A stretch of 64,000 nt of DNA from Onchidella celtica. Its lineage: Eukaryota; Mollusca; Gastropoda; Systellommatophora; Onchidiidae. The stretch is taken from positions 28,159,981 to 28,223,980 of the forward strand of contig OZ007579.1 in NCBI GenBank assembly GCA_963931925.1, written 5' to 3'. Shown here one piece after another: positions 1 to 64,000 of this stretch. Under the pieces are notes generated by a model. The model did no database searches. It saw only the letters and a list, made by a program, of their open reading frames with translations, and had not been told where the DNA came from. The position numbers and the translations under genes are program-made. How positions within the stretch are numbered: position 1 is the first letter of the stretch; the number at the start of each line of letters is the position of its first letter.

Positions 1-112
1 CAGTAATTTGGAGGCTCAGAAATCTTCTCTGACCAAGCAGCACAGCTCTTGCTCTTAGTATGGAATTTTTGTGATTATTCTAGCTAATTTTCTTCCCATT
101 CTGTGCATACAG

Positions 113-304
113 GTTGAATTTGTAGATCGGCTGTTATTTATATCAGCCACACCTTGTCAGCAACGTTCGAATCAGCCAAGTGTTCAGAGGAGCAGAACAG
201 AACATATGACACTGCCACAAGACAGCAACCTAAAGTATGTCATGAAGATGTGCCCTGACCAGTTAAAGGAGATAAGACGGACACCAGAGACAGACTCGTT
301 CTAG
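113..304 (+). other. possible terminal exon (weak)
   Basis: A pyrimidine-rich stretch ends in CATACAG at 106-112, a plausible splice acceptor. From 113 a frame of 63 codons runs to TAG at 302-304. The peptide begins VEFVDRLLFISATPCQQR and is not low-complexity, but I recognise no domain. Open frames of this size are expected by chance in this window and nothing upstream is visible, so this is only a candidate. Confidence 0.13.
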
Positions 305-500
305 TGACCACACAGCGCACTGGCAAAGTGCATTTATAACAATTGGTAAGTTTTGAGACATACTGTTGTCACTGTCTGTGTACATTTTTACACTGGCAAG
401 ATGCAGTAAAGTAAGTGTTGCATTTGTATTGCAATTCATCATGTTTGAGACATACGGTTGTCATTGTCTGTGTACATGATATTGATAAGGAATACCTAGT

Positions 501-763
501 TGCATTTGAAGACTACACGGGAAGAACGTCAGTTGTCACAAAATGAAGGTTTGAAGAAATTCACTTTTTAAAGTTTGCAAGTCCATAGGTTGAAAAGAGG
601 ATGTCTTATCTGAATTTGCTCCCTAGTGCTGGACAACAGGTGCTTTTCACTTAATCATTATGAGAGGAACAAAGCTAAAGCTATTAGCTAAGAACTGAGG
701 AAAGTAACCATAAAACTGGCATTTTGTGACAACTGATGTTCTTTTCCTGAAGTCTTCATTTAA
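501..763. repeat. foldback repeat with ~45-bp arms
   Basis: The segment 501-546 (contains CAGTTGTCACAAAATG) is matched in reverse complement by 720-763 (contains CATTTTGTGACAACTG), with a ~170-base loop. This is the architecture of a short foldback transposon or MITE. A weaker relative of the same terminal sequence lies near 1140-1260. No target duplication was identified. Confidence 0.55.
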
Positions 764-775
764 AGTGTTTGCTAT

Positions 776-1994
776 AAAGTTATGATTTTCCTTAAAAAGA
801 AAGCTTAGACCATTGAAATTGTAGAAGTTTTTCTTATCAAACAAAGATTTGGAACTGACCACAGGGCCAGCCAGTTTATATGAAGCAAAAAGTACGATAC
901 TATGTACGGAGAGAACCCATAGAAAGTTTTGTATAGAGGTTTCATAACCATCATAGTACAGCAAACTTGAGTACCAAACCCATCTGCTTCCTGGGGCCAT
1001 TTTGCATGGAGGCTGACTTTCCATTATTTTGAGTGCTAGAAGGGAATTTCTCCGGTTCCATCTTGGATAGATCAAAGAAACACCAACATCACTATGACAT
1101 AGTTATAAGAATGTAGTTTGTCCATGAACTGAAGACCAAAGAGGAAAACAATCATAGCCACAAAAATGTGAATCTGAGAAAATCAGTTTTTTAAACTTTG
1201 CAAGTCTAATACATCCCTCTTGCAGCTGAAAGAATGATTTTTATTTTGTGACTGTAGCTCTTTTCTTCAAACTTTGGTTTGGAAGAGTCGACACTGATGA
1301 ATCAACTTGTACATGACGTGGATCAAGCGAAAATCACTTTTTGTGCTTATGGATGCTTTCCCACTCTGATTTTCATCATTTTCGCGAAGTGAAATTCATG
1401 AGCTCTAGAGATCATGGAATCACAAATGTTAGACACAGTTTATCTCTCATCATTGTCGTGTCTACAACATTTGTGCATGGTGTTACTGCCCTTATTTTTC
1501 CAGTACTGTTTGGAATTGATTTTTATTGTTTTGCCATTTCTTTCTTATTTATTTGTTTATATATTTATTTTTTGAGTAAGTGTATCTGTGGTAGTTTATT
1601 TCCATTTTTATGACTATATAATATACTTATGTCTATGTTGAATCCCACGGTCAAGGCCATTAATAATTTTTGTGGAGGAAACAATGAATTTTTATGTTTT
1701 TATGTTTCATTTGTGGAAAATGTTGACAACTAATATTTGTTGAAAGAAGACACAACATAGTACACATAAAGGCTAATAAAAGTTTTTGTGGAGAAAGTGT
1801 TTTGTGAGATTGTGTTTTTATTAAAAAAACAACAGATAAAAATAGCACTTGATGTGGCATTAAAAAAAACCCTGGAAATGATATAGAAGGTAACTGAGGA
1901 TGAATTAGAGATGAGCGAAAGAGGGGTGAGAAGGAAGGTGAGGAGAGAAGTGGTGAAGAACAAATAAAAGATAACAAAGGAAATAGATAGGAGA
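776..1994. other. no gene recognised, AT-rich
   Basis: AT-rich sequence with T-runs. Open frames on both strands are short and unlike any family I know. Apart from the weak match near 1140-1260 to the preceding foldback, I see nothing annotatable. Confidence 0.4.
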
Positions 1995-2008
1995 GAGCAG
2001 TGGTGATG

Positions 2009-2041
2009 GACAGACAGACAGGCAGGCAGGCAGGCAGACAA
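2009..2041. repeat. (CAGA/CAGG)n microsatellite
   Basis: Short tetranucleotide run alternating CAGA and CAGG units. The complementary frames are low-complexity Cys/Leu/Ser and not genes. Confidence 0.8.
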
Positions 2042-2603
2042 GCTGTGATGTTTTTTTATTTTTTAAAGTAAAGGATGGAGCAAGTAGAAACTGGTTTGTA
2101 TTTGTTTTTCCCTCTCTTTCTCTGTCTCAAATTATCCTGACGTCATGGTGGACGGGCACGAATGAAGGAATTGACTTTAAAAATACATTTATGGGAAAAT
2201 GAAACAGGGGACACTAATCTGTGTCAAAGTTTGTTGAATATATCACTGATTGTCTCTGTCATTGCCTGGAACACTGCACGTCCGAGTACTCTTGTAAACA
2301 CATAGAAAATAACAATAATGCGGTTATCTGCCCTCTATCATAAAGAAAAACCAAGCGCGGGTTACAAAAAAAGAAAAAAATAATGGCCTTCGTCATTAAC
2401 TCACTGTAAACCGTTACATGATATCATTATCAATGTGTCTGAACATTTGAGTGTGATACTCACAGTTTTATAGCGTCTTGTAGGTGGTTGAAATACATGT
2501 ATTTCGACATAAGACAAGAAAAATTCATAGGCTCTATATAAAAATGACTGCCAGGTTTTGGGAAGGTTCGTTAATTGTGAACTGAGCAGAATGTACTAAG
2601 AAT

Positions 2604-3002
2604 GGGGACACAATGGTCTAGAGACAAGGTGCTCGCCTCCCATGTGCAAGGTACCTGGTTCGATTCCCGGCATGTTGGAATTTATTTGGGGGGGGGGGGG
2701 GATTCCTGTTTCTGATCCTGTGGTAGGTAGCATCGAGCACCCGGATAAGAACGGACAACTCGGAGGCCCCGCGTGCACGTTGCGTACGTTAAAGAGACAT
2801 GTACCTTGGCAGTTGGAAATCGAAGAATAGGCATAACAAGGCCGCTACCCGAGCAAAATTAAAAAAAAAAAAAAAAAAGAAATCACCACTACAAAAACAC
2901 ACCAAAACATTAACAAAAAAATAAATAAAAATAAAAACAAAAACAGTGAGATGCAAATGCCAAGAGCCGCGAATCTCCTAAAATAAAGACCTAAAGCCCA
3001 TG
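2604..3002 (+). mobile_element. tRNA-derived SINE, copy 1 (A-rich tail type)
   Basis: The tRNA-like head starts GGGACACAATGGTCTAG, with an A-box-like region near 2610-2622 and a B box GGTTCGATTCC at 2657-2667. After a G-run comes the conserved central body, with GCACGTTGCGTACGTTAAAG near 2775-2792, then CAGTTGGAAATCGAA and a poly-A stretch. The 3' segment to about 3002 (GCCAAGAGCCGCGAATC, then AAATAAAGACCTAAA) recurs in antisense at 7262-7370 beside another copy of this body. It therefore belongs to this SINE variant and differs from the tail of the other copies. The ACGTTAAAG core resembles central domains shared by invertebrate SINEs; exact family unassigned. Confidence 0.75.
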
Positions 3003-3159
3003 TACATGTACTTAAAAGTACAGGCCGTAAGCTTGATCTATTTCATTGTTCATAAATTCAGATAACAGTTCAGTTCTCGTCCCAACGAGAGCTGTCCCTA
3101 ACCGGGTTAATACCAATGGATGCCCTCAGCACAGCCCAGCATTGGATGGTTGGTGGGCC

Positions 3160-3255
3160 ATTCTGGTAGGGTCGCCTGTCTATCGCCTTGCTTTTTCTTG
3201 TAGGACAATATGACCGTTATCGTGTGCACGGCCACGTGCTTTCTCTAAACTCAAA
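3160..3255 (+). repeat. dispersed repeat family R1, copy 1
   Basis: The stretch with CTTGCTTTTTCTTG, GACCGTTATCG and GTGCTTTCTCTAAACTC is related to copies at 8775-8905, 28680-28781 and 29049-29200. The shared core is a pyrimidine-rich line followed by TAGCACAGTGTGACCGTT in the better copies. No coding capacity was seen. It may be a tail or an end of a larger element. Confidence 0.5.
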
Positions 3256-4089
3256 CAAGACCAGCCCAACAATGGCACCCATCGCCCCCCCCCTCTCCCA
3301 CCACGTCCCTCCATTGATTAACTAACTGCGAACTCTGTAAGTACTGAAGGTGAAGTCCGAGTTGGAGAACTGGAAACCCTTTTTCAGTCCTCCTGGACAC
3401 TTCCTAAAGTCATTTGGTCAACGAGCTTCCCTATTTGATGTACGGGGGCACAGTGCACAGAGCTCTAACTTTGACAGGGAAATCCCGGAACAAGTGACAC
3501 TAATTCACTAATTAACTCTGTGCCAGAAATATCAAATAGTCCAGCTTTGAGCCCCCACCCCCTTTCCACCCCCACCCCCATGGCCATATGAATAAATGAG
3601 ATAAGGGCGTGATAGCTAACAAAAACAACAACAAAAAAAGTCTCTCCCCCCCCCCCCCCCCCCCCCGTACCTTCGCCTTGATGTTCTCAGCACGCACTTA
3701 TTTTGCTCAACATTAACTTCAGAGCGAGAGCAGCTTGGGCCAAACTCAGCCTGAAGTAAAACATGTACTACGTTTGAACTTCTCACGCAACTGCGCTGTT
3801 GGAGCATCAGAAATCCTGCCCCCACACTGTACCACAACAGCTGTTGGCCAAATTGGACGCGTCAAGGCTGTAATGTAATGTTTTTTGGTCACGAAATGCG
3901 CAGATCTAAAAATAGGCACCATTCTTGTGGTAAACATAATTGTGTACTTCCGAGAAATGTGTCTTCAAGTGGTATTCTGAAATCAGTCAAGGGGCTGGCT
4001 GTAGTGTTTGGTTTATAGAACTGGTGAGTAGGGAACTATGTTAATGAGCATTATGCCATTTGGTGAACATGGGGAAGATGTGCTAACTC
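3256..4089. other. no gene recognised; C-runs
   Basis: Contains C-rich runs (3283-3297, 3646-3666) but no recognisable gene or repeat family. Overlapping antisense frames across 3512-3937 are created by the homopolymer and look non-coding. Confidence 0.4.
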
Positions 4090-4470
4090 GCATAAGTCTT
4101 GCAACAAACTGTAAACGCCTGTAACATTTGAACTAATCAGATTAATTGAAGTTCTTTCCTTTAAAAATGAAGTAAACAAAGATTGTTCGCGTGAAATGAA
4201 AATCTTTCATTTTTTCAATGTCTTGATGTCCTATCTTGGACAACCAAACAACAAGGTTCAGAACCAAATGTATATTGAGGTTTCAGCCGGTCGGGTCAAG
4301 TGTTCTGACCGTCTCCATCTTGCCTGAAATACTCAGTTAGGTCTAAATGTAGTTTATTTATGGGGTCAATAGAACTTGAATTAAAGATGTCAAGACTTTT
4401 TTTTTTCATTCAATTATCTTCAGCTGTTCAAAAGTTACAGCCGTTTAAAAGTTTGTTGCAAGACTTATGC
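4090..4470. mobile_element. 381-bp inverted-repeat MITE
   Basis: Ends are inverted repeats. The left begins GCATAAGTCTTGCAACAAAC at 4090; the right ends GTTTGTTGCAAGACTTATGC at 4470. Both continue inward with related sequence (TGTAACATTTGAAC against GTTCAAAAGTTACA) for about 55-60 bases. There is no internal coding sequence, so it is non-autonomous. Superfamily is unassigned because no target duplication is clear. A SINE sits almost directly against its right end. Confidence 0.8.
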
Positions 4471-4485
4471 AGCCTAGTATAGTTG

Positions 4486-4914
4486 TATTTTTTTGTATTT
4501 TTGTATTAACTACTTTAATCCCATTTGGGAAATTTGCCATTGTGTCATTGCACCCAGTTACAACTGGAGCAGGCACGTCGTCGCCACAGTGCAGCGCCGG
4601 TCGGCGGTTTCTTTTTTTTTTGGTTGGGGGGAGGGGGTTGGGGGGGGGGGGAGTGGATGAATTTTATTTGATTTTTGCCCGGGCAGCGGCCTGTCCGGCC
4701 TGCTCTTTTCGATTTCCAACTGCCAAGGAGTCTTTAACGTGCGCAACGTGCACACGGGCCCTCCGAATTTTTTCGTCCTTATCCGAGAAGACTAGGTACT
4801 CGATCCTACCCCCCAATAGGATCAGGGACACGAAAATATGAGAAAAATCCCAAACTTCCAACATGCCGGTTTTGAACCCGGAACCCTTGGCATGAGAGGC
4901 GAGCAATAGAGCCG
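4486..4914 (-). mobile_element. tRNA-derived SINE, copy 2, with 10-bp TSD
   Basis: Nearly complete antisense SINE. Read on the minus strand it has a tRNA-like head (degenerate B box near 4865-4880), the central body with ACGTTAAAG (complement near 4732-4742), a C-rich tract (complement 4624-4653), a second body, and a tail containing CAAATTTCCCAAATGGG. A perfect direct repeat AGTATAGTTG flanks it at 4476-4485 and 4915-4924, as expected for LINE-driven retroposition. The open frames here are repeat shadows. Confidence 0.88.
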
Positions 4915-5059
4915 AGTATAGTTGACGTTGAGGTACTTGCGTTTTTGTTCCAGTACTATTAAATAACATGATAGGTAGTTTTGTGACAAATTGAGAAAAC
5001 CGTCATAATCAGTCAATGATAATGGGCTTTGAAATGTTGGTTGCTGATGCTCTTGTGTT

Positions 5060-5282
5060 TATGCCTGCCTGCCTGTCTGTTTGCCTAGCTAGCTAGCTAC
5101 CTACCTACCGACCGACTGTAACCTACTTGCCTGCCCACCTACCTATCTATCTGTCTGTCTGTCTTTTGTCTCTGTCTGTTTATCTGTCTGTCTGTCTATC
5201 TGTCCGTCCATCCATCCATCCACCCATCTAGCTATTTATCTATCCATCCGTCCATCCATCCACCCATCCACCCATCCATCTT
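5060..5282. repeat. CTGC/CTAC/CTGT/CATC microsatellite
   Basis: A long run of diverged tetranucleotides (CTGC, CTAG, CTAC, CTGT, CATC) with changing unit identity along its length. No gene content. Confidence 0.85.
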
Positions 5283-5765
5283 TGTGCCTTACTGCTGCAA
5301 GCGTTATCGTTTTGTAAAATGACAATTATGATCTCTCACACAGAAAAACATCTGCAAACAACTACGCATTACCCTCATACACAGCATAGACAAGATAGTC
5401 GATACGGATCTTCTGTGCCCTAACCGATATATTATTATGTTCTATTCCCATTATTTGTGGACACCACCTAACCCAGCCCAGCTCAGAATGCACTCGCGTT
5501 ATGTAAAATCATTACTTTTTGTCATAAATGATTTATAATCCGATCTGATCACTCAATCACAAAGCGGAAGGATTAGACCAGTAATGAAATCCTCCGTGAT
5601 AGGAGGGAAAAGCCAGCTGTCAAAGTTCGAGGTGAGTAAGGTCTTGGGGATAATAGCGCATTCGACTAATCGAAAGGCCACTCACACTCGTCCAGGCACA
5701 ATCATAATAATTAATAACACATTCGAATATATATATCAGGCCTGAAGGGCCATACTACTTTATTA
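5283..5765. other. no gene recognised
   Basis: Unique-looking AT-rich sequence between two tandem arrays. I see no convincing open frame, splice structure or repeat family. Confidence 0.4.
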
Positions 5766-5937
5766 CTACGGATACAATAGGTATGATTGCAGATACAATA
5801 AATATGGTTGCAGATACAATAGATAGGATCGCAGAATACAATAAATATGGTTGCAGATACAATAGATAGGATTGCAGAATACAATAAATATGGTTGCAGA
5901 TACAATAGATAGGATTGCAGATACAATAAATAGGACT
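5766..5937. repeat. ~21-bp minisatellite, alternating variants
   Basis: About eight units of the form ATACAATA(A/G)ATA plus GGTTGCAG or GGATTGCAG. The two variants alternate, giving a higher-order unit of about 42-43 bp. Some units carry an extra A (GCAGAATACAATA). The antisense frame of tyrosine/isoleucine repeats is a by-product. Confidence 0.85.
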
Positions 5938-6780
5938 GTCTTAATTAGTGGCTACATCAAAACCCCGTTGTGGGAACTCCAGCTTGTCGCTGAACTTATT
6001 AACTGTAATTCAAAAGTTCTAATCTCACATGGGATACAACTAAGGCTTTCAATATAACATGAGATACAATATCTACGTACTACGTCTACAAAAGATTATT
6101 TTTCTATGACTGACTTCAATACTTCTTTCTTTCCACACACACTATCATTCTACACTGTATTAATCCTGTCTCTATTGTGAGGATTGCCAGGTGGCTTTCC
6201 TACTACTCAGCTTCGTCACTGGGCTGATCTAGTAATTCCTGTCTCTATTGTGTGGACTTATGAATTGCGTACCATTATACGCTCGTAGCCAAGTACGAGC
6301 GTAGATCCAAAGGACACGGTTCGCACTTTTGGCCTAGTGCGACGAGGCGTTTATCAATTCTCTGGATGACGACACGGTCACTCCACTTCGACTTCACTTG
6401 TGTCTATTCTGTCTGTGCTCGACTCCTATTGTCAGGCCCTGGAGCTCGAGCCGAGAGGAACCTCACTGGATCGAATGATTTCCACAACCGTTCTCTGCTT
6501 AAACAATGGCGACTTAAGCTTATATATCTCCAGCCAAACCCCGTGAAAGTTTCTTGTCTCACCTTCCGAAATCATGCCGGGTTCACGTGCCCCGTGCACT
6601 GCTTGCAAAACTCACTGCCTTAGGGCGTGAGTCCACTAACCTATAAAATCCCACCTTTTTATTCTAAGGGTCGGATCACCCTAACACTACTCACTGGATC
6701 CCAAAAATGAGATCATGACACCAGCCTTCCGTGTTATAAGGCCGCCAGCGCTCCAAGTCAAGTCTGTTGTGTCTCAATCT
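5938..6780. other. no gene recognised; short local duplication
   Basis: CCTGTCTCTATTGTG occurs twice, at about 6167 and 6239, suggesting a small degenerate duplication. An 85-codon open frame at 6366-6623 has no recognisable domain and sits in repeat-like sequence, so I do not call it a gene. Confidence 0.35.
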
Positions 6781-6900
6781 TATTGTGAGATGTAATCTGT
6801 GGACTTAGAAGGGACCCCACGCACTGCCGAGACTCAAACAAGACAGTCTGTCTCGCTATTGTTTGGTGGTTCTAAACTGTCTTGAGACAGCTGACGAAAA
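6781..6900 (+). repeat. dispersed repeat family R2, copy 1
   Basis: Related to segments at 47880-48075 and 62330-62480. Shared motifs are GGACCCCACGCACTG-like starts, GAGAC(T/G), GTCTGTCTC and AACTGTCTTGAGACA. The two other copies each lie directly beside the head of an antisense SINE; this one does not. Confidence 0.5.
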
Positions 6901-6938
6901 GAGAGACCTCGCCCATGGAATGGCTGTTATTCAGTTTT

Positions 6939-7155
6939 AGGGGTGGAACAGACCAAAGCTAGTCTACGCACCAGACTGGTGATTCGCCACCCATAAATTT
7001 TGCTTCACACTTCTAGAACAATAGACATTGCCCACATCACGACCCAGCGGAATGCAGCGAGCAGTGCCCATTATGGTTGTGCGAAACACGATTTATGAGC
7101 GGGTAGCCGCGCCACCGGCCTGGCGCCTGCACCAGCCCTGGTCTGTTTCACTCCT
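6939..7155. mobile_element. inverted-repeat MITE, family M1 copy 1
   Basis: The left end GGGGTGGAACAGACCAAAG matches in reverse complement the right end CTGGTCTGTTTCACTCC. Inner arms also pair (CACCCATAAATTTTGC against ATTTATGAGCGGGT). Arms are about 65 bases. Relatives are at 25962-26102 and 29990-30070. Confidence 0.72.
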
Positions 7156-7261
7156 TATGTGGTGCGTGGCCTGTTATATTTGTCAGTGGTAAAAGGACAT
7201 TAATTTTGTATGAATTTTTAGAGACCCTTGCAAGTCTTTTGGCTTCTCCTGCTTTTCCGAT

Positions 7262-7556
7262 CACATGGTGTTTAGGTCTGTATTTTAGGAGGTTCGCTGC
7301 TCTTGGCATTTACACCTCACTTCTCCCGTGTTAGTTTTCTTGCTGTGGAAGGGATTTTTGTTTTTTTTTGTTGAGAATTTTGCCCAGGCATCAGCCTTGT
7401 ACGGCCTGCTCTTCACGATTTCCAACTGCCAACGTATCTTTAACGTGTGCAATGTGCACTCCGAATTTTTCGTCCTTATCCGAGAAGACTAGGCGCTCGA
7501 TCCTACCTACCACAGGACCACGGACAGGAAAATTCCAAATTCCAACATGCCTGCGC
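7262..7556 (-). mobile_element. tRNA-derived SINE, copy 3, head lost
   Basis: Antisense copy of the SINE body. CAACATGCCTGCGC at 7543-7556 marks the junction just inside the head, and the complement of ACGTTAAAG lies near 7438-7446. Its 3' side (7262-7370, with TTTAGGTCTGTATTTTAGGAG and CTCTTGGCATTT) is the reverse complement of 2941-3002, so it shares the tail variant of copy 1. The tRNA head has been replaced by a (CATC)n array starting at 7557. Confidence 0.75.
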
Positions 7557-7850
7557 CATCTATCCATCCATCCACCCATCTCCCATCCATCCATCCACCC
7601 ATCCATTCACCCACCCATCCATCCATCCATCCAGCCACCCACCCATCCATTCACCCATCCATCCATTCACCCACCCATCGATCCATTCACCCACCCACCC
7701 ATCCAAACATCCACCCGCCCATCCATTCACCCACCCATCCATTCATCCACCCGCCCATCCATTCACCCACCCATCCATCCATCCACCCACCCATCCATTC
7801 ACCCACCACCCACCCATCCATCCATCCATCCATCCATCCACCCATCCTTC
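7557..7850. repeat. (CATC/CACC)n microsatellite, ~290 bp
   Basis: Tandem CATC, CACC and ATTC units. Three plus-strand frames read as His/Pro/Ser/Ile repeats purely because of it, and the minus strand reads Trp/Met/Gly. It abuts the truncated SINE exactly where the tRNA head should be. Confidence 0.92.
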
Positions 7851-8199
7851 ATAAACTTTTTCCGATTGCTAATAAGCGATCCTGGAAAGAGCACAAGGAG
7901 CCAACATGCCCTTGAGCCACAGCCCAGATGTTTGAGAGCGGAGCCGATCAATACATATGGCGTAACCAATAAGTATCAGCACAGATGATAAAGATGATCA
8001 ATCTATTATTAGTATACCTGTGATGATAATAATAAAGATGACGACATAACTCACGCAGGTATAAGGTTGCATGACGGCTTGGCGGTAGTTGGTATTTATA
8101 TTAAAGCTGGTTAATCCTACATGATAGACATCGTTTTTTAAATTGCCCTTCCAGTTTGTTTTAAACTGCACTATCTTATCAAAGGAATAAACTGAAGGA

Positions 8200-8474
8200 A
8201 GTGTGTGTGTGTGCGTGTTTATGAATGTCTGTCTGTCTATCTATCTGTCTGTCTGCCTTTCTAGCTATCTATCTTACCTATCCACCCACCTACCTACCTA
8301 TCTACCTAGGCCTATCTGCTTGCCTGCCTGCCTGCCTGCCTGCCTACCTACCTACCCGCCAACCGACCCATCCACCTACCTTCCTATCAACCTAACTACT
8401 TACCTGCCTGCCTACTTGTCTATATCTGTCTCCATCCATCCATCTAACCATCCATCCATTTGTCTATCTGTCTG
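8200..8474. repeat. GT, CTGT, CTAC, CTGC microsatellite
   Basis: A short (GT)n leads into mixed tetranucleotides CTGT/CTAT, CTAC, CTGC and CATC. The open frame across it is an artefact. Confidence 0.88.
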
Positions 8475-8774
8475 GTCATTATGCAGGTGTTCATGGACTG
8501 ACAGTTTGTTGTTATATAACATTAAACGCTTATCACCTGTCATTCAGTGTCTTTAAATCCCTACAGCAGCCACAACAGCCCTATTCAGCCTCATTCCCCT
8601 TCCTCTCCGACCTCATTTCAACTAGATCTAGAACAGGATAATTTGTACCAGGAATAATTGAATAAAGCTGCCCGTCATTCAAAGGTTTCAACACAATTTC
8701 CTTCTCTCACTATCCCCCCCCCCCTCTCTCTCTCTCTCTGCATCCCCTCGTTTCCAATGCAGACATCTCGCGGG

Positions 8775-8905
8775 TGGTTGGGGGTACCTCTGGTAGGGTT
8801 TCCTTCTGTCCTATCATTCTGTTATATTCTGTTTATCGTCTTGTTTCTTCCTAGCACAGTGTGAACTTTATCATATCGACGTGTTTTCTTCAAACTGAAA
8901 CTCAA
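8775..8905 (+). repeat. dispersed repeat family R1, copy 2
   Basis: Contains GGTAGGGTTTCCTTCTGTCC, TCTTGTTTCTTCCTAGCAC, AGTGTGAACTTTATC and TTTTCTTCAAACTGAAACTC, parallel to the copies at 28680-28781 and 29049-29200. A CT run at 8726-8740 lies just upstream. Confidence 0.6.
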
Positions 8906-9154
8906 ATTCTGTACAGACCACACTTAGCGTACAACTAGTGAGTTAGGGGTCATCTATGAAGTGCTTATGCTCGATTTTGGGTAATTTCTGATCTCTCCTT
9001 TCCCCATGTGTATTCGATTCTCGTACCGTTTGGCTTAAGCCCCCACTTTCCCCACTTATATGGAGATTACTGGCGAGTGTTCAAGACGGTCTAAAGCTTT
9101 GGGTGCCATTTTGCTTGAACTATTTCGCTAATTTGATGAAATACACGACCTAGA

Positions 9155-9575
9155 AATATTCAAGCAATTGAGATGAAATGCTATAGAAACATCCTCGGCA
9201 TCTCATATCTGGACCACATTACCGATGAACGAGTCCGGCAGATCATCCAACAACATATTGGCCCCCACGACGATCTGCTCGCCATAGTCAAGAAACGAAA
9301 GATGAAATGGTATGGCCACACAACAAGATCCAATGGCCTATCAAAGATCATCCTACAAGGAACCGTTAGGGGAAGCAGAAAGAGAGGCGGGCAGAAGAAA
9401 AAATGGGCGGATAACATCTCAGAGTGGACAGGCAAGCCCTTTACATAGACACAGGCCCTCACCCACGACAGAAAGAAATGGAGGAAGGAGGTGTACAGTG
9501 CATCAAGGCGGCGCCCCGATGACACCGCAAGGAGTTAAGGGCGACGATGACGACGACGACGATGACACGGCCCAG
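9155..9575 (+). mobile_element. 3' end of an RTE-like LINE (decayed)
   Basis: A frame from about 9155 encodes the C-terminal tail of a LINE polyprotein. IQAIEMKCYRNILGISYLDH is followed by HIGPHDDLLAIVKKRKMKWY, then GHTTRSNGLSKIILQGT and a basic RGSRKRGGQKKKWADNI. These are landmarks of the region after the reverse transcriptase in RTE-type elements. An in-frame TAG at 9446-9448 interrupts it, after which the same frame resumes (QALTHDRKKWRKEVYSASRR) to TAA at 9536-9538. A GACGAT/GACGAC microsatellite tail at 9543-9566 is typical of such 3' ends. It is 5'-truncated, so inactive; clade assigned from memory. Confidence 0.72.
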
Positions 9576-9954
9576 ATTCGATTTTTATGTATTGTTGCAA
9601 GTCATCTCTGTTGAAAAAATAATAATAAAGTAAACCAAATATTTTCATTTCGTATTGTAATTGAAAAGCATGCGTACGCTTCCCGCCCCTACGCCTAATG
9701 TACGTTTTTCACCTGCTGGGGTCACCCCCCCCCTCCTCATCCCCTCCTCCCAACGAGCATTAGGTTACCACATGAAAAACAATCATTTCTGAAATGTAGG
9801 AACAATTTATAAATAACACGCCCTTTCTGGAAGGACTTTGCTTTAAGTTGAGAATATCCGACCCTTTGTAACCCCAGTTTACAGATCTGTCCCTCCCTAT
9901 ATATTATTATGAAAGGTTGCCCTTTTGCTGAAGCCTGAGGGTGCCCAGTCTCGC
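9576..9954. other. no gene recognised
   Basis: Sequence between the LINE tail and a degenerate tandem block. A C-run at about 9725-9735 is the only notable feature. No gene is supported. Confidence 0.35.
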
Positions 9955-10625
9955 AATAAAATAAACATAGGCCCGTCAACAACAATATATTTTTGTGAAT
10001 CAGAGGAAAAAAAAAAAAGAAGTAACAGCAGTGCATATTATATTTGCCTAATAACCAATGTAATCAATTATTGCTTTGCACGTTCGCATCTGTTGCTGAC
10101 GCCGCATTTTATTTTTATACGTTTTCGCTCAGACCAAAAAGCTTCCTTGTCTCGTAATGAATTCAATATAGTTCTGTCTACCGCAAAACCCCTGTGAATA
10201 TTAAAACACGTAACAGCTATGCATATTACGTCTTCCTGTATGTAAAGTCTTGTAATCGATTAACGAGGCAATTTTTTTTTTAACATGATAGCTGCAGGCC
10301 AAATACAATGTACTTTGTCTGTGAAACTGTCAGAAGCTAAAAAAAAAAAAAGGCCTTGTGTTTATGCATAATATCGTAATAACCCGTTCAGTCAATTACT
10401 GTTTTGCACTTCCTCATCTATTGCCACTGCTGCGCTGTATATAATAATATATATATACCTCTCTATATATTTTACGTTTTTTGCCTAGTCCAAAGAACGC
10501 CTTATGGCGTAATACATTATACAAATAGGCCTGTCCACAGTGCTGACGTGAATACTAAAACATACAACAGCAGTCTGCATTTATTCTCGTAATAACCCAT
10601 CCATTCCATTATAGCATTTGTGCCT
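9955..10625 (+). repeat. degenerate long-period tandem repeat
   Basis: Landmarks recur in the same order. GTAACAGCAGTGCATATTA (10021), GTAACAGCTATGCATATTA (10211) and CAACAGCAGTCTGCATTTA (10565) mark unit starts. TATACGTTTTCGCTCAGACC (10116) matches the TTTACGTTTTTTGCCTAGTCC region (10470). TCAATTATTGCTTTGCAC (10063) matches TCAATTACTGTTTTGCAC (10392). About three diverged units of roughly 200-350 bp with indels. No coding function is seen. Confidence 0.6.
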
Positions 10626-10829
10626 CTTTTGATAATGCCGCACTATTATTAAGCCGTCTGGTATTAAATTAAACAGACATAAAAAATATAAAAAAAAGAG
10701 TGAGGTCACGTAAACAGTAAAAAAAATATAGTTCAGAAGATTCACAAAATGGGTCTGATACTTTACAATTCACAAAATACTGCGTTTGATCTTTTTATTC
10801 CATTTCGAATTACGATATATTGATTATGC

Positions 10830-11670
10830 AAGCCCTTCGGGGGCAGGGGGAGAGAGGGAATACCACTACCCGGTGCCTCTCACTCGTCAGAACATGGCGT
10901 TTCCCCAGCAGACGTGAACCTGTGTGTACTGCGTGCTCGTGCAATGTGATTCATATTGTTGTGTCTGGCTGTGTGTTTCACCGGTAGGTCTGATTGTTTG
11001 TGGTCAACACGTCCTAAAGGCAGTTTAGTACAACGTGAAAACAAACATCATCGCTAATCCGTTCCTTTATCCACTCGCGAACCTGTCGTTCTCTGACTTG
11101 TCCTCGACGGGACGAACTTTATTGGGTCATGGCCGGAGAACCGAAAAATCAAAACAAAGCCGCGAAGGCGAGAAAGCGAGGGCGTATTCCTGCATGCTGA
11201 CCTTGAAACTGCGGTTGGTAGATCGCAGTAGCACTCTGGAGAGGTCAGCGTGTTATTATTGGAAGCGATAAAAGGCTCGCTGTGAAGATAACAACAGGAG
11301 GCTAAAAATATAAACAGTGGTATGGATCGGTTACGTGACGACGAGCAATGCTAGATCTATGTAACTGTAGGAGCTTATGTGTCATTGTTTCGCTTTAGTG
11401 TGTCAAGAATTCAGTGTAGGGGGTAGTGTACAGTCTAGATCAGGGAAAGGTTATCGCAGGCCAGTCGGTAAATATTCATACTATAGCGGCGTTCTTTGTG
11501 TTGGATTTCCCCTATTCGCGGGATCTAGATTTTATATTCTGTTATTCTGTGCTAGGAAATCTATTTCGGTGTGTTTTATCGTCTTACATGTTAGCCTGCA
11601 AGCGAACATGTCAGGTTCTCATGGATCCGGATTTAGGACATAGGCGGAGGGAGAGGAGCTTCGCATAAAG
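10830..11670 (+). promoter_or_regulatory. candidate promoter and first 5' UTR exon
   Basis: A repeat-free, somewhat more GC-rich stretch. It contains a TATA-like GATAAAAGGCTCGC near 11266-11279 and ends at a strong donor, AAAG|GTAAGA, with the intron starting at 11671. Short open frames inside it have no recognised domain. It has the strand expected for a 5' exon of the polyQ gene at 31 kb, but a 19-kb link cannot be shown from sequence alone. Confidence 0.22.
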
Positions 11671-11819
11671 GTAAGAAAACACAACTCAAAGCAGGCCAGG
11701 TTGCTGCTGTTTGGATAGCCGAGAATGTTCCTACTTAAGACTTGTCAACACTTGAGTGACTCATAATACTATGGCCTTTATCAGTAGGTAAATAGTTACA
11801 TAAGTAAAGAAAGATAATA

Positions 11820-12026
11820 CAGGGTGAGCCAGATGTTATTTCATCATATTATTCTATTAACATAGTTACATTTCAACCAAATAAAGAGTTCACCAATTAT
11901 ATTTCAACTAAGTGAAGTGTACATCAAGTACGCCTATATGTTTAATAATTTACGTAGTCAAAATTTGGTTGAAATAAAACCATTAATAAAATAATAGTAT
12001 GGTAAATTAACTCTTAGTCCACCCTG
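11820..12026. mobile_element. mariner-type MITE with TA duplication
   Basis: A 207-bp element begins CAGGGTGAGCC and ends CCACCCTG, flanked by TA on both sides (11818-11819 and 12027-12028). The inverted ends continue about 40 bases (TATTATTCTATTAA inside the left arm, TTAATAAAATAATAG in the right). CAGGGTG-type ends with TA duplications are characteristic of Tc1/mariner elements. It has no transposase, so it is non-autonomous. Confidence 0.82.
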
Positions 12027-12755
12027 TATTTTGTAGTTAGACCCTATTGATAATTGTATGAGATAAACTGTTGTCTTTCCTTTTGAAAATTGACATTTAA
12101 GAGGTGGAACACTTTCTTCGTTAAAATGAGCCACCTCCTCCTTCCAACATGGAAATTTGGCTTGAAGGTTATAGATCTACGCATTAGTAATATTGAGCGA
12201 TGAAAAAGTTAATAATACGTGCAAAGATCTAGTCTATATTTAATATTCTATAAGAAGTGAAAACTATTAAATATTTTTTATTGACGTTAGTTGGAGTTTC
12301 ATTCTGATTGTCTCTCAAAAAAAAAAAAAAAAAGAAGCACTCTTCATTCTTCACTGCTGCACAAAGTTTAACCCTAAATTTTGCAAATTATTGGGTCTGC
12401 AATCCCAAATGCAACGACGCATCATTTTTATGAGTTAGAACAACAGTGATTGCTCTGAAAACTGTCAGTTAAATTTATTTGAAATGTTGCATAAGTTCAC
12501 ATTTCACACTAAACCTTGTAGAACTGATTTGTTCTGTGTTAGACTGTAGCCTGATTTTGAATTTGTCTTTGTGCTGTGTAGAAAAATAATAATCAGACTG
12601 AGTCTTTAAAAAAACCTATTTCAACTGAAGTAAACTATGGAAAACATAATGTCATTCGCTCAATGTATAAATATTACAATATAAATATAGGTGGTAAATT
12701 CATTAATTTACACCAGATTTAATCATTATACACTTTATTTAGCTGAAATAGAACT
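12027..12755. other. no gene recognised, AT-rich
   Basis: AT-rich DNA with an A-run at 12318-12334. I find no gene, splice structure or named repeat here. Confidence 0.4.
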
Positions 12756-12930
12756 GTGCGTTGGTCTGCTGTTGGAATCCCGTTAAACTCCATCTCAGAA
12801 GTGTTGTGTCTGTTGTCAGTGGATCGTAGAATTTTAGAATTTTACATAGAAAGCTATAGCGGAGCAGTGAATACAACTCTGTATTTTCTCTGTCTGGCTT
12901 TGTCATTAGTCTACAGTCTGCCAGCAACAT
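12755..12930. mobile_element. MITE family M2, degenerate copy 1
   Basis: Shares internal motifs with the intact copies at 36794-36906 and 50668-50759: TTTTACATAGAAAGCTATAG, GAGCAGTGAATACAACTC and TATTTTCTCTGTCTGGCTTT. The CTGTTGTT-type ends are eroded (CTGCTGTTGGAATCCC on the left, CAGCAACATC on the right). Confidence 0.6.
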
Positions 12931-13165
12931 CTTTTGCTTTGATTCTAGGTTTAACCAAGTTCCAACAGTTGATGGACGTTGTGAAAATTACATAAAATTA
13001 TGGTAAAGTAACGTTTTGTCCAGGCTGTGTATTCATTCTCATTCTGTAGGTGCTGTGCTTGCTTCTTCGAGAACGTTCCTTTTGATTAGAAAGTGATAAT
13101 TGCAAACAAATGCCATTAAAATTTAGGTATCCGGTGTGATCCACTGAGAAGATAAATATATCAAA

Positions 13166-13350
13166 CAAAAATGGGAAAGAGTTCACTGTTTGGTACATAT
13201 GGACCATCTATTCAAAATCAGCCTGTACCTAACCATATCCTTAATCTCATCTCGACCTTAACTCCAAGCCTATTCTTATCACTAGTCCTGCCCCTTATCC
13301 CTTCAGTCAGAAAAGAGAAGAAAATCTGGAAAGAATTTAAGTTTACAGTA
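13166..13350 (+). repeat. dispersed repeat family R3, copy 1
   Basis: A CCTAACC/ATCTCGACCTTAAC-type pyrimidine-rich segment followed by AGAAGAAAATCTGGAAAGAA. It matches 63565-63700 (ACCTCGACCTTATTC, then GAAAATCTGAAAGAATAA). In both places it lies near M2 MITE sequence, so it may be the internal part of a longer M2 element. The open frame at 13171-13356 arises from this repeat. Confidence 0.6.
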
Positions 13351-13498
13351 GTTTAGTGTATGGAACCCTTTCCCCCCAAAAATAGTCAAATGCCTAAAAT
13401 CAAAGTGGATTATCAACAAGACATGGTGAAAGATGTCAGAAACTTAGGTGCTCTGGCCCGCTAGTCATTTCATTACTTGGTTTCTGGATCCAGTTTTA

Positions 13499-13556
13499 TC
13501 TATCTAAATATCTAGCTATCTCTCTCTATCTCTCTCTCTCTCTATCTATCAATCTG
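13499..13556. repeat. (CTAT/CTCT)n microsatellite
   Basis: Short run of CTAT, CTAA and CTCT units. Confidence 0.8.
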
Positions 13557-13619
13557 TACTAAATGGAATGTAGAGAAAACAAATGTCCAAAATTTGAATG
13601 GTTTTATCTATGCAAAAAG

Positions 13620-13640
13620 CAGTGGTTCCCAACCCTTTTT
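13620..13640 (+). mobile_element. solo hAT-like terminal motif
   Basis: CAGTGGTTCCCAACCCTTTT at about 13621 resembles the terminal inverted repeat of hAT elements. I found no matching right end nearby, so this may be a decayed end or coincidence. Confidence 0.35.
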
Positions 13641-13994
13641 CGTTCCATTTGCTCCTGGTAATTTTTAAAAAACTACCGGTACTTCTGTATTGGAAATACC
13701 TGAAGACTTCACCGATGAACTGGGGACAGTCATAATTGTTAATAATATGAATATTGTTTAAAATCTTTTAGACAATATTAGTTAAAAATGAATTACCAGC
13801 GCCCCAATGACTAATTTTTCACTGAAAGAAATAGTAATTTCCCTGTAAAACTCCATTTGTAGTGTGAGATTTGAAAGTTAAACTTTCACAATTTCTCAGA
13901 TGAACATGTTTGTGACAGTGCCTGTTTTTCTAGTGACGTCTTCATCAACTGACTGACAGATAATGTCTCCCTGGGGCCTTATCTGTTTTGTACA

Positions 13995-14012
13995 GCATGA
14001 AGGTGTATTTGG

Positions 14013-14088
<76 letters not shown>

Positions 14089-14705
14089 GCATGGGTGTGT
14101 GGGTGAGAGAGAGAGAGGAAGTGAGAGAGAGAGATAGGGGGGGTATTTGTGTGTGTGTGTGTGTGTGAGAGAGTGATCAGGGAGAAAGTGAGAGAGAGAG
14201 AGAGAGAGAGCGGCATGTGTGTGTGTGTGTGAGAGAGAGAAAGTGAGAGAGAGAGGGGAGGGGGGTATTTGTGTGTGTGTGTGAGAGAGAGAGATCAGAG
14301 AGAAAGAGAGAGAGAAGGGGGGGGGTATTTGTGTGTGTGTGTGTGTGAGAGAGAGAGGGGGTATTTGTGTGTGTGTGTGAGAGAGAGAGAAAGTGAGAGA
14401 GAGAGGGGGGGGTATTTGTGTGTGTGTGGGAGAGAGAGAGATCAGAGAGAAAGTGAGAGAGAGAGAAGGGGGGGGGTATTTGTGTGTGTGTGTGTGTGTG
14501 TGAGAGAGAGGGGGGGTATTTGTGTGTGTGTGTGTGAGAGAGAAAGTGAGTGAGAGAGAGAGGGGGTATTTGTGTGTGTGTGTGAGAGAGAGCAAGTGAG
14601 AGAGAGAGAGGGGGATATTTGTGTGTGTGTGTGTGAGAGAGAAAGTGAGAGAGAAGGGGGGGGGGTAATTGCGTGTGTGTGTGAGAGAGAGGGAGAGAGA
14701 CGGAG
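13995..14705. repeat. compound GA/GT minisatellite
   Basis: A (GA)n core at about 14014-14088 is followed by at least ten repeats of a compound unit: a G-run, TATTTGTGTGTGTG, then GAGAGAG with AAAGTGAGAGAG. Units are roughly 50-80 bp. The 305-codon minus-strand frame of Ser/Leu/Thr/His is a by-product of this array and not a gene. Confidence 0.92.
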
Positions 14706-14711
14706 AGAGGT

Positions 14712-14766
14712 TACTTAATTTCATTGTAAAGTGCTTTGGGTCCACTCTGTGAAGTGTGATGCTATA
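14712..14766 (+). repeat. LINE/SINE 3'-tail fragment cut by insertion
   Basis: TTGTAAAGTGCTTTGGGTC then GTGATGCTATA resembles the tail motif (GTAAAGCGCT...GCGCTATA) seen at 16335, 28300 and 51930. It stops abruptly where the next element's CAGTGCTGAATTG begins. Confidence 0.5.
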
Positions 14767-15122
14767 CAGTGCTGAATTGACCATTAAGCACAATAAGCAC
14801 GTGCTTAGGGCATCAAGGAAAAAAGGGGGCAGCAAGGGAAGGGAAGGGGGGGGGGGCACCACAGAAAAGGATAAGCGGGGGTAGGTACCTTAAACCTTGT
14901 TTCAATACCAGAGATAAATTTCGTATTGCCACTTTTTACACAATCTTTGACAAAGCAGAAACTCACATGAGCAGGAAAGGAGAGATGTACAAAGACATAA
15001 CGGACACATTTCCTTGTCTAAATGATGTACCAAATGATGCACCTTCCTCATCTACCGAAACTGAAAGGTACTCGCAGTCCTGTCAGTCAGATGACATAAA
15101 ACAGGTCTTCAAAAGTTCTTAA
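14767..15122 (+). pseudogene. hAT-like transposase fragment with left end
   Basis: CAGTGCTGAATTGACC at 14767 and GTGCTTAGGGCATC resemble the ends of a hAT-related group. Downstream, a frame from about 14883 to TAA at 15120-15122 reads FNTRDKFRIATFYTIFDKA, then a polar acidic segment with KDITDTFPCLNDV. This resembles the region of ZMYM1/DUF4371-type hAT transposases that starts with an F/Y-R-V-x-x-F/Y-x-x-I-x-D pattern. Zinc-finger and catalytic regions are missing, so it is a relic. A possible partner end, with GTGCTTAGGGCATAAG and TTTAATCAGGCCC, lies at 17670-17705. No target duplication was found. Confidence 0.5.
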
Positions 15123-15787
15123 CTTTTCTTTAAAAAAAGAAAAAATCTAATTTGACTTATAGGCCCTTAAAAATAGTGTTTAAGTTTCAAAATTTGTCCA
15201 AAAGTCACTAAAAAGCTCTTAGAATACCTGATTGTCATAACTTTCTTCGTTATGTTGTGATGCAGCGTTTGTTTTTTTTAAAAAAATTTAAATACTCGCC
15301 TTTATCGATTTTCGACTTGATTGACCAACGTTCTGACAATGCACATAGGATCCCGAGAACAGTAGTGAAAGGTCCCCTAGAAATATCTTAAATTTTTGTC
15401 CAAGCAGTCCTTCAAGATCCTTAATTTTGGTTTTCACGGACCTATTTATGGGAATCCTCACATTCCGTTTCCTAACCCTCTAACACCCCCCCTCTCCCCC
15501 AGCCCTTGTACCGGTAGTTTTATTAATAATGAAAATGTATTTTCCGTTTATTATTTTTGCTCTCTCTCTCTCTGTCTATCCCGTAGTCTTGTGGACCGTT
15601 TGGGGCGCCACAGATGATCTGGCAACTAGCATTACAAAAGGTTCAAAGTGACCAGTTTTGGGAGTACACCAGACATATTAAAGTATTCAGCTAAAATTTT
15701 TCATTAACGGAGTTTTCAAAATGGCACATCTTTTTGATAACTTTTTTACTGTTTTAATTTTTATTTGTAACAATAAAAGTATTATTA
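15123..15787. other. no gene recognised; decayed transposon interior
   Basis: AT-rich sequence downstream of the transposase fragment, with a C-run near 15486-15499. No conserved coding segment is visible. Confidence 0.35.
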
Positions 15788-16135
15788 TAGACAAAGTGGT
15801 CTAGAGGCAAGGTGCTCGCCTCTCATGCCAAGGGTCCCGGGTTCAAAACCCGGGCAGTGCAGGCATGTTGGAAATTGGGATTTTCCTAATATTTTCAAGT
15901 CTCTGAACCTATTGGGGGGTAGGATCGAGTACCTAGTCTTCTCGGATAAGGACGAAAAATTCGGAGGGCCCGTGTGCACGTTGCGCACGTTAAAGATTCC
16001 TTGGCAGTTGGAAATCGTAAAGAGTAGGCCGAACAGGCCGCTGCCCTGGCAAAATTGAAATTAATAGATTAAAATTTATCCATATCAACCCCCACCCCCC
16101 CAACCAGCAACAACAAAATTTATTCATTATTGAAT
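15788..16135 (+). mobile_element. tRNA-derived SINE, copy 4
   Basis: Sense copy with the best head-body order. The head starts GACAAAGTGGTCTAGAGGC, the B box is GGTTCAAAACC at 15839-15849, and then GCAGGCATGTTGG. The body holds TCTTCTCGGATAAGGACG, GCACGTTGCGCACGTTAAAG and CAGTTGGAAATCG. A C-rich tract at 16089-16102 sits at the same internal position as in the antisense copies. The 3' end is AT-rich and lacks the CAAATTTCCCAAATGGG tail. Confidence 0.82.
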
Positions 16136-16189
16136 ATATATTATTATTAATAAATATTCAAATATTATTTGAGTTGTGAGTTGTGAACT

Positions 16190-16396
16190 GCGTCTAACAG
16201 GCTGCGTTACAATTTGCTCTGAGATAGAGAGAGGTAGAGAGATAGTGAGTGAGACAGTGAGAGAGAAAGAAGCAATGTAGTGTGTTGAGCGCTTCGCCAG
16301 TGCTCCATTCTGCTTTGTGGTTGACATGTTGCTTCTGTAAAGCGCATAGAGCATTTTAAATGGATATGCGCTACACAAATGCCATCCATTATTATT
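16190..16396 (+). mobile_element. repeat with LINE-like tail, family T copy 1
   Basis: Starts AACAGGCTGCGTTACAATTT, has a GAGA-rich middle and GTGTGTTGAGCGCTTCGCC, and ends with GTAAAGCGCATAGAGC, ATGGATATGCGCTACAC and a short ATT-type tail. The copy at 51776-51988 is highly similar throughout. The tail resembles 3' ends used by CR1/L2-type LINEs, so this could be a SINE or a LINE 3' UTR. No tRNA head is evident. Confidence 0.65.
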
Positions 16397-16695
16397 ATTA
16401 TAATGTGCATAAAATGGCAGAGCGTAGAAATAAAAGCATAAATTCATTATTAATATTTTTTGTTATTATTAATATTACATGTATTATTATTGTTAATTCC
16501 CCCGGCGCCATCAACTCGAGTTACGCCACTAGTAACACCTGTGACCAGTAGCACTCAGACAGTGACTTCACATTTTTTGTAATGACTATTCATTTTATTC
16601 GTTTATACATTCATTTGAGTAATTACAAGGCTGAACAGAGGAAATATGGACTTTTGTCCACTGTTCAGCTATTGCTTACTATGTAAAAGACTACA

Positions 16696-16862
16696 GAGAG
16701 AGTGTGTGTGTGTGTTTGTGTGTGTGTGAGTGTGTGTGAGAGAGAGAGAGAGAGTGTGTGCGTGTGTGGGTGCATAGAGTGCATAAAGCGCATAGAGCAT
16801 TTTAAAAATGGATATATGCGCTATATAAATGCCATACATTATCATCCATTATTATTACAGAC
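16696..16862 (+). repeat. GT/GA microsatellite plus tail of family T
   Basis: (GT)n and (GA)n runs at 16700-16760 are followed by CATAAAGCGCATAGAGC, ATGGATATATGCGCTATAT and an ATT-rich end. This is a truncated third copy of the family T tail. Confidence 0.6.
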
Positions 16863-17145
16863 ACCTGAAAACTGCCACTATGTACACTTAGGAAGAGTGA
16901 AGTATTTACTCCTTCTCTCTTCCTCAGAAAATGAGGGAAAGAGTTCCGTACGTCTCGACCATCCAGTGAAGATACACTACATCAGTGTTTCTCTACCTTT
17001 TTTTTTTTTTTTTGTTGAACTAAGGATCAGAAATACCATGAAGTTCAGACAAAAATTGTAAACAGTGACATCACGTGACTACATTTGATTTACGGCGGGA
17101 CGCATTATAAATAATTGAAATAAACAAACAAAAAACATTGATACT

Positions 17146-17400
17146 GTAAGACTCGAGACACAATGCCGAGCTAGACGGACCATTCCTTCTTTCACTATGG
17201 GTCCATAACTTGCGCGCGGATAAACACGGTGAGTAATTAACTACTCACAGGGCTCTGTGGTACTAGTCTTTTTCGTTCAATTATGAAGGGGTATGGTGCG
17301 AATTGTTTGCATCGTTAACATGGATGATACGCGCGCAAGTCGACGGACGGAATTTGGCGATTTGAACTGTCTCGATATCTAGTGTCTCGGGTAAGACTAA
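17146..17400. mobile_element. inverted-repeat MITE, family M3 copy 1
   Basis: GTAAGACTCGAGACAC at the left and GTGTCTCGGGTAAGAC at the right are inverted partners. The interior shares GACGGACCATTCCTTC, CTTTTTCGTTCA and ATGATACGCGC with 61352-61570. Non-coding. Confidence 0.68.
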
Positions 17401-17654
17401 GACTGCGTACATTATTGACTCAACAGCTCATTAAGGGCAAGCCTCAAATTACATATGTATAATGCTTTCTGCGAAATGGTGTTAAATTAAATTGGAAAAA
17501 AAAAAGGTTTTAATAATGATAAAAAAAATCTTTCAGGTCCGACCGAGAAGAAAAATGAATGTTGAATCTAAAGTTTCACATTTAACACTTCTATCAAGTC
17601 TTAGCGTCTTGTCACTTTTGACAATGCCTTGCAAATAGAAGGGTCGAGGGGACA

Positions 17655-17712
17655 TAGAGATTGGGCTGTGCTTAGGGCATAAGTTTGCCTTTAATCAGGC
17701 CCCGGTACCGTA
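17655..17712 (-). mobile_element. possible right end of hAT-like element
   Basis: Reverse-complement reading gives CGGGGCCTGATTAAAGGC then ATGCCCTAAGCACAGCCC, resembling the 14767 end motif (GTGCTTAGGGC). If it is the partner end, the element spans about 2.9 kb and has since received other insertions. No matching 8-bp duplication is visible. Confidence 0.3.
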
Positions 17713-17896
17713 TGAATTATTTATATGCTTCATTATTTTTATTATACCGTGTGCACAAGAGCCATTGACTTAATGATACATGTACTTCGTCAGTCACTTT
17801 TAATGACAGTTTGTTATATTGTCTGTGCATTTCCTTTGAAATTTGAAGAAATTATAGCCATTTTTATTTTGAAGTCTTTTTATTTTCTTTTTGTTT

Positions 17897-18556
17897 AACC
17901 CTTTGAGTTCCAGAAAGACATTTGCTTGTCTCAACCCTTTGAGTTCCAGAAAGACATTCGTTTGTCTCAACCCTTTGAGTCCCAGAAAGACATTTGCTTG
18001 TCTCAACCCTCTGAGTTCCAGAAAGACATATGTGTAGCGGTCTGCGAAAATTGGGAATGTGTCGGCAACTCAAGAACCGAGATGTAGGCTAAAATAGGTG
18101 CTGGGGTCACCCGAGGTCAAAATTGAGATTTAGGCTTTGGGGGATTCCCGGACACCTTAAAAGTATATTTACGAAAGCTTTTGTCCGAAAAACGCCTAGA
18201 AATATTTTATTTTGATTTTCTCATTTTTTGCTTTTTTGTGTTTTGTCACTTCAAATGTCTATATCTCAGCTTCTAGAAATGATAAATCAAAACTTTAAAA
18301 AGCAGCAGCATCAGAAACACCCCCTCTTACCACACATACCAAAAAGTCAAAATCAAAAATTTTGGAGACATTCCCAATTATCGCAGACCACTACACATTT
18401 GCTTGTCTCAACCGTTTGAGTTCTAGAAAGACATTTCCTTGTTTCAACCCTTTGAGTTCCAGAAAGACATTTGCTTGTTTCAACCCTTTGAGTTTCAGAA
18501 AGACATTAGCTTGCACTAACTCTTTGAGTTCCAGAAAGACATTAGCTTGCACAATG
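17897..18556. repeat. 36-bp minisatellite split by an insertion
   Basis: Units of 36 bp built on AACCCTTTGAGTTCCAGAAA followed by GACATTTGCTTGTCTC. About four units lie at 17897-18030 and about four to five at 18398-18556. The two blocks are separated by the inverted-repeat element at 18031-18397. The first unit begins at TTAACCCTTTGAG, which resembles a piggyBac-type end. The in-frame 12-residue peptide repeats are not evidence of a gene. Confidence 0.88.
18031..18397. mobile_element. 367-bp inverted-repeat element inside minisatellite
   Basis: Left end TGTGTAGCGGTCTGCG with AATTGGGAATGTGTC, right end GACATTCCCAATT with CGCAGACCACTACACA, forming ~31-bp inverted repeats with few mismatches. 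Array sequence GACAT on the left resumes as CATTTGCTTG on the right, so the unit was interrupted with a probable 2-3 bp duplication. No open frame resembles a transposase. The insertion is younger than the array. Confidence 0.82.
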
Positions 18557-18929
18557 TTCCACATGGATTAGTAGGGACAAGGTTAATATGTGGAAAACGT
18601 GCATATTCTGTTAGGATTCAAACTTGTCTTTGTGAGCTTTGTACCGTCTTCTTTGAAAATTGTAAACAAATTTAGACCCCTGGGCAGCAATACCGACCAC
18701 TCAAAATCCAGGATGGCGGCGTTTCCATGGCAACCATAATTATGACAAACACTTTTTTAAAACATTTTTTTTCTGCAAATTTAGACATCTCCTGAGTTGG
18801 GTTATGAAAGTTAAAATTGTCTATTTCCGATAATAAAAAAAAAAAATCACCGCCAGGACCCTACCGCCCCCCCCCCCCACCCTCCAAATTTGGGCATGTT
18901 TTATTTCACAATTCACAATATAGTACATC

Positions 18930-19140
18930 CTGTATCTTCAGTTGTTGAAGTTTAGAGATATGTAGGACGTATTATTTGCATTCATTCTGTATCAACTTCA
19001 ATTAAACTTCAGAAGTATGTAGGCCCATGTTCATTATACATTCTGCATCTTCAGTTGAACTTGAGAAATGTGGAGAACGCGTGTTTGTGTACGTTCTGTA
19101 TCAGATCTTCGGTTGTCTTTTAGAGATGTTTGAACCTTAT
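18930..19140. repeat. degenerate ~65-bp tandem repeat
   Basis: Three diverged units share a CTGTATC or CTGCATC motif, then TTCAGTTG, AACTT(C/G)AGA and a TGTAGG or TGGAGAACG segment. No gene content. The preceding 18,557-18,930 holds only a C-run at about 18868-18882. Confidence 0.55.
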
Positions 19141-19224
19141 CTGAAAAACAACAACCCGATTTTATCGTAGACACCAAAAATAATGGTGTATTTCCGTCAT
19201 TTTCTACAGGTTTACACAGAAAGT

Positions 19225-19725
19225 ATCATAAAACAAAGGAAGCGCATATCCGTGCAACATGTTGTACGGATATGGACAGTGCATATCCGTACAACGCACA
19301 CAATTCGATGACGTAGAACACACACCGGAATACTATATTACTGACCTTGTTAATTTGCATAGTTTTTAAAAATATGAATCGGCTTAGTAGCAAAACAATC
19401 CGACTTCTGCTCGGAGATTGCGTGATCTGCGCTAATAATATACATGTACTTGAGTGTACGCCGATCACCAATGGCTAACCCAACCACTTTTCGCCTGATT
19501 AGTCAATCTGACTACCGCCCATTGATACAAACTGACTAGACTCTCACGCCCCCAGGTCCATCTGACTATTCCATGTGTTGTCACTTTAAATTCGTGAACA
19601 CCATACCAAGTTTTGTTTCAGCAAACTTTCACCAGTCGCACTTTTTGGTAAACATGTTGTACGGATATGCACTGTCCATATCTATACAACATGTTGCACG
19701 GATATACACTTCCTAAAACAAAACC
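19225..19725. mobile_element. ~500-bp MITE with long terminal inverted repeats
   Basis: The left arm 19231-19295 (GGAAGCGCATATCCGTGC, then GTTGTACGGATATGGACAG) is matched in reverse complement by 19656-19720 (CTGTCCATATCTATACAAC, then GCACGGATATACACTTCC). Each arm itself contains CATATCCGT in both orientations, so it can form sub-hairpins. Interior is non-coding. Confidence 0.82.
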
Positions 19726-21342
19726 ACAAGATGTTCAGCTGTGTCTGGCGTCTCTCGTGTTAAGTGTCATGAAAAAAAAAACCACCATGTTTTCCCAATC
19801 TCTTTCCTTGTAGTAGAAATCAGTACAGTAGCCCTACTGTACGTGCTGTTGCTTGTCACGTTCTACCAGTTTCACTTTGACAAACTAGAATCGTAGGCAC
19901 GCTAGATATATCCGGTTTCACTCCAGTCACAAGGCGACGGGTAGTTCGCGGAAAAACTCGCTTCTGCGAAAAACAACAACAGATTACGCCGGTCTTGGGC
20001 ATGTGAGACTACAATGGGATACTGGCTTGTAGCACATTGTCGGGGATTTTCCATACTGTCATATATGAGCGTACATTTTTGTCTTTTCGAGAAAATGGGG
20101 ATCGAAACTTTGAAGAGTGTAAATTCAGAGGACAGCATTGCGTCACAAACACATACCTTGAAAAGTTTTTAACTGATTGGAATGACACTAATACATAATG
20201 AAATTAGGAATGAGAGAACCATTTTCATGACAAAACCTCAAAATCAGCAAAATGTCGTAGAAAACGATTTGGCAGATACCCCCCACGATCTAACAACTGC
20301 ATGAGATTGTGTGAATGGACCGAGTTTGGGACACTTTTGTTTTGTCTTTCCAGTCATTCATAACGTACCTGCTCTCAAGTTCGGCATTTTTTTACCCCCC
20401 CCCCCACCCCAATCCCCTCTCTTCCCACGCTTTCATGCGCTTGGCTTCAATTCCCCCTCCCTCTCCCTCCCTCCCCCCCCCCCCCCCCACCCACCCACGG
20501 CTTGTACGAGCTTACGAGCATCTTTGAACGTTACATTAGAAACACAGCCTGTATTTGATACATGTATATATTATATTCCTACGAAGTATTTCGTTGAAAA
20601 AATATAAGTAAACCTACATTCTGTTTCTTTACAGTGATTGAAAATGTACCTAGTAAGCTTCACGGAACTCTCTCTCCTCCCCCTTTCCCTTCCCTCGTGT
20701 AAGTTTTCAAAGCCCCGGGGCACCCCCTCCCCCGCCCGGCGTACATCTCACCCGTTCTTGTCTCGTCATTTGATGTTGTCCATGTGACAATGGAAAAGCC
20801 TTCTCCCACGTCTCAATTCTGCACTTACATGCAATTATTCTGTACATAAATTATTCAAGAGTTTTTTTGTTTTGTTGAAATAATGACAATTCTGTGACAT
20901 TTGAAATTCTGTTCTACATGTAAAGTAAATTTCAGCCTTAATTGCGATTAGCTCAAGAGGTAATATTTAAAATGGAGTGGTCGTGACGTCGTGAGAGTAG
21001 TTTTGAAAATGTCAGCACCAAAGGAATTAAGGAAGATATCTGAAAAACGTTGAAATGGTAAAATAATGCCTGCTTTCTTTCATGTTGTGGCAGAAAGTAG
21101 GTCAGAGCAGGAAAAACCTTGTCAGTGAACAGTACTTCCTGAATCTTGTTTACGTTGAAGTTGTCATACAGGCTACATTGTGAAGATGAATAGATACCAA
21201 AGTTAAATGGGTGTCAGGTACCATCAAATTACATGTGCCTGTTTTGTTAGGGTCAGACTGACTTTTAACATCCTCCCCCCTCCCCTCCCACACCCGTCTT
21301 CCCCGGGGCAAGATTTAGGGACAAAGTTCGTTCTACCTCTTG
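19726..21342. other. no gene recognised; C-runs
   Basis: Contains C-rich runs at 20394-20406 and 20467-20491 and AT-rich DNA between. No recognisable gene or clear repeat copy. Confidence 0.4.
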
Positions 21343-21667
21343 GCCCAGTTCTGTGCCAGCAAAGGCATTACCAAAGAACGCACAGTAGTATTTTTTGGCA
21401 CAACAGTGATTTTGATCTGCGTTTGTACCTGTTTTGGGGGGGGGGGGGGAGGAGGGAGGGGGTGGTATTTATAATAAGCCCGGAACGGCACAGCCAGCAG
21501 TTGGCACATTTAATGCGCACACCACAATTTCCTATATTTGCTTAGTAAATACAGTTGGGTAATACCCAATAATAATCTGAGCCTGCCCAGAAACAGTCGG
21601 CTTCTGCCACAATTTCTTTGGTGTATATTTTGCTGGCAGAAACTGGCTGTGACGTTCCGGGCTTAGT
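21343..21667. repeat. complex foldback repeat
   Basis: TAAGCCCGGAACGGCACAGC (from about 21475) is the inverted partner of CTGTGACGTTCCGGGCTTA (ending about 21665). A second pairing joins TGCCAGCAAAGGCATTACC (about 21355) with GGTGTATATTTTGCTGGCA (about 21620). A G-run at 21428-21440 lies between. Probably a palindromic MITE or two nested ones. Confidence 0.55.
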
Positions 21668-22059
21668 ATGATATATCCCCCCCCCCCTCCCCTAACGCTG
21701 CGCCGACTTTAAACATGGGTAGGAAGATGTAGGAGATAGGAAAGGGCATTGGCACGGAGGGGGGGGGGGGCAGGCAGGCAGGCAGGCATCCATCGAGTAC
21801 GTACCCGTACACTCGCACAACAGCCATTTTGTGTGCTTTTTATACTATTGTCTTCAACACCCCCCCCCCCCCTTGTACGAATGTACAGCCAAAATAGTGA
21901 TGAATATCCACGACAAAGCTTTGATGATCTGGGACTTTCTGTGGCATTTTGCATAAACCATTAAAATTCACTCTTTTCATTTGATACATAGGTCCAGTTT
22001 TCCAACTTTTTTTTTTTTTAGGTTCAAATACCGAAAACTTGATTTGTCTTCCTTTTTCC

Positions 22060-22198
22060 TTTGGGTTTTATTGTATCGTTTTGTTATCATTTCTTACACG
22101 AGGTTTTGTTACCTACAGCCGTTTCTTTTTGGCATATTTTGACTTTGCCTCAAGCCTTGCTGCGATCCCATAGATTTTCTGTGGCTTTTATGGCATGA
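22060..22198 (+). repeat. dispersed repeat family R4, copy 1
   Basis: TTTTATTGTATCGTTT, then ACGAGG(T/C)TTTG, GCATATTTTGACTTTGC and TGCTGCGATCCCATAG. Good sense match at 38535-38712, with antisense relatives at 36455-36560, 30170-30250 and 49575-49650. Confidence 0.6.
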
Positions 22199-22613
22199 TG
22201 TTGAACGAGCTTGCTTTTAAGATGTAGGCCGATAACGATGATCGAGTCGGTGATGTGTTTACTACTCGCTCCGACCAAGGCCTTTTTGTGCAATCGCTGC
22301 ATTTTTCACACGCAGATCGTACGTGACAAGCTGGCCCTAGATCAGTGTTTCTCAAAGTGGGGCCTGGGACTTCACAATGGGGCGCGGGGATTTTTCATAG
22401 GAATCTTAATTTTAACAGATACACAAATCGAATCAAACAAATCTGCAGCCAGCATTAAGGACAAGGCTCCCACTGAAGCAAGAAACAAGTGAAACAACTT
22501 GAAAGGTTAAATCGAAACTGAATAGATCTATAGAAATATTTGAACAATCTTTTTGTTCATACTAACTTTGTTCGATCATGTTTGGGGCGCACGCTTTTTT
22601 GGGAAAATGAACT

Positions 22614-23220
22614 GCTCTTGTCCGCAGCTTCTGCTCCGCTATTTTTACGGACCACAACGTAAAACACTCTTTGCCTCTATATATACTTCTCCACAGTATC
22701 CGTTCCGCCCCACTTCTCACGGCTATAGGTAGAATGTGCATGATGTCACAGAGTGTTTTTGTTTTGTACTTCCGCCAAACAAGATGGCCGGTGGATCAGC
22801 TGATGAGTGTAACTTCGAGATGTGTCTAAGCGGTTAAAATGCCTGCTGGTTGCATTGCAGTTGACTGTAATGACAGGGGTGGAAAGGATGTATCCAAGCT
22901 GGTCAGATTCCCTACCATCCGTGTAAACAAGAGAAAGGAAGTGAAAGAATTGACCGACGTCTCCCAAATGCTTTACACGCGTGTCATTGTTTACTGCAGT
23001 GAACGTTTTTTAAAACTCACCGCCGATTGGTTCGCAACGCCTTAAGTGCTCACGGTGCAAATCACCTAACGAATCAAAATCAATTCCACCATCGCCATGG
23101 TGAAGCGTGGGTCCGGACAGACAAGATGGCGGATATGTGCATTCTACCTATAGAGGCAAAGAGAGTTTTTCATACGTCATTTTCCGTAAAACTAGTGTAA
23201 CGGACGCCGTGGACAAGAGC
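22614..23220 (+). mobile_element. THAP-bearing DNA transposon relic with long TIRs
   Basis: The left end GCTCTTGTCCGCAGCTTC with CTATTTTTACGGACC and CTTTGCCTCTATA pairs with the right end (reverse complement GCTCTTGTCCACGGCGTCC, TAGTTTTACGGAAAATG, CTTTGCCTCTATAGG). The pairing resumes inward at GGTAGAATGTGCAT (from 22730) against ATGTGCATTCTACC (ending about 23149). Arms are about 80-100 bp, with a 40-base insertion or duplication on the left. Between them is a THAP-like frame (22839-23045). P-superfamily transposases carry an N-terminal THAP domain, so a P-like origin is inferred. At 607 bp it lacks a catalytic domain. Confidence 0.7.
22839..23045 (+). pseudogene. degenerate THAP zinc-finger domain fragment
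   Basis: The 68-codon frame opens MPAGCIAVDCNDRG, giving Cys5 and Cys10 in the C-x(2-4)-C spacing of a C2CH THAP finger, then VRFPTIRVNKRK, which fits the conserved F-P step. Near the end, YCSERFLKL aligns with the family's C-S-E-H-F, but His is replaced by Arg. The conserved tryptophan is not found between them. The zinc ligand set is therefore incomplete and the frame stops right after the domain. It is a transposon-derived relic rather than a host THAP gene. The DNA-binding role of the family is known; activity here is unlikely. Confidence 0.6.
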
Positions 23221-23703
23221 ACTGAAGTGTGGTGTGGGACAAAGAAGGTTGAGAAACACCGACAGAATGAAGTAAAACGAAATAGATGACATCACCAGCG
23301 CGGATGAAAAATTTCACACATTATTTGATTGAATCATATTGGATATGCTGTCAGACTGTCAGTCATTCATGATTAGTTACTGCGAGAAAGATTTGTGTGA
23401 CAATTCAGTTTATCTCGAGTTGTTAGCGTTGTCATGATAAATCACTGGGCACAGACGTGTACGATACGTTTTTACAACCGGGCATAGGAGGAATTTACCT
23501 GAAAATGATTTATTCCAAATTTGAAATTTAACTATTTGGAGTAACATTGTCTGAAAATTAGTTATTAAATCAGACACTGCAAAATTTATTACTTGAAAAC
23601 AGTGAACAGTTTGTTGAAAATTACAGCAATATTGCAAGCTTCATATCAGAGCAAACTGTTCAATGTGTGTACATGAAAAACTGCATTGATCTGTCTTAGC
23701 GGT

Positions 23704-23811
23704 CTTGTCCACAGCATCCGCTCCGCTATTTTTACGGAAAATGACGTATGGAAAACTTTTTTTTGCCTCTATAGAGGTGAGGAGCGGAGCGGAACAGATG
23801 CTGTGGACAAG
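23704..23811. mobile_element. 108-bp palindromic MITE of the THAP family
   Basis: Starts CTTGTCCACAGCATCCGCTC and ends GAGCGGAACAGATGCTGTGG plus ACAAG. The left half (CTATTTTTACGGAAAATGAC, CTTTTTTTTGCCTCTATAG) closely matches the terminal repeat of the THAP element at 22614-23220. It looks like a minimal derivative made of two termini head to head. Its two overlapping open frames are shadows. Confidence 0.78.
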
Positions 23812-24256
23812 TATACAGAGGCACAAATCTGTAGATTTTTTTTTCATCAGAATGGAAGGTTTCTTACTATTGATTAATACTTGTGCAGATCTGTCCCAAT
23901 CGTATTGCTCTTATGAAAGCTTCCTCACCCCCCCCCCCCCGAAAGAAAGCTAATCCGTCAAGATGTCATTTGGATCTATTGCGGTAAAGTAAGACAAATC
24001 AATAACGATTTCGCACAAGGTAAAAACCAGTCGCGGAGAAAGAACGGGTGTTAAGGAGAGCGAAAGTGTGTTCATGTCGTTACTGTAGGTTCAGATATTT
24101 GTTTTATTACAGGAATCTTGGATTTGTGTCACTGACAGAGACAATCATGACTATTCTGTTCATTTCACTTAAACGAGTGTTCATTTCCGTCATGTTTATA
24201 TTATATGACTTTAATTTGATACATTTTTTTTGACGTGCATATCCACCGCTTTCGTA

Positions 24257-24412
24257 CAGAGCCGTCGCATCGCATGGGCACGCTGGGCAGTTGCCCGCGG
24301 TCCCCAAGGGTTTAGAGGGCCCCATGAATGCAAATTTACATTGATTTTTGAAACGGGGAAGAAAATCCTATTTCTTTGCCCAGGGGCCCAGAATGATGTT
24401 AAGACGGCCCTG
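24257..24412. mobile_element. hAT-type MITE, family H1 copy 1, 8-bp TSD
   Basis: 156 bp. Begins CAGAGCCGTCGCATCGC and ends TTAAGACGGCCCTG, with a GGGCACGCTGGGCAGTTGCC inner motif paired to TTGCCCAGGGGCCC. Flanked by CTTTCGTA (24249-24256) and CTTTCATA (24413-24420), an 8-bp duplication with one change, which is the hAT signature. Second copy at 37821-37959. Confidence 0.85.
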
Positions 24413-24420
24413 CTTTCATA

Positions 24421-25095
24421 GAAAAACAGACAGACAGAAAGTATCTATTATTGTGATATTTATATTATTTATTATGTCACATTGCGGCTACCGCAACAGA
24501 CATTTCTGCACAATGTGTACAAATATATAACACTGGTTTAGTAGTTAACACCACCTGCTAGAGGATTTTGCCGTCTTTGAATCAGTTGAACAGACATTCA
24601 AGCAGCATCATCCACCGTAACCCCTATCCTTGTTCATCTCTACCGGGGGGTAGGGGGGGGGGTAGGAGGGCGTGTGCATTATGAAATTTTAATGCTTTGA
24701 AAATTCTTTCATACACCGTGAACAAGAGGCATTATTTGTTTAGTGAATGCGGATCACGGTGTCCTTGAAATCTAGTGCTTAAAGTGCATTCAGTTGCAGT
24801 CTGAAGTGCAAGGTAAAAAATAGATCATAAAGAACTTTTATATTTTCTAATGCATGGGTGAACTTTAAGCTCTTGTCTTCTGAAGACGCTCGTCTATTAA
24901 AAATGTATGACATTCAAAGGCTGTGTATTCACTAGTATTGTAACTGCGGAGTATGGAAAGACGCACTGCAATGCCTTAAAAGTTTCACCTTTGTTAATGA
25001 TATTATCCTTTAATGTGGGACTGGGATGATTTAAAAAAAAAATGTAAATATTGTATTGGTTCACTAAAGTGCATTTTAACCGTTGTACCTGGTAG
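24421..25095. other. no gene recognised; G-run
   Basis: Contains a G-rich run at about 24644-24662. No coding or repeat family match. Confidence 0.35.
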
Positions 25096-25232
25096 TTATG
25101 GCACATTAAACGCACCAGATTCAACATTTTAACATCAGTCCACTCTCAAAGCAATAAAGCTATATCTAATCTGGCAGTGTGGCACACCAACTGCGTCAGA
25201 TCCAACATTTTAACATCGATTCACTCCCATGG
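25096..25232. repeat. ~100-bp direct duplication
   Basis: GGCACATTAAACGCACCAGA and GGCACACCAACTGCGTCAGA each lead into TCAACATTTTAACATC or TCCAACATTTTAACATC and then CA(G/T)TCCACTC or GATTCACTC, about 90-100 bases apart. A short (CAA)n follows at 25263-25284. Confidence 0.65.
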
Positions 25233-25961
25233 AATGTTAAAACAAAATCAACAACCGCGATAACAACAACAACAACAACAACAAAACTCTCCATCCTCCA
25301 AAGGGCTGAGTTGATATGATAAAGGAAAGGATCAAACCTTTCACGAACTGATTTCATAGAGTGGTTCCAGTCTGGTACTGGGCATGTGATACGTACATTT
25401 TTGCGGACTGAACGGCCTATGATTAATGGTCCATCCAAATTTTTGGTTGTCAGTTTGGGCAAAACTCTTGTGTTGTGTAAATTTTTCCTGCGACAAAAAT
25501 ATGTGAGTACTGAGTGTTGATGCAAATCTGAACTTAATTAGCCATTAATTTGGTGAGGATAGCGTCCTGAGCTTAATAGAAAAGTGAGCTAGGAGATTAT
25601 ATTCAATAAGTATAATCTTTAATTCCTACACTATTTTGGGAAATTGATCAATTGTGCGCACATTGATTTCATTTGTGTGGAGCTTGCAAAACGTCTGTGC
25701 GGGCGCACATGCGCACAGCTTAGAGATGAAACAGTCCAAAGCTGAGAATTTCTTTATTTTCGGGGAACAGTCAGTGAAGTAAGGAGGGGAAATTGTGATT
25801 ATTTATTTCACATAACTCTTAGAAGCCATTCTCATGCATTACAGTTATATAGTGTACATAGAACAGTCAGACTTAAAACCAGTTATATACAGGCTAAACT
25901 GCTAAAAGCTGTAAATACAACGATCACAGACAATTTGATGTCATGAATATAAACTATATGG

Positions 25962-26102
25962 CTCAAAGTGGGTAAAACTGTCCAGATTCCCTTCTAGTGT
26001 AGGCGCCAGACCGGCGGGTCGCCGTCAATAAATTTTGCTTCACATTAACACTATAGGCACTGCCCACTACACCAGCCTTGGCCAGATTCACCCCTTTGAG
26101 GG
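25962..26102. mobile_element. MITE family M1, copy 2
   Basis: The left CTCAAAGTGGGTAAAACTG pairs with the right CAGATTCACCCCTTTGAG. Interior GTCAATAAATTTTGCTTCAC matches ACCCATAAATTTTGCTTCAC of the 6939-7155 copy, confirming the family. Confidence 0.65.
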
Positions 26103-27289
26103 AGCACTGCTTGTGGTAACTAACCAAAGAAAACTAAGTCTTGTCCTCCTCAAATGCACACATGTCGGTCACAAGAATTCCAGCTTCCGTCGCACCTTGC
26201 CTCCAATCCAACATGGCTCCATTTTTCTCCTCATGTGTTATCATCTATCTCTATGGTTATCATTGATTTAAAAAAAAAAATCTTTGTTTTGAAACGTCCG
26301 ATTTTGACAGAAAAATGTACACACGTAATGTAGTCGACGTAATTTTATTAGCTTTGTTTTAGTTATCGTGATTCGATTAGCACTGATGTCCCCTGCTGAC
26401 CAGCGTGTCTGTTATGATAACATAATTATCTTGTAAATATGAAGCACTTTGCCGCTGATCGATATGGCAAAGTTAATCTGGGCCTGGGATACACATCAAA
26501 CTTGATATAATAATTTTGTCAAACTCTGTGATTCACTCTCGCATTTTAGGTTTTGGGAGCGACTGGTGTTATTTTCTGTCGTGAATCCGCAGCGCGTGTT
26601 GTCGTTTCTGAAGAAGTCTGAAATCTGCATGTTCATGTAACAGATTTTAAAAAAAGCATACTTACAGAGTTCATAGAGACACACTTTGCAGTACGGTCCT
26701 TTTTCCCTTAGATTTTTAACTTCACTTTTATTCGAATTTATTTACAGAAATCTGAGGGCTGAAAGCCAGCGGGAAATAAGATAACGAAAAACCTGTGAAA
26801 AGGTCAAAGTGGCCGTTGTTGGGCCGGCGCGTCGTGGACTCAAAGAGATACTTGGCTTTAAAAGTGACATTTATACTACCCAATTTGCATACCTCATTTT
26901 AACTCGAAAGGCTGTTTTTGGTTTCTCTACCAAGTGATTGCCACTTTGATTTCGTTCCGTTGCAGTGTGGGTTTTAGTTTCATTTCTTCCATCCAAACTA
27001 ACGCAGTCATATCGGGTTAATCATACAGGCATGTCTCCAAATGCTGTAACGAGTCCGCGTGTAGATTTTGTGCAGTGTTGAATGTTTTGAAAATCAATAC
27101 AAGCAAAATGCCTTACTTGAGTTGATAGGGAGGGAAGGCATGCTGTTATTGATCGAGGGAATGAGTGAATGGGGTTAATTGCTTAATGATTGAGTAAGTG
27201 ATTGAGTAAATAAGCTGTTTGATTTCATGAGTGAGGAATGAAATAAGTAATTCATCTTTCTCTCCCTCTCTTCGCACGCGCGCGCGCAC
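26103..27289. other. no gene recognised
   Basis: AT-rich, no recognised repeats or genes. Candidate open frames are short and featureless. Confidence 0.4.
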
Positions 27290-27379
27290 ACACACACACA
27301 CACACACATGGATAGATAGATAGACGGACAGATAGATGCATGGATGAATGGACTTTCGGCTGGACAGACGGACGGACGG

Positions 27380-27413
<34 letters not shown>

Positions 27414-27425
27414 ACAGACAGACAA
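27283..27425. repeat. (CG)n/(CA)n then GATA/GACG/GACA microsatellite
   Basis: A CGCGCG-to-CACACA run leads into GATA, GATG, GACG and GACA tetranucleotides. The minus-strand Ser/Cys/Val/Leu frames are artefacts. Confidence 0.88.
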
Positions 27426-27628
27426 TATAGATAGAAAAAGAATGAATGATGGAGTATACTTGGTGTTTGCATTTGTTCATGGGTAAATGATGGAAAGAGA
27501 ATGAACATGCGCGCGGCTACAATGCTTGTGGAATGAGTCCATACAAGACTGTCTGACGGCATGAGTTCGTGAATGAACTAGAAACAAGACTTAGTGTAGT
27601 GAGTCAAGTACTTTTAAACAAATACGTA

Positions 27629-27679
27629 GCAATTATATAGCACTTCATCCCGTTACCAACCAGTGTAGGCGCTTTACAA
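27629..27679 (-). mobile_element. antisense LINE 3'-tail fragment
   Basis: Reverse complement gives TTGTAAAGCGCCTACACTGG, TAACGGGATGAAGTGC and TATATAAT. It matches the 3' tail of the LINE at 28139-28374 (TTGTAAAGCGCTTAGAGCC, TAACGGGATGAAGCG). Only the tail survives, and it lies inverted about 450 bp from that LINE. Confidence 0.65.
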
Positions 27680-27742
27680 GATTAGTATCATGTAAATCAC
27701 ACACACAATACACAGACATACTGGACATTTTGTATTTGTATA

Positions 27743-27805
27743 CAACTTTAATCCCATTTGGGAAATTTGCCTTTGCGTCATTGCACTGCACAGTGGCGAC
27801 GACGT
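27743..27805 (-). mobile_element. antisense SINE tail fragment
   Basis: Reverse complement contains CGTCGTCGCCACTGTGCAG, CAATGACGCAAAGGC and AAATTTCCCAAATGGGATT, the 3' part of the SINE as in copies 2, 6 and 7. The body is missing. Confidence 0.7.
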
Positions 27806-28138
27806 TACTGCTTCATCGAACTACTTTTGACATCTTTACTTTTATAAGTTTTGCCTAGGTGCTCATTTTTTTTTTCATGTTTTTTTTTCACGTGAGCAAA
27901 ATTCTCTAGGCCATCTGTTACATTTACATTGATTTGAAAGTGAGCCAGTATTGAAATTTGGCTGTCCTGATAAATTCAGTGCATAGGGTTTTATAGTTGG
28001 ACGTGGTATGTATTATAAAACGGGTGCTTGAAGCTATCATGCGGTACTGATATTATAATGGTGCACATTAAAAAGTTTAAAATTCCTAAGATGTTCTTTA
28101 AGACCATGGGTGAAACTTTTTTTTTTCTTTTTTTCTAA

Positions 28139-28374
28139 GGGCCTCAGATTTGGAATTCTCTGCCGCTTTGAGAGAGACCGAAAATCTTACGACTTTTAAA
28201 CATCAGCTGAAGAGTAATCTATTCACATTCTGAATGTCCATTTTTTGTTTTTTCCCGAGCATGCCTGTGTATTGTGTGTGTGATTATATGATATAAATGT
28301 TGTAAAGCGCTTAGAGCCTGGTTGTTAACGGGATGAAGCGTTATATGAATGCTGTGTATTATTATTATTATTAT
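28139..28374 (+). mobile_element. 3' end of a CR1/L2-like LINE
   Basis: The translation has the standard last segment of CR1/L2-type polyproteins. GPQIWNSLPL (28139-28168) is followed, after a frame change at about 28170, by RETENLTTFKHQLKSNLF and TF before TGA at 28231-28233. This matches the W-N-S-L-P ... F-K-x-x-L-K-x-x-L-F pattern. The ~120-base 3' UTR holds TTGTAAAGCGCTTAGAGCC and TAACGGGATGAAGCG and ends in (TAT/ATT)n at 28357-28374. It is strongly 5'-truncated and frameshifted, hence dead. Confidence 0.72.
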
Positions 28375-28679
28375 GACATTAAGCATGCTGCCGGTGAAGA
28401 TGACCAACAGATGTTGGTACCATGGTCTTTGTCGAGCATAAAAATGAAGAAAATGCCAATAGATTTGATACATTGTCAGTTGATCTAAATTTTTGTATCA
28501 TTTAAGTAATTAATATATCACAATGGGGCAGGAAAGGACTAGTTTTACTGGACCAAAGCTACAGTGATTCATGTCTATTGATTTTCCTCATATCAGCAGT
28601 GTTTTACCACCACTCAGAGCTCAATTTTATTGAAAACCGCAGACAATAAGTATTATATAGTGTGTGCAGGCGGTCGGCA

Positions 28680-28781
28680 GGCGGGCGATGGTGATAAGGT
28701 CTCCTTCTGTTCTGTTAATCTGTAATACATAATATCATAATGTCTTGCTTTTTCCTAGCACAGTGTGAGTGTTACAGGGTC
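28680..28781 (+). repeat. family R1, copy 3
   Basis: GTGATAAGGTCTCCTTCTGT, CTTGCTTTTTCCTAGCACAG and TGTGAGTGTTACAGGGTCG. Its near twin starts at 29049, just after the inverted-repeat element, so the two R1 copies bracket that element. Confidence 0.65.
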
Positions 28782-29048
28782 GCGTGATTTTTTTTTCCGT
28801 ACGAGCTTTAGCAAATTCAGGAGCGGGGCAGCAACACACCCCCAAACACAAGACAGCTCCAACCCGTCCCAGGGATTTTCGGTGACGTTCAGAGAGTCAT
28901 ACCAGGCACAGCCCAGAGATTGCAGCACCCATGGCAGTGTTCGATAGGACGAGAAATCCCTTAGCCGATGACCTGTGTTTGGGGGGGGGGGGGTCTCTTG
29001 CTGCCCCGCTCCTGAATTTGCTAAAGCTCGTACGGAAAAAAATCACGC
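28782..29048. mobile_element. 267-bp element with ~51-bp near-perfect TIRs
   Basis: The left arm 28782-28834 (GCGTGATTTT, CCGTACGAGCTTTAGCAAAT, CAGGAGCGGGGCAGCAA) is matched by 28998-29048 in reverse complement with only a T-run length difference. A second inner pair, CCCCCAAACACAAG against TGTGTTTGGGGG, extends the stem. It sits between two copies of family R1. The near-perfect arms suggest recent mobility or gene-conversion upkeep. Confidence 0.8.
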
Positions 29049-29200
29049 TGGCGGGCGCTGGTGATAAGGTCTCCTTCTGTTGTGTTATTCTATAAATACA
29101 GAATAATTATATTGTCTGTCGTCTTGCTTTTTCCTAGCACAATGTGACCGTTACCGGGTCGTTGTGCTTTCTTCAAAGTTAACTCTTGCTTAAGTACAGT
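29049..29200 (+). repeat. family R1, copy 4
   Basis: GTGATAAGGTCTCCTTCTGT then TCTTGCTTTTTCCTAGCAC, ATGTGACCGTTACCGGGTCG and TGCTTTCTTCAAAGTTAAC. It is more complete on the 3' side than copy 3. Confidence 0.65.
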
Positions 29201-29388
29201 CTGGTTTCTGATCTTAAGTAATACCCGTCCTTTCTAAGGTTTTCAGCTAGACCCGTTTGTTTCCTTACTGTATTCTCTGTCATATAAACTTATTCTCTTT
29301 CTCACATCTTTATGTTATCTCCGTGCATGTTTTATCATTAAATAATACAAAATACAAGTTTGTGTTCAGTGTGTTGAATTAATTATTG

Positions 29389-29407
29389 TTTTTTCTTTTC
29401 ATTTCAG
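29389..29407 (+). promoter_or_regulatory. strong splice-acceptor-like site
   Basis: TTTTTTCTTTTCATTTCAG precedes GACAGTGTGCCC. The pyrimidine tract is excellent. The following ~200 bases are repeat-free, but I see no long coding frame and no convincing donor. It could be the start of a 5' UTR exon of the polyQ gene or a cryptic site. Confidence 0.25.
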
Positions 29408-29989
29408 GACAGTGTGCCCGTAGACGCTACAAGATGTATGTTATCATGTATCTGGCCTGCGTAAAGGCAGGGGAATATGAACACGACAGCCTAGGCTCTG
29501 TTCTTTGATGGAGATCAGTTTATTTTCATCGGTGGAAATAGGCGAGTGCTAGTTCTCGTCCTTCCCGAGGATATTGTGAGGCTTTGTGACCTGTGTTTTA
29601 ATTCAAGGGTGATCTGGCTTTTCTGTATGTATTTTAAACGTTTGTTTACTTGAGTATTTACACCTACATAGATAAAAACTGACAAAAACCAAAAAAAAAC
29701 CAATAAAAAACCAAAAAAACCATAGAGTTTATTGTATAAAAATTGTCAAGTTTTTAGCGCTTCGCATATTGTATGGGTGACTGTATTTCAGTTTCTATTG
29801 GTGTTAATGACGGCGCGGGCGTCACGGCACATTTGGATTTACCCGTTTAAGATTCATCATAAAATAAAAAATAATTAAAGATTGTAAAAGTGAAAGGGAT
29901 TAGTTCAAAACGTATTATTTGTGCGTGAAGATCAGAGAGTGTACAGTCTTCTGTGCAAAGCCTATGAATTCAGGACTGTGTAATCAATA

Positions 29990-30070
29990 GGGGTGAAACA
30001 GACCGGACCAGCGGCTCGCAGCCCATAAATTTAGCTTTGCTTAGTCACAAGAGGCGCGACCCGCTGCATG
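29990..30070 (+). mobile_element. MITE family M1, partial copy 3
   Basis: GGGGTGAAACAGACCGGACC and AGCCCATAAATTTAGCTTTG match the left half of the copy at 6939. The right end is not recognised. Confidence 0.5.
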
Positions 30071-30149
30071 CCGCTGTCAAGACCGAATGTTCTTATTTGT
30101 ACGGAGGTGCACTGGGTAAAGAATGGACCAAATTTGGTGTAATGTGACG

Positions 30150-30470
30150 TTTACGGTTAATTTTTTTTATAATATGAAAAAAATAAAAACACATTCACAC
30201 AGAAAATCTATGGGGTCGCAGCAAAGCGTTAGCAATCATGAAGAACAAAAACCAAAAAGAAATTGATTCTGGATTGAATTCCAGTATGTATCGAGAAACT
30301 CTCTGAGTTCGCATAATTTCTGAAGTTTTAGGAAAGAGAAAGACAAATGATTACTCAAGAAACGACATGAAAGTAAGGTAAAAAAAAAAAAGCAACAACA
30401 ATAAAACAAAAGAAGAAAAAAAAACAAAATTAAAAAAACAACAAGAAAAGAAAAACTGCTGAGAGGCCAA
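30150..30470 (-). repeat. A-rich stretch with R4 fragment
   Basis: AGAAAATCTATGGGGTCGCA with GCAAAGCGTTAG resembles the antisense of family R4. The rest is poly-A-rich with CAACAA units. No gene is supported. Confidence 0.4.
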
Positions 30471-31066
30471 GCCTCAACGCAGCCCTAGACATATTCAGCT
30501 GCTTAACTGAGAGAGTAGTTATAAATAATCTGATTTGTTACATAAATTCGTTATTTCATCTTAAAAGTGAGAGAAATCAAAGGATCGTTCAGAAAGAATA
30601 CAATCATTATTATTGGCAGTATTGTGTTACATACTGCTACAGGATGAAAGATCTCTATTGTCTATATTATAATATGTACAGGTGTGATGTAGACACTGAT
30701 GTGTACAAATGACGGATGTGTCAGAGGCCACAGGTGTCCCATTTTATGGGAAATGGTCTTATGGTTGAAAGTCATCATAACATGTATATTATGTGAACCT
30801 GCAAGATTCGCTGTTTGGACACTCGTTGGAACTACAGTGTGACAATCACCGATAGCACATCAGAAATACAGACATCAGTTCTGGAAACTGCCTGAAAAAA
30901 TGGATATGAAATTGTGGATTAAGGAGGTTCAAACGATTGGGGTTGGACAGAATTCAGTGTATAGTCACTCTCTGTGTTTGTACCATTGAAATTGAGTGCG
31001 GTATTTCCGTGGATATTTATAGTTTGTTTTTTTCTGGAGTTGTGATGCAGTTCAAGCAGTAATATC

Positions 31067-31304
31067 ATGGATCCTTTGACCAAAGTCAAGGAAGAAAAAC
31101 CGCCCACGCCTCAGCAGCAACTTCAGCATCATCACCATCAGCAACAACAACAACAACAGCAACGTCAGCAGCAGCTGAAGCATCAACATGCACAGCAGCA
31201 GCAGCTGCGGTCGGCACAGGCACTACATCAACAACAACAACAACAACAACAACAGCAGCAGCAACAACAACAACAACAACAACAGCAACAACAACAACAT
31301 CAGC

Positions 31305-31338
<34 letters not shown>

Positions 31339-31419
31339 GCAACAACAACAACATCAGCAACAACAAACGCTGCAACAGTTTCATCTAAATCAACAGCTGC
31401 AAGCTTTATTGACCTCACA
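31067..31419 (+). CDS. first coding exon of a polyglutamine protein
   Basis: The ATG at 31067 has A at -3 and G at +4. A pyrimidine tract (31022-31033) with AG acceptors at 31049-31050 or 31057-31058 precedes it, so the exon may begin shortly before the ATG. The protein opens MDPLTKVKEEKPPTP; KVKEE resembles a sumoylation-type motif. It then has HHHH at residues 21-24, an 8-Gln run, a Gln/His/Arg-rich stretch, 23 Gln at 55-77, His78, 17 Gln at 79-95, His96, and TLQQFHLNQQLQALL. GTGAGT at 31420 would be the donor, leaving a phase-2 intron; without splicing TGA follows at 31421. Mixed CAA/CAG codons and a sensible N-terminus argue for a real exon. Gln-rich transcription factors or cofactors (FoxP-like or Mediator-like) are possible, but no diagnostic domain is present. 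The antisense Val/Ala frame is a shadow. Confidence 0.62.
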
Positions 31420-31425
31420 GTGAGT
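31420..31425 (+). promoter_or_regulatory. putative splice donor of polyQ exon
   Basis: CACA|GTGAGT: the intron side matches the consensus. The last exon base is A rather than the usual G. A C-run (31501-31513) and a (CTTT)n run (31530-31548) lie downstream in the inferred intron. Confidence 0.5.
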
Positions 31426-31734
31426 ACAGCCTCGTTGTAGCCTCGTTCATTGCTGGTCACTCTTTCTCTTGTTGTTTCTCGTGTGTTGTCAAGGTCACAA
31501 CCCCCCCCCCCCCTCCGACCCGGTCCGTCTTTCTTTCTTTCTTTCTTATCTGGTTGCCTATTAGATCTGCTGCAATTCACTTTCAATTATTAATTATTAT
31601 GTTGGTAATTGTGTATGTCTGATGCTTGTTCTAGAGACAGTCTGGGAGAGTGTGTTTGTACAACTATGAGCCGTCGAGGGTTTTTTTTGTCTAAGATCTG
31701 TGTCAGTTTGACGTAGATTGGTGTAGGAAATCCA

Positions 31735-31835
31735 TAGTGTTGGTAGGAGTAACGTAGTGGTCTGTTCCCTACATCAAACCGTAGTCAGTGCGATGTTGTA
31801 ACCAGCGAATCCAGGTGGGAACCATGTCATTCCTA
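31735..31835 (+). repeat. dispersed repeat family R5, copy 1
   Basis: CCATAGTGTTGGTAGGAGT, ACCAGCGAATCCAGG and CATGTCATTCCTATG resemble 55665-55810 (CCATAGGGTTGGTAGGAGT, ACAACCAGCATACG, ATGTCATTCCCATGG). Confidence 0.5.
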
Positions 31836-34800
31836 TGTGCAAACTTGAAGTCAAGTTTGTTTGCAAGACCTATGCGGGCTGAGGATCTCAAATTCTTTGT
31901 CTTTCATGGAGTCGGAATCAGTGATGGGAAACTTGATGTGAAAAAAAATTACTGTCTGAACGTTTTTTTTTTTTCGTAGAACTCAGCCGTTGTAAAGATT
32001 TATCGGCCATATAGAAGGATCAATAAAAGACATACAGACAAACAAACAGAAAGTCTAGGCCTAGAGATGCACACTTGTCGATTTTGATTGGCCGACTGGT
32101 TGGATGGTGACGTCATCAGTGTCACAAATCCCAGACTGGGAGATGCGATGGTTATAACAGGACAACAATCACGAACGAACAAGTATAACACTTAACAGAA
32201 CAACCCATCAGACTCACACATTTATTAACATAAATATAAAGATAAGGATAGCAGTGCAATTACACACATACATTATATTCTTCAAGTTAACTGCCGTCCA
32301 CGGCCTTCTTCCGTAAGCACACTTCCTCGGGTCCACAACCCGGTAATTACTTCTAAAGACACCTCGGCCTCAGCCTCTCCACTCAGGGTCTTAATGACAC
32401 ACTAGTATTCTTTCACTCCACAGTCTCTCAATAGCGCCTCCCTATGGCAATACACCTTAGCCTCCTATACAATTCACGTGGCCATAACACGTTAATACTT
32501 CAATTCACATGAATATCTCATTCGCACAGTAATACATCCATGTCACAGTAGTACATCTTAATAGCACATTCACGATCATATATACATCCCTGTCTGTGGC
32601 CAGACTGCCACAACTCATGTGCCTCTACTGTCCTGCACCGACAGCTTCACTCCTGGCCTATGTGTGGCCTTCGGCCCTATGCTGGCCTATCCCCTGTGCT
32701 CACCGTAGGCGGCGCTTCGGCCCGACCCCGGCACCTACAAAAATAACATTACATTGGTACAATACCATACCATTTCTAATCACTTCACCCCTCATTACAA
32801 CTCATGAAGCGTACACACAATAGTTCACATTTCACTCACCAAACATCTTACGGTAACACCTCCACCGTATTACACCCTACTCACTCTCGCTACAAATCCA
32901 TGAAGCTAACTTCCATCTATCGCTCATGGCGCACATTGCTATATACAGTATCAAGGACTTCCACATTCCTCACATATACTTATTTACATCATGGTCGTAG
33001 ACGAATATAATACATCAATCATAATTATCAATCATCGTTCCACCTACCAGTCATCACTGGAAACACTGTCACAATCTCCCGACTGTTCTCACTTACGTCC
33101 GTCCCCTGGGACCTTCTAACTTGCAGTGATAGTAGTACAGCGCTCTCGCCTCATGCAGACCCCCCCCCCCCCCCACTCACAACATGCACGCTTTTCATTA
33201 CCCGTGGGCCGTGGGTTAACTTTACTCTACCCCCTTCCCCCGTAACTACTGATCCCAGCTCACCTACTCGTGACAATCAGCACAGATCCACAAACTAAAG
33301 CGGACGATAGTGTGGGATACCGACTTTTCGAAGGACTACAATAACAAATGGCATTAAATGTAAAAACAACAGCAACAAAGATTGCCGCGGAAAAATCACT
33401 TCAGCCCCATTTACTGAAAGTAAACATTGCACAATGACACCAGAAAACTTTGTTTTTTGCCCGGTAATGCAGATTTTCTGGTTTCGTTTTTCTCCAAACT
33501 TTGCACTTAGTATAACCATTTAGTTTCACGATTCCCACACTTAAGGCAGGCCAAAGGCTATTTGTGGCTTCATACTGATTATTCTCAGAAGTATGAACTT
33601 TTGCACAAAAGTATGCTGTTAAGTTGGAGCCTCTTACTCACCTGGATTTCCCCCAACCTTTGTGTACCTTGCCATTAATTATCATTCATGGTTTCACCAG
33701 GGCGTTCTTGGACTCGAGGGCAGGAACTCCTGTCTGTCGTCATTACATTACCCTGAAATAATTGGCAGAAGTTACGTTAAAGTAAACACGAAAACGAACT
33801 CGCTAAATTATGTCTGTGACACTGCTTGTCATGCGAGCAGGGCGATATCGATTGCACAGTAAAAATTAATGAAGCATTCTGATTATGCAATATGAATGTT
33901 ATTATTACTTGATTGAATACTTTAAAGAAGCATCGGAAATCGGAATTCTTCATCTTTTACTTCTTCTTTTTCTTTCCTTCTTCCTCTTCTTAAACATTTG
34001 ATTATGTATCTAAATTTTCTTCTTTTCGTGGAACCGCTGTGGATGGAGAGAAATGTCAGGAATGTAGATATTTGTAGGAAAGAAAACAAAATGACATTTT
34101 GGCATGCCATTGTCAGGTGTTCTTCTTGGTATTGTGGTTTGAATGACACAAGGAAATTCTTGGTCTTAGCTCGTGATATGTGAGTAATTATTTTAATTAT
34201 TTCCCGGAATAATTTTGGTTGACGCTAGCATTAGGAGTTCAAAGACATGCTCCCTTCCTGGACATACCCTTTTTATTTCGACATGTTGGTGGAATTTCCC
34301 TGTTCCTTTTGTTATGGTTGCTGTGTGCAGTGAAATCATTTTAACCCTTTTTGAAGTTATACTGTATTTGGCTGGTTAACATCGTGGAGATGAGGATTTA
34401 GGTGACGTTTATAAGGGCATGGACTCTTGCATCTTTCCAAAGGAAAACTGTGTATTTGTCATCTAAACAAGGTTGTATTGGGCAGAAAGGCACATTTTTC
34501 GATAATCTACTATATGAAGTATTTCTCACAGGTATTAATATTGTGAATTTTCTGCCTGTAACACTTTCATTAATATGTGACATACACACATACTAATGAT
34601 GAAACTCCATGCGTCACCACATCTGATGACGTGATTTCCTACCTTGTAGAGTGATCCTTCAATTCATAGACGTCATGGGCTCTGCGCCATTTGAATCTAT
34701 AACCTTAAAGAACTACATTATAACCTTTCATTGAAAGCATCGAAACTTCTAGTGAAAAGGAGCATAATGCACAATACATACGTAGTCGGGCAAGATAGTT

Positions 34801-35755
34801 CCACACGTACTATGGTGATACTAAAATACTCTATTTGCAGCTACTGCTACTACTTTTATGACAACAAGAACTGTGTCTATCTCTACAGCAACATCTACCC
34901 AGTGAAGATGTGGCTTAAAAAAAAAAAAAGTCGTTTGTTAAATCTGTTTTTTCCACATTTTAAGTGTGTCTTAAGCCCTGTTCTGACGCCACATATTTTC
35001 TGTGTTTTTAGTTCACATGTACTTTTAAGCAAGATCTGCTTGTAGTATTATTCCTGCCACATCGTCCACCTTCATAATTTCAGCGACAGTTGTAGTACAA
35101 CTTCTTCAACATTCTTACATCAGCAGCCAGTGACTGCTACATCAACCACCTCGTCTGTATGCCAGTCTCACATTACGCGAACACTGCAACTGACTTCTCT
35201 GGACTTATTTTATCAAGCTAGTTCTAGTTCTGCTCTAGTGGCACTAAATAAAGTTCACGAAAGCTTTTAAATAAAAACAACAACAAAAACGGAACTGCTT
35301 TTGATACCTGTATGAAAAAACAAAGACAGCACTATTCCATTATCAACGAAGCGTGTTCATTAGTTTAATAATGACACCTATTGTCTTCATGATAGCCATT
35401 GCGTAAATGAACACCCTAAGTGGTAGCATCTTTACTGTGCATGGTAGGCGTGTATGACGGCGGGCTTTTGTAATGTTTATACAAAGTTACGCAGCGTGGC
35501 GCAGTGCATTATGTGAACAATAGGAGTCGTATCTGTCGTTAGCTAATTTCCATCGTGGCATTTTTCTGATATTTATTTTTGTAGCAGAGTGTTTATTTTC
35601 TGAATTAACATGGGGGTGATTTCTATCAGGATTGTTGTAGATGTAATGTATTCATTTGATGAGTGCTGTTGGAGTTTTACATAGATCTTGGTTGGAACTA
35701 TGGAAGTAAGTTAATATGTCCGGTATTTTACAAAGGTGGGGGTGGGTGGAAGTTG
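31836..35755. other. no gene recognised; likely intron or intergenic DNA
   Basis: About 3.9 kb with few low-complexity tracts; a C-run at about 33162-33174 is the main one. No open frame looks like a conserved domain, no strong exon is visible and no repeat family copy was recognised. If the polyQ exon is real, this would be its downstream intron. Confidence 0.4.
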
Positions 35756-35759
35756 AGGT

Positions 35760-36013
35760 TGAGAGAGAGAGAGAGAGAGGAGAGAGAGAGGGGGGGGGGG
35801 GGAGACAGAGAGAGAGAGGGAGAGAGAAGGAGAGAGAGAGGGTGGGAAGGAATTGGCACAGAGGGAGAGAGGGAGAGAAAGAGGAGGGGTGGAGAGGGAG
35901 AGAGAGAGAATAGGTAAACAGAGAGAGAGAGAGAGAAAGAGAGATAAAGAGAAAGATAGAGAGAGGGGGAGTTAGGCAGAGAGAGAGAGAGAGAGAGAGA
36001 GAAATAGATAGAT
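35760..36013. repeat. GA-rich microsatellite
   Basis: (GA)n with G-runs and GATA units at the end (about 36003-36014). Long frames on both strands here are Arg/Glu or Ser/Leu artefacts. Just beyond, at 36085-36180, a diverged direct repeat (ACATTCCCACTGCAACCAG and GCATTCGCACTGCAACAG) is visible. Confidence 0.9.
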
Positions 36014-36454
36014 AGACGAACCTGCTGTGTTCCAGTTTCGATACAACAACTGTCAGTCCGTACAACATTGTCCGTGCAATGCTCGATCAGATTATAATAA
36101 CATTCCCACTGCAACCAGTATTATGATAATGCCCGATTCGATCATGTAGCATTCGCACTGCAACAGTATTATACGCTGTACGAGTAGTAATACCTACTGA
36201 ATCAGTCTCAGTTACATAACTACCGGATTAGACTACATTATAAAATTGTCTATGAAACTCAGCTGTTCAGCCAGTAATATTTACAGCCCGGCTTTGACCC
36301 AGGTGGGCCAGACAAGAACCGTAGAGTCATGTCAGGTTGACATAACCTTTAGATGAATATTCTACAGTTCTATACTATGCCTAACGCCACCGCGATATTT
36401 TGCCATAGTGATAACTATGCCGCATTGTTCGGATGTTTGAGTGAATATTAGCGC

Positions 36455-36575
36455 TGCGGAAGCAAAATATAGCAAAAAGAAAAAAGTTGTATGTAGCAGC
36501 AAAGCCTCGCGTAAGAAATAAATACAGAAACTATAAGTAAAACGCGAAGGAAAAGGAAAGAGACATCAAGCTTGC
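36455..36575 (-). repeat. family R4, antisense copy
   Basis: GCAAAATATAGCAAAAAGAA, GTAGCAGCAAAGCCTCGCGT and ACGCGAAGGAAAAGGAAAG are reverse-complement relatives of the segments at 22060 and 38535. Confidence 0.5.
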
Positions 36576-36697
36576 GGCATGTAGTACTTTTGTCTTGAAG
36601 GGAAAAACAGTGTAACAGGGTGGAAAATTAAACCAAAAAGACAGTTGAAGGCAGAAAACAACAACAACAACTTTTCTGTGGTTTGTATATCGTCACG

Positions 36698-37096
36698 GTC
36701 ATGCCACAATTGCCCAAGTCATGTTTTTTTTTTTTTTTTTGTTGTTTTTTTTTAAATCAAAGAAAACTGTTTACCTCGAATATAGTAGTAGAGCTGTTGT
36801 TAGAGAAGCGTAGTATTTTACATAGAAAGTTATAGCTGAACAGTGAACGCAACTCATTATTTTCTCTGTCTGGCTTTGTAATTAGGCTACGCTTCCCCAA
36901 CAACAGTTTAAAATGGTGATTTAGGTGGATGTGGGTTTCCGTTTAAAACTCATAGGTCAACGAAACGAAGTAGTGTAACAGCACTGTTGAACGGTACAAG
37001 GTGACTGTCTGATCAAGGTGAGCATTTCACCTCAAAATGCAAAAAAAAACAAACAAACCCCAAAACTCAGGCAAATGTGGAATGACCGTGACATTT
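36698..37096 (-). mobile_element. MITE family M4, copy interrupted by M2
   Basis: Ends are inverted: GTCACGGTCATGCCACAATT at about 36702 and AATGTGGAATGACCGTGAC ending about 37094. Internal blocks read in antisense match the copies at 58025-58293 and 45656-45846: AATCAAAGAAAACTGTTTAC (from about 36758), GGTGGATGTGGGTTTCC, and AAGGTGAGCATTTC. The run is broken at 36794-36906 by an M2 MITE, so M2 jumped into M4. Confidence 0.78.
36794..36906. mobile_element. MITE family M2, intact copy nested in M4
   Basis: Begins CTGTTGTTAGAGAAGCG and ends CGCTTCCCCAACAACAG, inverted ends of 17 bases with few changes. The interior has TATTTTACATAGAAAGTTAT and TTTTCTCTGTCTGGCTTTG as in the copies at 12755 and 50668. 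It interrupts an M4 element and is therefore the younger insertion. Confidence 0.8.
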
Positions 37097-37820
37097 ACCA
37101 ATGCAGAGCTGTCCCCCTCCCCCGAAAACAACCTCACCCCACCCGCCGGCAAGAACTGCTATTCATTATGTCTGAGAAAGGTAGTATTCATCCAGTACGG
37201 TAAAGAAATCCCCCCCCTCCCCCGCCATCCCCAATAATGCTGCATATTTAGCGTATGTCTGAAAGTGTGATCTCTCAGCCATGAACACAAAGTTGCATTA
37301 CAAACAAATACCTGCCAACTGTTTAAAAGGCCAGTCTTCAGCCACTACTGAAGAGAATTCCATATGTTTACAAAGGTACAAGCCAGTGTGTACTTTTCTC
37401 ACCACTGCGGAAGATCCCCCCCACCACCCCTTCCCCAGCCGCCCCCCCCCTCCCAAGCCAGGCTTCCATCGTGATCTTGGTAGGGAATTAAGGGTTCATT
37501 ATTTCATACTTTATAAGCGAGTAAAGTATCGTAACTGTGTTTTTACAAAAAATTTCACGAGAAGCATAAAACTTCCAAATTTTCTTCATCAGACTTGACA
37601 GTTACGATATTTTAAAAACGTTATTTAACCCTTAGTTTTTAGAATTGAAGCCTGAAGCTTATAACACAACCTGCGGACTGGCAGGGGCTCCACGCATGCT
37701 AAATGTCTCAATTTTTGAAAATAGTCGAGTTACGACAGTTTATCGCTGCTGCCATTGGTTTTATTCAGTGATCAGTGAGGAATAATAGTTCGGCATTTGA
37801 TAGAAACATTCGAATGTGTG
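37097..37820. other. no gene recognised; C-runs
   Basis: Several C-rich runs (37113-37144, 37211-37222, 37441-37453). Open frames across 37018-37598 are short, proline-rich from the C-runs and not recognised. Confidence 0.35.
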
Positions 37821-37959
37821 CAGAGCCGTCTTAACGCATGGGCACACTGGGCAGTTATCGGGGGGCCCCATGTATGTACATTTCTGAGTAGTTGCGTAGA
37901 GGGCGGGCCGCAGCCTATTACTTTGCCCAGCGGACCATAGTGGTTTTAAGTCGGCCGTG
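37821..37959. mobile_element. hAT-type MITE, family H1 copy 2, 8-bp TSD
   Basis: 139 bp. Starts CAGAGCCGTCTTAACGC and ends TTTTAAGTCGGCCGTG, with GGGCACACTGGGCAGTT paired to TTTGCCCAGCGG. Flanks AATGTGTG (37813-37820) and AATGTTTG (37960-37967) are an 8-bp duplication with one change. Same family as 24257-24412. Confidence 0.84.
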
Positions 37960-38534
37960 AATGTTTGATTTCCACATCCGGCCATTTATTTTTCTTTATC
38001 AGTGTTAACTTTTAGTTCATGGTCTCAGTCTGCCTTCCCTAGAATGTGGACATCAGTATTAAACTACAATAGCCGTATTGTCGACAGGCATTTTCTAAAG
38101 GCAGCACATTTAATTTTTCGAGCCGAACACCCCATCAGAATTACCCCCACATCCTCGTGTAGGCGGAGTGGGAGGGAGACGTCGAGGCCTTAAGCTGAAT
38201 GAGGGGAAAAGAAACCAGGAAAAAAACAACATACAACAAAACCAACAACACCTCATCCACTGGCACACAAGAAACTGTCGGTGAATTGAGGATGTGCAGA
38301 AGGGCCAAACCTGGAGCAGATTTTACAAATGCGGCAGATGTTCCTCCTTACAATAATAAAAATGCTCTGCGCAGATTGTAAAGGGAAATGAAACATCCGC
38401 CGAGTCGCAATTCGCCGTAGTGTCTATTGCAGCAACCATTCCCTTCGCCACACCCCTTTTTTTTTTCTTTCTCCTTTAGTACACCCAATTTAGTCAAAAT
38501 TTACATATTTTTGTCTAACTTCATGTTGTTGTGA

Positions 38535-38712
38535 TTGTTTTAGTAAAGTCCCGACTTGTCTTGCCTTTTCCGTTGCGTTTTATTGTATCGTTTCTGTATT
38601 TGTTACTTACGCGAGGCTTTGCTACATACAAGTTAGTTTTTCTTTGTGCCATATTTTGACTTTGCTTCAAGCTTTGCTGCGAGCCCAGGTTATTCTGTGG
38701 TTTTTTATAATA
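38535..38712 (+). repeat. family R4, copy 2
   Basis: TTTTATTGTATCGTTTCTG, ACGCGAGGCTTTGCTACATA, CCATATTTTGACTTTGC and TTTGCTGCGAGCCCAGG parallel the 22060-22198 copy. Confidence 0.62.
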
Positions 38713-38876
38713 CACTGTATTTTGTATCGAAGCGTCTTAGACAACAAATCTTTACTGTGGACTCAAGAAAATGAAATTCCGCATGTAGTAAAACAGTATT
38801 TGTGAAATTAGACTTTTTCAGATTGTTTTTATATGGTAAAAACAAAACAACAGCAACAACGACAAAATGTGTTTGC

Positions 38877-38999
38877 GGGGGGGGGGGGGGAATAAGCAAC
38901 ACTAAGGTTAAGATCCAGCGATTTGATGGACCAGCTAGAAGGATGATGATGTCAGACATTTGAGTTTTAATGAGACTTCGCGTTTTAGCTAAATCAGTT

Positions 39000-39054
<55 letters not shown>

Positions 39055-39156
39055 GGAGAGAGAGAGCACAACAAAGCAAAAGAGCCTTCTTAGCTGTTAG
39101 TAATGCCAACACTTAACGATCAGGGGAGAGAGAGAGAGAGACAAACAGACAGAGAC

Positions 39157-39230
<74 letters not shown>

Positions 39231-39290
39231 ACGCAACAAAACAAAACTGCGTTCTCAGCTGTTAAAAGTGCCAACGCTTAGCCATAACCA
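38877..39290. repeat. G-run and two (GA)n tracts in a duplication
   Basis: A G-run at 38877-38890. (GA)n at 39003-39066 is followed by a CACAACAAAGCAAAAGAGCC block. (GA)n at 39125-39228 is followed by CGCAACAAAACAAAACTGCG and a similar CAGCTGTTAAAAGTGCCAACG. GA tract plus flank has thus been duplicated in tandem, unit about 165-185 bp. Confidence 0.78.
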
Positions 39291-39705
39291 CAACAAAAGG
39301 TGTCCATGTCGTGTTTGGTACCCGTCCAGCAATTCAGGAAATGAACACACTTTATGTTCACATTTCACACGATACTAGAGCCTAATGAATCACTCCGCAC
39401 ACCTGCCAAGTGTAGCGCAATGTTCTCCGCAGTGGAAATAAAAGACCCCAAATTATCAATGTTTTCTGTACCTGGTCTTCATTTAAGTTTTTTTTTTTGG
39501 CCCAAGTTTCCAACTACAGCCAAACAAGCGCTTGCTATCTACACTGTTATCATATAAAAGACCGTATTGACCAATTCAAGTCAAAGTCACTTTTTAACAT
39601 CGTTTAGAATGAAACTTGAGCTCTATCCTTGAATCCGTGGTATAATTTCGTACGATTAATATTCTCTTTTAGTCATTGCAAAGTGGAAATTGAACAAAAC
39701 ATAAA

Positions 39706-39875
39706 GGTGGGTTTTTATGTGTACGGAAACGGCAATGGAGAAGTCAAAAACCCTTCAAGTAGTGAAATAGAAAGAATGCCACTTCCGCACACATGGAAAC
39801 ACTCTTTCTTTTTGCTACTTGATGGATTTTTGACATTGCCGTTTCCGTTTCCGTGCACGTGTAAACACAGCTTAA
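39706..39875. mobile_element. foldback MITE family F, copy 1
   Basis: ATGTGTACGGAAACGGCAAT near the left and CCGTTTCCGTGCACGTGT near the right are inverted arms. Inner arms pair as well (GTCAAAAACCCTTCAAGTAG against CTACTTGATGGATTTTTGAC). The right end is AACACAGCTTAA. Other copies are at 48331, 48876, 59316 and 59490. Fully palindromic, non-coding. Confidence 0.82.
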
Positions 39876-40098
39876 AGAGAAGAGGAACTTGAAATGTTTT
39901 TCTTTTTTCATTCTGTAAAATTTTGCTGTAAGCGCTTGCTGTCCTTTTCCGTATGGTAGTGCAATGTAAAGTATTGCTCCAGCTTTTGTGCAGATGGTAT
40001 AGAGCAGATGTAGGTGTATTTCGGTTTAGTTCTGTTTTAACCCCCTGTATGTCAGACACGGAAAGAAACAAGTTAATTTTTGGTGTGAGCATTTACAG

Positions 40099-41025
40099 CA
40101 GTGATTCTCGGACGGGAGGCACTGAGTTTCCAATGGAGGAATTTCAAATCTATTTAGGCAGGGAAGGAATTGGGCAGGAGTTCTGATCCGTTGAAGTGAG
40201 GATTTCTTTATTTCATTTGATTCAGGTTCAATAATTACCTGTGTGAAAGTATAATGGTGTAAAAATAAAAACAACAACAACATCATCATCAGCAACGTCA
40301 ACAACAAAACAGCAACAACATAATGGTTAAAAAACAGCAACAGCAACAGCAACAACATCACCATCAACAACAAGGTCAACAACAAGGTCAACAACAACAA
40401 CAACATATTGGTTTAAGAACAGGACCAAATTGAACATTATCATCACAACAATGTCAACGACAACAACAACAACAACAACACAGTCGTGTAAAAACAGCAA
40501 CAACAACACCATCAACGTCATCAACAACAACAACACAATGGCGCAGAAAGCAATAACAACAACATCAACATCAACAACAACGTCAGTGACAACAGCAACA
40601 ACACAATGGTGTAAAAACAACAACAACAACAACAACATCACCATCAACAGCAGGGTCCACAACAGCAACAACAACAAAATCAACAACAGCAACATATTGG
40701 TTTAAGAACAGGACCAATGCAACATGAACATCATCATTATCATCAACGTCAACAACAACAACACAATGGTGCAGAAACAGCAGTAACAACAACATCATCA
40801 TCAACAACAACGTCAGTGACAACAGCAACAACACAATGGTGTAAAAAGAACAACAACATCATCATCATCATCAGTGACAACGTCAGCGACAACAACAACA
40901 ACATGATGGTGTAAAAACAGCAACAACAACAACAAAATTTTAGATGACAGTGCAAAACGGGGAGGAACTGAGGAAACCCTGGATCTTAGGAGAAGGAATG
41001 TGGTCTTGGACTCTGAGAACCGCTG
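40099..41025. mobile_element. hAT-type element filled with CAA/CATC repeat DNA
   Basis: The left end CAGTGATTCTCGGACG and the right end (reverse complement CAGCGGTTCTCAGAGTCC) are hAT-like inverted termini. Flanks ATTTACAG (40091-40098) and ATATACAG (41026-41033) form an 8-bp duplication with one mismatch. The interior 40265-40935 is a CAACAACAACATCATC-type satellite with diverged higher-order units of roughly 130-150 bp, each containing a variant of ACAATGGTGTAAAAACAGC. No transposase. The low-complexity Thr/Asn and Leu/Val frames are not genes. Confidence 0.8.
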
Positions 41026-41344
41026 ATATACAGGGGTTACGGAGAACTTAGGATTTGTTTACTTGCTGGGTTTTGAGGTATTAGTTTTGGAATTCCCTGT
41101 ACAGCCTTCCATCGAAACTTGGCTTATATTTGAGCCTTTAATACCGATACCGGTTATTTTTATCAGAGCCTGAAATCCTCCACTTTGTAATACAACCTTT
41201 ATCTTCCCAGTTTTTACAGCGGCATTGGCGGCGAACGGAGTCCTGGTTTAAGTTTCAAGTTTAAGTTTATTGTAGGCCTGATGGCCAATTCAAAATATAC
41301 AGAATGAAGAATCATGCAGACAAGATTTGAAAAGACATTGAAAT

Positions 41345-41458
41345 TGGGGGAGACGTTGGTCTGGAGGCAAGGTGCTCACCTATCCTGCCGAAGGTGCCGG
41401 GTTCGATCCCCGGTCGGCGCAGGCATCTTGAAGTTTTTGGGGGGGGGGGAGGGGGGAT
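41345..41458 (+). mobile_element. tRNA-derived SINE head fragment, copy 5
   Basis: GACGTTGGTCTGGAGGCAAG, B box GGTTCGATCCC at 41400-41410, then GGCGCAGGCATCTTG and a G-run (41439-41458), after which the body is missing. A truncated head. Confidence 0.75.
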
Positions 41459-41699
41459 TCGGGTCCCAATGCAATGAATTCATCTGTGATACAAAAAGGT
41501 GTATCGGAACGCCTGTAATGCTGTTTTGTTTGTGTGTGTTAAATATGGAGGCGTTTGGGAGTGGATGGCAGTCACGGAAGCAGACCTGCTGTTTTGGTGG
41601 AAGCGTCCGCAGCTTGAGAGATGGAGAAAAGGGAAATTGAACACTGCCTAGCCTCTTTGTGAGAGTGGGTGGGAGTTATAGAGTCGGGGGCGTTTCTGA

Positions 41700-43165
41700 T
41701 TCAGGTGTGAGGGATGGTTGGGAGGAAGAATGAATGGAGGAATGTAGGGAAAGAAGATGAAATGAGAAAGCCTTTATGGTGTATTCGATGCCGTATTTGG
41801 ATGTACTGTAATGTAAATTCAACATCAGTTTTATTTAAGCTTCTGGCGTCCAGCGTCCAATATTTGCAATACGTTCGTGGCCTATGTTTTTGTTGTTCTT
41901 ATTATTGTTGAATACAGTTTCAGATTGACCAACACGGAAGATAGGATGAATAATACTGATATTTTTTTGTGACTATTTTAAAATATCCTTGCCGGGTTCA
42001 GAAGTTTTGGATACGGCAGTCCATGTCTGGGCGTTTGAGGGTTAAATTCTGAACAAAAGAACCAGGGGAGAGGGTATGAACTAAAGAACCAGGGGAGAAG
42101 GTGTGAACTAAAGAACCGGGGAGAGGGTGTGAACTAAAGAATCAGAGGAGAGGGTGTGAACTAAAGAACCAGAGGAGAGGGGTATGAACTAAAGAACCAG
42201 GGGAGAGGGTATGAACTAAAGAACCAGGGGAGAGGGTATGAACTAAAGAACCAGGGGAGAGGGTGTGAACTAAAGAACCAGGGGAGAGGGTGTGAACTAA
42301 AGAACCGGGGAGAGGGTGTGAACTAAAGGATCAGAGGAGAGGGTGTGAACTAAAGGATCAGAGGAGAGGGTGTGAACTAAAGAACCAGAGGAGAGGGGTA
42401 TGAACTAAAGAACCAGGGGAGAGGGTATGAACTAAAGAACCAGGGGAGAGGGTGTGAACTAAAGAACCAGGGCAGAGGGTGTGAACTAAAGAACCAGGGG
42501 AGAGGGCGTGAACTAAAGAACCAGGGGAGAGGGTGTGAACTAAAGAACCAGAGGAGAGGGTGTGAACTAAAGAACCAGAGGAGAGGGTGTGAACTAAAGA
42601 ACCAGGGGAGAGGGTGTGAACTAAAGAACCAGGGGAGAGGGTGTGAACTAAAGAACCAAGGGAGAGGGTGTGAACTAAAGAACCAGGGGAGAGGGTGTGA
42701 ACTAAAGAACCAAGGGAGAGGGTGTGAACTAAAGAACCAAGGGAGAGGGTGTGAACTAAAGAACCAGGGGAGAGGGTGTCAGGGATTTATACAAAAGGAG
42801 TTGAAACGACAGAGCCTTAGAAATATTATATTGAATGCTGTTATGGTGCTTAGTTATTAATTCGACATTTTTTCTTTTTATAACACTGGACATAAGAAGG
42901 AGTTGGAAGGGAGAAAGGCTGAAGAAATGTAGGAAGAAAGATGAAATGAGAGAGCCTTATGTGCTGGATGCGGTATAAAGATGCTTAATATTGAATGGTT
43001 GAAATTAAAAAAAAAATGCTGATAAAAAAAAGAGCGTGGGGGGTGTGGGTTGGGTTAGAAATGGTGAAGGAATGTTTATGTAGGAAGGGAAATGGAGCGA
43101 TAGAGCCCTAAAGATGTATTTAATGCTGTTTTAGGTGCTTCAAATTATATTTTAATTTTGCATGA
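41700..43165 (+). repeat. 27-bp minisatellite within a ~150-bp repeat cluster
   Basis: At 42052-42780 about 27 copies of a 27-bp unit (GTGTGAACTAAAGAACC plus AGGGGAGAGG) are arrayed head to tail. Unit variants (GTATGAAC, GAGGAG, CAAGGGAG, one-base-short GAACCGGGGAG) are interspersed, and a block with GGGGTATGAAC recurs, suggesting higher-order duplication. Flanking segments at 41700-41830, 42785-42880, 42890-42995 and 43040-43160 are diverged copies of another unit with AGGAAGAAAGATGAAATGAG, GAGCCTTA and AATGCTGTT. No ATG-initiated gene is supported, though one frame per strand lacks stops within the unit. Confidence 0.88.
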
Positions 43166-44112
43166 TTTTTATGTATACAGTGAACATATTAATGGATTTT
43201 TTTCGTTTGGTTTAGACTGAGCTTTTCAAATTTTTAATTTTTCGATGTTTTTTTTTCTTCAATTTTTCAATTCCAGTTTCGTTTTCAATTTGTTTTGTGC
43301 TGAACGTAATTGAAATGGTATTTTGTAACGGACATGATTTCTGTTAAAATTGAGCATAATGTTTTTATCAGATAATTGGTTTGTAATGAGAAACTTGGTT
43401 CCTATTTTAGTTCGAATCTCTTTATTTAGTTGTGAAAGTTGTCGACTTTCATTATAAACACTTTTAAAACCTTGCTATATCTATATCGGGGAGCAGAACT
43501 GGAACACAGTCATGAACTATTTTTGGTCTAAAAATCTCTTTACTTTGAGTGATGGGGGAACTCGTTAATTGAAATGTTGGACTTGATAAAACAAAACAAG
43601 GCAAAATAAAATAACAACGATCACAACAACAAAAATGAAAATAAAAAAGCAAAAATAGAAAATACAAAACGAAACCGTAAGTTACTCATTGTTTTGTATG
43701 TTCATCTTCTTCTTCAAGTGCCGGATCTGGAACAGATATCGACGATCATCGTTCGTCACTCATTCCTCTGCTGGGATGCTCTCAAAAAGCTCATATTGTC
43801 CTGGTTTTTCCCTGTCGCCCATTTGTTCAAACTCTCTAAATAATTATGTTATTCTTTGTCTACCTCTGCTTTTTTTTGGCCCTCTATTTTTCCAGTTAGG
43901 CTTGTTAAAACAAAAAAGGAAATATAAAACAAACAAACTGTCATCCATCTCACAAAATGGCGTATCATCAATTTTTTTATTTTACAGGAGAGTTTTTCAA
44001 CGTTTTGCTCACTTTTCTTACTCTTGGCTGTGGCAAAACGATTTCTGCTTAAGGCCAGTTTACACTAGTAGGTTTTAGGAATAGAAAAAAGGAATGGGGG
44101 ACTGTGTGGGAA
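43166..44112. other. no gene recognised, AT-rich
   Basis: T-rich DNA without repeat matches. A 129-codon plus-strand frame at 43689-44078 is Phe/Leu/Ser-rich and unlike any family I know; I regard it as chance in T-rich sequence. Confidence 0.4.
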
Positions 44113-44276
44113 AAACTCTCTTAGCTTTCCGTCTTTGGTTTTCCGATTTCCCACTTCGAAACGTTGTTTGTTTACACCGGTCTGTTTTCTGAACGAGAAA
44201 TGATGCACATCGTTTGTTTTGGTCATGTTTTGAAGGGGGAAATCGGAAAACCAAAGACGGAAAGCTAAGAGAGTTT
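44113..44276. repeat. perfect 40-bp inverted repeat (hairpin)
   Basis: 44113-44152 (AAACTCTCTTAGCTTTCCGT onward) is exactly complementary to 44237-44276 (ending ACGGAAAGCTAAGAGAGTTT), loop 84 bases. Outside, CCAGTTTACACTAGTAGG (44054) recalls the entry sequence of foldback elements, and TTGTTTACACCGGTCTG is inside the loop. Perfect arms suggest a young element or selection or conversion to keep the palindrome. Confidence 0.88.
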
Positions 44277-44991
44277 GAATTTTTTTTTTTATTTAAGTAG
44301 AAAATGAGATGATCGCTTGTGCACTTTGCACTATTATCAAACCCAGTCTAAAATCAACAACAACTACGTCTAGGCGCACATTGTGTGATTTGCTGTCTTG
44401 TCCTAGGCTCACATGTGTGACTTGTATTGTCGGTGTCGTGTCTCAGTTTCGTGTCCCCGTTGACTGTGTAATGAGCCCGTGTATCACATGTGTGCTCATC
44501 TTCATTCAATCGTATAGATTTCAAAAGCCAAACTCATCAAACAAAAAAAAAAAAGTAAAAATTTGCTGCGGCACAGGGATGCGACAATAAAGTTGCACGT
44601 ATGCTCATAAGCTAACTCATACTTTGCTCATACTCGGATGGCGAACGTCCGCCCATCAAGCGTGTGAGCATACAAAAAGCAATTAGCAAAATAATGTCTT
44701 CTCTGGCGCCGCGGACTTCTCATCTTTCAGGCGTAATGAAGGGGAATGAACGGGAATTTAATCAAACAGCGCCTGCTTTAGACAAGGCTATTCCTGGTGT
44801 CATTTCTGCGTTACTGGAGGTTTTGTCCTTCACAGGGCCTCCAGGGAGGAAGAAAGCACTGTTTCACTCTCAGAATCTGCTCATTTTTCTCCATCATTAT
44901 GTCGACTGGGGTCCATTCTGTATTCTCTCGTGCTACGGAAAAACGCTATATATACGCCAGTTCAGACAAATTCACTGTCTTAGCATCATTT

Positions 44992-45460
44992 AAACTAGCT
45001 GAGTTACCCGGCCCTGCCCGGGAGAAATATTTTTATTACTTATAATGATCTAGATCTAGGACACAAAGTGAAGGTCCATCCACAGACAAACATTCCGCGT
45101 CCTTTAAACGAACTAGCTGGCCTGCTGACTCGGGGAAGACACAGATGTGATTTTTAAAGTTGAATTTAATCACCAATGTGTAAACTGAGGCACAGAACAA
45201 AATTTCCTGTCATACTTTTAAATTCTACTCAAGAAAATACGTTATTTTTTTATTTTTTTTTCAGGCTTGAAATGTCTGAACACTTTCTTCTGTGCAACAC
45301 AGTTGTGGCTCAAAATCAACGGAAGTATTAAAAATATAGCGAACTTTATGACTTTTTAAAATAATAATGCCCACGTACACCTTTACGTTTTTCTTTACGT
45401 AATATATTCAGTAGAATTTAAGGCTTAGCGGTTAAAAAGCCTTTCATGACTGCACTGGAG
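44992..45460 (+). repeat. repeat family S2, copy 1 (CCCGG hairpin start)
   Basis: Starts AAACTAGCTGAGTTACCCGG with an CCCGGCCCTGCCCGGG hairpin, the opening motif also used by family S1. The rest (GGGGAAGACACAGATG, TGTGGCTCAAAATCAACGG, AGTATTAAAAATATAGC, GCGGTTAAAAAGCCTTTC) is matched in antisense at 60108-60425. No open frame was recognised. It may be a fragment of a non-LTR or Penelope-type element, unproven. Confidence 0.62.
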
Positions 45461-45597
45461 GCCTTACTTCCTTTGCAATGCCATAAAATTTGCTGTATCT
45501 TTATATTTAGGTTGTCATTTTGCTGGACTAGTGAAGTTTCCTTTGGCCATCACAAATGGACATTAAGTAAAGAATTTAATACCAAGCGACGCGATTT

Positions 45598-45614
45598 TTT
45601 TGGGGGGGGGGGGG
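45598..45614. repeat. T/G homopolymer run
   Basis: TTTTTT followed by about 13 G. It is one of more than twenty long G or C runs in the window. Confidence 0.8.
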
Positions 45615-45655
45615 GGCGCCATACAAAGTAAATTCTCTTCCATCATCTTGTAGAA

Positions 45656-45846
45656 TGAAATAATTATCGCCACGGTCAGGACACAGTTGCCTACGTCATT
45701 GTTTTGGTGTTTTGCGATGAAATGCTCCCCTTAAGCAGACAGTCATATGCACAGTTTAACAGTTACATTGTTTTGTTTCGTTGGCTTATGAATTTTTAAA
45801 TGAAAACCCACATCCTCCTTAGAAATATAAATATCGCACATTTTAG
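45656..45846 (+). mobile_element. MITE family M4, partial copy
   Basis: CGCCACGGTCAGGACACAGT, GATGAAATGCTCCCCTTAA, CAGTTTAACAGTTACATTG and TTTTTAAATGAAAACCCAC follow the order of the sense copy at 58025-58293. The right terminus is missing. Confidence 0.65.
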
Positions 45847-46258
45847 TAGGTTACTTTGGTCATCACAAAATGAAACTTGAACAAAGCATAAAGCAAAGTG
45901 CAGTGCGAAAGGTTTTTATCCTTTTTTTTTTTTCTGACGTGTCTTGTAAAGAAATTTTTTTTGTTGTTTGGTTCATACTGTGCTTTTCCGTAGCTCGACA
46001 GTATTGTATGACCGGGCAGGGTGAAAGTTGGATTGAGCATCTTTTCTTTGTGTTCGCTGTGGGTTAGTAATGAGGCCAGAGCTTCGTGTTGGGATTTGAA
46101 AGCGATTCTTCATTCCAGCAGCCTGATGTTTTTGTATTGTAAAAACGTTCATTATTTATTATAATCACTCTCATTTATAACAGGAGTGGCAAAATTGTGA
46201 TTTTAAAAGATTATGAGGAAGAAATATTCTTGAATCCAGTCAAATGCGAAAATAAAAT

Positions 46259-47220
46259 GTGAGTGGATCTGACGAAATCGGGCTTAGGGTGAAGTTTTTA
46301 TACTTCTTAAAGAAATCAAAATAAAATATTTCTAAGATTTCAAGTAAAATACTTTAAAAGAATGCAGAAAAATGGCCGACCTTTCATTTTATAAGCAACT
46401 AGCTGAGTTCCCGGCTCTGCCCGGGATAAATCGATTTATTAGTTTCAGTTCTGGGTGATTATTATGGACCTGCTTCATTTCGCCTGTTCCTTTAGCTTTA
46501 TTTTATTTTTGTTTGTGTGTTTTTAGATACGTTTTACTGCTCTCCCTTTGCGCATTGACGTCCTGCGCGTCCCGCCAGCATCCGTCAAATGGCTATGATT
46601 ATTTTGCGCACCGGTTAGGTTGTTTGTTAGTGAACACATCGCAGGAAGTGATAACGTCATGTGTTAATGGAAAAGAAATATCATATTTTCCTAGGCATAT
46701 TGAAAACACAAACCTGTACTTTTGGCCTGCAGCGTCAATCTCGCCAATTCCAAACCCTTTCTTTTTCCTAGTCTAGGCACATTGAGAACACACAAAGTTT
46801 CATACTTGATAGTCTAACTCAATCTCATCATTCAAACCAGTCCTAACCGGAAGTTGTTTTGTGAGTGTGATACAGATAACGGAACCAATCTCAATTACAT
46901 TAATTTGCCGAAAAAATAGACCGAACGCCAATGTATCGCAACCTAGAAACTGATACTAACGTTCTGCGAGTTATTAATTATTTTTTTATTTTCTGTGCTG
47001 GCGACACGACGACAGTCTATACTAAGCGCTCTATAAAATCTGAGGGCCACCGAATCAGCATTAACAGAGGAATAGCGAAAGGCGCGCTGCAATTGTCGTA
47101 AAGTTTCACTTTTATTAGTATAGATTATGAATTTCCGTAGAAAATATTTTTCCCTTTGGAGTGGTTCTCTCAGAAATTTGGCCTTTCACTTTTAGCCCGA
47201 TTTCGCCAGATCCACGCTTA
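46259..47220. mobile_element. foldback element split by an S1 repeat
   Basis: The left arm 46259-46345 (GAGTGGATCTGACGAAATCG, then GGCTTAGGGTGAAG) is the inverted partner of the right arm 47130-47218 (CACTTTTAGCCCGATTTCGC, CAGATCCACGC). Between them sits a complete S1 repeat (46397-47126). An older foldback element therefore appears to have received S1 as an insertion. Confidence 0.6.
46397..47126 (+). repeat. repeat family S1, copy 1 (~730 bp)
   Basis: Starts AACTAGCTGAGTTCCCGGCT with hairpin CCCGGCTCTGCCCGGG and ends TTTTATTAGTATAGATTA. It aligns end to end with 58421-59146 at an estimated low-to-mid 90s percent identity by eye. The start/end combination (ACTAGCTGA...CCCGG-CCCGGG and ...TATAGAT) is widespread in invertebrate dispersed repeats, but I cannot assign a superfamily. 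The 87-codon open frame at 46513-46776 inside it, despite a hydrophobic N-terminus, lies wholly in the repeat and is disrupted in the other copy. Confidence 0.82.
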
Positions 47221-47411
47221 ATTGGAATGTCCAGAGTAACTTGAACAGCAGCAACAACATAAAACAACAACCATTCAGAACAAACATGAGGCGATTGGAA
47301 ATGTATGACGTGGCCAGTTAGTGCTCAGTGCTAAGAAAAGCAGGAATAAAGCAACAAGAATATACATATATATATATATTTTTTGGAATTTTTTATTTTT
47401 TTTGGTATTTT

Positions 47412-47822
47412 TTAAAATCCCATTTGGGAAATTTGCCTTAGTGTTATTGCAGCCCAGTTACAACTGGAGCAGACACGTCGTCGCCACAGTGCAGCACCGG
47501 TCGGCGGTTTTTTGGGGGGGGGGTATGATAGTGGTAGGGATAAATTTTATTTAATTTTGCCCATACAGCAGCGTGTTCGGCCTGCTCTTCTCGATTTTCA
47601 ACTGCCAAGTATCTTTAACGTGCGCAAGGTGCACACTGACCCTCCGACTTTTCCGTCCTTGTCCGGCAAGACTAGGTGCTCGACCCTACCTACCATAGGA
47701 TGAGGGTCAAGAAAATATGAGAAAAATCCCCAAATTTCAACATGCCTGCACCGACCGGGATTCGAACCCGGTACCTTCGGCATGTCGAGCGAGCACATTG
47801 CCGCTAGACCACCGTGTCCCCT
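47412..47822 (-). mobile_element. tRNA-derived SINE, copy 6 (full length)
   Basis: In antisense: the head ends at GTGTCCCC near 47822, B-box complement GGATTCGAACC at 47758-47768, body with ACGTTAAAG complement near 47610, C-tract complement 47512-47523, GCGACGACGTGTCTGC segment and tail CAAATTTCCCAAATGGG. Its flanks are T-rich and AT-repeat DNA, with no clear target duplication. Confidence 0.85.
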
Positions 47823-47879
47823 GTAGACCACCGGGTCCATATCACGATAAACACAGTTACAATACTGATTGTGCAAAGG

Positions 47880-48075
47880 CTGACACTAACACTAAGCTGT
47901 TGACGCACTGAATCAAGTCAGTTTTGTCTCAGTTACAGTGTCGGGTGTTTACTGTGGAATTAAACGTGACCTGGCGCACTAACGAGACGGAAACAAGTTT
48001 TTGTCTCACCAGTTTGGGGCAACGCAAAACTGCCTTGAGACAACCATTGGAAAGATAGACCTTGTGCACAGAGTC
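47880..48075 (+). repeat. family R2, copy 2
   Basis: GTGACCTGGCGCACTAACGA, GTTTTTGTCTCACCAG, AAACTGCCTTGAGACAACC. It follows the head side of SINE copy 6, the same arrangement as at 62330. Confidence 0.55.
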
Positions 48076-48330
48076 GGCATCGACGCCAAAGAAATTTAAA
48101 TCTGTGTTCCAACAGCCTTAGGGTCATGAAAATGAAAAAAAAATAAAAATTTTTAGCTGTCACTATCATTGTCTCTGTTGATTTCATCGCCATCATTAAC
48201 TAAACGAGGCACAATGTTCCAATTGTTTTGAACCTTTTAGGTACCAACAAAACAGCGCTAGAGAAGACAGGTATTTAGAGCAGCCCTCATATTGTAGCGC
48301 TGTACCAAGGCATTCGGGATCAGAACAGCG

Positions 48331-48508
48331 TTAAGATAGGTTTTCATGCGCACGGAAACGGAAACGTCAAAAACCATTCAACTAGTGAAATAAGAGTGTT
48401 TCCATACGCAGTACAGATGCAATAAACACCCTTTCTTTTTACTACTTGGTGGATTTGTTACCTTTCCGTTGCTGTTTCCGTTTCCGTACACATGAAAACA
48501 CAGCTTAA
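48331..48508. mobile_element. foldback MITE family F, copy 2
   Basis: The left TTAAGATAGGTTTTCATGCG and the right CACATGAAAACACAGCTTAA are inverted ends that both include TTAA. Inner arms GTCAAAAACCATTCAACTAG and CTACTTGGTGGATTTG pair. The most complete ends of the family. Confidence 0.82.
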
Positions 48509-48875
48509 GCCATTTATTTATTTATTATTATTTTTTTTTTTTTACACTGTTCGTTACATTAATAAGTATAGGATATAACGATGGAGCCAAATCGAAATGC
48601 AGTTTCTGGAGAGTCTAACAGAAGTTCTTGCCACAAAGCAGAATGTAGAAAATACTGTAATAATATATAATAAACCTCTTACTTGAAAGAAAACAGAACT
48701 TTTTGCACTTTTCTGTTTGCTAGAGAATCTAGCCAATTGGCAACTCAAATTACATGGACATAAAATGAAAAAAAAAAAAAGTACAGAAAATATTTTTTTG
48801 GTTTATATTTTAAGGTTCTTTCATTCATTTATTTATTTCCTCAATCGTATTATTTATTTATTTATTTTTGTCGAC

Positions 48876-49051
48876 GTAGCTGGATTTTCATGTGTACGAA
48901 AACGGAAACATCAGCGGAAACGTTAAAAATCCTTCAAATAGTGAAAGAGATGAACCTTTTCAAGTGTACTGAAACACTTTTTCTTCTTACTGCTTGATGG
49001 ACTTTTGACGGTTTCCGTTTGCCGTTTCCGTACAAAGGAAAACACGTCTTT
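48876..49051. mobile_element. foldback MITE family F, copy 3
   Basis: GGATTTTCATGTGTACGAAA on the left, CCGTTTCCGTACAAAGGAAA on the right, with GTTAAAAATCCTTCAAATAG and TGCTTGATGGACTTTTGAC inside. More diverged than copy 2. Confidence 0.75.
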
Positions 49052-49398
49052 AGTCTCTATATTGCCCACGAGTGATGAAACTTACACGGTAAATTTAAGA
49101 AAAAAACAACAACAAGCAACAACAACAAGAACCGCAGCAACAAAAACGACATTTTAAGACATTAAAACGACAGAGAAAAGAAAAGAACGGTAATACTACT
49201 TGTCGCCAGGCAGTTACATGTAATTGATACTGGTAAACCGAAAGAGAAAGTGCGGATTTATTTAGGTTATCCCCCGTGGCTTATATCTTCAGTTTCTTTT
49301 GTACTTTTAGAAGAATACATTTTATAATCACTTTTGTTTGAGTTAATGCGTGTCTGGTCTTCACAGAGTTATTACCGACGGCCGAAATTTGGACTTAA

Positions 49399-49739
49399 CC
49401 CTCTAGTGCCCAGACAAAGATTGTCTTATTACCTCGCCCTGAAATTTAAAAACTCGCTAAACTGGTTTAAAAAGTCAAATGAATGAAAAAAGAAAGTTAC
49501 TATTTATCAGGAACATTTATTTACTGATAAACAAATGAAATGTATTTTTATAACAGGAACATGCGGAACTTTATATTACGAAATACCATAAAACCCACAG
49601 AAAAGCCGTGGGGTCGCAGCAGGGCTATAAGCAGTGTCAAAATTGGGCAAAAAACATACAACCTTTTCTTTTTGCCCAATTTTGGAACATTATAAATATG
49701 GTGACGGGACTCAAATACGGAACACTGGGCAGTAGAGGG
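49399..49739. mobile_element. piggyBac-type MITE with TTAA duplications (P1)
   Basis: 341 bp flanked by TTAA at 49395-49398 and 49740-49743. Ends CCCTCTAGTGCCCAG and CTGGGCAGTAGAGGG are 15-bp inverted repeats with one mismatch. TTAA target duplication with CCCT-type ends is the piggyBac signature. The interior carries an R4-like block and an internal hairpin (TTGGGCAAAAAACAT against TTTTTGCCCAATTTTGG). No transposase. Confidence 0.87.
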
Positions 49740-49743
49740 TTAA

Positions 49744-50667
49744 CTAATATTTTATGGTTTCTTCTATTATTGGAGACGGTTCTGGAGGTTTTTGTGAAAG
49801 AAAAAAACAATTTTGACTCTTGACGGAGTTTCTGTGCCATGTCCAGTAAATGGAACATGTGTTGTATGTGTTTGCCTGTGTGCATCCGATCGGCGCGAGT
49901 TTTACTCTGAAAGTAAATATAATTCTAAAAACAGAATTCTTAGCCAAAACGAGCACCGGACGATTTTGATAGTGATGTCACGATATTTAGTTTGAATGAG
50001 AGCCCCGTGCACCAGCCAACTGGTTGGATGTTCTGGCATCCCCATCCAACTGACCGGCTGATCAAAACCGGCAGACGCGCGCCTAGGCTTAAAGCTGTCG
50101 CACTCAAAAGGTTAATGAGCAAATTTTTTTTTTTCGTATAATCGACCCTTAAAGAACAACGTTGGATAAGGAAAGAAAAGACTTATTATGTCGTGTCAGG
50201 TCACTGGCTTGTATAATATTTGTTTGTGTGTGTGTGGGGGGGGGGTCAAGTAATCTGGAGCGGGAAATACAAGGCATAGAAATTAGGACTTTGTGGGTCT
50301 GCAGACATCAGTACTTTCTTTTTCTGCAGCCATAAATATGATGTAAAAGTGTGAAAGTGATGACAAACTTCACTAAGGCTTCCCAGCCTTTCAGAGAAAA
50401 AATCACAGACGCAGTATTGTAACTGCCGTCCACCAGGTACAAGCGCACCCGCCTTCCTCTTTGAACTCTCTTTGTATTATACCAAACAAGATTTAGATAC
50501 AGAGGTATCGCTGACCTTTAAGAGCCAGAACTATGCCTTGCTTTGCGTGTCCTTGATTGTTTTATTTCATTTGTCGCACTCACTGTCCACTGCATGAGAC
50601 TGTTACATTGGCAGCCGGGTAATCAACTCTATTTTACATTCGGTCGGAGGATGTTATGATGAAGGAG
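49744..50667. other. no gene recognised
   Basis: Contains a GT/G-run at about 50225-50246. A segment near 50010-50075 (AACTGGTTGGATG) shares short motifs with 32088-32110 (GACTGGTTGGATGG). No gene seen. Confidence 0.35.
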
Positions 50668-50759
50668 CTGTTGTTAGGGGAGCGTGGTATTTTACATTAT
50701 AGCGAACTCAGTTCAGTATTTTCTCTATTTGGCTTTGACTATACGCCCTTAAAAAACAG
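50668..50759. mobile_element. MITE family M2, copy 3
   Basis: CTGTTGTTAGGGGAGCG at the left, ACGCCCTTAAAAAACAG at the right, interior GGTATTTTACATTATAGCG and TATTTTCTCTATTTGGCTTT. Slightly shorter than the 36794 copy. Confidence 0.75.
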
Positions 50760-51424
50760 ATGAAAAAGAGTGAGTGCCGGGGGTCCACAGACTAATAAAT
50801 TAACCAGACTGAAAACACGAGCTTCGGGCTGTGTCGTTTTTGACGGAAGCTAATGAGATGCGGCCGTTTAACCAACATGGCCACTGCTCGGGAAATTCCG
50901 ATTCTTGTTCTATCTGCAGTAGAAATTTCTTTTTATTTGTCAGGATTGGTTGTACATGTATTAATGATGCATTAACTTGCCTATCCTTTCATTTTATTGT
51001 CTACAGCTGCCTTTTTTTTTATTGTTATAAATGATGACCGTATGGACTTTTAGCGACCGCTGTAGCTATGCTGAAGCGTGGGTCGCAACCGTAAACCTAC
51101 AGTGGCGGACCTTTCGCTGTTTTGTGACGTCACACAATGGGCTCATCCAGTCTGGGTATTTTATTAGTCTGTGCGGTGGTCTCTCAGACTACGAGTGTGA
51201 AATGGAGTTAAGAAGTTCAAAATAAAAGATTGTTGAAGTGCAAAATAACAGACAGAAAAAAAGTGCAACTTGATTTTGAATTTGAGTTTGGCGAAAGCAC
51301 GTCGACACGATAACGGCCATGTTGTGCTGGGAAAAACTAAGACAATAGGCAGAATTCAGCAGGTCAGCAGGACAGGAGAAGACACTATCAGAAACGCCCA
51401 CCAGCTACCCGCAACAACAAAACG

Positions 51425-51665
51425 GATGAAAACAAACGACAGCAAGGTTTTTCCATAGATGAAAATCGCCACTTTTTAGAAGTTTTCAGCCTAAGGGGCA
51501 GTTTTGCCGCAGAACAGCAGCAGCAGCAACAACAACAACAACAACAACAAAGAAAATGGTATTAATTGTCAAATAAGTGAAAACAAACCACAGCACGGTA
51601 TTTCCATAGATAAAAATTGTCAGCCTTTTAGAACGTCAGCTTTTGGTGCCTTCGCTGGGTGAAAA
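51425..51665 (+). repeat. tandem duplication with CAG/CAA tract
   Basis: GAAAACAAACGACAGCAAGG ... TTTCCATAGATGAAAA and GAAAACAAACCACAGCACGG ... TTTCCATAGATAAAAA are two copies about 155 bp apart. Between them is a CAG/CAA run at 51518-51550. The run is in no long plus-strand frame, unlike the 31-kb exon. Confidence 0.6.
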
Positions 51666-51775
51666 TGTCAACTGAGCTCGTCGTGCGTGTATTACTGTCA
51701 AGGCTTTGAGTTTGAGTCAGGGTTTTACCTCGCGTCCGGCATGATAACGGCCACTTTGCACCTTTCACGGTCTAT

Positions 51776-51988
51776 TCTAACAGGCTGCGTTACAATTTGC
51801 TCTGAGATAGAGAGAGGTAGAGAGAGAGAGAGAGAGAGAGTGAGCGAGACAGGGAGAGAGAAAGAAGCAGTGTAGTGTGTTGAGTGCTCCGCAGGCGCTC
51901 TATTCTGCTCTGTGGTTGACATGTTGTTTCTGTAAAGCGCATAGAGCATTTTAAATGGATAAGCGCTATATAAATGCCATCCATTATT
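51776..51988 (+). mobile_element. family T, copy 2
   Basis: Same order as 16190-16396: AACAGGCTGCGTTACAATTT, GA-rich middle, GTGTGTTGAGTGCTCCGC, GTTGACATGTTGTTTCTG, GTAAAGCGCATAGAGC, GATAAGCGCTATATAAATG and an ATT-rich end. It abuts the antisense LINE fragment. Confidence 0.68.
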
Positions 51989-51994
51989 ACTATT

Positions 51995-52445
51995 CAGGTA
52001 GTCTATTTATGTTTGGTATTCAGAGCTTCATCAATATAAATTTCACAAATAGAACTAGATTGTTCCGAAGACATTTTATCACATTGGTAAAATTCTCTAA
52101 AGTTGTTTTCTATAGATTGGAAAAAGAATTTTGTAAATGTGAATAAATTTTTTTCAATGAAGTTGGTGATCTTAGCCTCTTTCAGAAATGGATCCGCGTC
52201 AGAAAATAATTCTTTCATGGATCCGCAGGCATCATGCTTTCTTCAGATATGCCTGAAATCTACACATTCAGTCAAAATATGCCCCTATTGATAGTTGGCA
52301 ATTGCATGCCACACATTCGGGGCGATCTTCCTCTGAGTGAAGCCCGGTGTGTGAGGTGGATATGACCCTAACGGAGTCTGCAAAGGATAATTAATTTTCA
52401 TCTCTGCGATTTCGTTGAGAGGTATGAGCCCACTGTCGAAGTTCA
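51995..52445 (-). mobile_element. C-terminal remnant of an I/Jockey-group LINE
   Basis: On the minus strand the region encodes a decayed C-terminus of a LINE polyprotein of the group with a downstream zinc-knuckle-like motif after RNase H. RPECVACNC (complement 52299-52325) follows HSEED, then, after frame changes, HILTECVDFRHI and KELFSDADPFLKEAKITNFI. These match the order C-x2-C-N-C ... H-I-L-x-x-C-x-x-F and the final helix with F-L-K-x. Several stops and frameshifts are present and reverse transcriptase is absent. Clade placement is from remembered family features. Confidence 0.62.
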
Positions 52446-53030
52446 TCTTGGATTTTTATGTATCATAGGATGAAGTAATGTACCGGCCATTTTGAAATTG
52501 GTTCTGCATTATAATTTTTCTTTTTTTTTTTCATTTTGTTTCTTTAAGAAGTATATTTCATTCAAAATAGCACAAAATCACACACATACTTTGCCTTTAG
52601 GCACCGGATTCCATGTGCCACATCTGACCCCAACCCCCTCCTGAATCGTGCTTTCCGATTTTCATCTTTGTATTTCAAAACCGAGCAAGCTCATTTCTTC
52701 CCCTTTTTAACGTGATTTCCAGCCAGACGAAGACTTACAGTTTCATAAAGCCTTCACAAAGAGTTACTAAAAAGAAAGGCTTCAGTATTGAGGAGCAGTG
52801 CTATAATTATTCGACGCTAAATTTGCTGGCCTTCTTGTACCGGTCTGCGAGTGCTAGGTTACGCCGTTGGAGTCATGACAACCCCGACGAGCTGGTGTGG
52901 CGAGGGCGAAATGTCAGACGTGCGGCAGTTGACGTGGGGTCATGGAGAAATAGCAGGGACGCTGGGAGAAGGCAAGGGGGGAAAATCAATGCTTGCGATT
53001 TGTTGCTGGTAACTTCTCTTGGAGAGAGAT
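52446..53030. other. no gene recognised
   Basis: Mixed sequence before the GA-rich block. The 192-codon plus-strand frame 52712-53290 derives its second half (Arg/Glu) from GAGA repeats. Its first half (ISSQTKTYSFIKPSQ and on) has no recognised domain. Confidence 0.35.
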
Positions 53031-53325
53031 TGGGGGGGGGGGGGGAGGAGAAGGAAGAGCGTTGGAGGGGAGAGAGAGAAAAACAGAATTTGAGAGAAAG
53101 AGAGAGTGAGACACAGAGAGAGAGATTTGAGCGGGCTAAAGGAAAGAATATGAGAGGGGAGAGGGAGAAAAACAGGCAATTTGAGCTGGGGAGAGAGTGT
53201 GCGAGGGAGAATAATGTGAGCTGGAGGAGGAGGAAGAGAGAGAGGAGAGAGAGAGATTTGAGCTCGGGAGAGGAGGAGAGAAGAATATGAGCGGGAGGAG
53301 GGAGAGAATTTGAGCTGACGGATGA
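53031..53325. repeat. G-run and GA-rich low-complexity block
   Basis: A G-run at 53031-53044 followed by purine-rich GAGAGA with an AATTTGAG or GATTTGAGC spacer recurring every ~60-70 bases. Long frames here are artefacts. Confidence 0.8.
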
Positions 53326-53327
53326 TG

Positions 53328-53384
<57 letters not shown>

Positions 53385-53403
53385 GTTGATAGATTGATAG
53401 ATT

Positions 53404-53448
<45 letters not shown>

Positions 53449-53471
53449 ATAGATGCATAGATAGATAGGTT

Positions 53472-53528
<57 letters not shown>

Positions 53529-53539
53529 GTTGATAGATT

Positions 53540-53581
<42 letters not shown>

Positions 53582-53611
53582 CAGATAAATAGATGCATAG
53601 ATAGATAGGTT

Positions 53612-53648
<37 letters not shown>

Positions 53649-53659
53649 GTTGATAGATT

Positions 53660-53704
<45 letters not shown>

Positions 53705-53895
53705 ATAGATGCATAGATAGATAGGTTGATAGATTGATAGATAGATAGATAGATAGATTGATAGATAGATAGATAGATAGATAAATAGATGCATAGATAG
53801 ATAGGTTGATAGATAGATATATAGATAGATAGATAGATAGATTGATAGATAGATAGATAGATAGATAGATAAATAGATGCATAGATAGATAGGTT

Positions 53896-53964
<69 letters not shown>

Positions 53965-53972
53965 GTAGATGT
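53326..53972. repeat. ~650-bp (GATA)n with higher-order structure
   Basis: Almost pure GATA. Variant units GGTTGATAGATTGATAG and AAATAGATGCATAG recur together at intervals of about 75-180 bases, showing segmental duplication of blocks. The 284-390-codon minus-strand Ser/Ile/Tyr/Leu frames are purely this array. Confidence 0.95.
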
Positions 53973-54283
53973 TTTCTTGATGATCTATGTTATTGATGTG
54001 GTCACTGTGGTCTGAGCGTGCAGTTGTTCGAAGGAAGAAAGACATCGATCTAGAACCTTAATGTTTTTATAGCAGAGTGCCAGTGATCCGCAGAACATGA
54101 ACAAATAGTGGCCTATTTATCTGGCACGACGTCCCAGCACAATACATACGTATAGACAGGGCCAGCCCCAGGCATGGACAGTCTGGAACATGGAAACTGG
54201 ATGGTACACCCAAGGCCACTTTGTTGGTAAAAGTTACCTTGGGTTCTGTCTGGTTTACCCGCGGGGTTTATTCTTTGAGCTTG

Positions 54284-54540
<257 letters not shown>

Positions 54541-54839
54541 CGCCGTTCACATTTTTTTTTTTTACCGCTATGTACTTTACTATTAATGTTGATTCTCAGA
54601 ACTTGATCAATTCAAATTTCATCATAAAAATCCAGCAGGAAAAGGCGAGGAAAACAGTTTTGTCTGCATAGTTTTATGGCAAGTGTTTTCTATAGAATGA
54701 ATTCCGCTGAAACTTTACGTGGATAATCCATGTACTTCGTTAAGCTGCGCTGAATAGAAGATAACTGGTACATACCTAGTTCCCAAAAAATTAATATGCT
54801 AGGCTGAAATGACCCCCACCCCCACAGTACAGACACATA

Positions 54840-55435
54840 CAGAAGGAAAAAGTCCGTATGAGCTTTTCTTGATTTCATCTCCTTCCAAATCTCCGAAATA
54901 CCCCCCCCCCCCCCTCCCCGACAAGTTCATTACGATAATCTTTTTTTTTTTCAATCTCGCCTCCACTTTCCGAGCCACCCCCAGAAATGGGTCCAAGTAG
55001 TTTCCTATTCCCTCCCACAGACATGTCTCAAACGGACCCTTCACATCGATTGCCCCAGACCACTACCAGGTCATTAAAACAATAATACTCGATCTTTCAA
55101 GCATAAATGTTACAAAAATGCCGCTCGCTGACTCTGTCATGAAACAGGTTAGGGTATTGGCGTATCTGCAGCGGCCCATTTTTTTCGCCAAATATAGCAT
55201 GAAATTGTCGAAGAAATTTGCTCTTTGCTTTATTGGTTTAGGGGAAATATGGTTCTCAACGTGGGCGATATCGCCTTTTGTAGGGGGGGGGGGGGAGATT
55301 TTGACCTCCAGGGATGCGAAAACGAAGAAAAGGGCGACGGGGTGGGGGGGGGGCATTTAAGTCGGACGATGGGAGGTATTTAAGAGGTTTAGAAGGAGAC
55401 GAAACCAAGAAAATCTCATTCGGACTTTTTTTGGG
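54840..55435. repeat. foldback repeat with C-run/G-run arms
   Basis: 54847-54905 (AGTCCGTATGAGCTTTTC, TTTCATCTCCTTCCAAATC, then a C-run) is the inverted partner of 55368-55432 (GAGGTTTAGAAGGAGACG, AATCTCATTCGGACTTT). A second G-run lies at 55281-55293 and another at 55343-55351. Likely a ~590-bp foldback element. A diverged relative of its inner part may lie at 57885-58015. Confidence 0.55.
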
Positions 55436-55664
55436 TTGCAAATACATGACAGTCACTGACTTGTTGAACAGCACGTGTAGTTGGGTTTTGTGAACAGAAA
55501 AGTATATATTATATATTTTTTTAGTGCAATAATTTTAATAAATAATCCTATTCTCATAAATAAACTTTGAGAAAATGATTTGTCTGGAGTAAGAAATACC
55601 AGTATTCGAAACTGCCTAGACTTGTCCAAGAGAGCACACCTATGTCAATCCGACAAGTTTAGTG

Positions 55665-55810
55665 TAAGATTTCCATAGGGTTGGTAGGAGTTTCGTAGAT
55701 CGGTCGGATTACCGTCGGGGTGAATTGTCTACATTAAGACGAGTGCGGCGGGCCGGTGTCACAACCAGCATACGTAGACTCTACGTCGGAACGATATGTC
55801 ATTCCCATGG
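55665..55810 (+). repeat. family R5, copy 2
   Basis: CCATAGGGTTGGTAGGAGT, TGTCTACATTAAGACG, TGTCACAACCAGCATACG and ATGTCATTCCCATGG parallel 31735-31835. Confidence 0.5.
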
Positions 55811-56183
55811 TATCTCAAAGCTTAATATCAGTCGTATCCAGTAGTCGAATGCATCAATATCTAGGCTGCTTGTATTCGTGAAATTTAGCCTCTTTCTAGT
55901 TTTCTTTTGGCTGAATTTTATTTGTGAACTTTACATATTATTCAAGGACCCTTTCATGGCGATACAATTAATGGACTCCTGCCAATATAAAGAAACCAGT
56001 TTTTTTTAAATTGGCTGAAACAAAGATCTCTTGTTTTGTGAAACCACAAGTGGCCCACTGTCAGCTCAAAGAAATCGATGATTGGCACATTTTGCAAGTC
56101 TGTGTGAATAAATAGACGGAAATGTTTCTTATTTTGCACACCCAGCAAATGAGGGATTAGTGGTCTTTTGGATTGTCCATGGT

Positions 56184-56290
56184 TCAGACACATCTCGAAG
56201 TTACACTCATCAGCTGATCCACCGGCCATCTTGTTTGGCGGAAGTACAAAACAAAAACTCTGTGACGTCATGCGCATTCTACCTATTAGG
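56184..56290 (-). mobile_element. fragment of the THAP transposon family
   Basis: The reverse complement is nearly identical to 22726-22830: GGTAGAATGCGCATGACGTC, CTTCCGCCAAACAAGATGGC and GATGAGTGTAACTTCGAG. It covers the element's leader just upstream of the THAP start codon, then diverges where the THAP ATG would follow. No terminal repeat is present. The 124-codon minus-strand frame 55954-56328 runs through it but shows no zinc-finger pattern. Confidence 0.7.
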
Positions 56291-56704
56291 AGTTTCGTTT
56301 GTTTTGGTTTGGATAAGTTAATGATCATTATTATTGTAGTTTAACAGCTTGCCCGGAACAGGCCTTTCGTATCCGGTACTTTGTTGTATTAACATAATAA
56401 ATTGATTTTAAAAAGGTAGTCTGATGATCGTTTAAAATGTCATAGACTGTCTGGAGGTTGTTGTAGTGTAGATTGGTTAACCAAAGAGGAAGTAATGACA
56501 CGGTCTGGTGGTGACTGTTTGTTACTTTTTTGTAAAGTCATTATAAAACATACAATTAGGTTTTCAACCCGGGGACGACGAAGAACATTATCACGGAGGC
56601 CGAGAATCCAAAAAAAAAAAACAAACAAAAAGAAATAAAGATATCAAACAGCTTTTGGTTATCTGTAGGCGGTTGAAAGATGGACACATTTGTCTTCCCC
56701 TCCT
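56291..56704. other. no gene recognised
   Basis: AT-rich, A-run at 56611-56622. No feature recognised. Confidence 0.35.
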
Positions 56705-56777
56705 CCCCCACTCTCTCTCTCGGTCTTTCTGTCCCTTCCTCTGCCCCCCTCTCTCTCTCACTTGCTCTTTCTCACTC

Positions 56778-56819
<42 letters not shown>

Positions 56820-56821
56820 GC

Positions 56822-56890
<69 letters not shown>

Positions 56891-57028
56891 GGATGGATGG
56901 ATGGATGGATGGATGGTGGGTGGGTGGATGGATGGATGGATGGATGGATAGACAAAAAACAGATAGACAGACAGCCAAATCGACGGACGGGCGGACAGAC
57001 AGACAGACAGACAGATAGATAGGTGGGT
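56705..57028. repeat. CT, GA, GATA, GATG and GACA microsatellites
   Basis: CT-rich run, (GT)n, (GA)n at 56797-56820, (GATA)n at 56823-56890, (GGAT)n at 56889-56950 and GACA/GACG units at 56965-57018 in succession. Minus-strand Ser/Ile/His/Pro frames are artefacts. Confidence 0.93.
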
Positions 57029-57211
57029 AGGTTGGTAGAGCAAGCATATCAGCCGAGTTGCCCGGGCGGGGGGTGGGTGTGGGGTGGGGGTAGGCTTAGG
57101 GAACGGCGAGCGGGGATCTCAGGTGATGTCCAGAGCTGTGAAGGAAAGGGGTCTCCTATGCAAAAAGGGTGAAAAAATCCTCGGTTATAAAATGAAAAGC
57201 TGAAATATATA

Positions 57212-57290
57212 CAACTAGATGAGCTACCGGGCATTGCCCAGAAATTAACAGTCATGTGATTCCCCCCCCCCCCCCCCCAGTATAATAAAA
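57212..57290 (+). repeat. CCCGG-hairpin repeat start fragment
   Basis: CAACTAGATGAGCTACCGGG with CATTGCCCAGAAATTAAC is a diverged copy of the S1/S2 opening motif. A C-run of about 18 follows at 57261-57279. The segment from there to 57880 shows no gene. Confidence 0.5.
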
Positions 57291-57855
57291 GTAATAAACT
57301 ACAGTCTTGCTTCAGAACTCATGCGCACCAGAACATTACGCACCAAGCTGAACGCTTGATACGGTTACTTTTTATGACATGCATGGTACTATATGTTACG
57401 AAACAAACATGCAAATATACAGATGTTACATAGTATTCAACATTGTTTTTTTTTTTTAAATACATGCTTGAAGTAAACAACTTTTAATTATAGCCATCAT
57501 CTTCCTTATCTCAATTGTCACCTTCCTGCCAAATTTAAGGCCTGAAGAGTGTATAGTTAGGTCAGTTAGTCATGCCAAAGGTTGCAAGTTACTGAAATAT
57601 ATATATAGAATCGTGGTCTCCGACTTGCTCAGGTCATGCGCCAACAGATAATAATACGTAAAAAATATTCCATTTCTATTTTAGCATGATTAATGCTTGT
57701 CTGTTCAGTTGCTATGGTGCTCAGTACAAATATCATTATTGTAACTTTTTTTGGTATCACTGACAGTAGTACGTCTGGCGGCAATGGATGGCGTGAAAAT
57801 TGCCAGGCCTATGGTATGGGGTCTTCCATTAAGTGCAAACACTGGGAGCTGGGAG

Positions 57856-58069
57856 GGGTGGGATGGGGGGGGGGGCAGGGTGGGGGAGGGGGAGGCAGGT
57901 TACTTTCGGGGTCCAGTAAGGGGAAAAAAGGGGTGGGGGTCTGGAGAGGGTTCGGGCGATTTGATTTCTAGAGGGACGAAAGCGAAAAAAAGGGTAGAAA
58001 GGGGGGGGGGGGGCAAAAGCCTGACGTCACGGTCATTCCACAATTGCCTGTGTCATTTGGGGGGGGGGG
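57856..58069. repeat. G-run-rich block
   Basis: G-runs at about 57866-57876, 58000-58012 and 58059-58069 within purine-rich DNA. The two overlapping plus-strand frames are Gly/Arg artefacts. Confidence 0.75.
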
Positions 58070-58293
58070 TGCTTTGACATGAAATGCTCACCTTAATCAA
58101 GCAATCGTAAATCATGTTAGCCCATTCAACAGTTTCATTATTTTGTTTCGGTGAGTTATTTATTCCAAGTTTTTAAATGAAATCCACCTCTCCCGAAATC
58201 ACCCAAGTTTTGTTCGAAGTAAACAGTTTTCTTTGATTTTCAAATAAACATCCACCAAAAAAATGACTGAGGCAATTGTGGAATAGGCGACGA
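58025..58293 (+). mobile_element. MITE family M4, complete sense copy
   Basis: Ends are inverted: CGTCACGGTCATTCCACAAT at the left, ATTGTGGAATAGGCGACG at the right. Internal blocks GAAATGCTCACCTTAATC, TTGTTTCGGTGAG and AACAGTTTTCTTTGATTTTC are found inverted at 36698-37096. Non-coding. Confidence 0.8.
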
Positions 58294-58420
58294 TTTGTCG
58301 ACAAAGACAAGGTTGCTGCTAACTTGCTATGTTCAACAGCACACGTAAATACGTTTCATGAATAGAAAAGGCTTGTGTTTTTTAGTGTATTTGATAATGA
58401 ATGGTTTCTGTTTTATAATG

Positions 58421-59146
58421 AACTAGCTGAGTTCCCGGCCCTACCCGGGATAAATCGATTTATTAGTTTCAGTTCTGGGTGATTATTATGGACCTGCTTC
58501 ATTTTGCCTGTTCCTTTAGCTTAATATTTTATTTTTGTTTGTTTGTTTGTTTTTAGATACGTTTTACTGCGCTCACTTTGCACGTTGGCGTCCTGCGCTT
58601 CCCGCCAGCATCCGTCAAATGGCTATGATTTGCGCACGGGTTAGTTTATTTGCACATCGCAGGAAGTGATAACGTCATGCGTTAATGGAAAAGAAATATA
58701 ATATTTTCCAAGGCATATTGAAAACACAAACCTGTAATTTTGGCCCTGCATAGACAATCTCCCAATTCCAGACCCGATCTTTTTCCTAGTCTAGGCACAT
58801 TGAGAACACACAAAGTTTCATACTTGATAGTCTAATCCTCAATCTCATCATTCAAACCAGTCCTAATCGGAAGTTGCTCTGTGAGTGTGATACAGATACC
58901 GCAACCAATCTCAGTTACGTACATTTGCCGAAAAAATAGACCGAACGCCAATGTGTCGCAACCTAGAAACTAATACAAACGTTCTGCGAGTTATTAATTA
59001 TTTTTTTATTTTCTGTGCCGGCGACACGACGACAGTCTTTACTGAGCGCTGTATAAAATCTGAGGGCCACCGAATCAGCATTAACAGAGGAGTAGCGAAA
59101 GGCGCGCTGCAATTGTCCTAAGGTTTCACTTTTATTGGTATAGATA
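58421..59146 (+). repeat. repeat family S1, copy 2
   Basis: Starts AACTAGCTGAGTTCCCGGCC and ends TTTTATTGGTATAGATAA. Collinear with 46397-47126 apart from small indels (for example a shortened TGCGCACGGGTTAG region near 58631). The minus-strand open frame 58963-59196 inside it is a repeat shadow. Confidence 0.82.
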
Positions 59147-59315
59147 ATTAGCACGCCTATTGTCATTAATAAGGCTTTAAAAAGTGTTAACGTCATATTT
59201 GTGTGTGGTCTGTGTTCTGGTGAAATGTATCTGTTGGGTTTGAGTAGAGATTGTGTGTGTGTGTGGGAGGGGGGGGGGGGGCAGGAAGGGGATGAAAGAA
59301 AATTTGGAGCCTAGA

Positions 59316-59491
59316 GCCGTGTTTTCCTGTGTACGGAAACGAAAAAAGCAAAAACTCATCAAGCCGTGAAAAGAAATAGTGTTCCCATGTGTACAGAAAC
59401 GGCGCTTCCGAAAACATGCCGTCTGTTTCACTACTTCATGGGTTTTTGACGTTTCCGCCGCCTTTTCAGTTTCCCTGCACATAAACTCAGC
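59316..59491. mobile_element. foldback MITE family F, copy 4
   Basis: GTGTTTTCCTGTGTACGGAA left and CAGTTTCCCTGCACATAAAC right, with AAAAACTCATCAAGCCGTG and TACTTCATGGGTTTTTGACG inside. It lies head to tail with copy 5. A G-run at 59268-59281 precedes it. Confidence 0.72.
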
Positions 59492-59679
59492 TGTGTTCAT
59501 GTGTACGGAAACTGAAACGGCAAATGAAATGCAAAAATTCTTGAAGTGGTGAAATAGAAAGAATTTTTTCCTATGTGTACAGAAATGCCGTTTCAGTACA
59601 CATGGAAACACTCTTTCTTTTTACTACATTATGGGTTTTTGCCTTTGTCGTTTCCGTACACGTGAAAACACAGCTTAAG
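59490..59679. mobile_element. foldback MITE family F, copy 5
   Basis: GTGTTCATGTGTACGGAAAC left and CGTACACGTGAAAACACAGC plus TTAAG right, GCAAAAATTCTTGAAGTGG and CTACATTATGGGTTTTTGC inside. It shares the border AGCTGTG with copy 4, giving a tandem pair. Confidence 0.78.
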
Positions 59680-60107
59680 GGGGGCGATTGCTTGGAAAAG
59701 GTTGAGAATCATTGATTTAAATAGATAGTTTTATTGTTTTTTTTTACGTTTTAGTTTAAATGGCAACCAGAGTGAACGAATTACCACCGTCAGATAATTA
59801 TATTGGTGGAAATAGTTGTACGGGTTGAGCTCAGTGCTGTTATTGATCGTTTTTGTCTGTAACCAACCACACACACGAGGTTGATATCTTTTTCTGTCTG
59901 GCCTTCGTGTAGCTGATCAGAAATCGATGTCAGACGGAGGGCATTATTGTTCTCTTTCTCGTAAGTACGATTTGACATGGCAGTGAAAGAAGAATGACTT
60001 GTTTTTTTAGGGCTCAATTTGTCATTTTGGCTTAAGTTGATAGTGTGTATGGAAATGATTTCTCTTAGATGAGTATCATCATATTATAAAGGAAGAAAGG
60101 CCTCTAA
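59680..60107. other. no gene recognised; possible hAT end
   Basis: AAGGTTGAGAATCATTG at about 59697-59713 resembles a hAT right terminus without a partner. Otherwise unremarkable. Confidence 0.3.
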
Positions 60108-60425
60108 TATAATCACGAAAGGCTTTTTAACCGCTGAGCATGGAATTCTACTAAATAACATATTGCGCGCAGAAAGACCTAAAGGTGTACATGGACATAA
60201 ATTTTAAAAGGTCTTGAAGTTTGCTATATTTTTAATACTTTCGTTGATTTTGAGCCACAGCTGAGTTGAACAGAAGAAAATGTTCCGAAATGAGCCGGAA
60301 AGAAAAGACATATTTTCTTCGAGTAGAAATAAAAAGTATGGCAGGAAATTACGTTCTGCGCCCCAATTTACACATTGTTGATCGAAACTCATCTTTTAAA
60401 AATCGCATCTGTGTCTTCCCCTAGT
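60108..60425 (-). repeat. repeat family S2, antisense copy
   Basis: The reverse complement gives GGGGAAGACACAGATGCG, CAATGTGTAAATTGGGGCGC, CTCAAAATCAACGAAAGTA, TTAAAAATATAGCAAACTT and GCGGTTAAAAAGCCTTTCG, collinear with 45120-45460. The CCCGG-hairpin start is not present at this copy. Confidence 0.68.
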
Positions 60426-61072
60426 CAGTCAAAGGAAAGAAGCAAGTCAAATCTTTAGTCAGGTCTGAAGGACAAACTGCTGGCTCAGTAATGTGGCCCA
60501 TCCGACGGTAAACTCTACTGTCTTTTGATTCTGCGAAGTGCATGGTGATAGTAACTCTATCAGATACACGATATAATAATTTATAAGTTTGGTTTCCGTA
60601 ATAGCCGGAGATCTCGAGGCGAAACATTACTGCCTCATATTTTTCTGTGTGACCTTCACCCTCATTTGGATTGATCACTTCCTACCGCCTTTTGCGTCGT
60701 ACGGTCATTGCTCTACGCTAATGTTCTTTAAGTCACTTGTGAGACAATAAGGAAACAAGTTTCTTTTCATGTCATTTGGTGACTTATACTATTGTGATTC
60801 GATTGGATTATTACGTTTTCCTATCGGCGCATTTCTTTTTGTATAAAAACTATCTGATAGCCCTCGTGCTCAGGAATGCAATGAGTCGTCAGTTGCCATT
60901 AGGCATAAGTCTGACATATGCCATTATCGTAGAGCAGTGACGATATTCATTTGGTATGCCTAAAGTCCATTCCCTAGATCCGTTAAATCAGAGAACTTAA
61001 ATGAACTCTTTGTTTTAGATTGACTAACCTGTTTGTATTGTGCACAGTCAAGAATCAAACTGGGTGTTTTCT
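60426..61072. other. unrecognised; one 85-codon minus-strand frame
   Basis: A minus-strand frame at 60421-60678 (EGEGHTEKYEAVMFRLEIS...) has balanced composition and is not low-complexity, but starts with GTG rather than ATG, has a stop just upstream and shows no known domain. It could be an exon or chance. Confidence 0.2.
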
Positions 61073-61076
61073 TTAA

Positions 61077-61298
61077 CCCTTTCAGCGTCACAGACCTTCA
61101 TAGCGGTCGCACGCATTTTCTTAAATATGTGCGCCGAGGCCGTTATAGCAGACAATCTGGGGGTAGGTTGGAGCTAAGATAAAGTATTATGCGAATACGA
61201 ACGAGGGCATTATAATATCTTTTCCATGGCTTTCAGGAGTGATATTCGGGTAATATGATGTGCCACTACTTTATCCGAGGGTTATGACACCGAAAGGG
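61077..61298. mobile_element. piggyBac-type MITE with TTAA duplications (P2)
   Basis: 222 bp flanked by TTAA at 61073-61076 and 61299-61302. Ends CCCTTTCAGCGTCA and TGACACCGAAAGGG pair at 12 of 14 positions. Interior non-coding. A different family from P1 at 49399 but the same superfamily signature. Confidence 0.84.
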
Positions 61299-61351
61299 TT
61301 AAGGATATTTTGGGAAATCGAAGTCGTGGGAAATTCTCAGTCTGTATCAGT

Positions 61352-61570
61352 TTTATCCGAGACTCAGAATACCCAGACGGACCATTCCTTCTCCCGCGAT
61401 ATGTCCACAAATTGGGCGCGTATAAATACGGTGAGTACTGCTCTTTTTCGTTCAGTTATGAAGTGGCGTGGTGCGAATTGTTACATTGTTGACATCGATG
61501 ATACGCGCAAATCGACGGACGGAATATGACGAATTGATCCGTCTCAGTGTCCTGTGTCGCGGGTTTTGTT
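61352..61570. mobile_element. MITE family M3, copy 2
   Basis: GACGGACCATTCCTTCTCCC, TCTTTTTCGTTCAGTTATGA, GATGATACGCGCAAATCGAC and CGACGGACGGAATATGACG match 17146-17400. Ends CCGAGACTCAGAAT and GTGTCCTGTGTCGCGG are eroded inverted partners. Confidence 0.65.
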
Positions 61571-61877
61571 ATAGATAGGGTATTTGGATTTGTAATTTGT
61601 TTTAAACTGTGTCAGGCGTAAAATCGCCGTTAGCTGCCGAGGTGCCATTATAGACAAACTTAAAATTAATTGTTATGATACAGACCTACCTCTGTTCTCT
61701 TGATTACATTTCCCGATCATGATTAATCTGCTCCAGATTGCTTTCTCTATGTAGATCTATTCCCGTGAATTGAAAAGGTTCTACTCTAGTGTTACGTCGT
61801 TTTGCGGCCGATAGGAAAAGAAATATGGCTGGTAGGTATCGTATTGAGTCAAGTCAGTTTTTTTTTATATGTCTACT

Positions 61878-62296
61878 TCTCTATGGGAAATTTGCTTTTG
61901 TGTCATTGCAGTCCAGTTACAACTGGAGCAGGCACGTCGTCGTCACAGTGCAGCGCCGGTCGGCGGGTTGTTTTTCTTCGCGCGGGGGGGGGGGGGGGGG
62001 TTGGTGGTGGTGCGGATGAATTTTATTTAATTTTGCCCAGACAGTGGCCTGTTCGGCCTGCTCTTTTCGATTTCCAACTGCCAAGGTATCTTTAACGTGC
62101 GCGAGGTGCACGCGGGCCCTCCCGAGATTTTTTGTCCTTATCCGAGAAGTCTAGGTGCTCGATCCTTCCCACCATAGGATCAGGGACAGGAAAATATGAG
62201 AATAATCCCAACATTCCAACATGCCTGCACCGACCGGGATTTGAAGCCGGTACCCTTGGCATGAGAGGCGAGCCACTTGCCTCTAGACCACGGTGT
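61878..62296 (-). mobile_element. tRNA-derived SINE, copy 7
   Basis: Antisense. Head complement ends at CACGGTGTCCCAC near 62300, B-box complement GGATTTGAAGCC (degenerate) near 62238, body with ACGTTAAAG complement near 62092, C-tract complement 61982-62000, GACGACGTGCCTGCTCC segment, and tail complement GGGAAATTTGC at 61886. Overlapping frames are shadows. Confidence 0.84.
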
Positions 62297-62329
62297 CCCA
62301 CGGTTTGGTCTTGGTTCTAGCGTGAGCTG

Positions 62330-62480
62330 TGGACTGTGAAGTTAAACGGGACCTAACGCACCTGACGAGACTGAGACAGTTCTGTCTCCCAAATTCTTGT
62401 GCGTCAAAACTGTCTCGAATCAGCTAGGGCACAAAGTCAAAACAGTCGCAAAAGAGACTTGACCCAGTGCACCACCAACG
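62330..62480 (+). repeat. family R2, copy 3
   Basis: AACGGGACCTAACGCACCTG, GACAGTTCTGTCTCCCAA and AAAACTGTCTCGAATCAGC. It follows the head side of SINE copy 7, as copy 2 follows SINE copy 6. Confidence 0.58.
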
Positions 62481-62569
62481 GGACTGTTAATATGAAAAAG
62501 AGTATAGAAAACTGAATGCCTTATCGGACATCAAGTTGGATGCGTTGTATTTAAGTACGGGGTAATAGA

Positions 62570-63122
62570 ACAACCACCGCTATCATTACGTCCACCGTTA
62601 CCATTACCATCACATTCTAACACCACCACTGACACCTGTACCAAAGATTACCACTACCATCACCCCCTACCACAACTACCACCACCACCACTTCCGACAT
62701 CACCATCACCACCACAACTACCACCTTCACCATGACCACTTTCATCACCCCTGCCCCCCCATCACCACCACAACTACCACCATCACCAAGACTACTTTCA
62801 TCACCCCCCACCCCCCACCATCACCACCACAACTACCGCCGCCACCACAACCGACATCACCACAACTGTTATCATCGTCACGATTACCTCCACCACCACT
62901 GCCACCACTACCACGACTGACATCACCACCACAACCACTGCTTACAACACCACCAGCAGTCCACCATCACCAACACTATCTGTGTCACTCCCGCCACCAC
63001 TACCAACATCACCACCACAACCACCACTAAAATCACAACTGCCACTGACATAGCCATCAGCAGTCCACCATCACTACTTCTGTCACTACTGTCACCACCA
63101 CAACCACATCACCACCATCACT
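62570..63122. repeat. (ACC/ATC)n trinucleotide block, ~550 bp
   Basis: Diverged ACC, ATC and ACT triplets with two internal duplicated blocks (CACCACAACTACCACC around 62711, 62769 and 62824, each near a C-run). Thr/His/Pro or Gly/Val/Met frames are artefacts. Confidence 0.92.
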
Positions 63123-63422
63123 AATAATTTGAAACAAAAAGAGAACAAGAAATTTCCCGTAAGAAACGAAAGATTTAAGAAAAACTTAACCCTCTGGTCC
63201 GTACAGCAAGGGGTGGTTTGATTAAATTAGTCCGTTGCCGATTTGCACTTTTTAACTTCCACGGTTACGTCAGGTCTATTTTTAGTGTTGTTTCCCAATC
63301 ACTGCCTTTATTTGATAACGGTTTCACTGTATAGTTGTAGGAATAGTTTTACAATTGGAATGACACGGATGATCTTCACCCCCGAGCTTAGCTGAGAGGG
63401 CTATTAGTATCATAATGCCAAG

Positions 63423-63854
63423 AACGTTGTCAGGGGCGTGTAGTGTAATTGCAAAGGCAAATAGAGAAAACACCGAATTGTGTTCACTGTTCAGCAATGG
63501 CTTATAATTTAAAGGCTGCTGTTATAAGCACGTACGCATTCCAAGCGTTTTGTGCTAGGGGCGCGTACGTATACCTATCCTTAACCTCGACCTTATTCCT
63601 CAACTCTAAATCTTATCGCAATCGCATCCCTAACCCTGCCCTCTATCCTTTTAACCAAAAAAACAGGACGAAAACAAAAAGAAAATCTGAAAGAATAATT
63701 AATTAAGGCTGTTGTTGGGAGTGTTTCGGGAGGAGCTCTTTAGCTCTGGAGCCAAAAAAGGCTTTAAAATACATATCCATAGCGCAAAAAACTTGGGGAA
63801 CCTACGTAGTTGTAATAACATTCGAATGTAAAATACCAAGCGCCCCTAACAACA
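63423..63854. mobile_element. long MITE family M2 member with R3 interior
   Basis: The left half CGTTGTCAGGGGCGTGTAG, CAAAGGCAAATAGAGAAAAC and GTGTTCACTGTTCAGC is an M2 end read inward. The right half ATTCGAATGTAAAATACC and AAGCGCCCCTAACAACAG is the opposite end. Between them lies the R3 segment also found at 13166-13350. This suggests R3 is internal sequence of a longer M2 element and the ~110-bp copies are deletion derivatives. Confidence 0.62.
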
Positions 63855-64000
63855 GACGCTAATGCAAATTTCTGTTCAATGCGAGCGCTTCGGAACAGTA
63901 GGAAACTAGCATTGAGTATTTTACGCTCATCGTAAAGGAAGCCGTGAAAGGGATTTAAAAAAAAACAAACCAAAGCTGAATTTGAACTCTGCCGTAACAG

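Follow-up and report, generated by a model that had tools for sequence, protein, structure and literature searches.

At positions 22,614 to 23,811 of a 64,000-nucleotide stretch of the Onchidella celtica genome (the window; contig OZ007579.1, 28,159,981 to 28,223,980), long inverted ends bracket a short open frame with THAP features, and a palindrome built of related sequence lies downstream. The locus raises the question of whether this is one P-like transposon whose own ends have given rise to a palindromic MITE, as the first-pass annotation proposed, or a composite of separate elements. We are almost certain that a non-autonomous ISL2EU MITE entered the central CTATAG of a separate palindromic element, duplicating 2 bp (AT) there. 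This answer draws on the nest itself, the element ends, the AT duplication and its target site, and a full-length ISL2EU copy that has two genes and shares the MITE's ends, each of which is demonstrated below.

A MITE nested in a palindromic element

The inverted ends around a 68-codon frame with Cys-x4-Cys, RFP and CSER (ATG at 22839, last codon ending at 23042) are present as originally described. The arms pair at 22613-22661 with 23173-23221 (49 nt, 76%), at 22661-22681 with 23149-23169 (21 nt, 95%) and, innermost, at 22723-22741 with 23135-23153 (19 nt, 89%). A search of the assembly (1.14 Gb, 43 contigs) with the 607 bases of 22614-23220 gave 5,426 first-look candidates, of which 40 places were scored in 43 rows. 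At the 39 scored places other than the query itself the match was restricted to about bases 105-551 of the 607, mostly 110-540, at 92-94% identity; the three additional rows comprised an 85% second piece beside a listed copy (one row) and the query's own arms (two). Bases 110-540 of the query correspond to about 22724-23153 of the window, that is, the repeat stops inside the inverted arms. Since the scored copies match the inner stretch without the arms, the genome-wide repeat is the inner part only.

This inner part is an ISL2EU-type MITE at 22727-23149 on the plus strand, about 423-424 bp long with terminal inverted repeats (TIRs) AGGTAGAATGTGCAT and ATGTGCATTCTACCT, as placed from the repeat boundaries and the located element ends. 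It belongs to an abundant family with the TIR AGGTAGAATGCGCAT and a decayed THAP exon inside. In 20 copies taken with 200-base flanks the ends TATAGGTAGAAT...ATTCTACCTATA recur, with substitutions in several, in surroundings that are mostly different; mean identity is 97.4% to a majority sequence built from these 20 copies and the window. The third, inverted fragment noted in the first-pass annotation was also borne out, at about 56186-56286 on the minus strand, as the 5′ end only of a second MITE copy (96% identity over 103 columns to the start of the inner element), with the fragment itself placed at 56186-56284. The family has the attributes by which we recognise a MITE, namely short length, many copies and ends in common with a full-length element. 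A literature search gave no paper that we recognised as describing it, which is no proof of its being unpublished.

The palindrome at 23704-23811 matches the outer arms with E values of 3e-18, 1e-10 and 8e-7 in a search within the window, and the likeness is therefore not due to chance. Arm A (22617-22681, plus strand) corresponds to palindrome positions 1-70 (79%), half B in reverse (22686-22728, minus strand) to positions 66-108 (81%) and arm A′, also in reverse (23148-23217, minus strand), to positions 1-71 (86%). When the MITE and one AT are removed, the joined flanks align with the palindrome along its full 108 bp at 83% and run through the join ungapped, the single gap lying elsewhere; keeping both AT copies, or parsing the element as TAGG...CCTA, opens a 2-base gap. 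The uninterrupted copy at 23704-23811, which is of A-B form, serves as an empty site. At another locus, L042, the palindromic element in A-B-A′ form (L042:1353-1977) has also been entered by an ISL2EU MITE, at a different position (GCT|AT|T, by eye); the window has the same A-B-A′ layout and the 23704 copy only A-B (by eye).

Because removal of the MITE and the AT leaves sequence that aligns along the whole palindrome, and because the L042 MITE sits elsewhere, the arms represent one element and the inner repeat another. The ‘long ends’ at 22617-22728 and 23148-23217 are a palindromic element of the 23704-23811 family with the MITE at its centre. The palindromic element came first and the MITE later. 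The first-pass annotation was thus right that the palindrome shares the arm sequence, but what remains after removal is like a complete palindromic element, so that the palindrome was not made from the ends of the THAP element.

Among 289 kb of fetched loci, and with two further copies of the window's own sequence excluded, the palindrome is matched at E 0.05 only in L042 and L053, the L053 piece lying about 1.2 kb from the MITE of that locus. No consistent target duplication for the palindromic element was seen by eye in the flanks of its two window copies, L042 and L053. The whole nest may in turn lie within a hAT-type element at 22343-23261 (CAGTGTTTCTCAA ... TTGAGAAACACCG, read by eye), for which the one match was exact over just 11 bp (E 0.7) and no target duplication was seen by eye.

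The target-site duplication

In the window the AT duplication occupies 22725-22726, preceded by T, and 23150-23151, followed by A, as placed from the palindrome join, a table of flanks and paralogous empty sites. The flank sample comprised 50 MITE-bearing places, namely 20 from the nucleotide search, 29 from a protein search with the THAP frame (150 places scored of 7,322 candidates) and the window, and was selected for its resemblance to the copy in the window. Seven places were dropped, five with ends that were not located and two with flanks duplicating another copy, leaving 43 that were oriented by THAP sense and parsed as AGG...CCT. Two of these, L046 and L047, come from one tandem array; L046-L049 (C1:56546771-56555980) are one MITE copy repeated in tandem every 2,006 bases.

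The adjoining 2-mers are identical in 35 of the 43 copies and in every such case are AT. The outer flanking pairs are T..A in 29 copies, T..T in eight, A..A in three, A..T in two and C..C in one. Twenty empty-site matches span the junction, of which 12 were aligned; set aside were five with L042 as the query and three with L001, the latter being to L042 and to the window stretch itself, as L001 and as L029. Eight of the 12 alignments are gapless at the join and cover five insertions (L001, L002, L025, L028 and L051). These are L051 with L002 (89% over 210 bp, 0 gaps), L001, which is the window copy, with the palindrome, L002 with L105, L025 with L052 and with window 55428-55500, and L028 with L031, window 61357-61562 and window 17173-17390. 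Three alignments (L028/L003, L051/L053 and L052/L025) are gapped at the join or one base away, and L052 against the window has no gap but differing bases at the join. The repeats that hold L002 and L051 are related, so that these two insertions may not be independent. At all five insertions the empty sites agree with an AT duplication of 2 bp, and not with the 8-bp duplication that had been predicted around copies.

The junctions can also be parsed as a 4-bp TATA duplication around GG...CC ends, which would place the element with a kind that duplicates four bases, such as Kolobok. The palindrome empty site fits this parse equally well and the adjoining 4-mers agree in 24 of the 43 copies, but the 2-mers agree in 35. 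Furthermore, L025 has TATA at its left junction and TATT at both of its empty sites, and therefore the terminal A belongs to the element and the duplication is AT; the full-length copy described below likewise lies between TATA and TATT. Kolobok elements duplicate TTAA, which is not what the flanks of the 43 copies show. We consider a TATA duplication very unlikely and retain the AT parse.

A full-length relative and the decayed THAP exon

Searching with a composed 94-residue THAP query (150 places scored of 6,304 candidates) found many places that hold open frames, and one THAP match, at C9:39429623, is followed 2.7 kb downstream by a match to PF13613. The copy at this place spans C9:39429493-39439194 (9,702 bp) and reads T-AT[AGGTAGAATGCCCAT...ATGCGCATTCTACCT]AT-T. 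It is the one full-length copy examined, read in pieces without 39430101-39431949 and 39433651-39435699. Its ends agree with those of the MITE at 28 of 29 bases (5′) and 17 of 17 (3′); the copy closes at 39439194 with ATATGCGCATTCTACCT, which in L115 stands directly before AT-T.

On one strand the C9 copy has Pfam matches to THAP (43.1 bits), HTH_Tnp_4 (51.5 bits) and DDE_Tnp_4 (87.7 bits), the last covering profile positions 1-69 of 158 in the fetched sequence. The copy is interrupted by a retrotransposon-like fragment, which in L111 is flanked by HTH_Tnp_4 and DDE_Tnp_4. From their common strand and order, the exons for THAP and for HTH/DDE probably belong to one gene. Opposite to these transposase domains, on the minus strand of L112, is a YqaJ match (74.9 bits), and L114 likely holds the first exon of this second gene (by eye).

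The same arrangement of a MITE end at the start and a THAP exon is found in L107, L108 and L109, while L110 has the exon without the MITE end; L107, L108 and L110 give Pfam THAP matches. Over the first 29 bases L108 is identical to the MITE majority sequence and L107 has one difference. The 5′ 360 bases of the C9 copy, comprising the 5′ end and THAP exon, gave 561 first-look candidates, and all 40 scored places (self included) match at 97-100%, 39 of them beginning at query base 1. The direct parent subfamily of the MITE was not found, the autonomous-type 5′ regions examined being about 68% identical to it beyond the ends. At 30 of the 150 PF13613 loci, taken with 1.5-kb flanks, and in eight upstream stretches, MITE sequence gave short chance matches only. 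One of the 30, L072, is about 90% identical to the C9 transposase and has its ends outside the stretch read, so that absence of the MITE near PF13613 loci is no proof that they are other families.

The 68-codon frame (22839-23042, plus strand) is a decayed THAP exon, a relic of transposase exon 1, with 40-50% identity over 44-50 residues to the THAP exons of L107-L109; a Pfam search with it gave no match at E up to 10. The frame is kept open from the ATG to the 3′ TIR in 15 of 20 MITE copies, which could speak for selection on a short THAP peptide acting as a repressor of transposition. However, when compared with random placement of the same changes, the frame has 40 synonymous substitutions (47 expected), 127 nonsynonymous (117 expected) and three stops (six expected, with three or fewer in 12% of 2,000 placements), and in the majority frame the conserved Trp and the Cys/His pair, both kept in the full-length exon, are missing (by eye). 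On the substitution counts we reject a function for the frame, a repressor peptide having a very slim chance of being correct; the frame shows no sign of purifying selection and is in neutral decay.

In the mechanism that we favour, an ISL2EU transposase recognising the common ends would have moved the MITE copies in trans by cut-and-paste, its THAP domain binding the DNA and its DDE domain providing cleavage. Internal deletion of a full-length relative would have produced the MITE, leaving the THAP frame as a passive remnant.

Placement among known families

According to passages of PMC4482050, the ISL2EU group (PHIS superfamily; 25 families, mean length about 4.8 kb) has among its common characteristics an AT duplication within A|AT|T, a transposase with THAP, HTH and DDE domains, a second gene with a YqaJ exonuclease domain and TIRs that usually begin with GG; part of PMC9179366 gives the same two-gene layout. 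The present element resembles this description in its AT duplication (35 of 43 copies, and the empty sites at five insertions), its TIRs, its YqaJ second gene and a putative THAP/HTH/DDE transposase, assembled from domain matches in the exons of one full-length locus. It differs from these published features in its flanks, which are mostly T|AT|A (29 of 43 copies, against two with A..T), in TIRs that begin AGG on the AT parse and in the 9.7-kb length, insert included, of the C9 copy. PIF/Harbinger, of the same superfamily, has a related DDE transposase with HTH, but the same passages give it a TWA duplication and a Myb/SANT second gene, in contrast to AT and YqaJ here (PMC4482050). We treat A|AT|T as a variable preference, take the AT duplication to be what defines the group, and file the element under ISL2EU, as a family with a variant target.

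The transposase of P elements carries a THAP domain at its N-terminus, and P elements make an 8-bp target duplication. The N-terminal THAP domain is the point of likeness to the element studied here, which differs in its catalytic domain, its second gene and the length of its duplication. P elements are indeed present in this genome, with 148 PF12017 P-element-type matches, many in long open frames and with groups sharing identical scores. In the 10 of these 148 loci that were examined, the MITE ends appear only as near-matches with four mismatches; each locus extends just 1.5 kb beyond the match in both directions, its own ends may lie outside, and this evidence is weak alone.

Derivation of the palindrome from the ends of a P-like THAP element would account for the adjoining THAP frame and common arm sequence and fits the presence of P elements here, but it is extremely unlikely, given that the scored copies of the repeat lack the arms, that removal of the MITE and an AT leaves sequence like a complete palindromic element and that the one full copy examined with the same ends is ISL2EU. 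We reject a P-element origin on the DDE_Tnp_4 and YqaJ matches between the same ends, where a P-type catalytic domain had been anticipated, together with the AT duplication. The first-pass annotation had itself named an unrelated transposase between the same ends as the observation that would overturn it, and the C9 copy is such a case. It correctly recognised a THAP-bearing DNA transposon relic, of which related copies occur genome-wide, and erred in assigning the relic to the P type. Our data confirm that the misreading lay in the grouping, the features being real and belonging to two separate mobile elements.

The site is ordinary genome debris, a relic of the known animal family ISL2EU. 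Its analysis corrects a likely P-like misannotation and illustrates that nested MITEs can pass for one element, while the pair of MITE and full-length copy with a T|AT|W target adds one more data point for the ISL2EU group. We give even chances to a broader view, in which the target of this ISL2EU lineage has moved from A|AT|T to T|AT|A with the AT duplication unchanged, so that it lends itself to mapping how PHIS transposases choose their targets, and in which a transposase exon in decay may be carried by MITEs of this lineage at thousands of sites (40 scored of 5,426 first-look candidates).

Separately, a 523-aa open frame with HTH_Tnp_4 occurs at 36 listed places with equal score, which suggests a recently active family. 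Inspection of one upstream stretch (L099) revealed no THAP. Three of these frames stand in tandem, at C16:42126368, 42132670 and 42138972.
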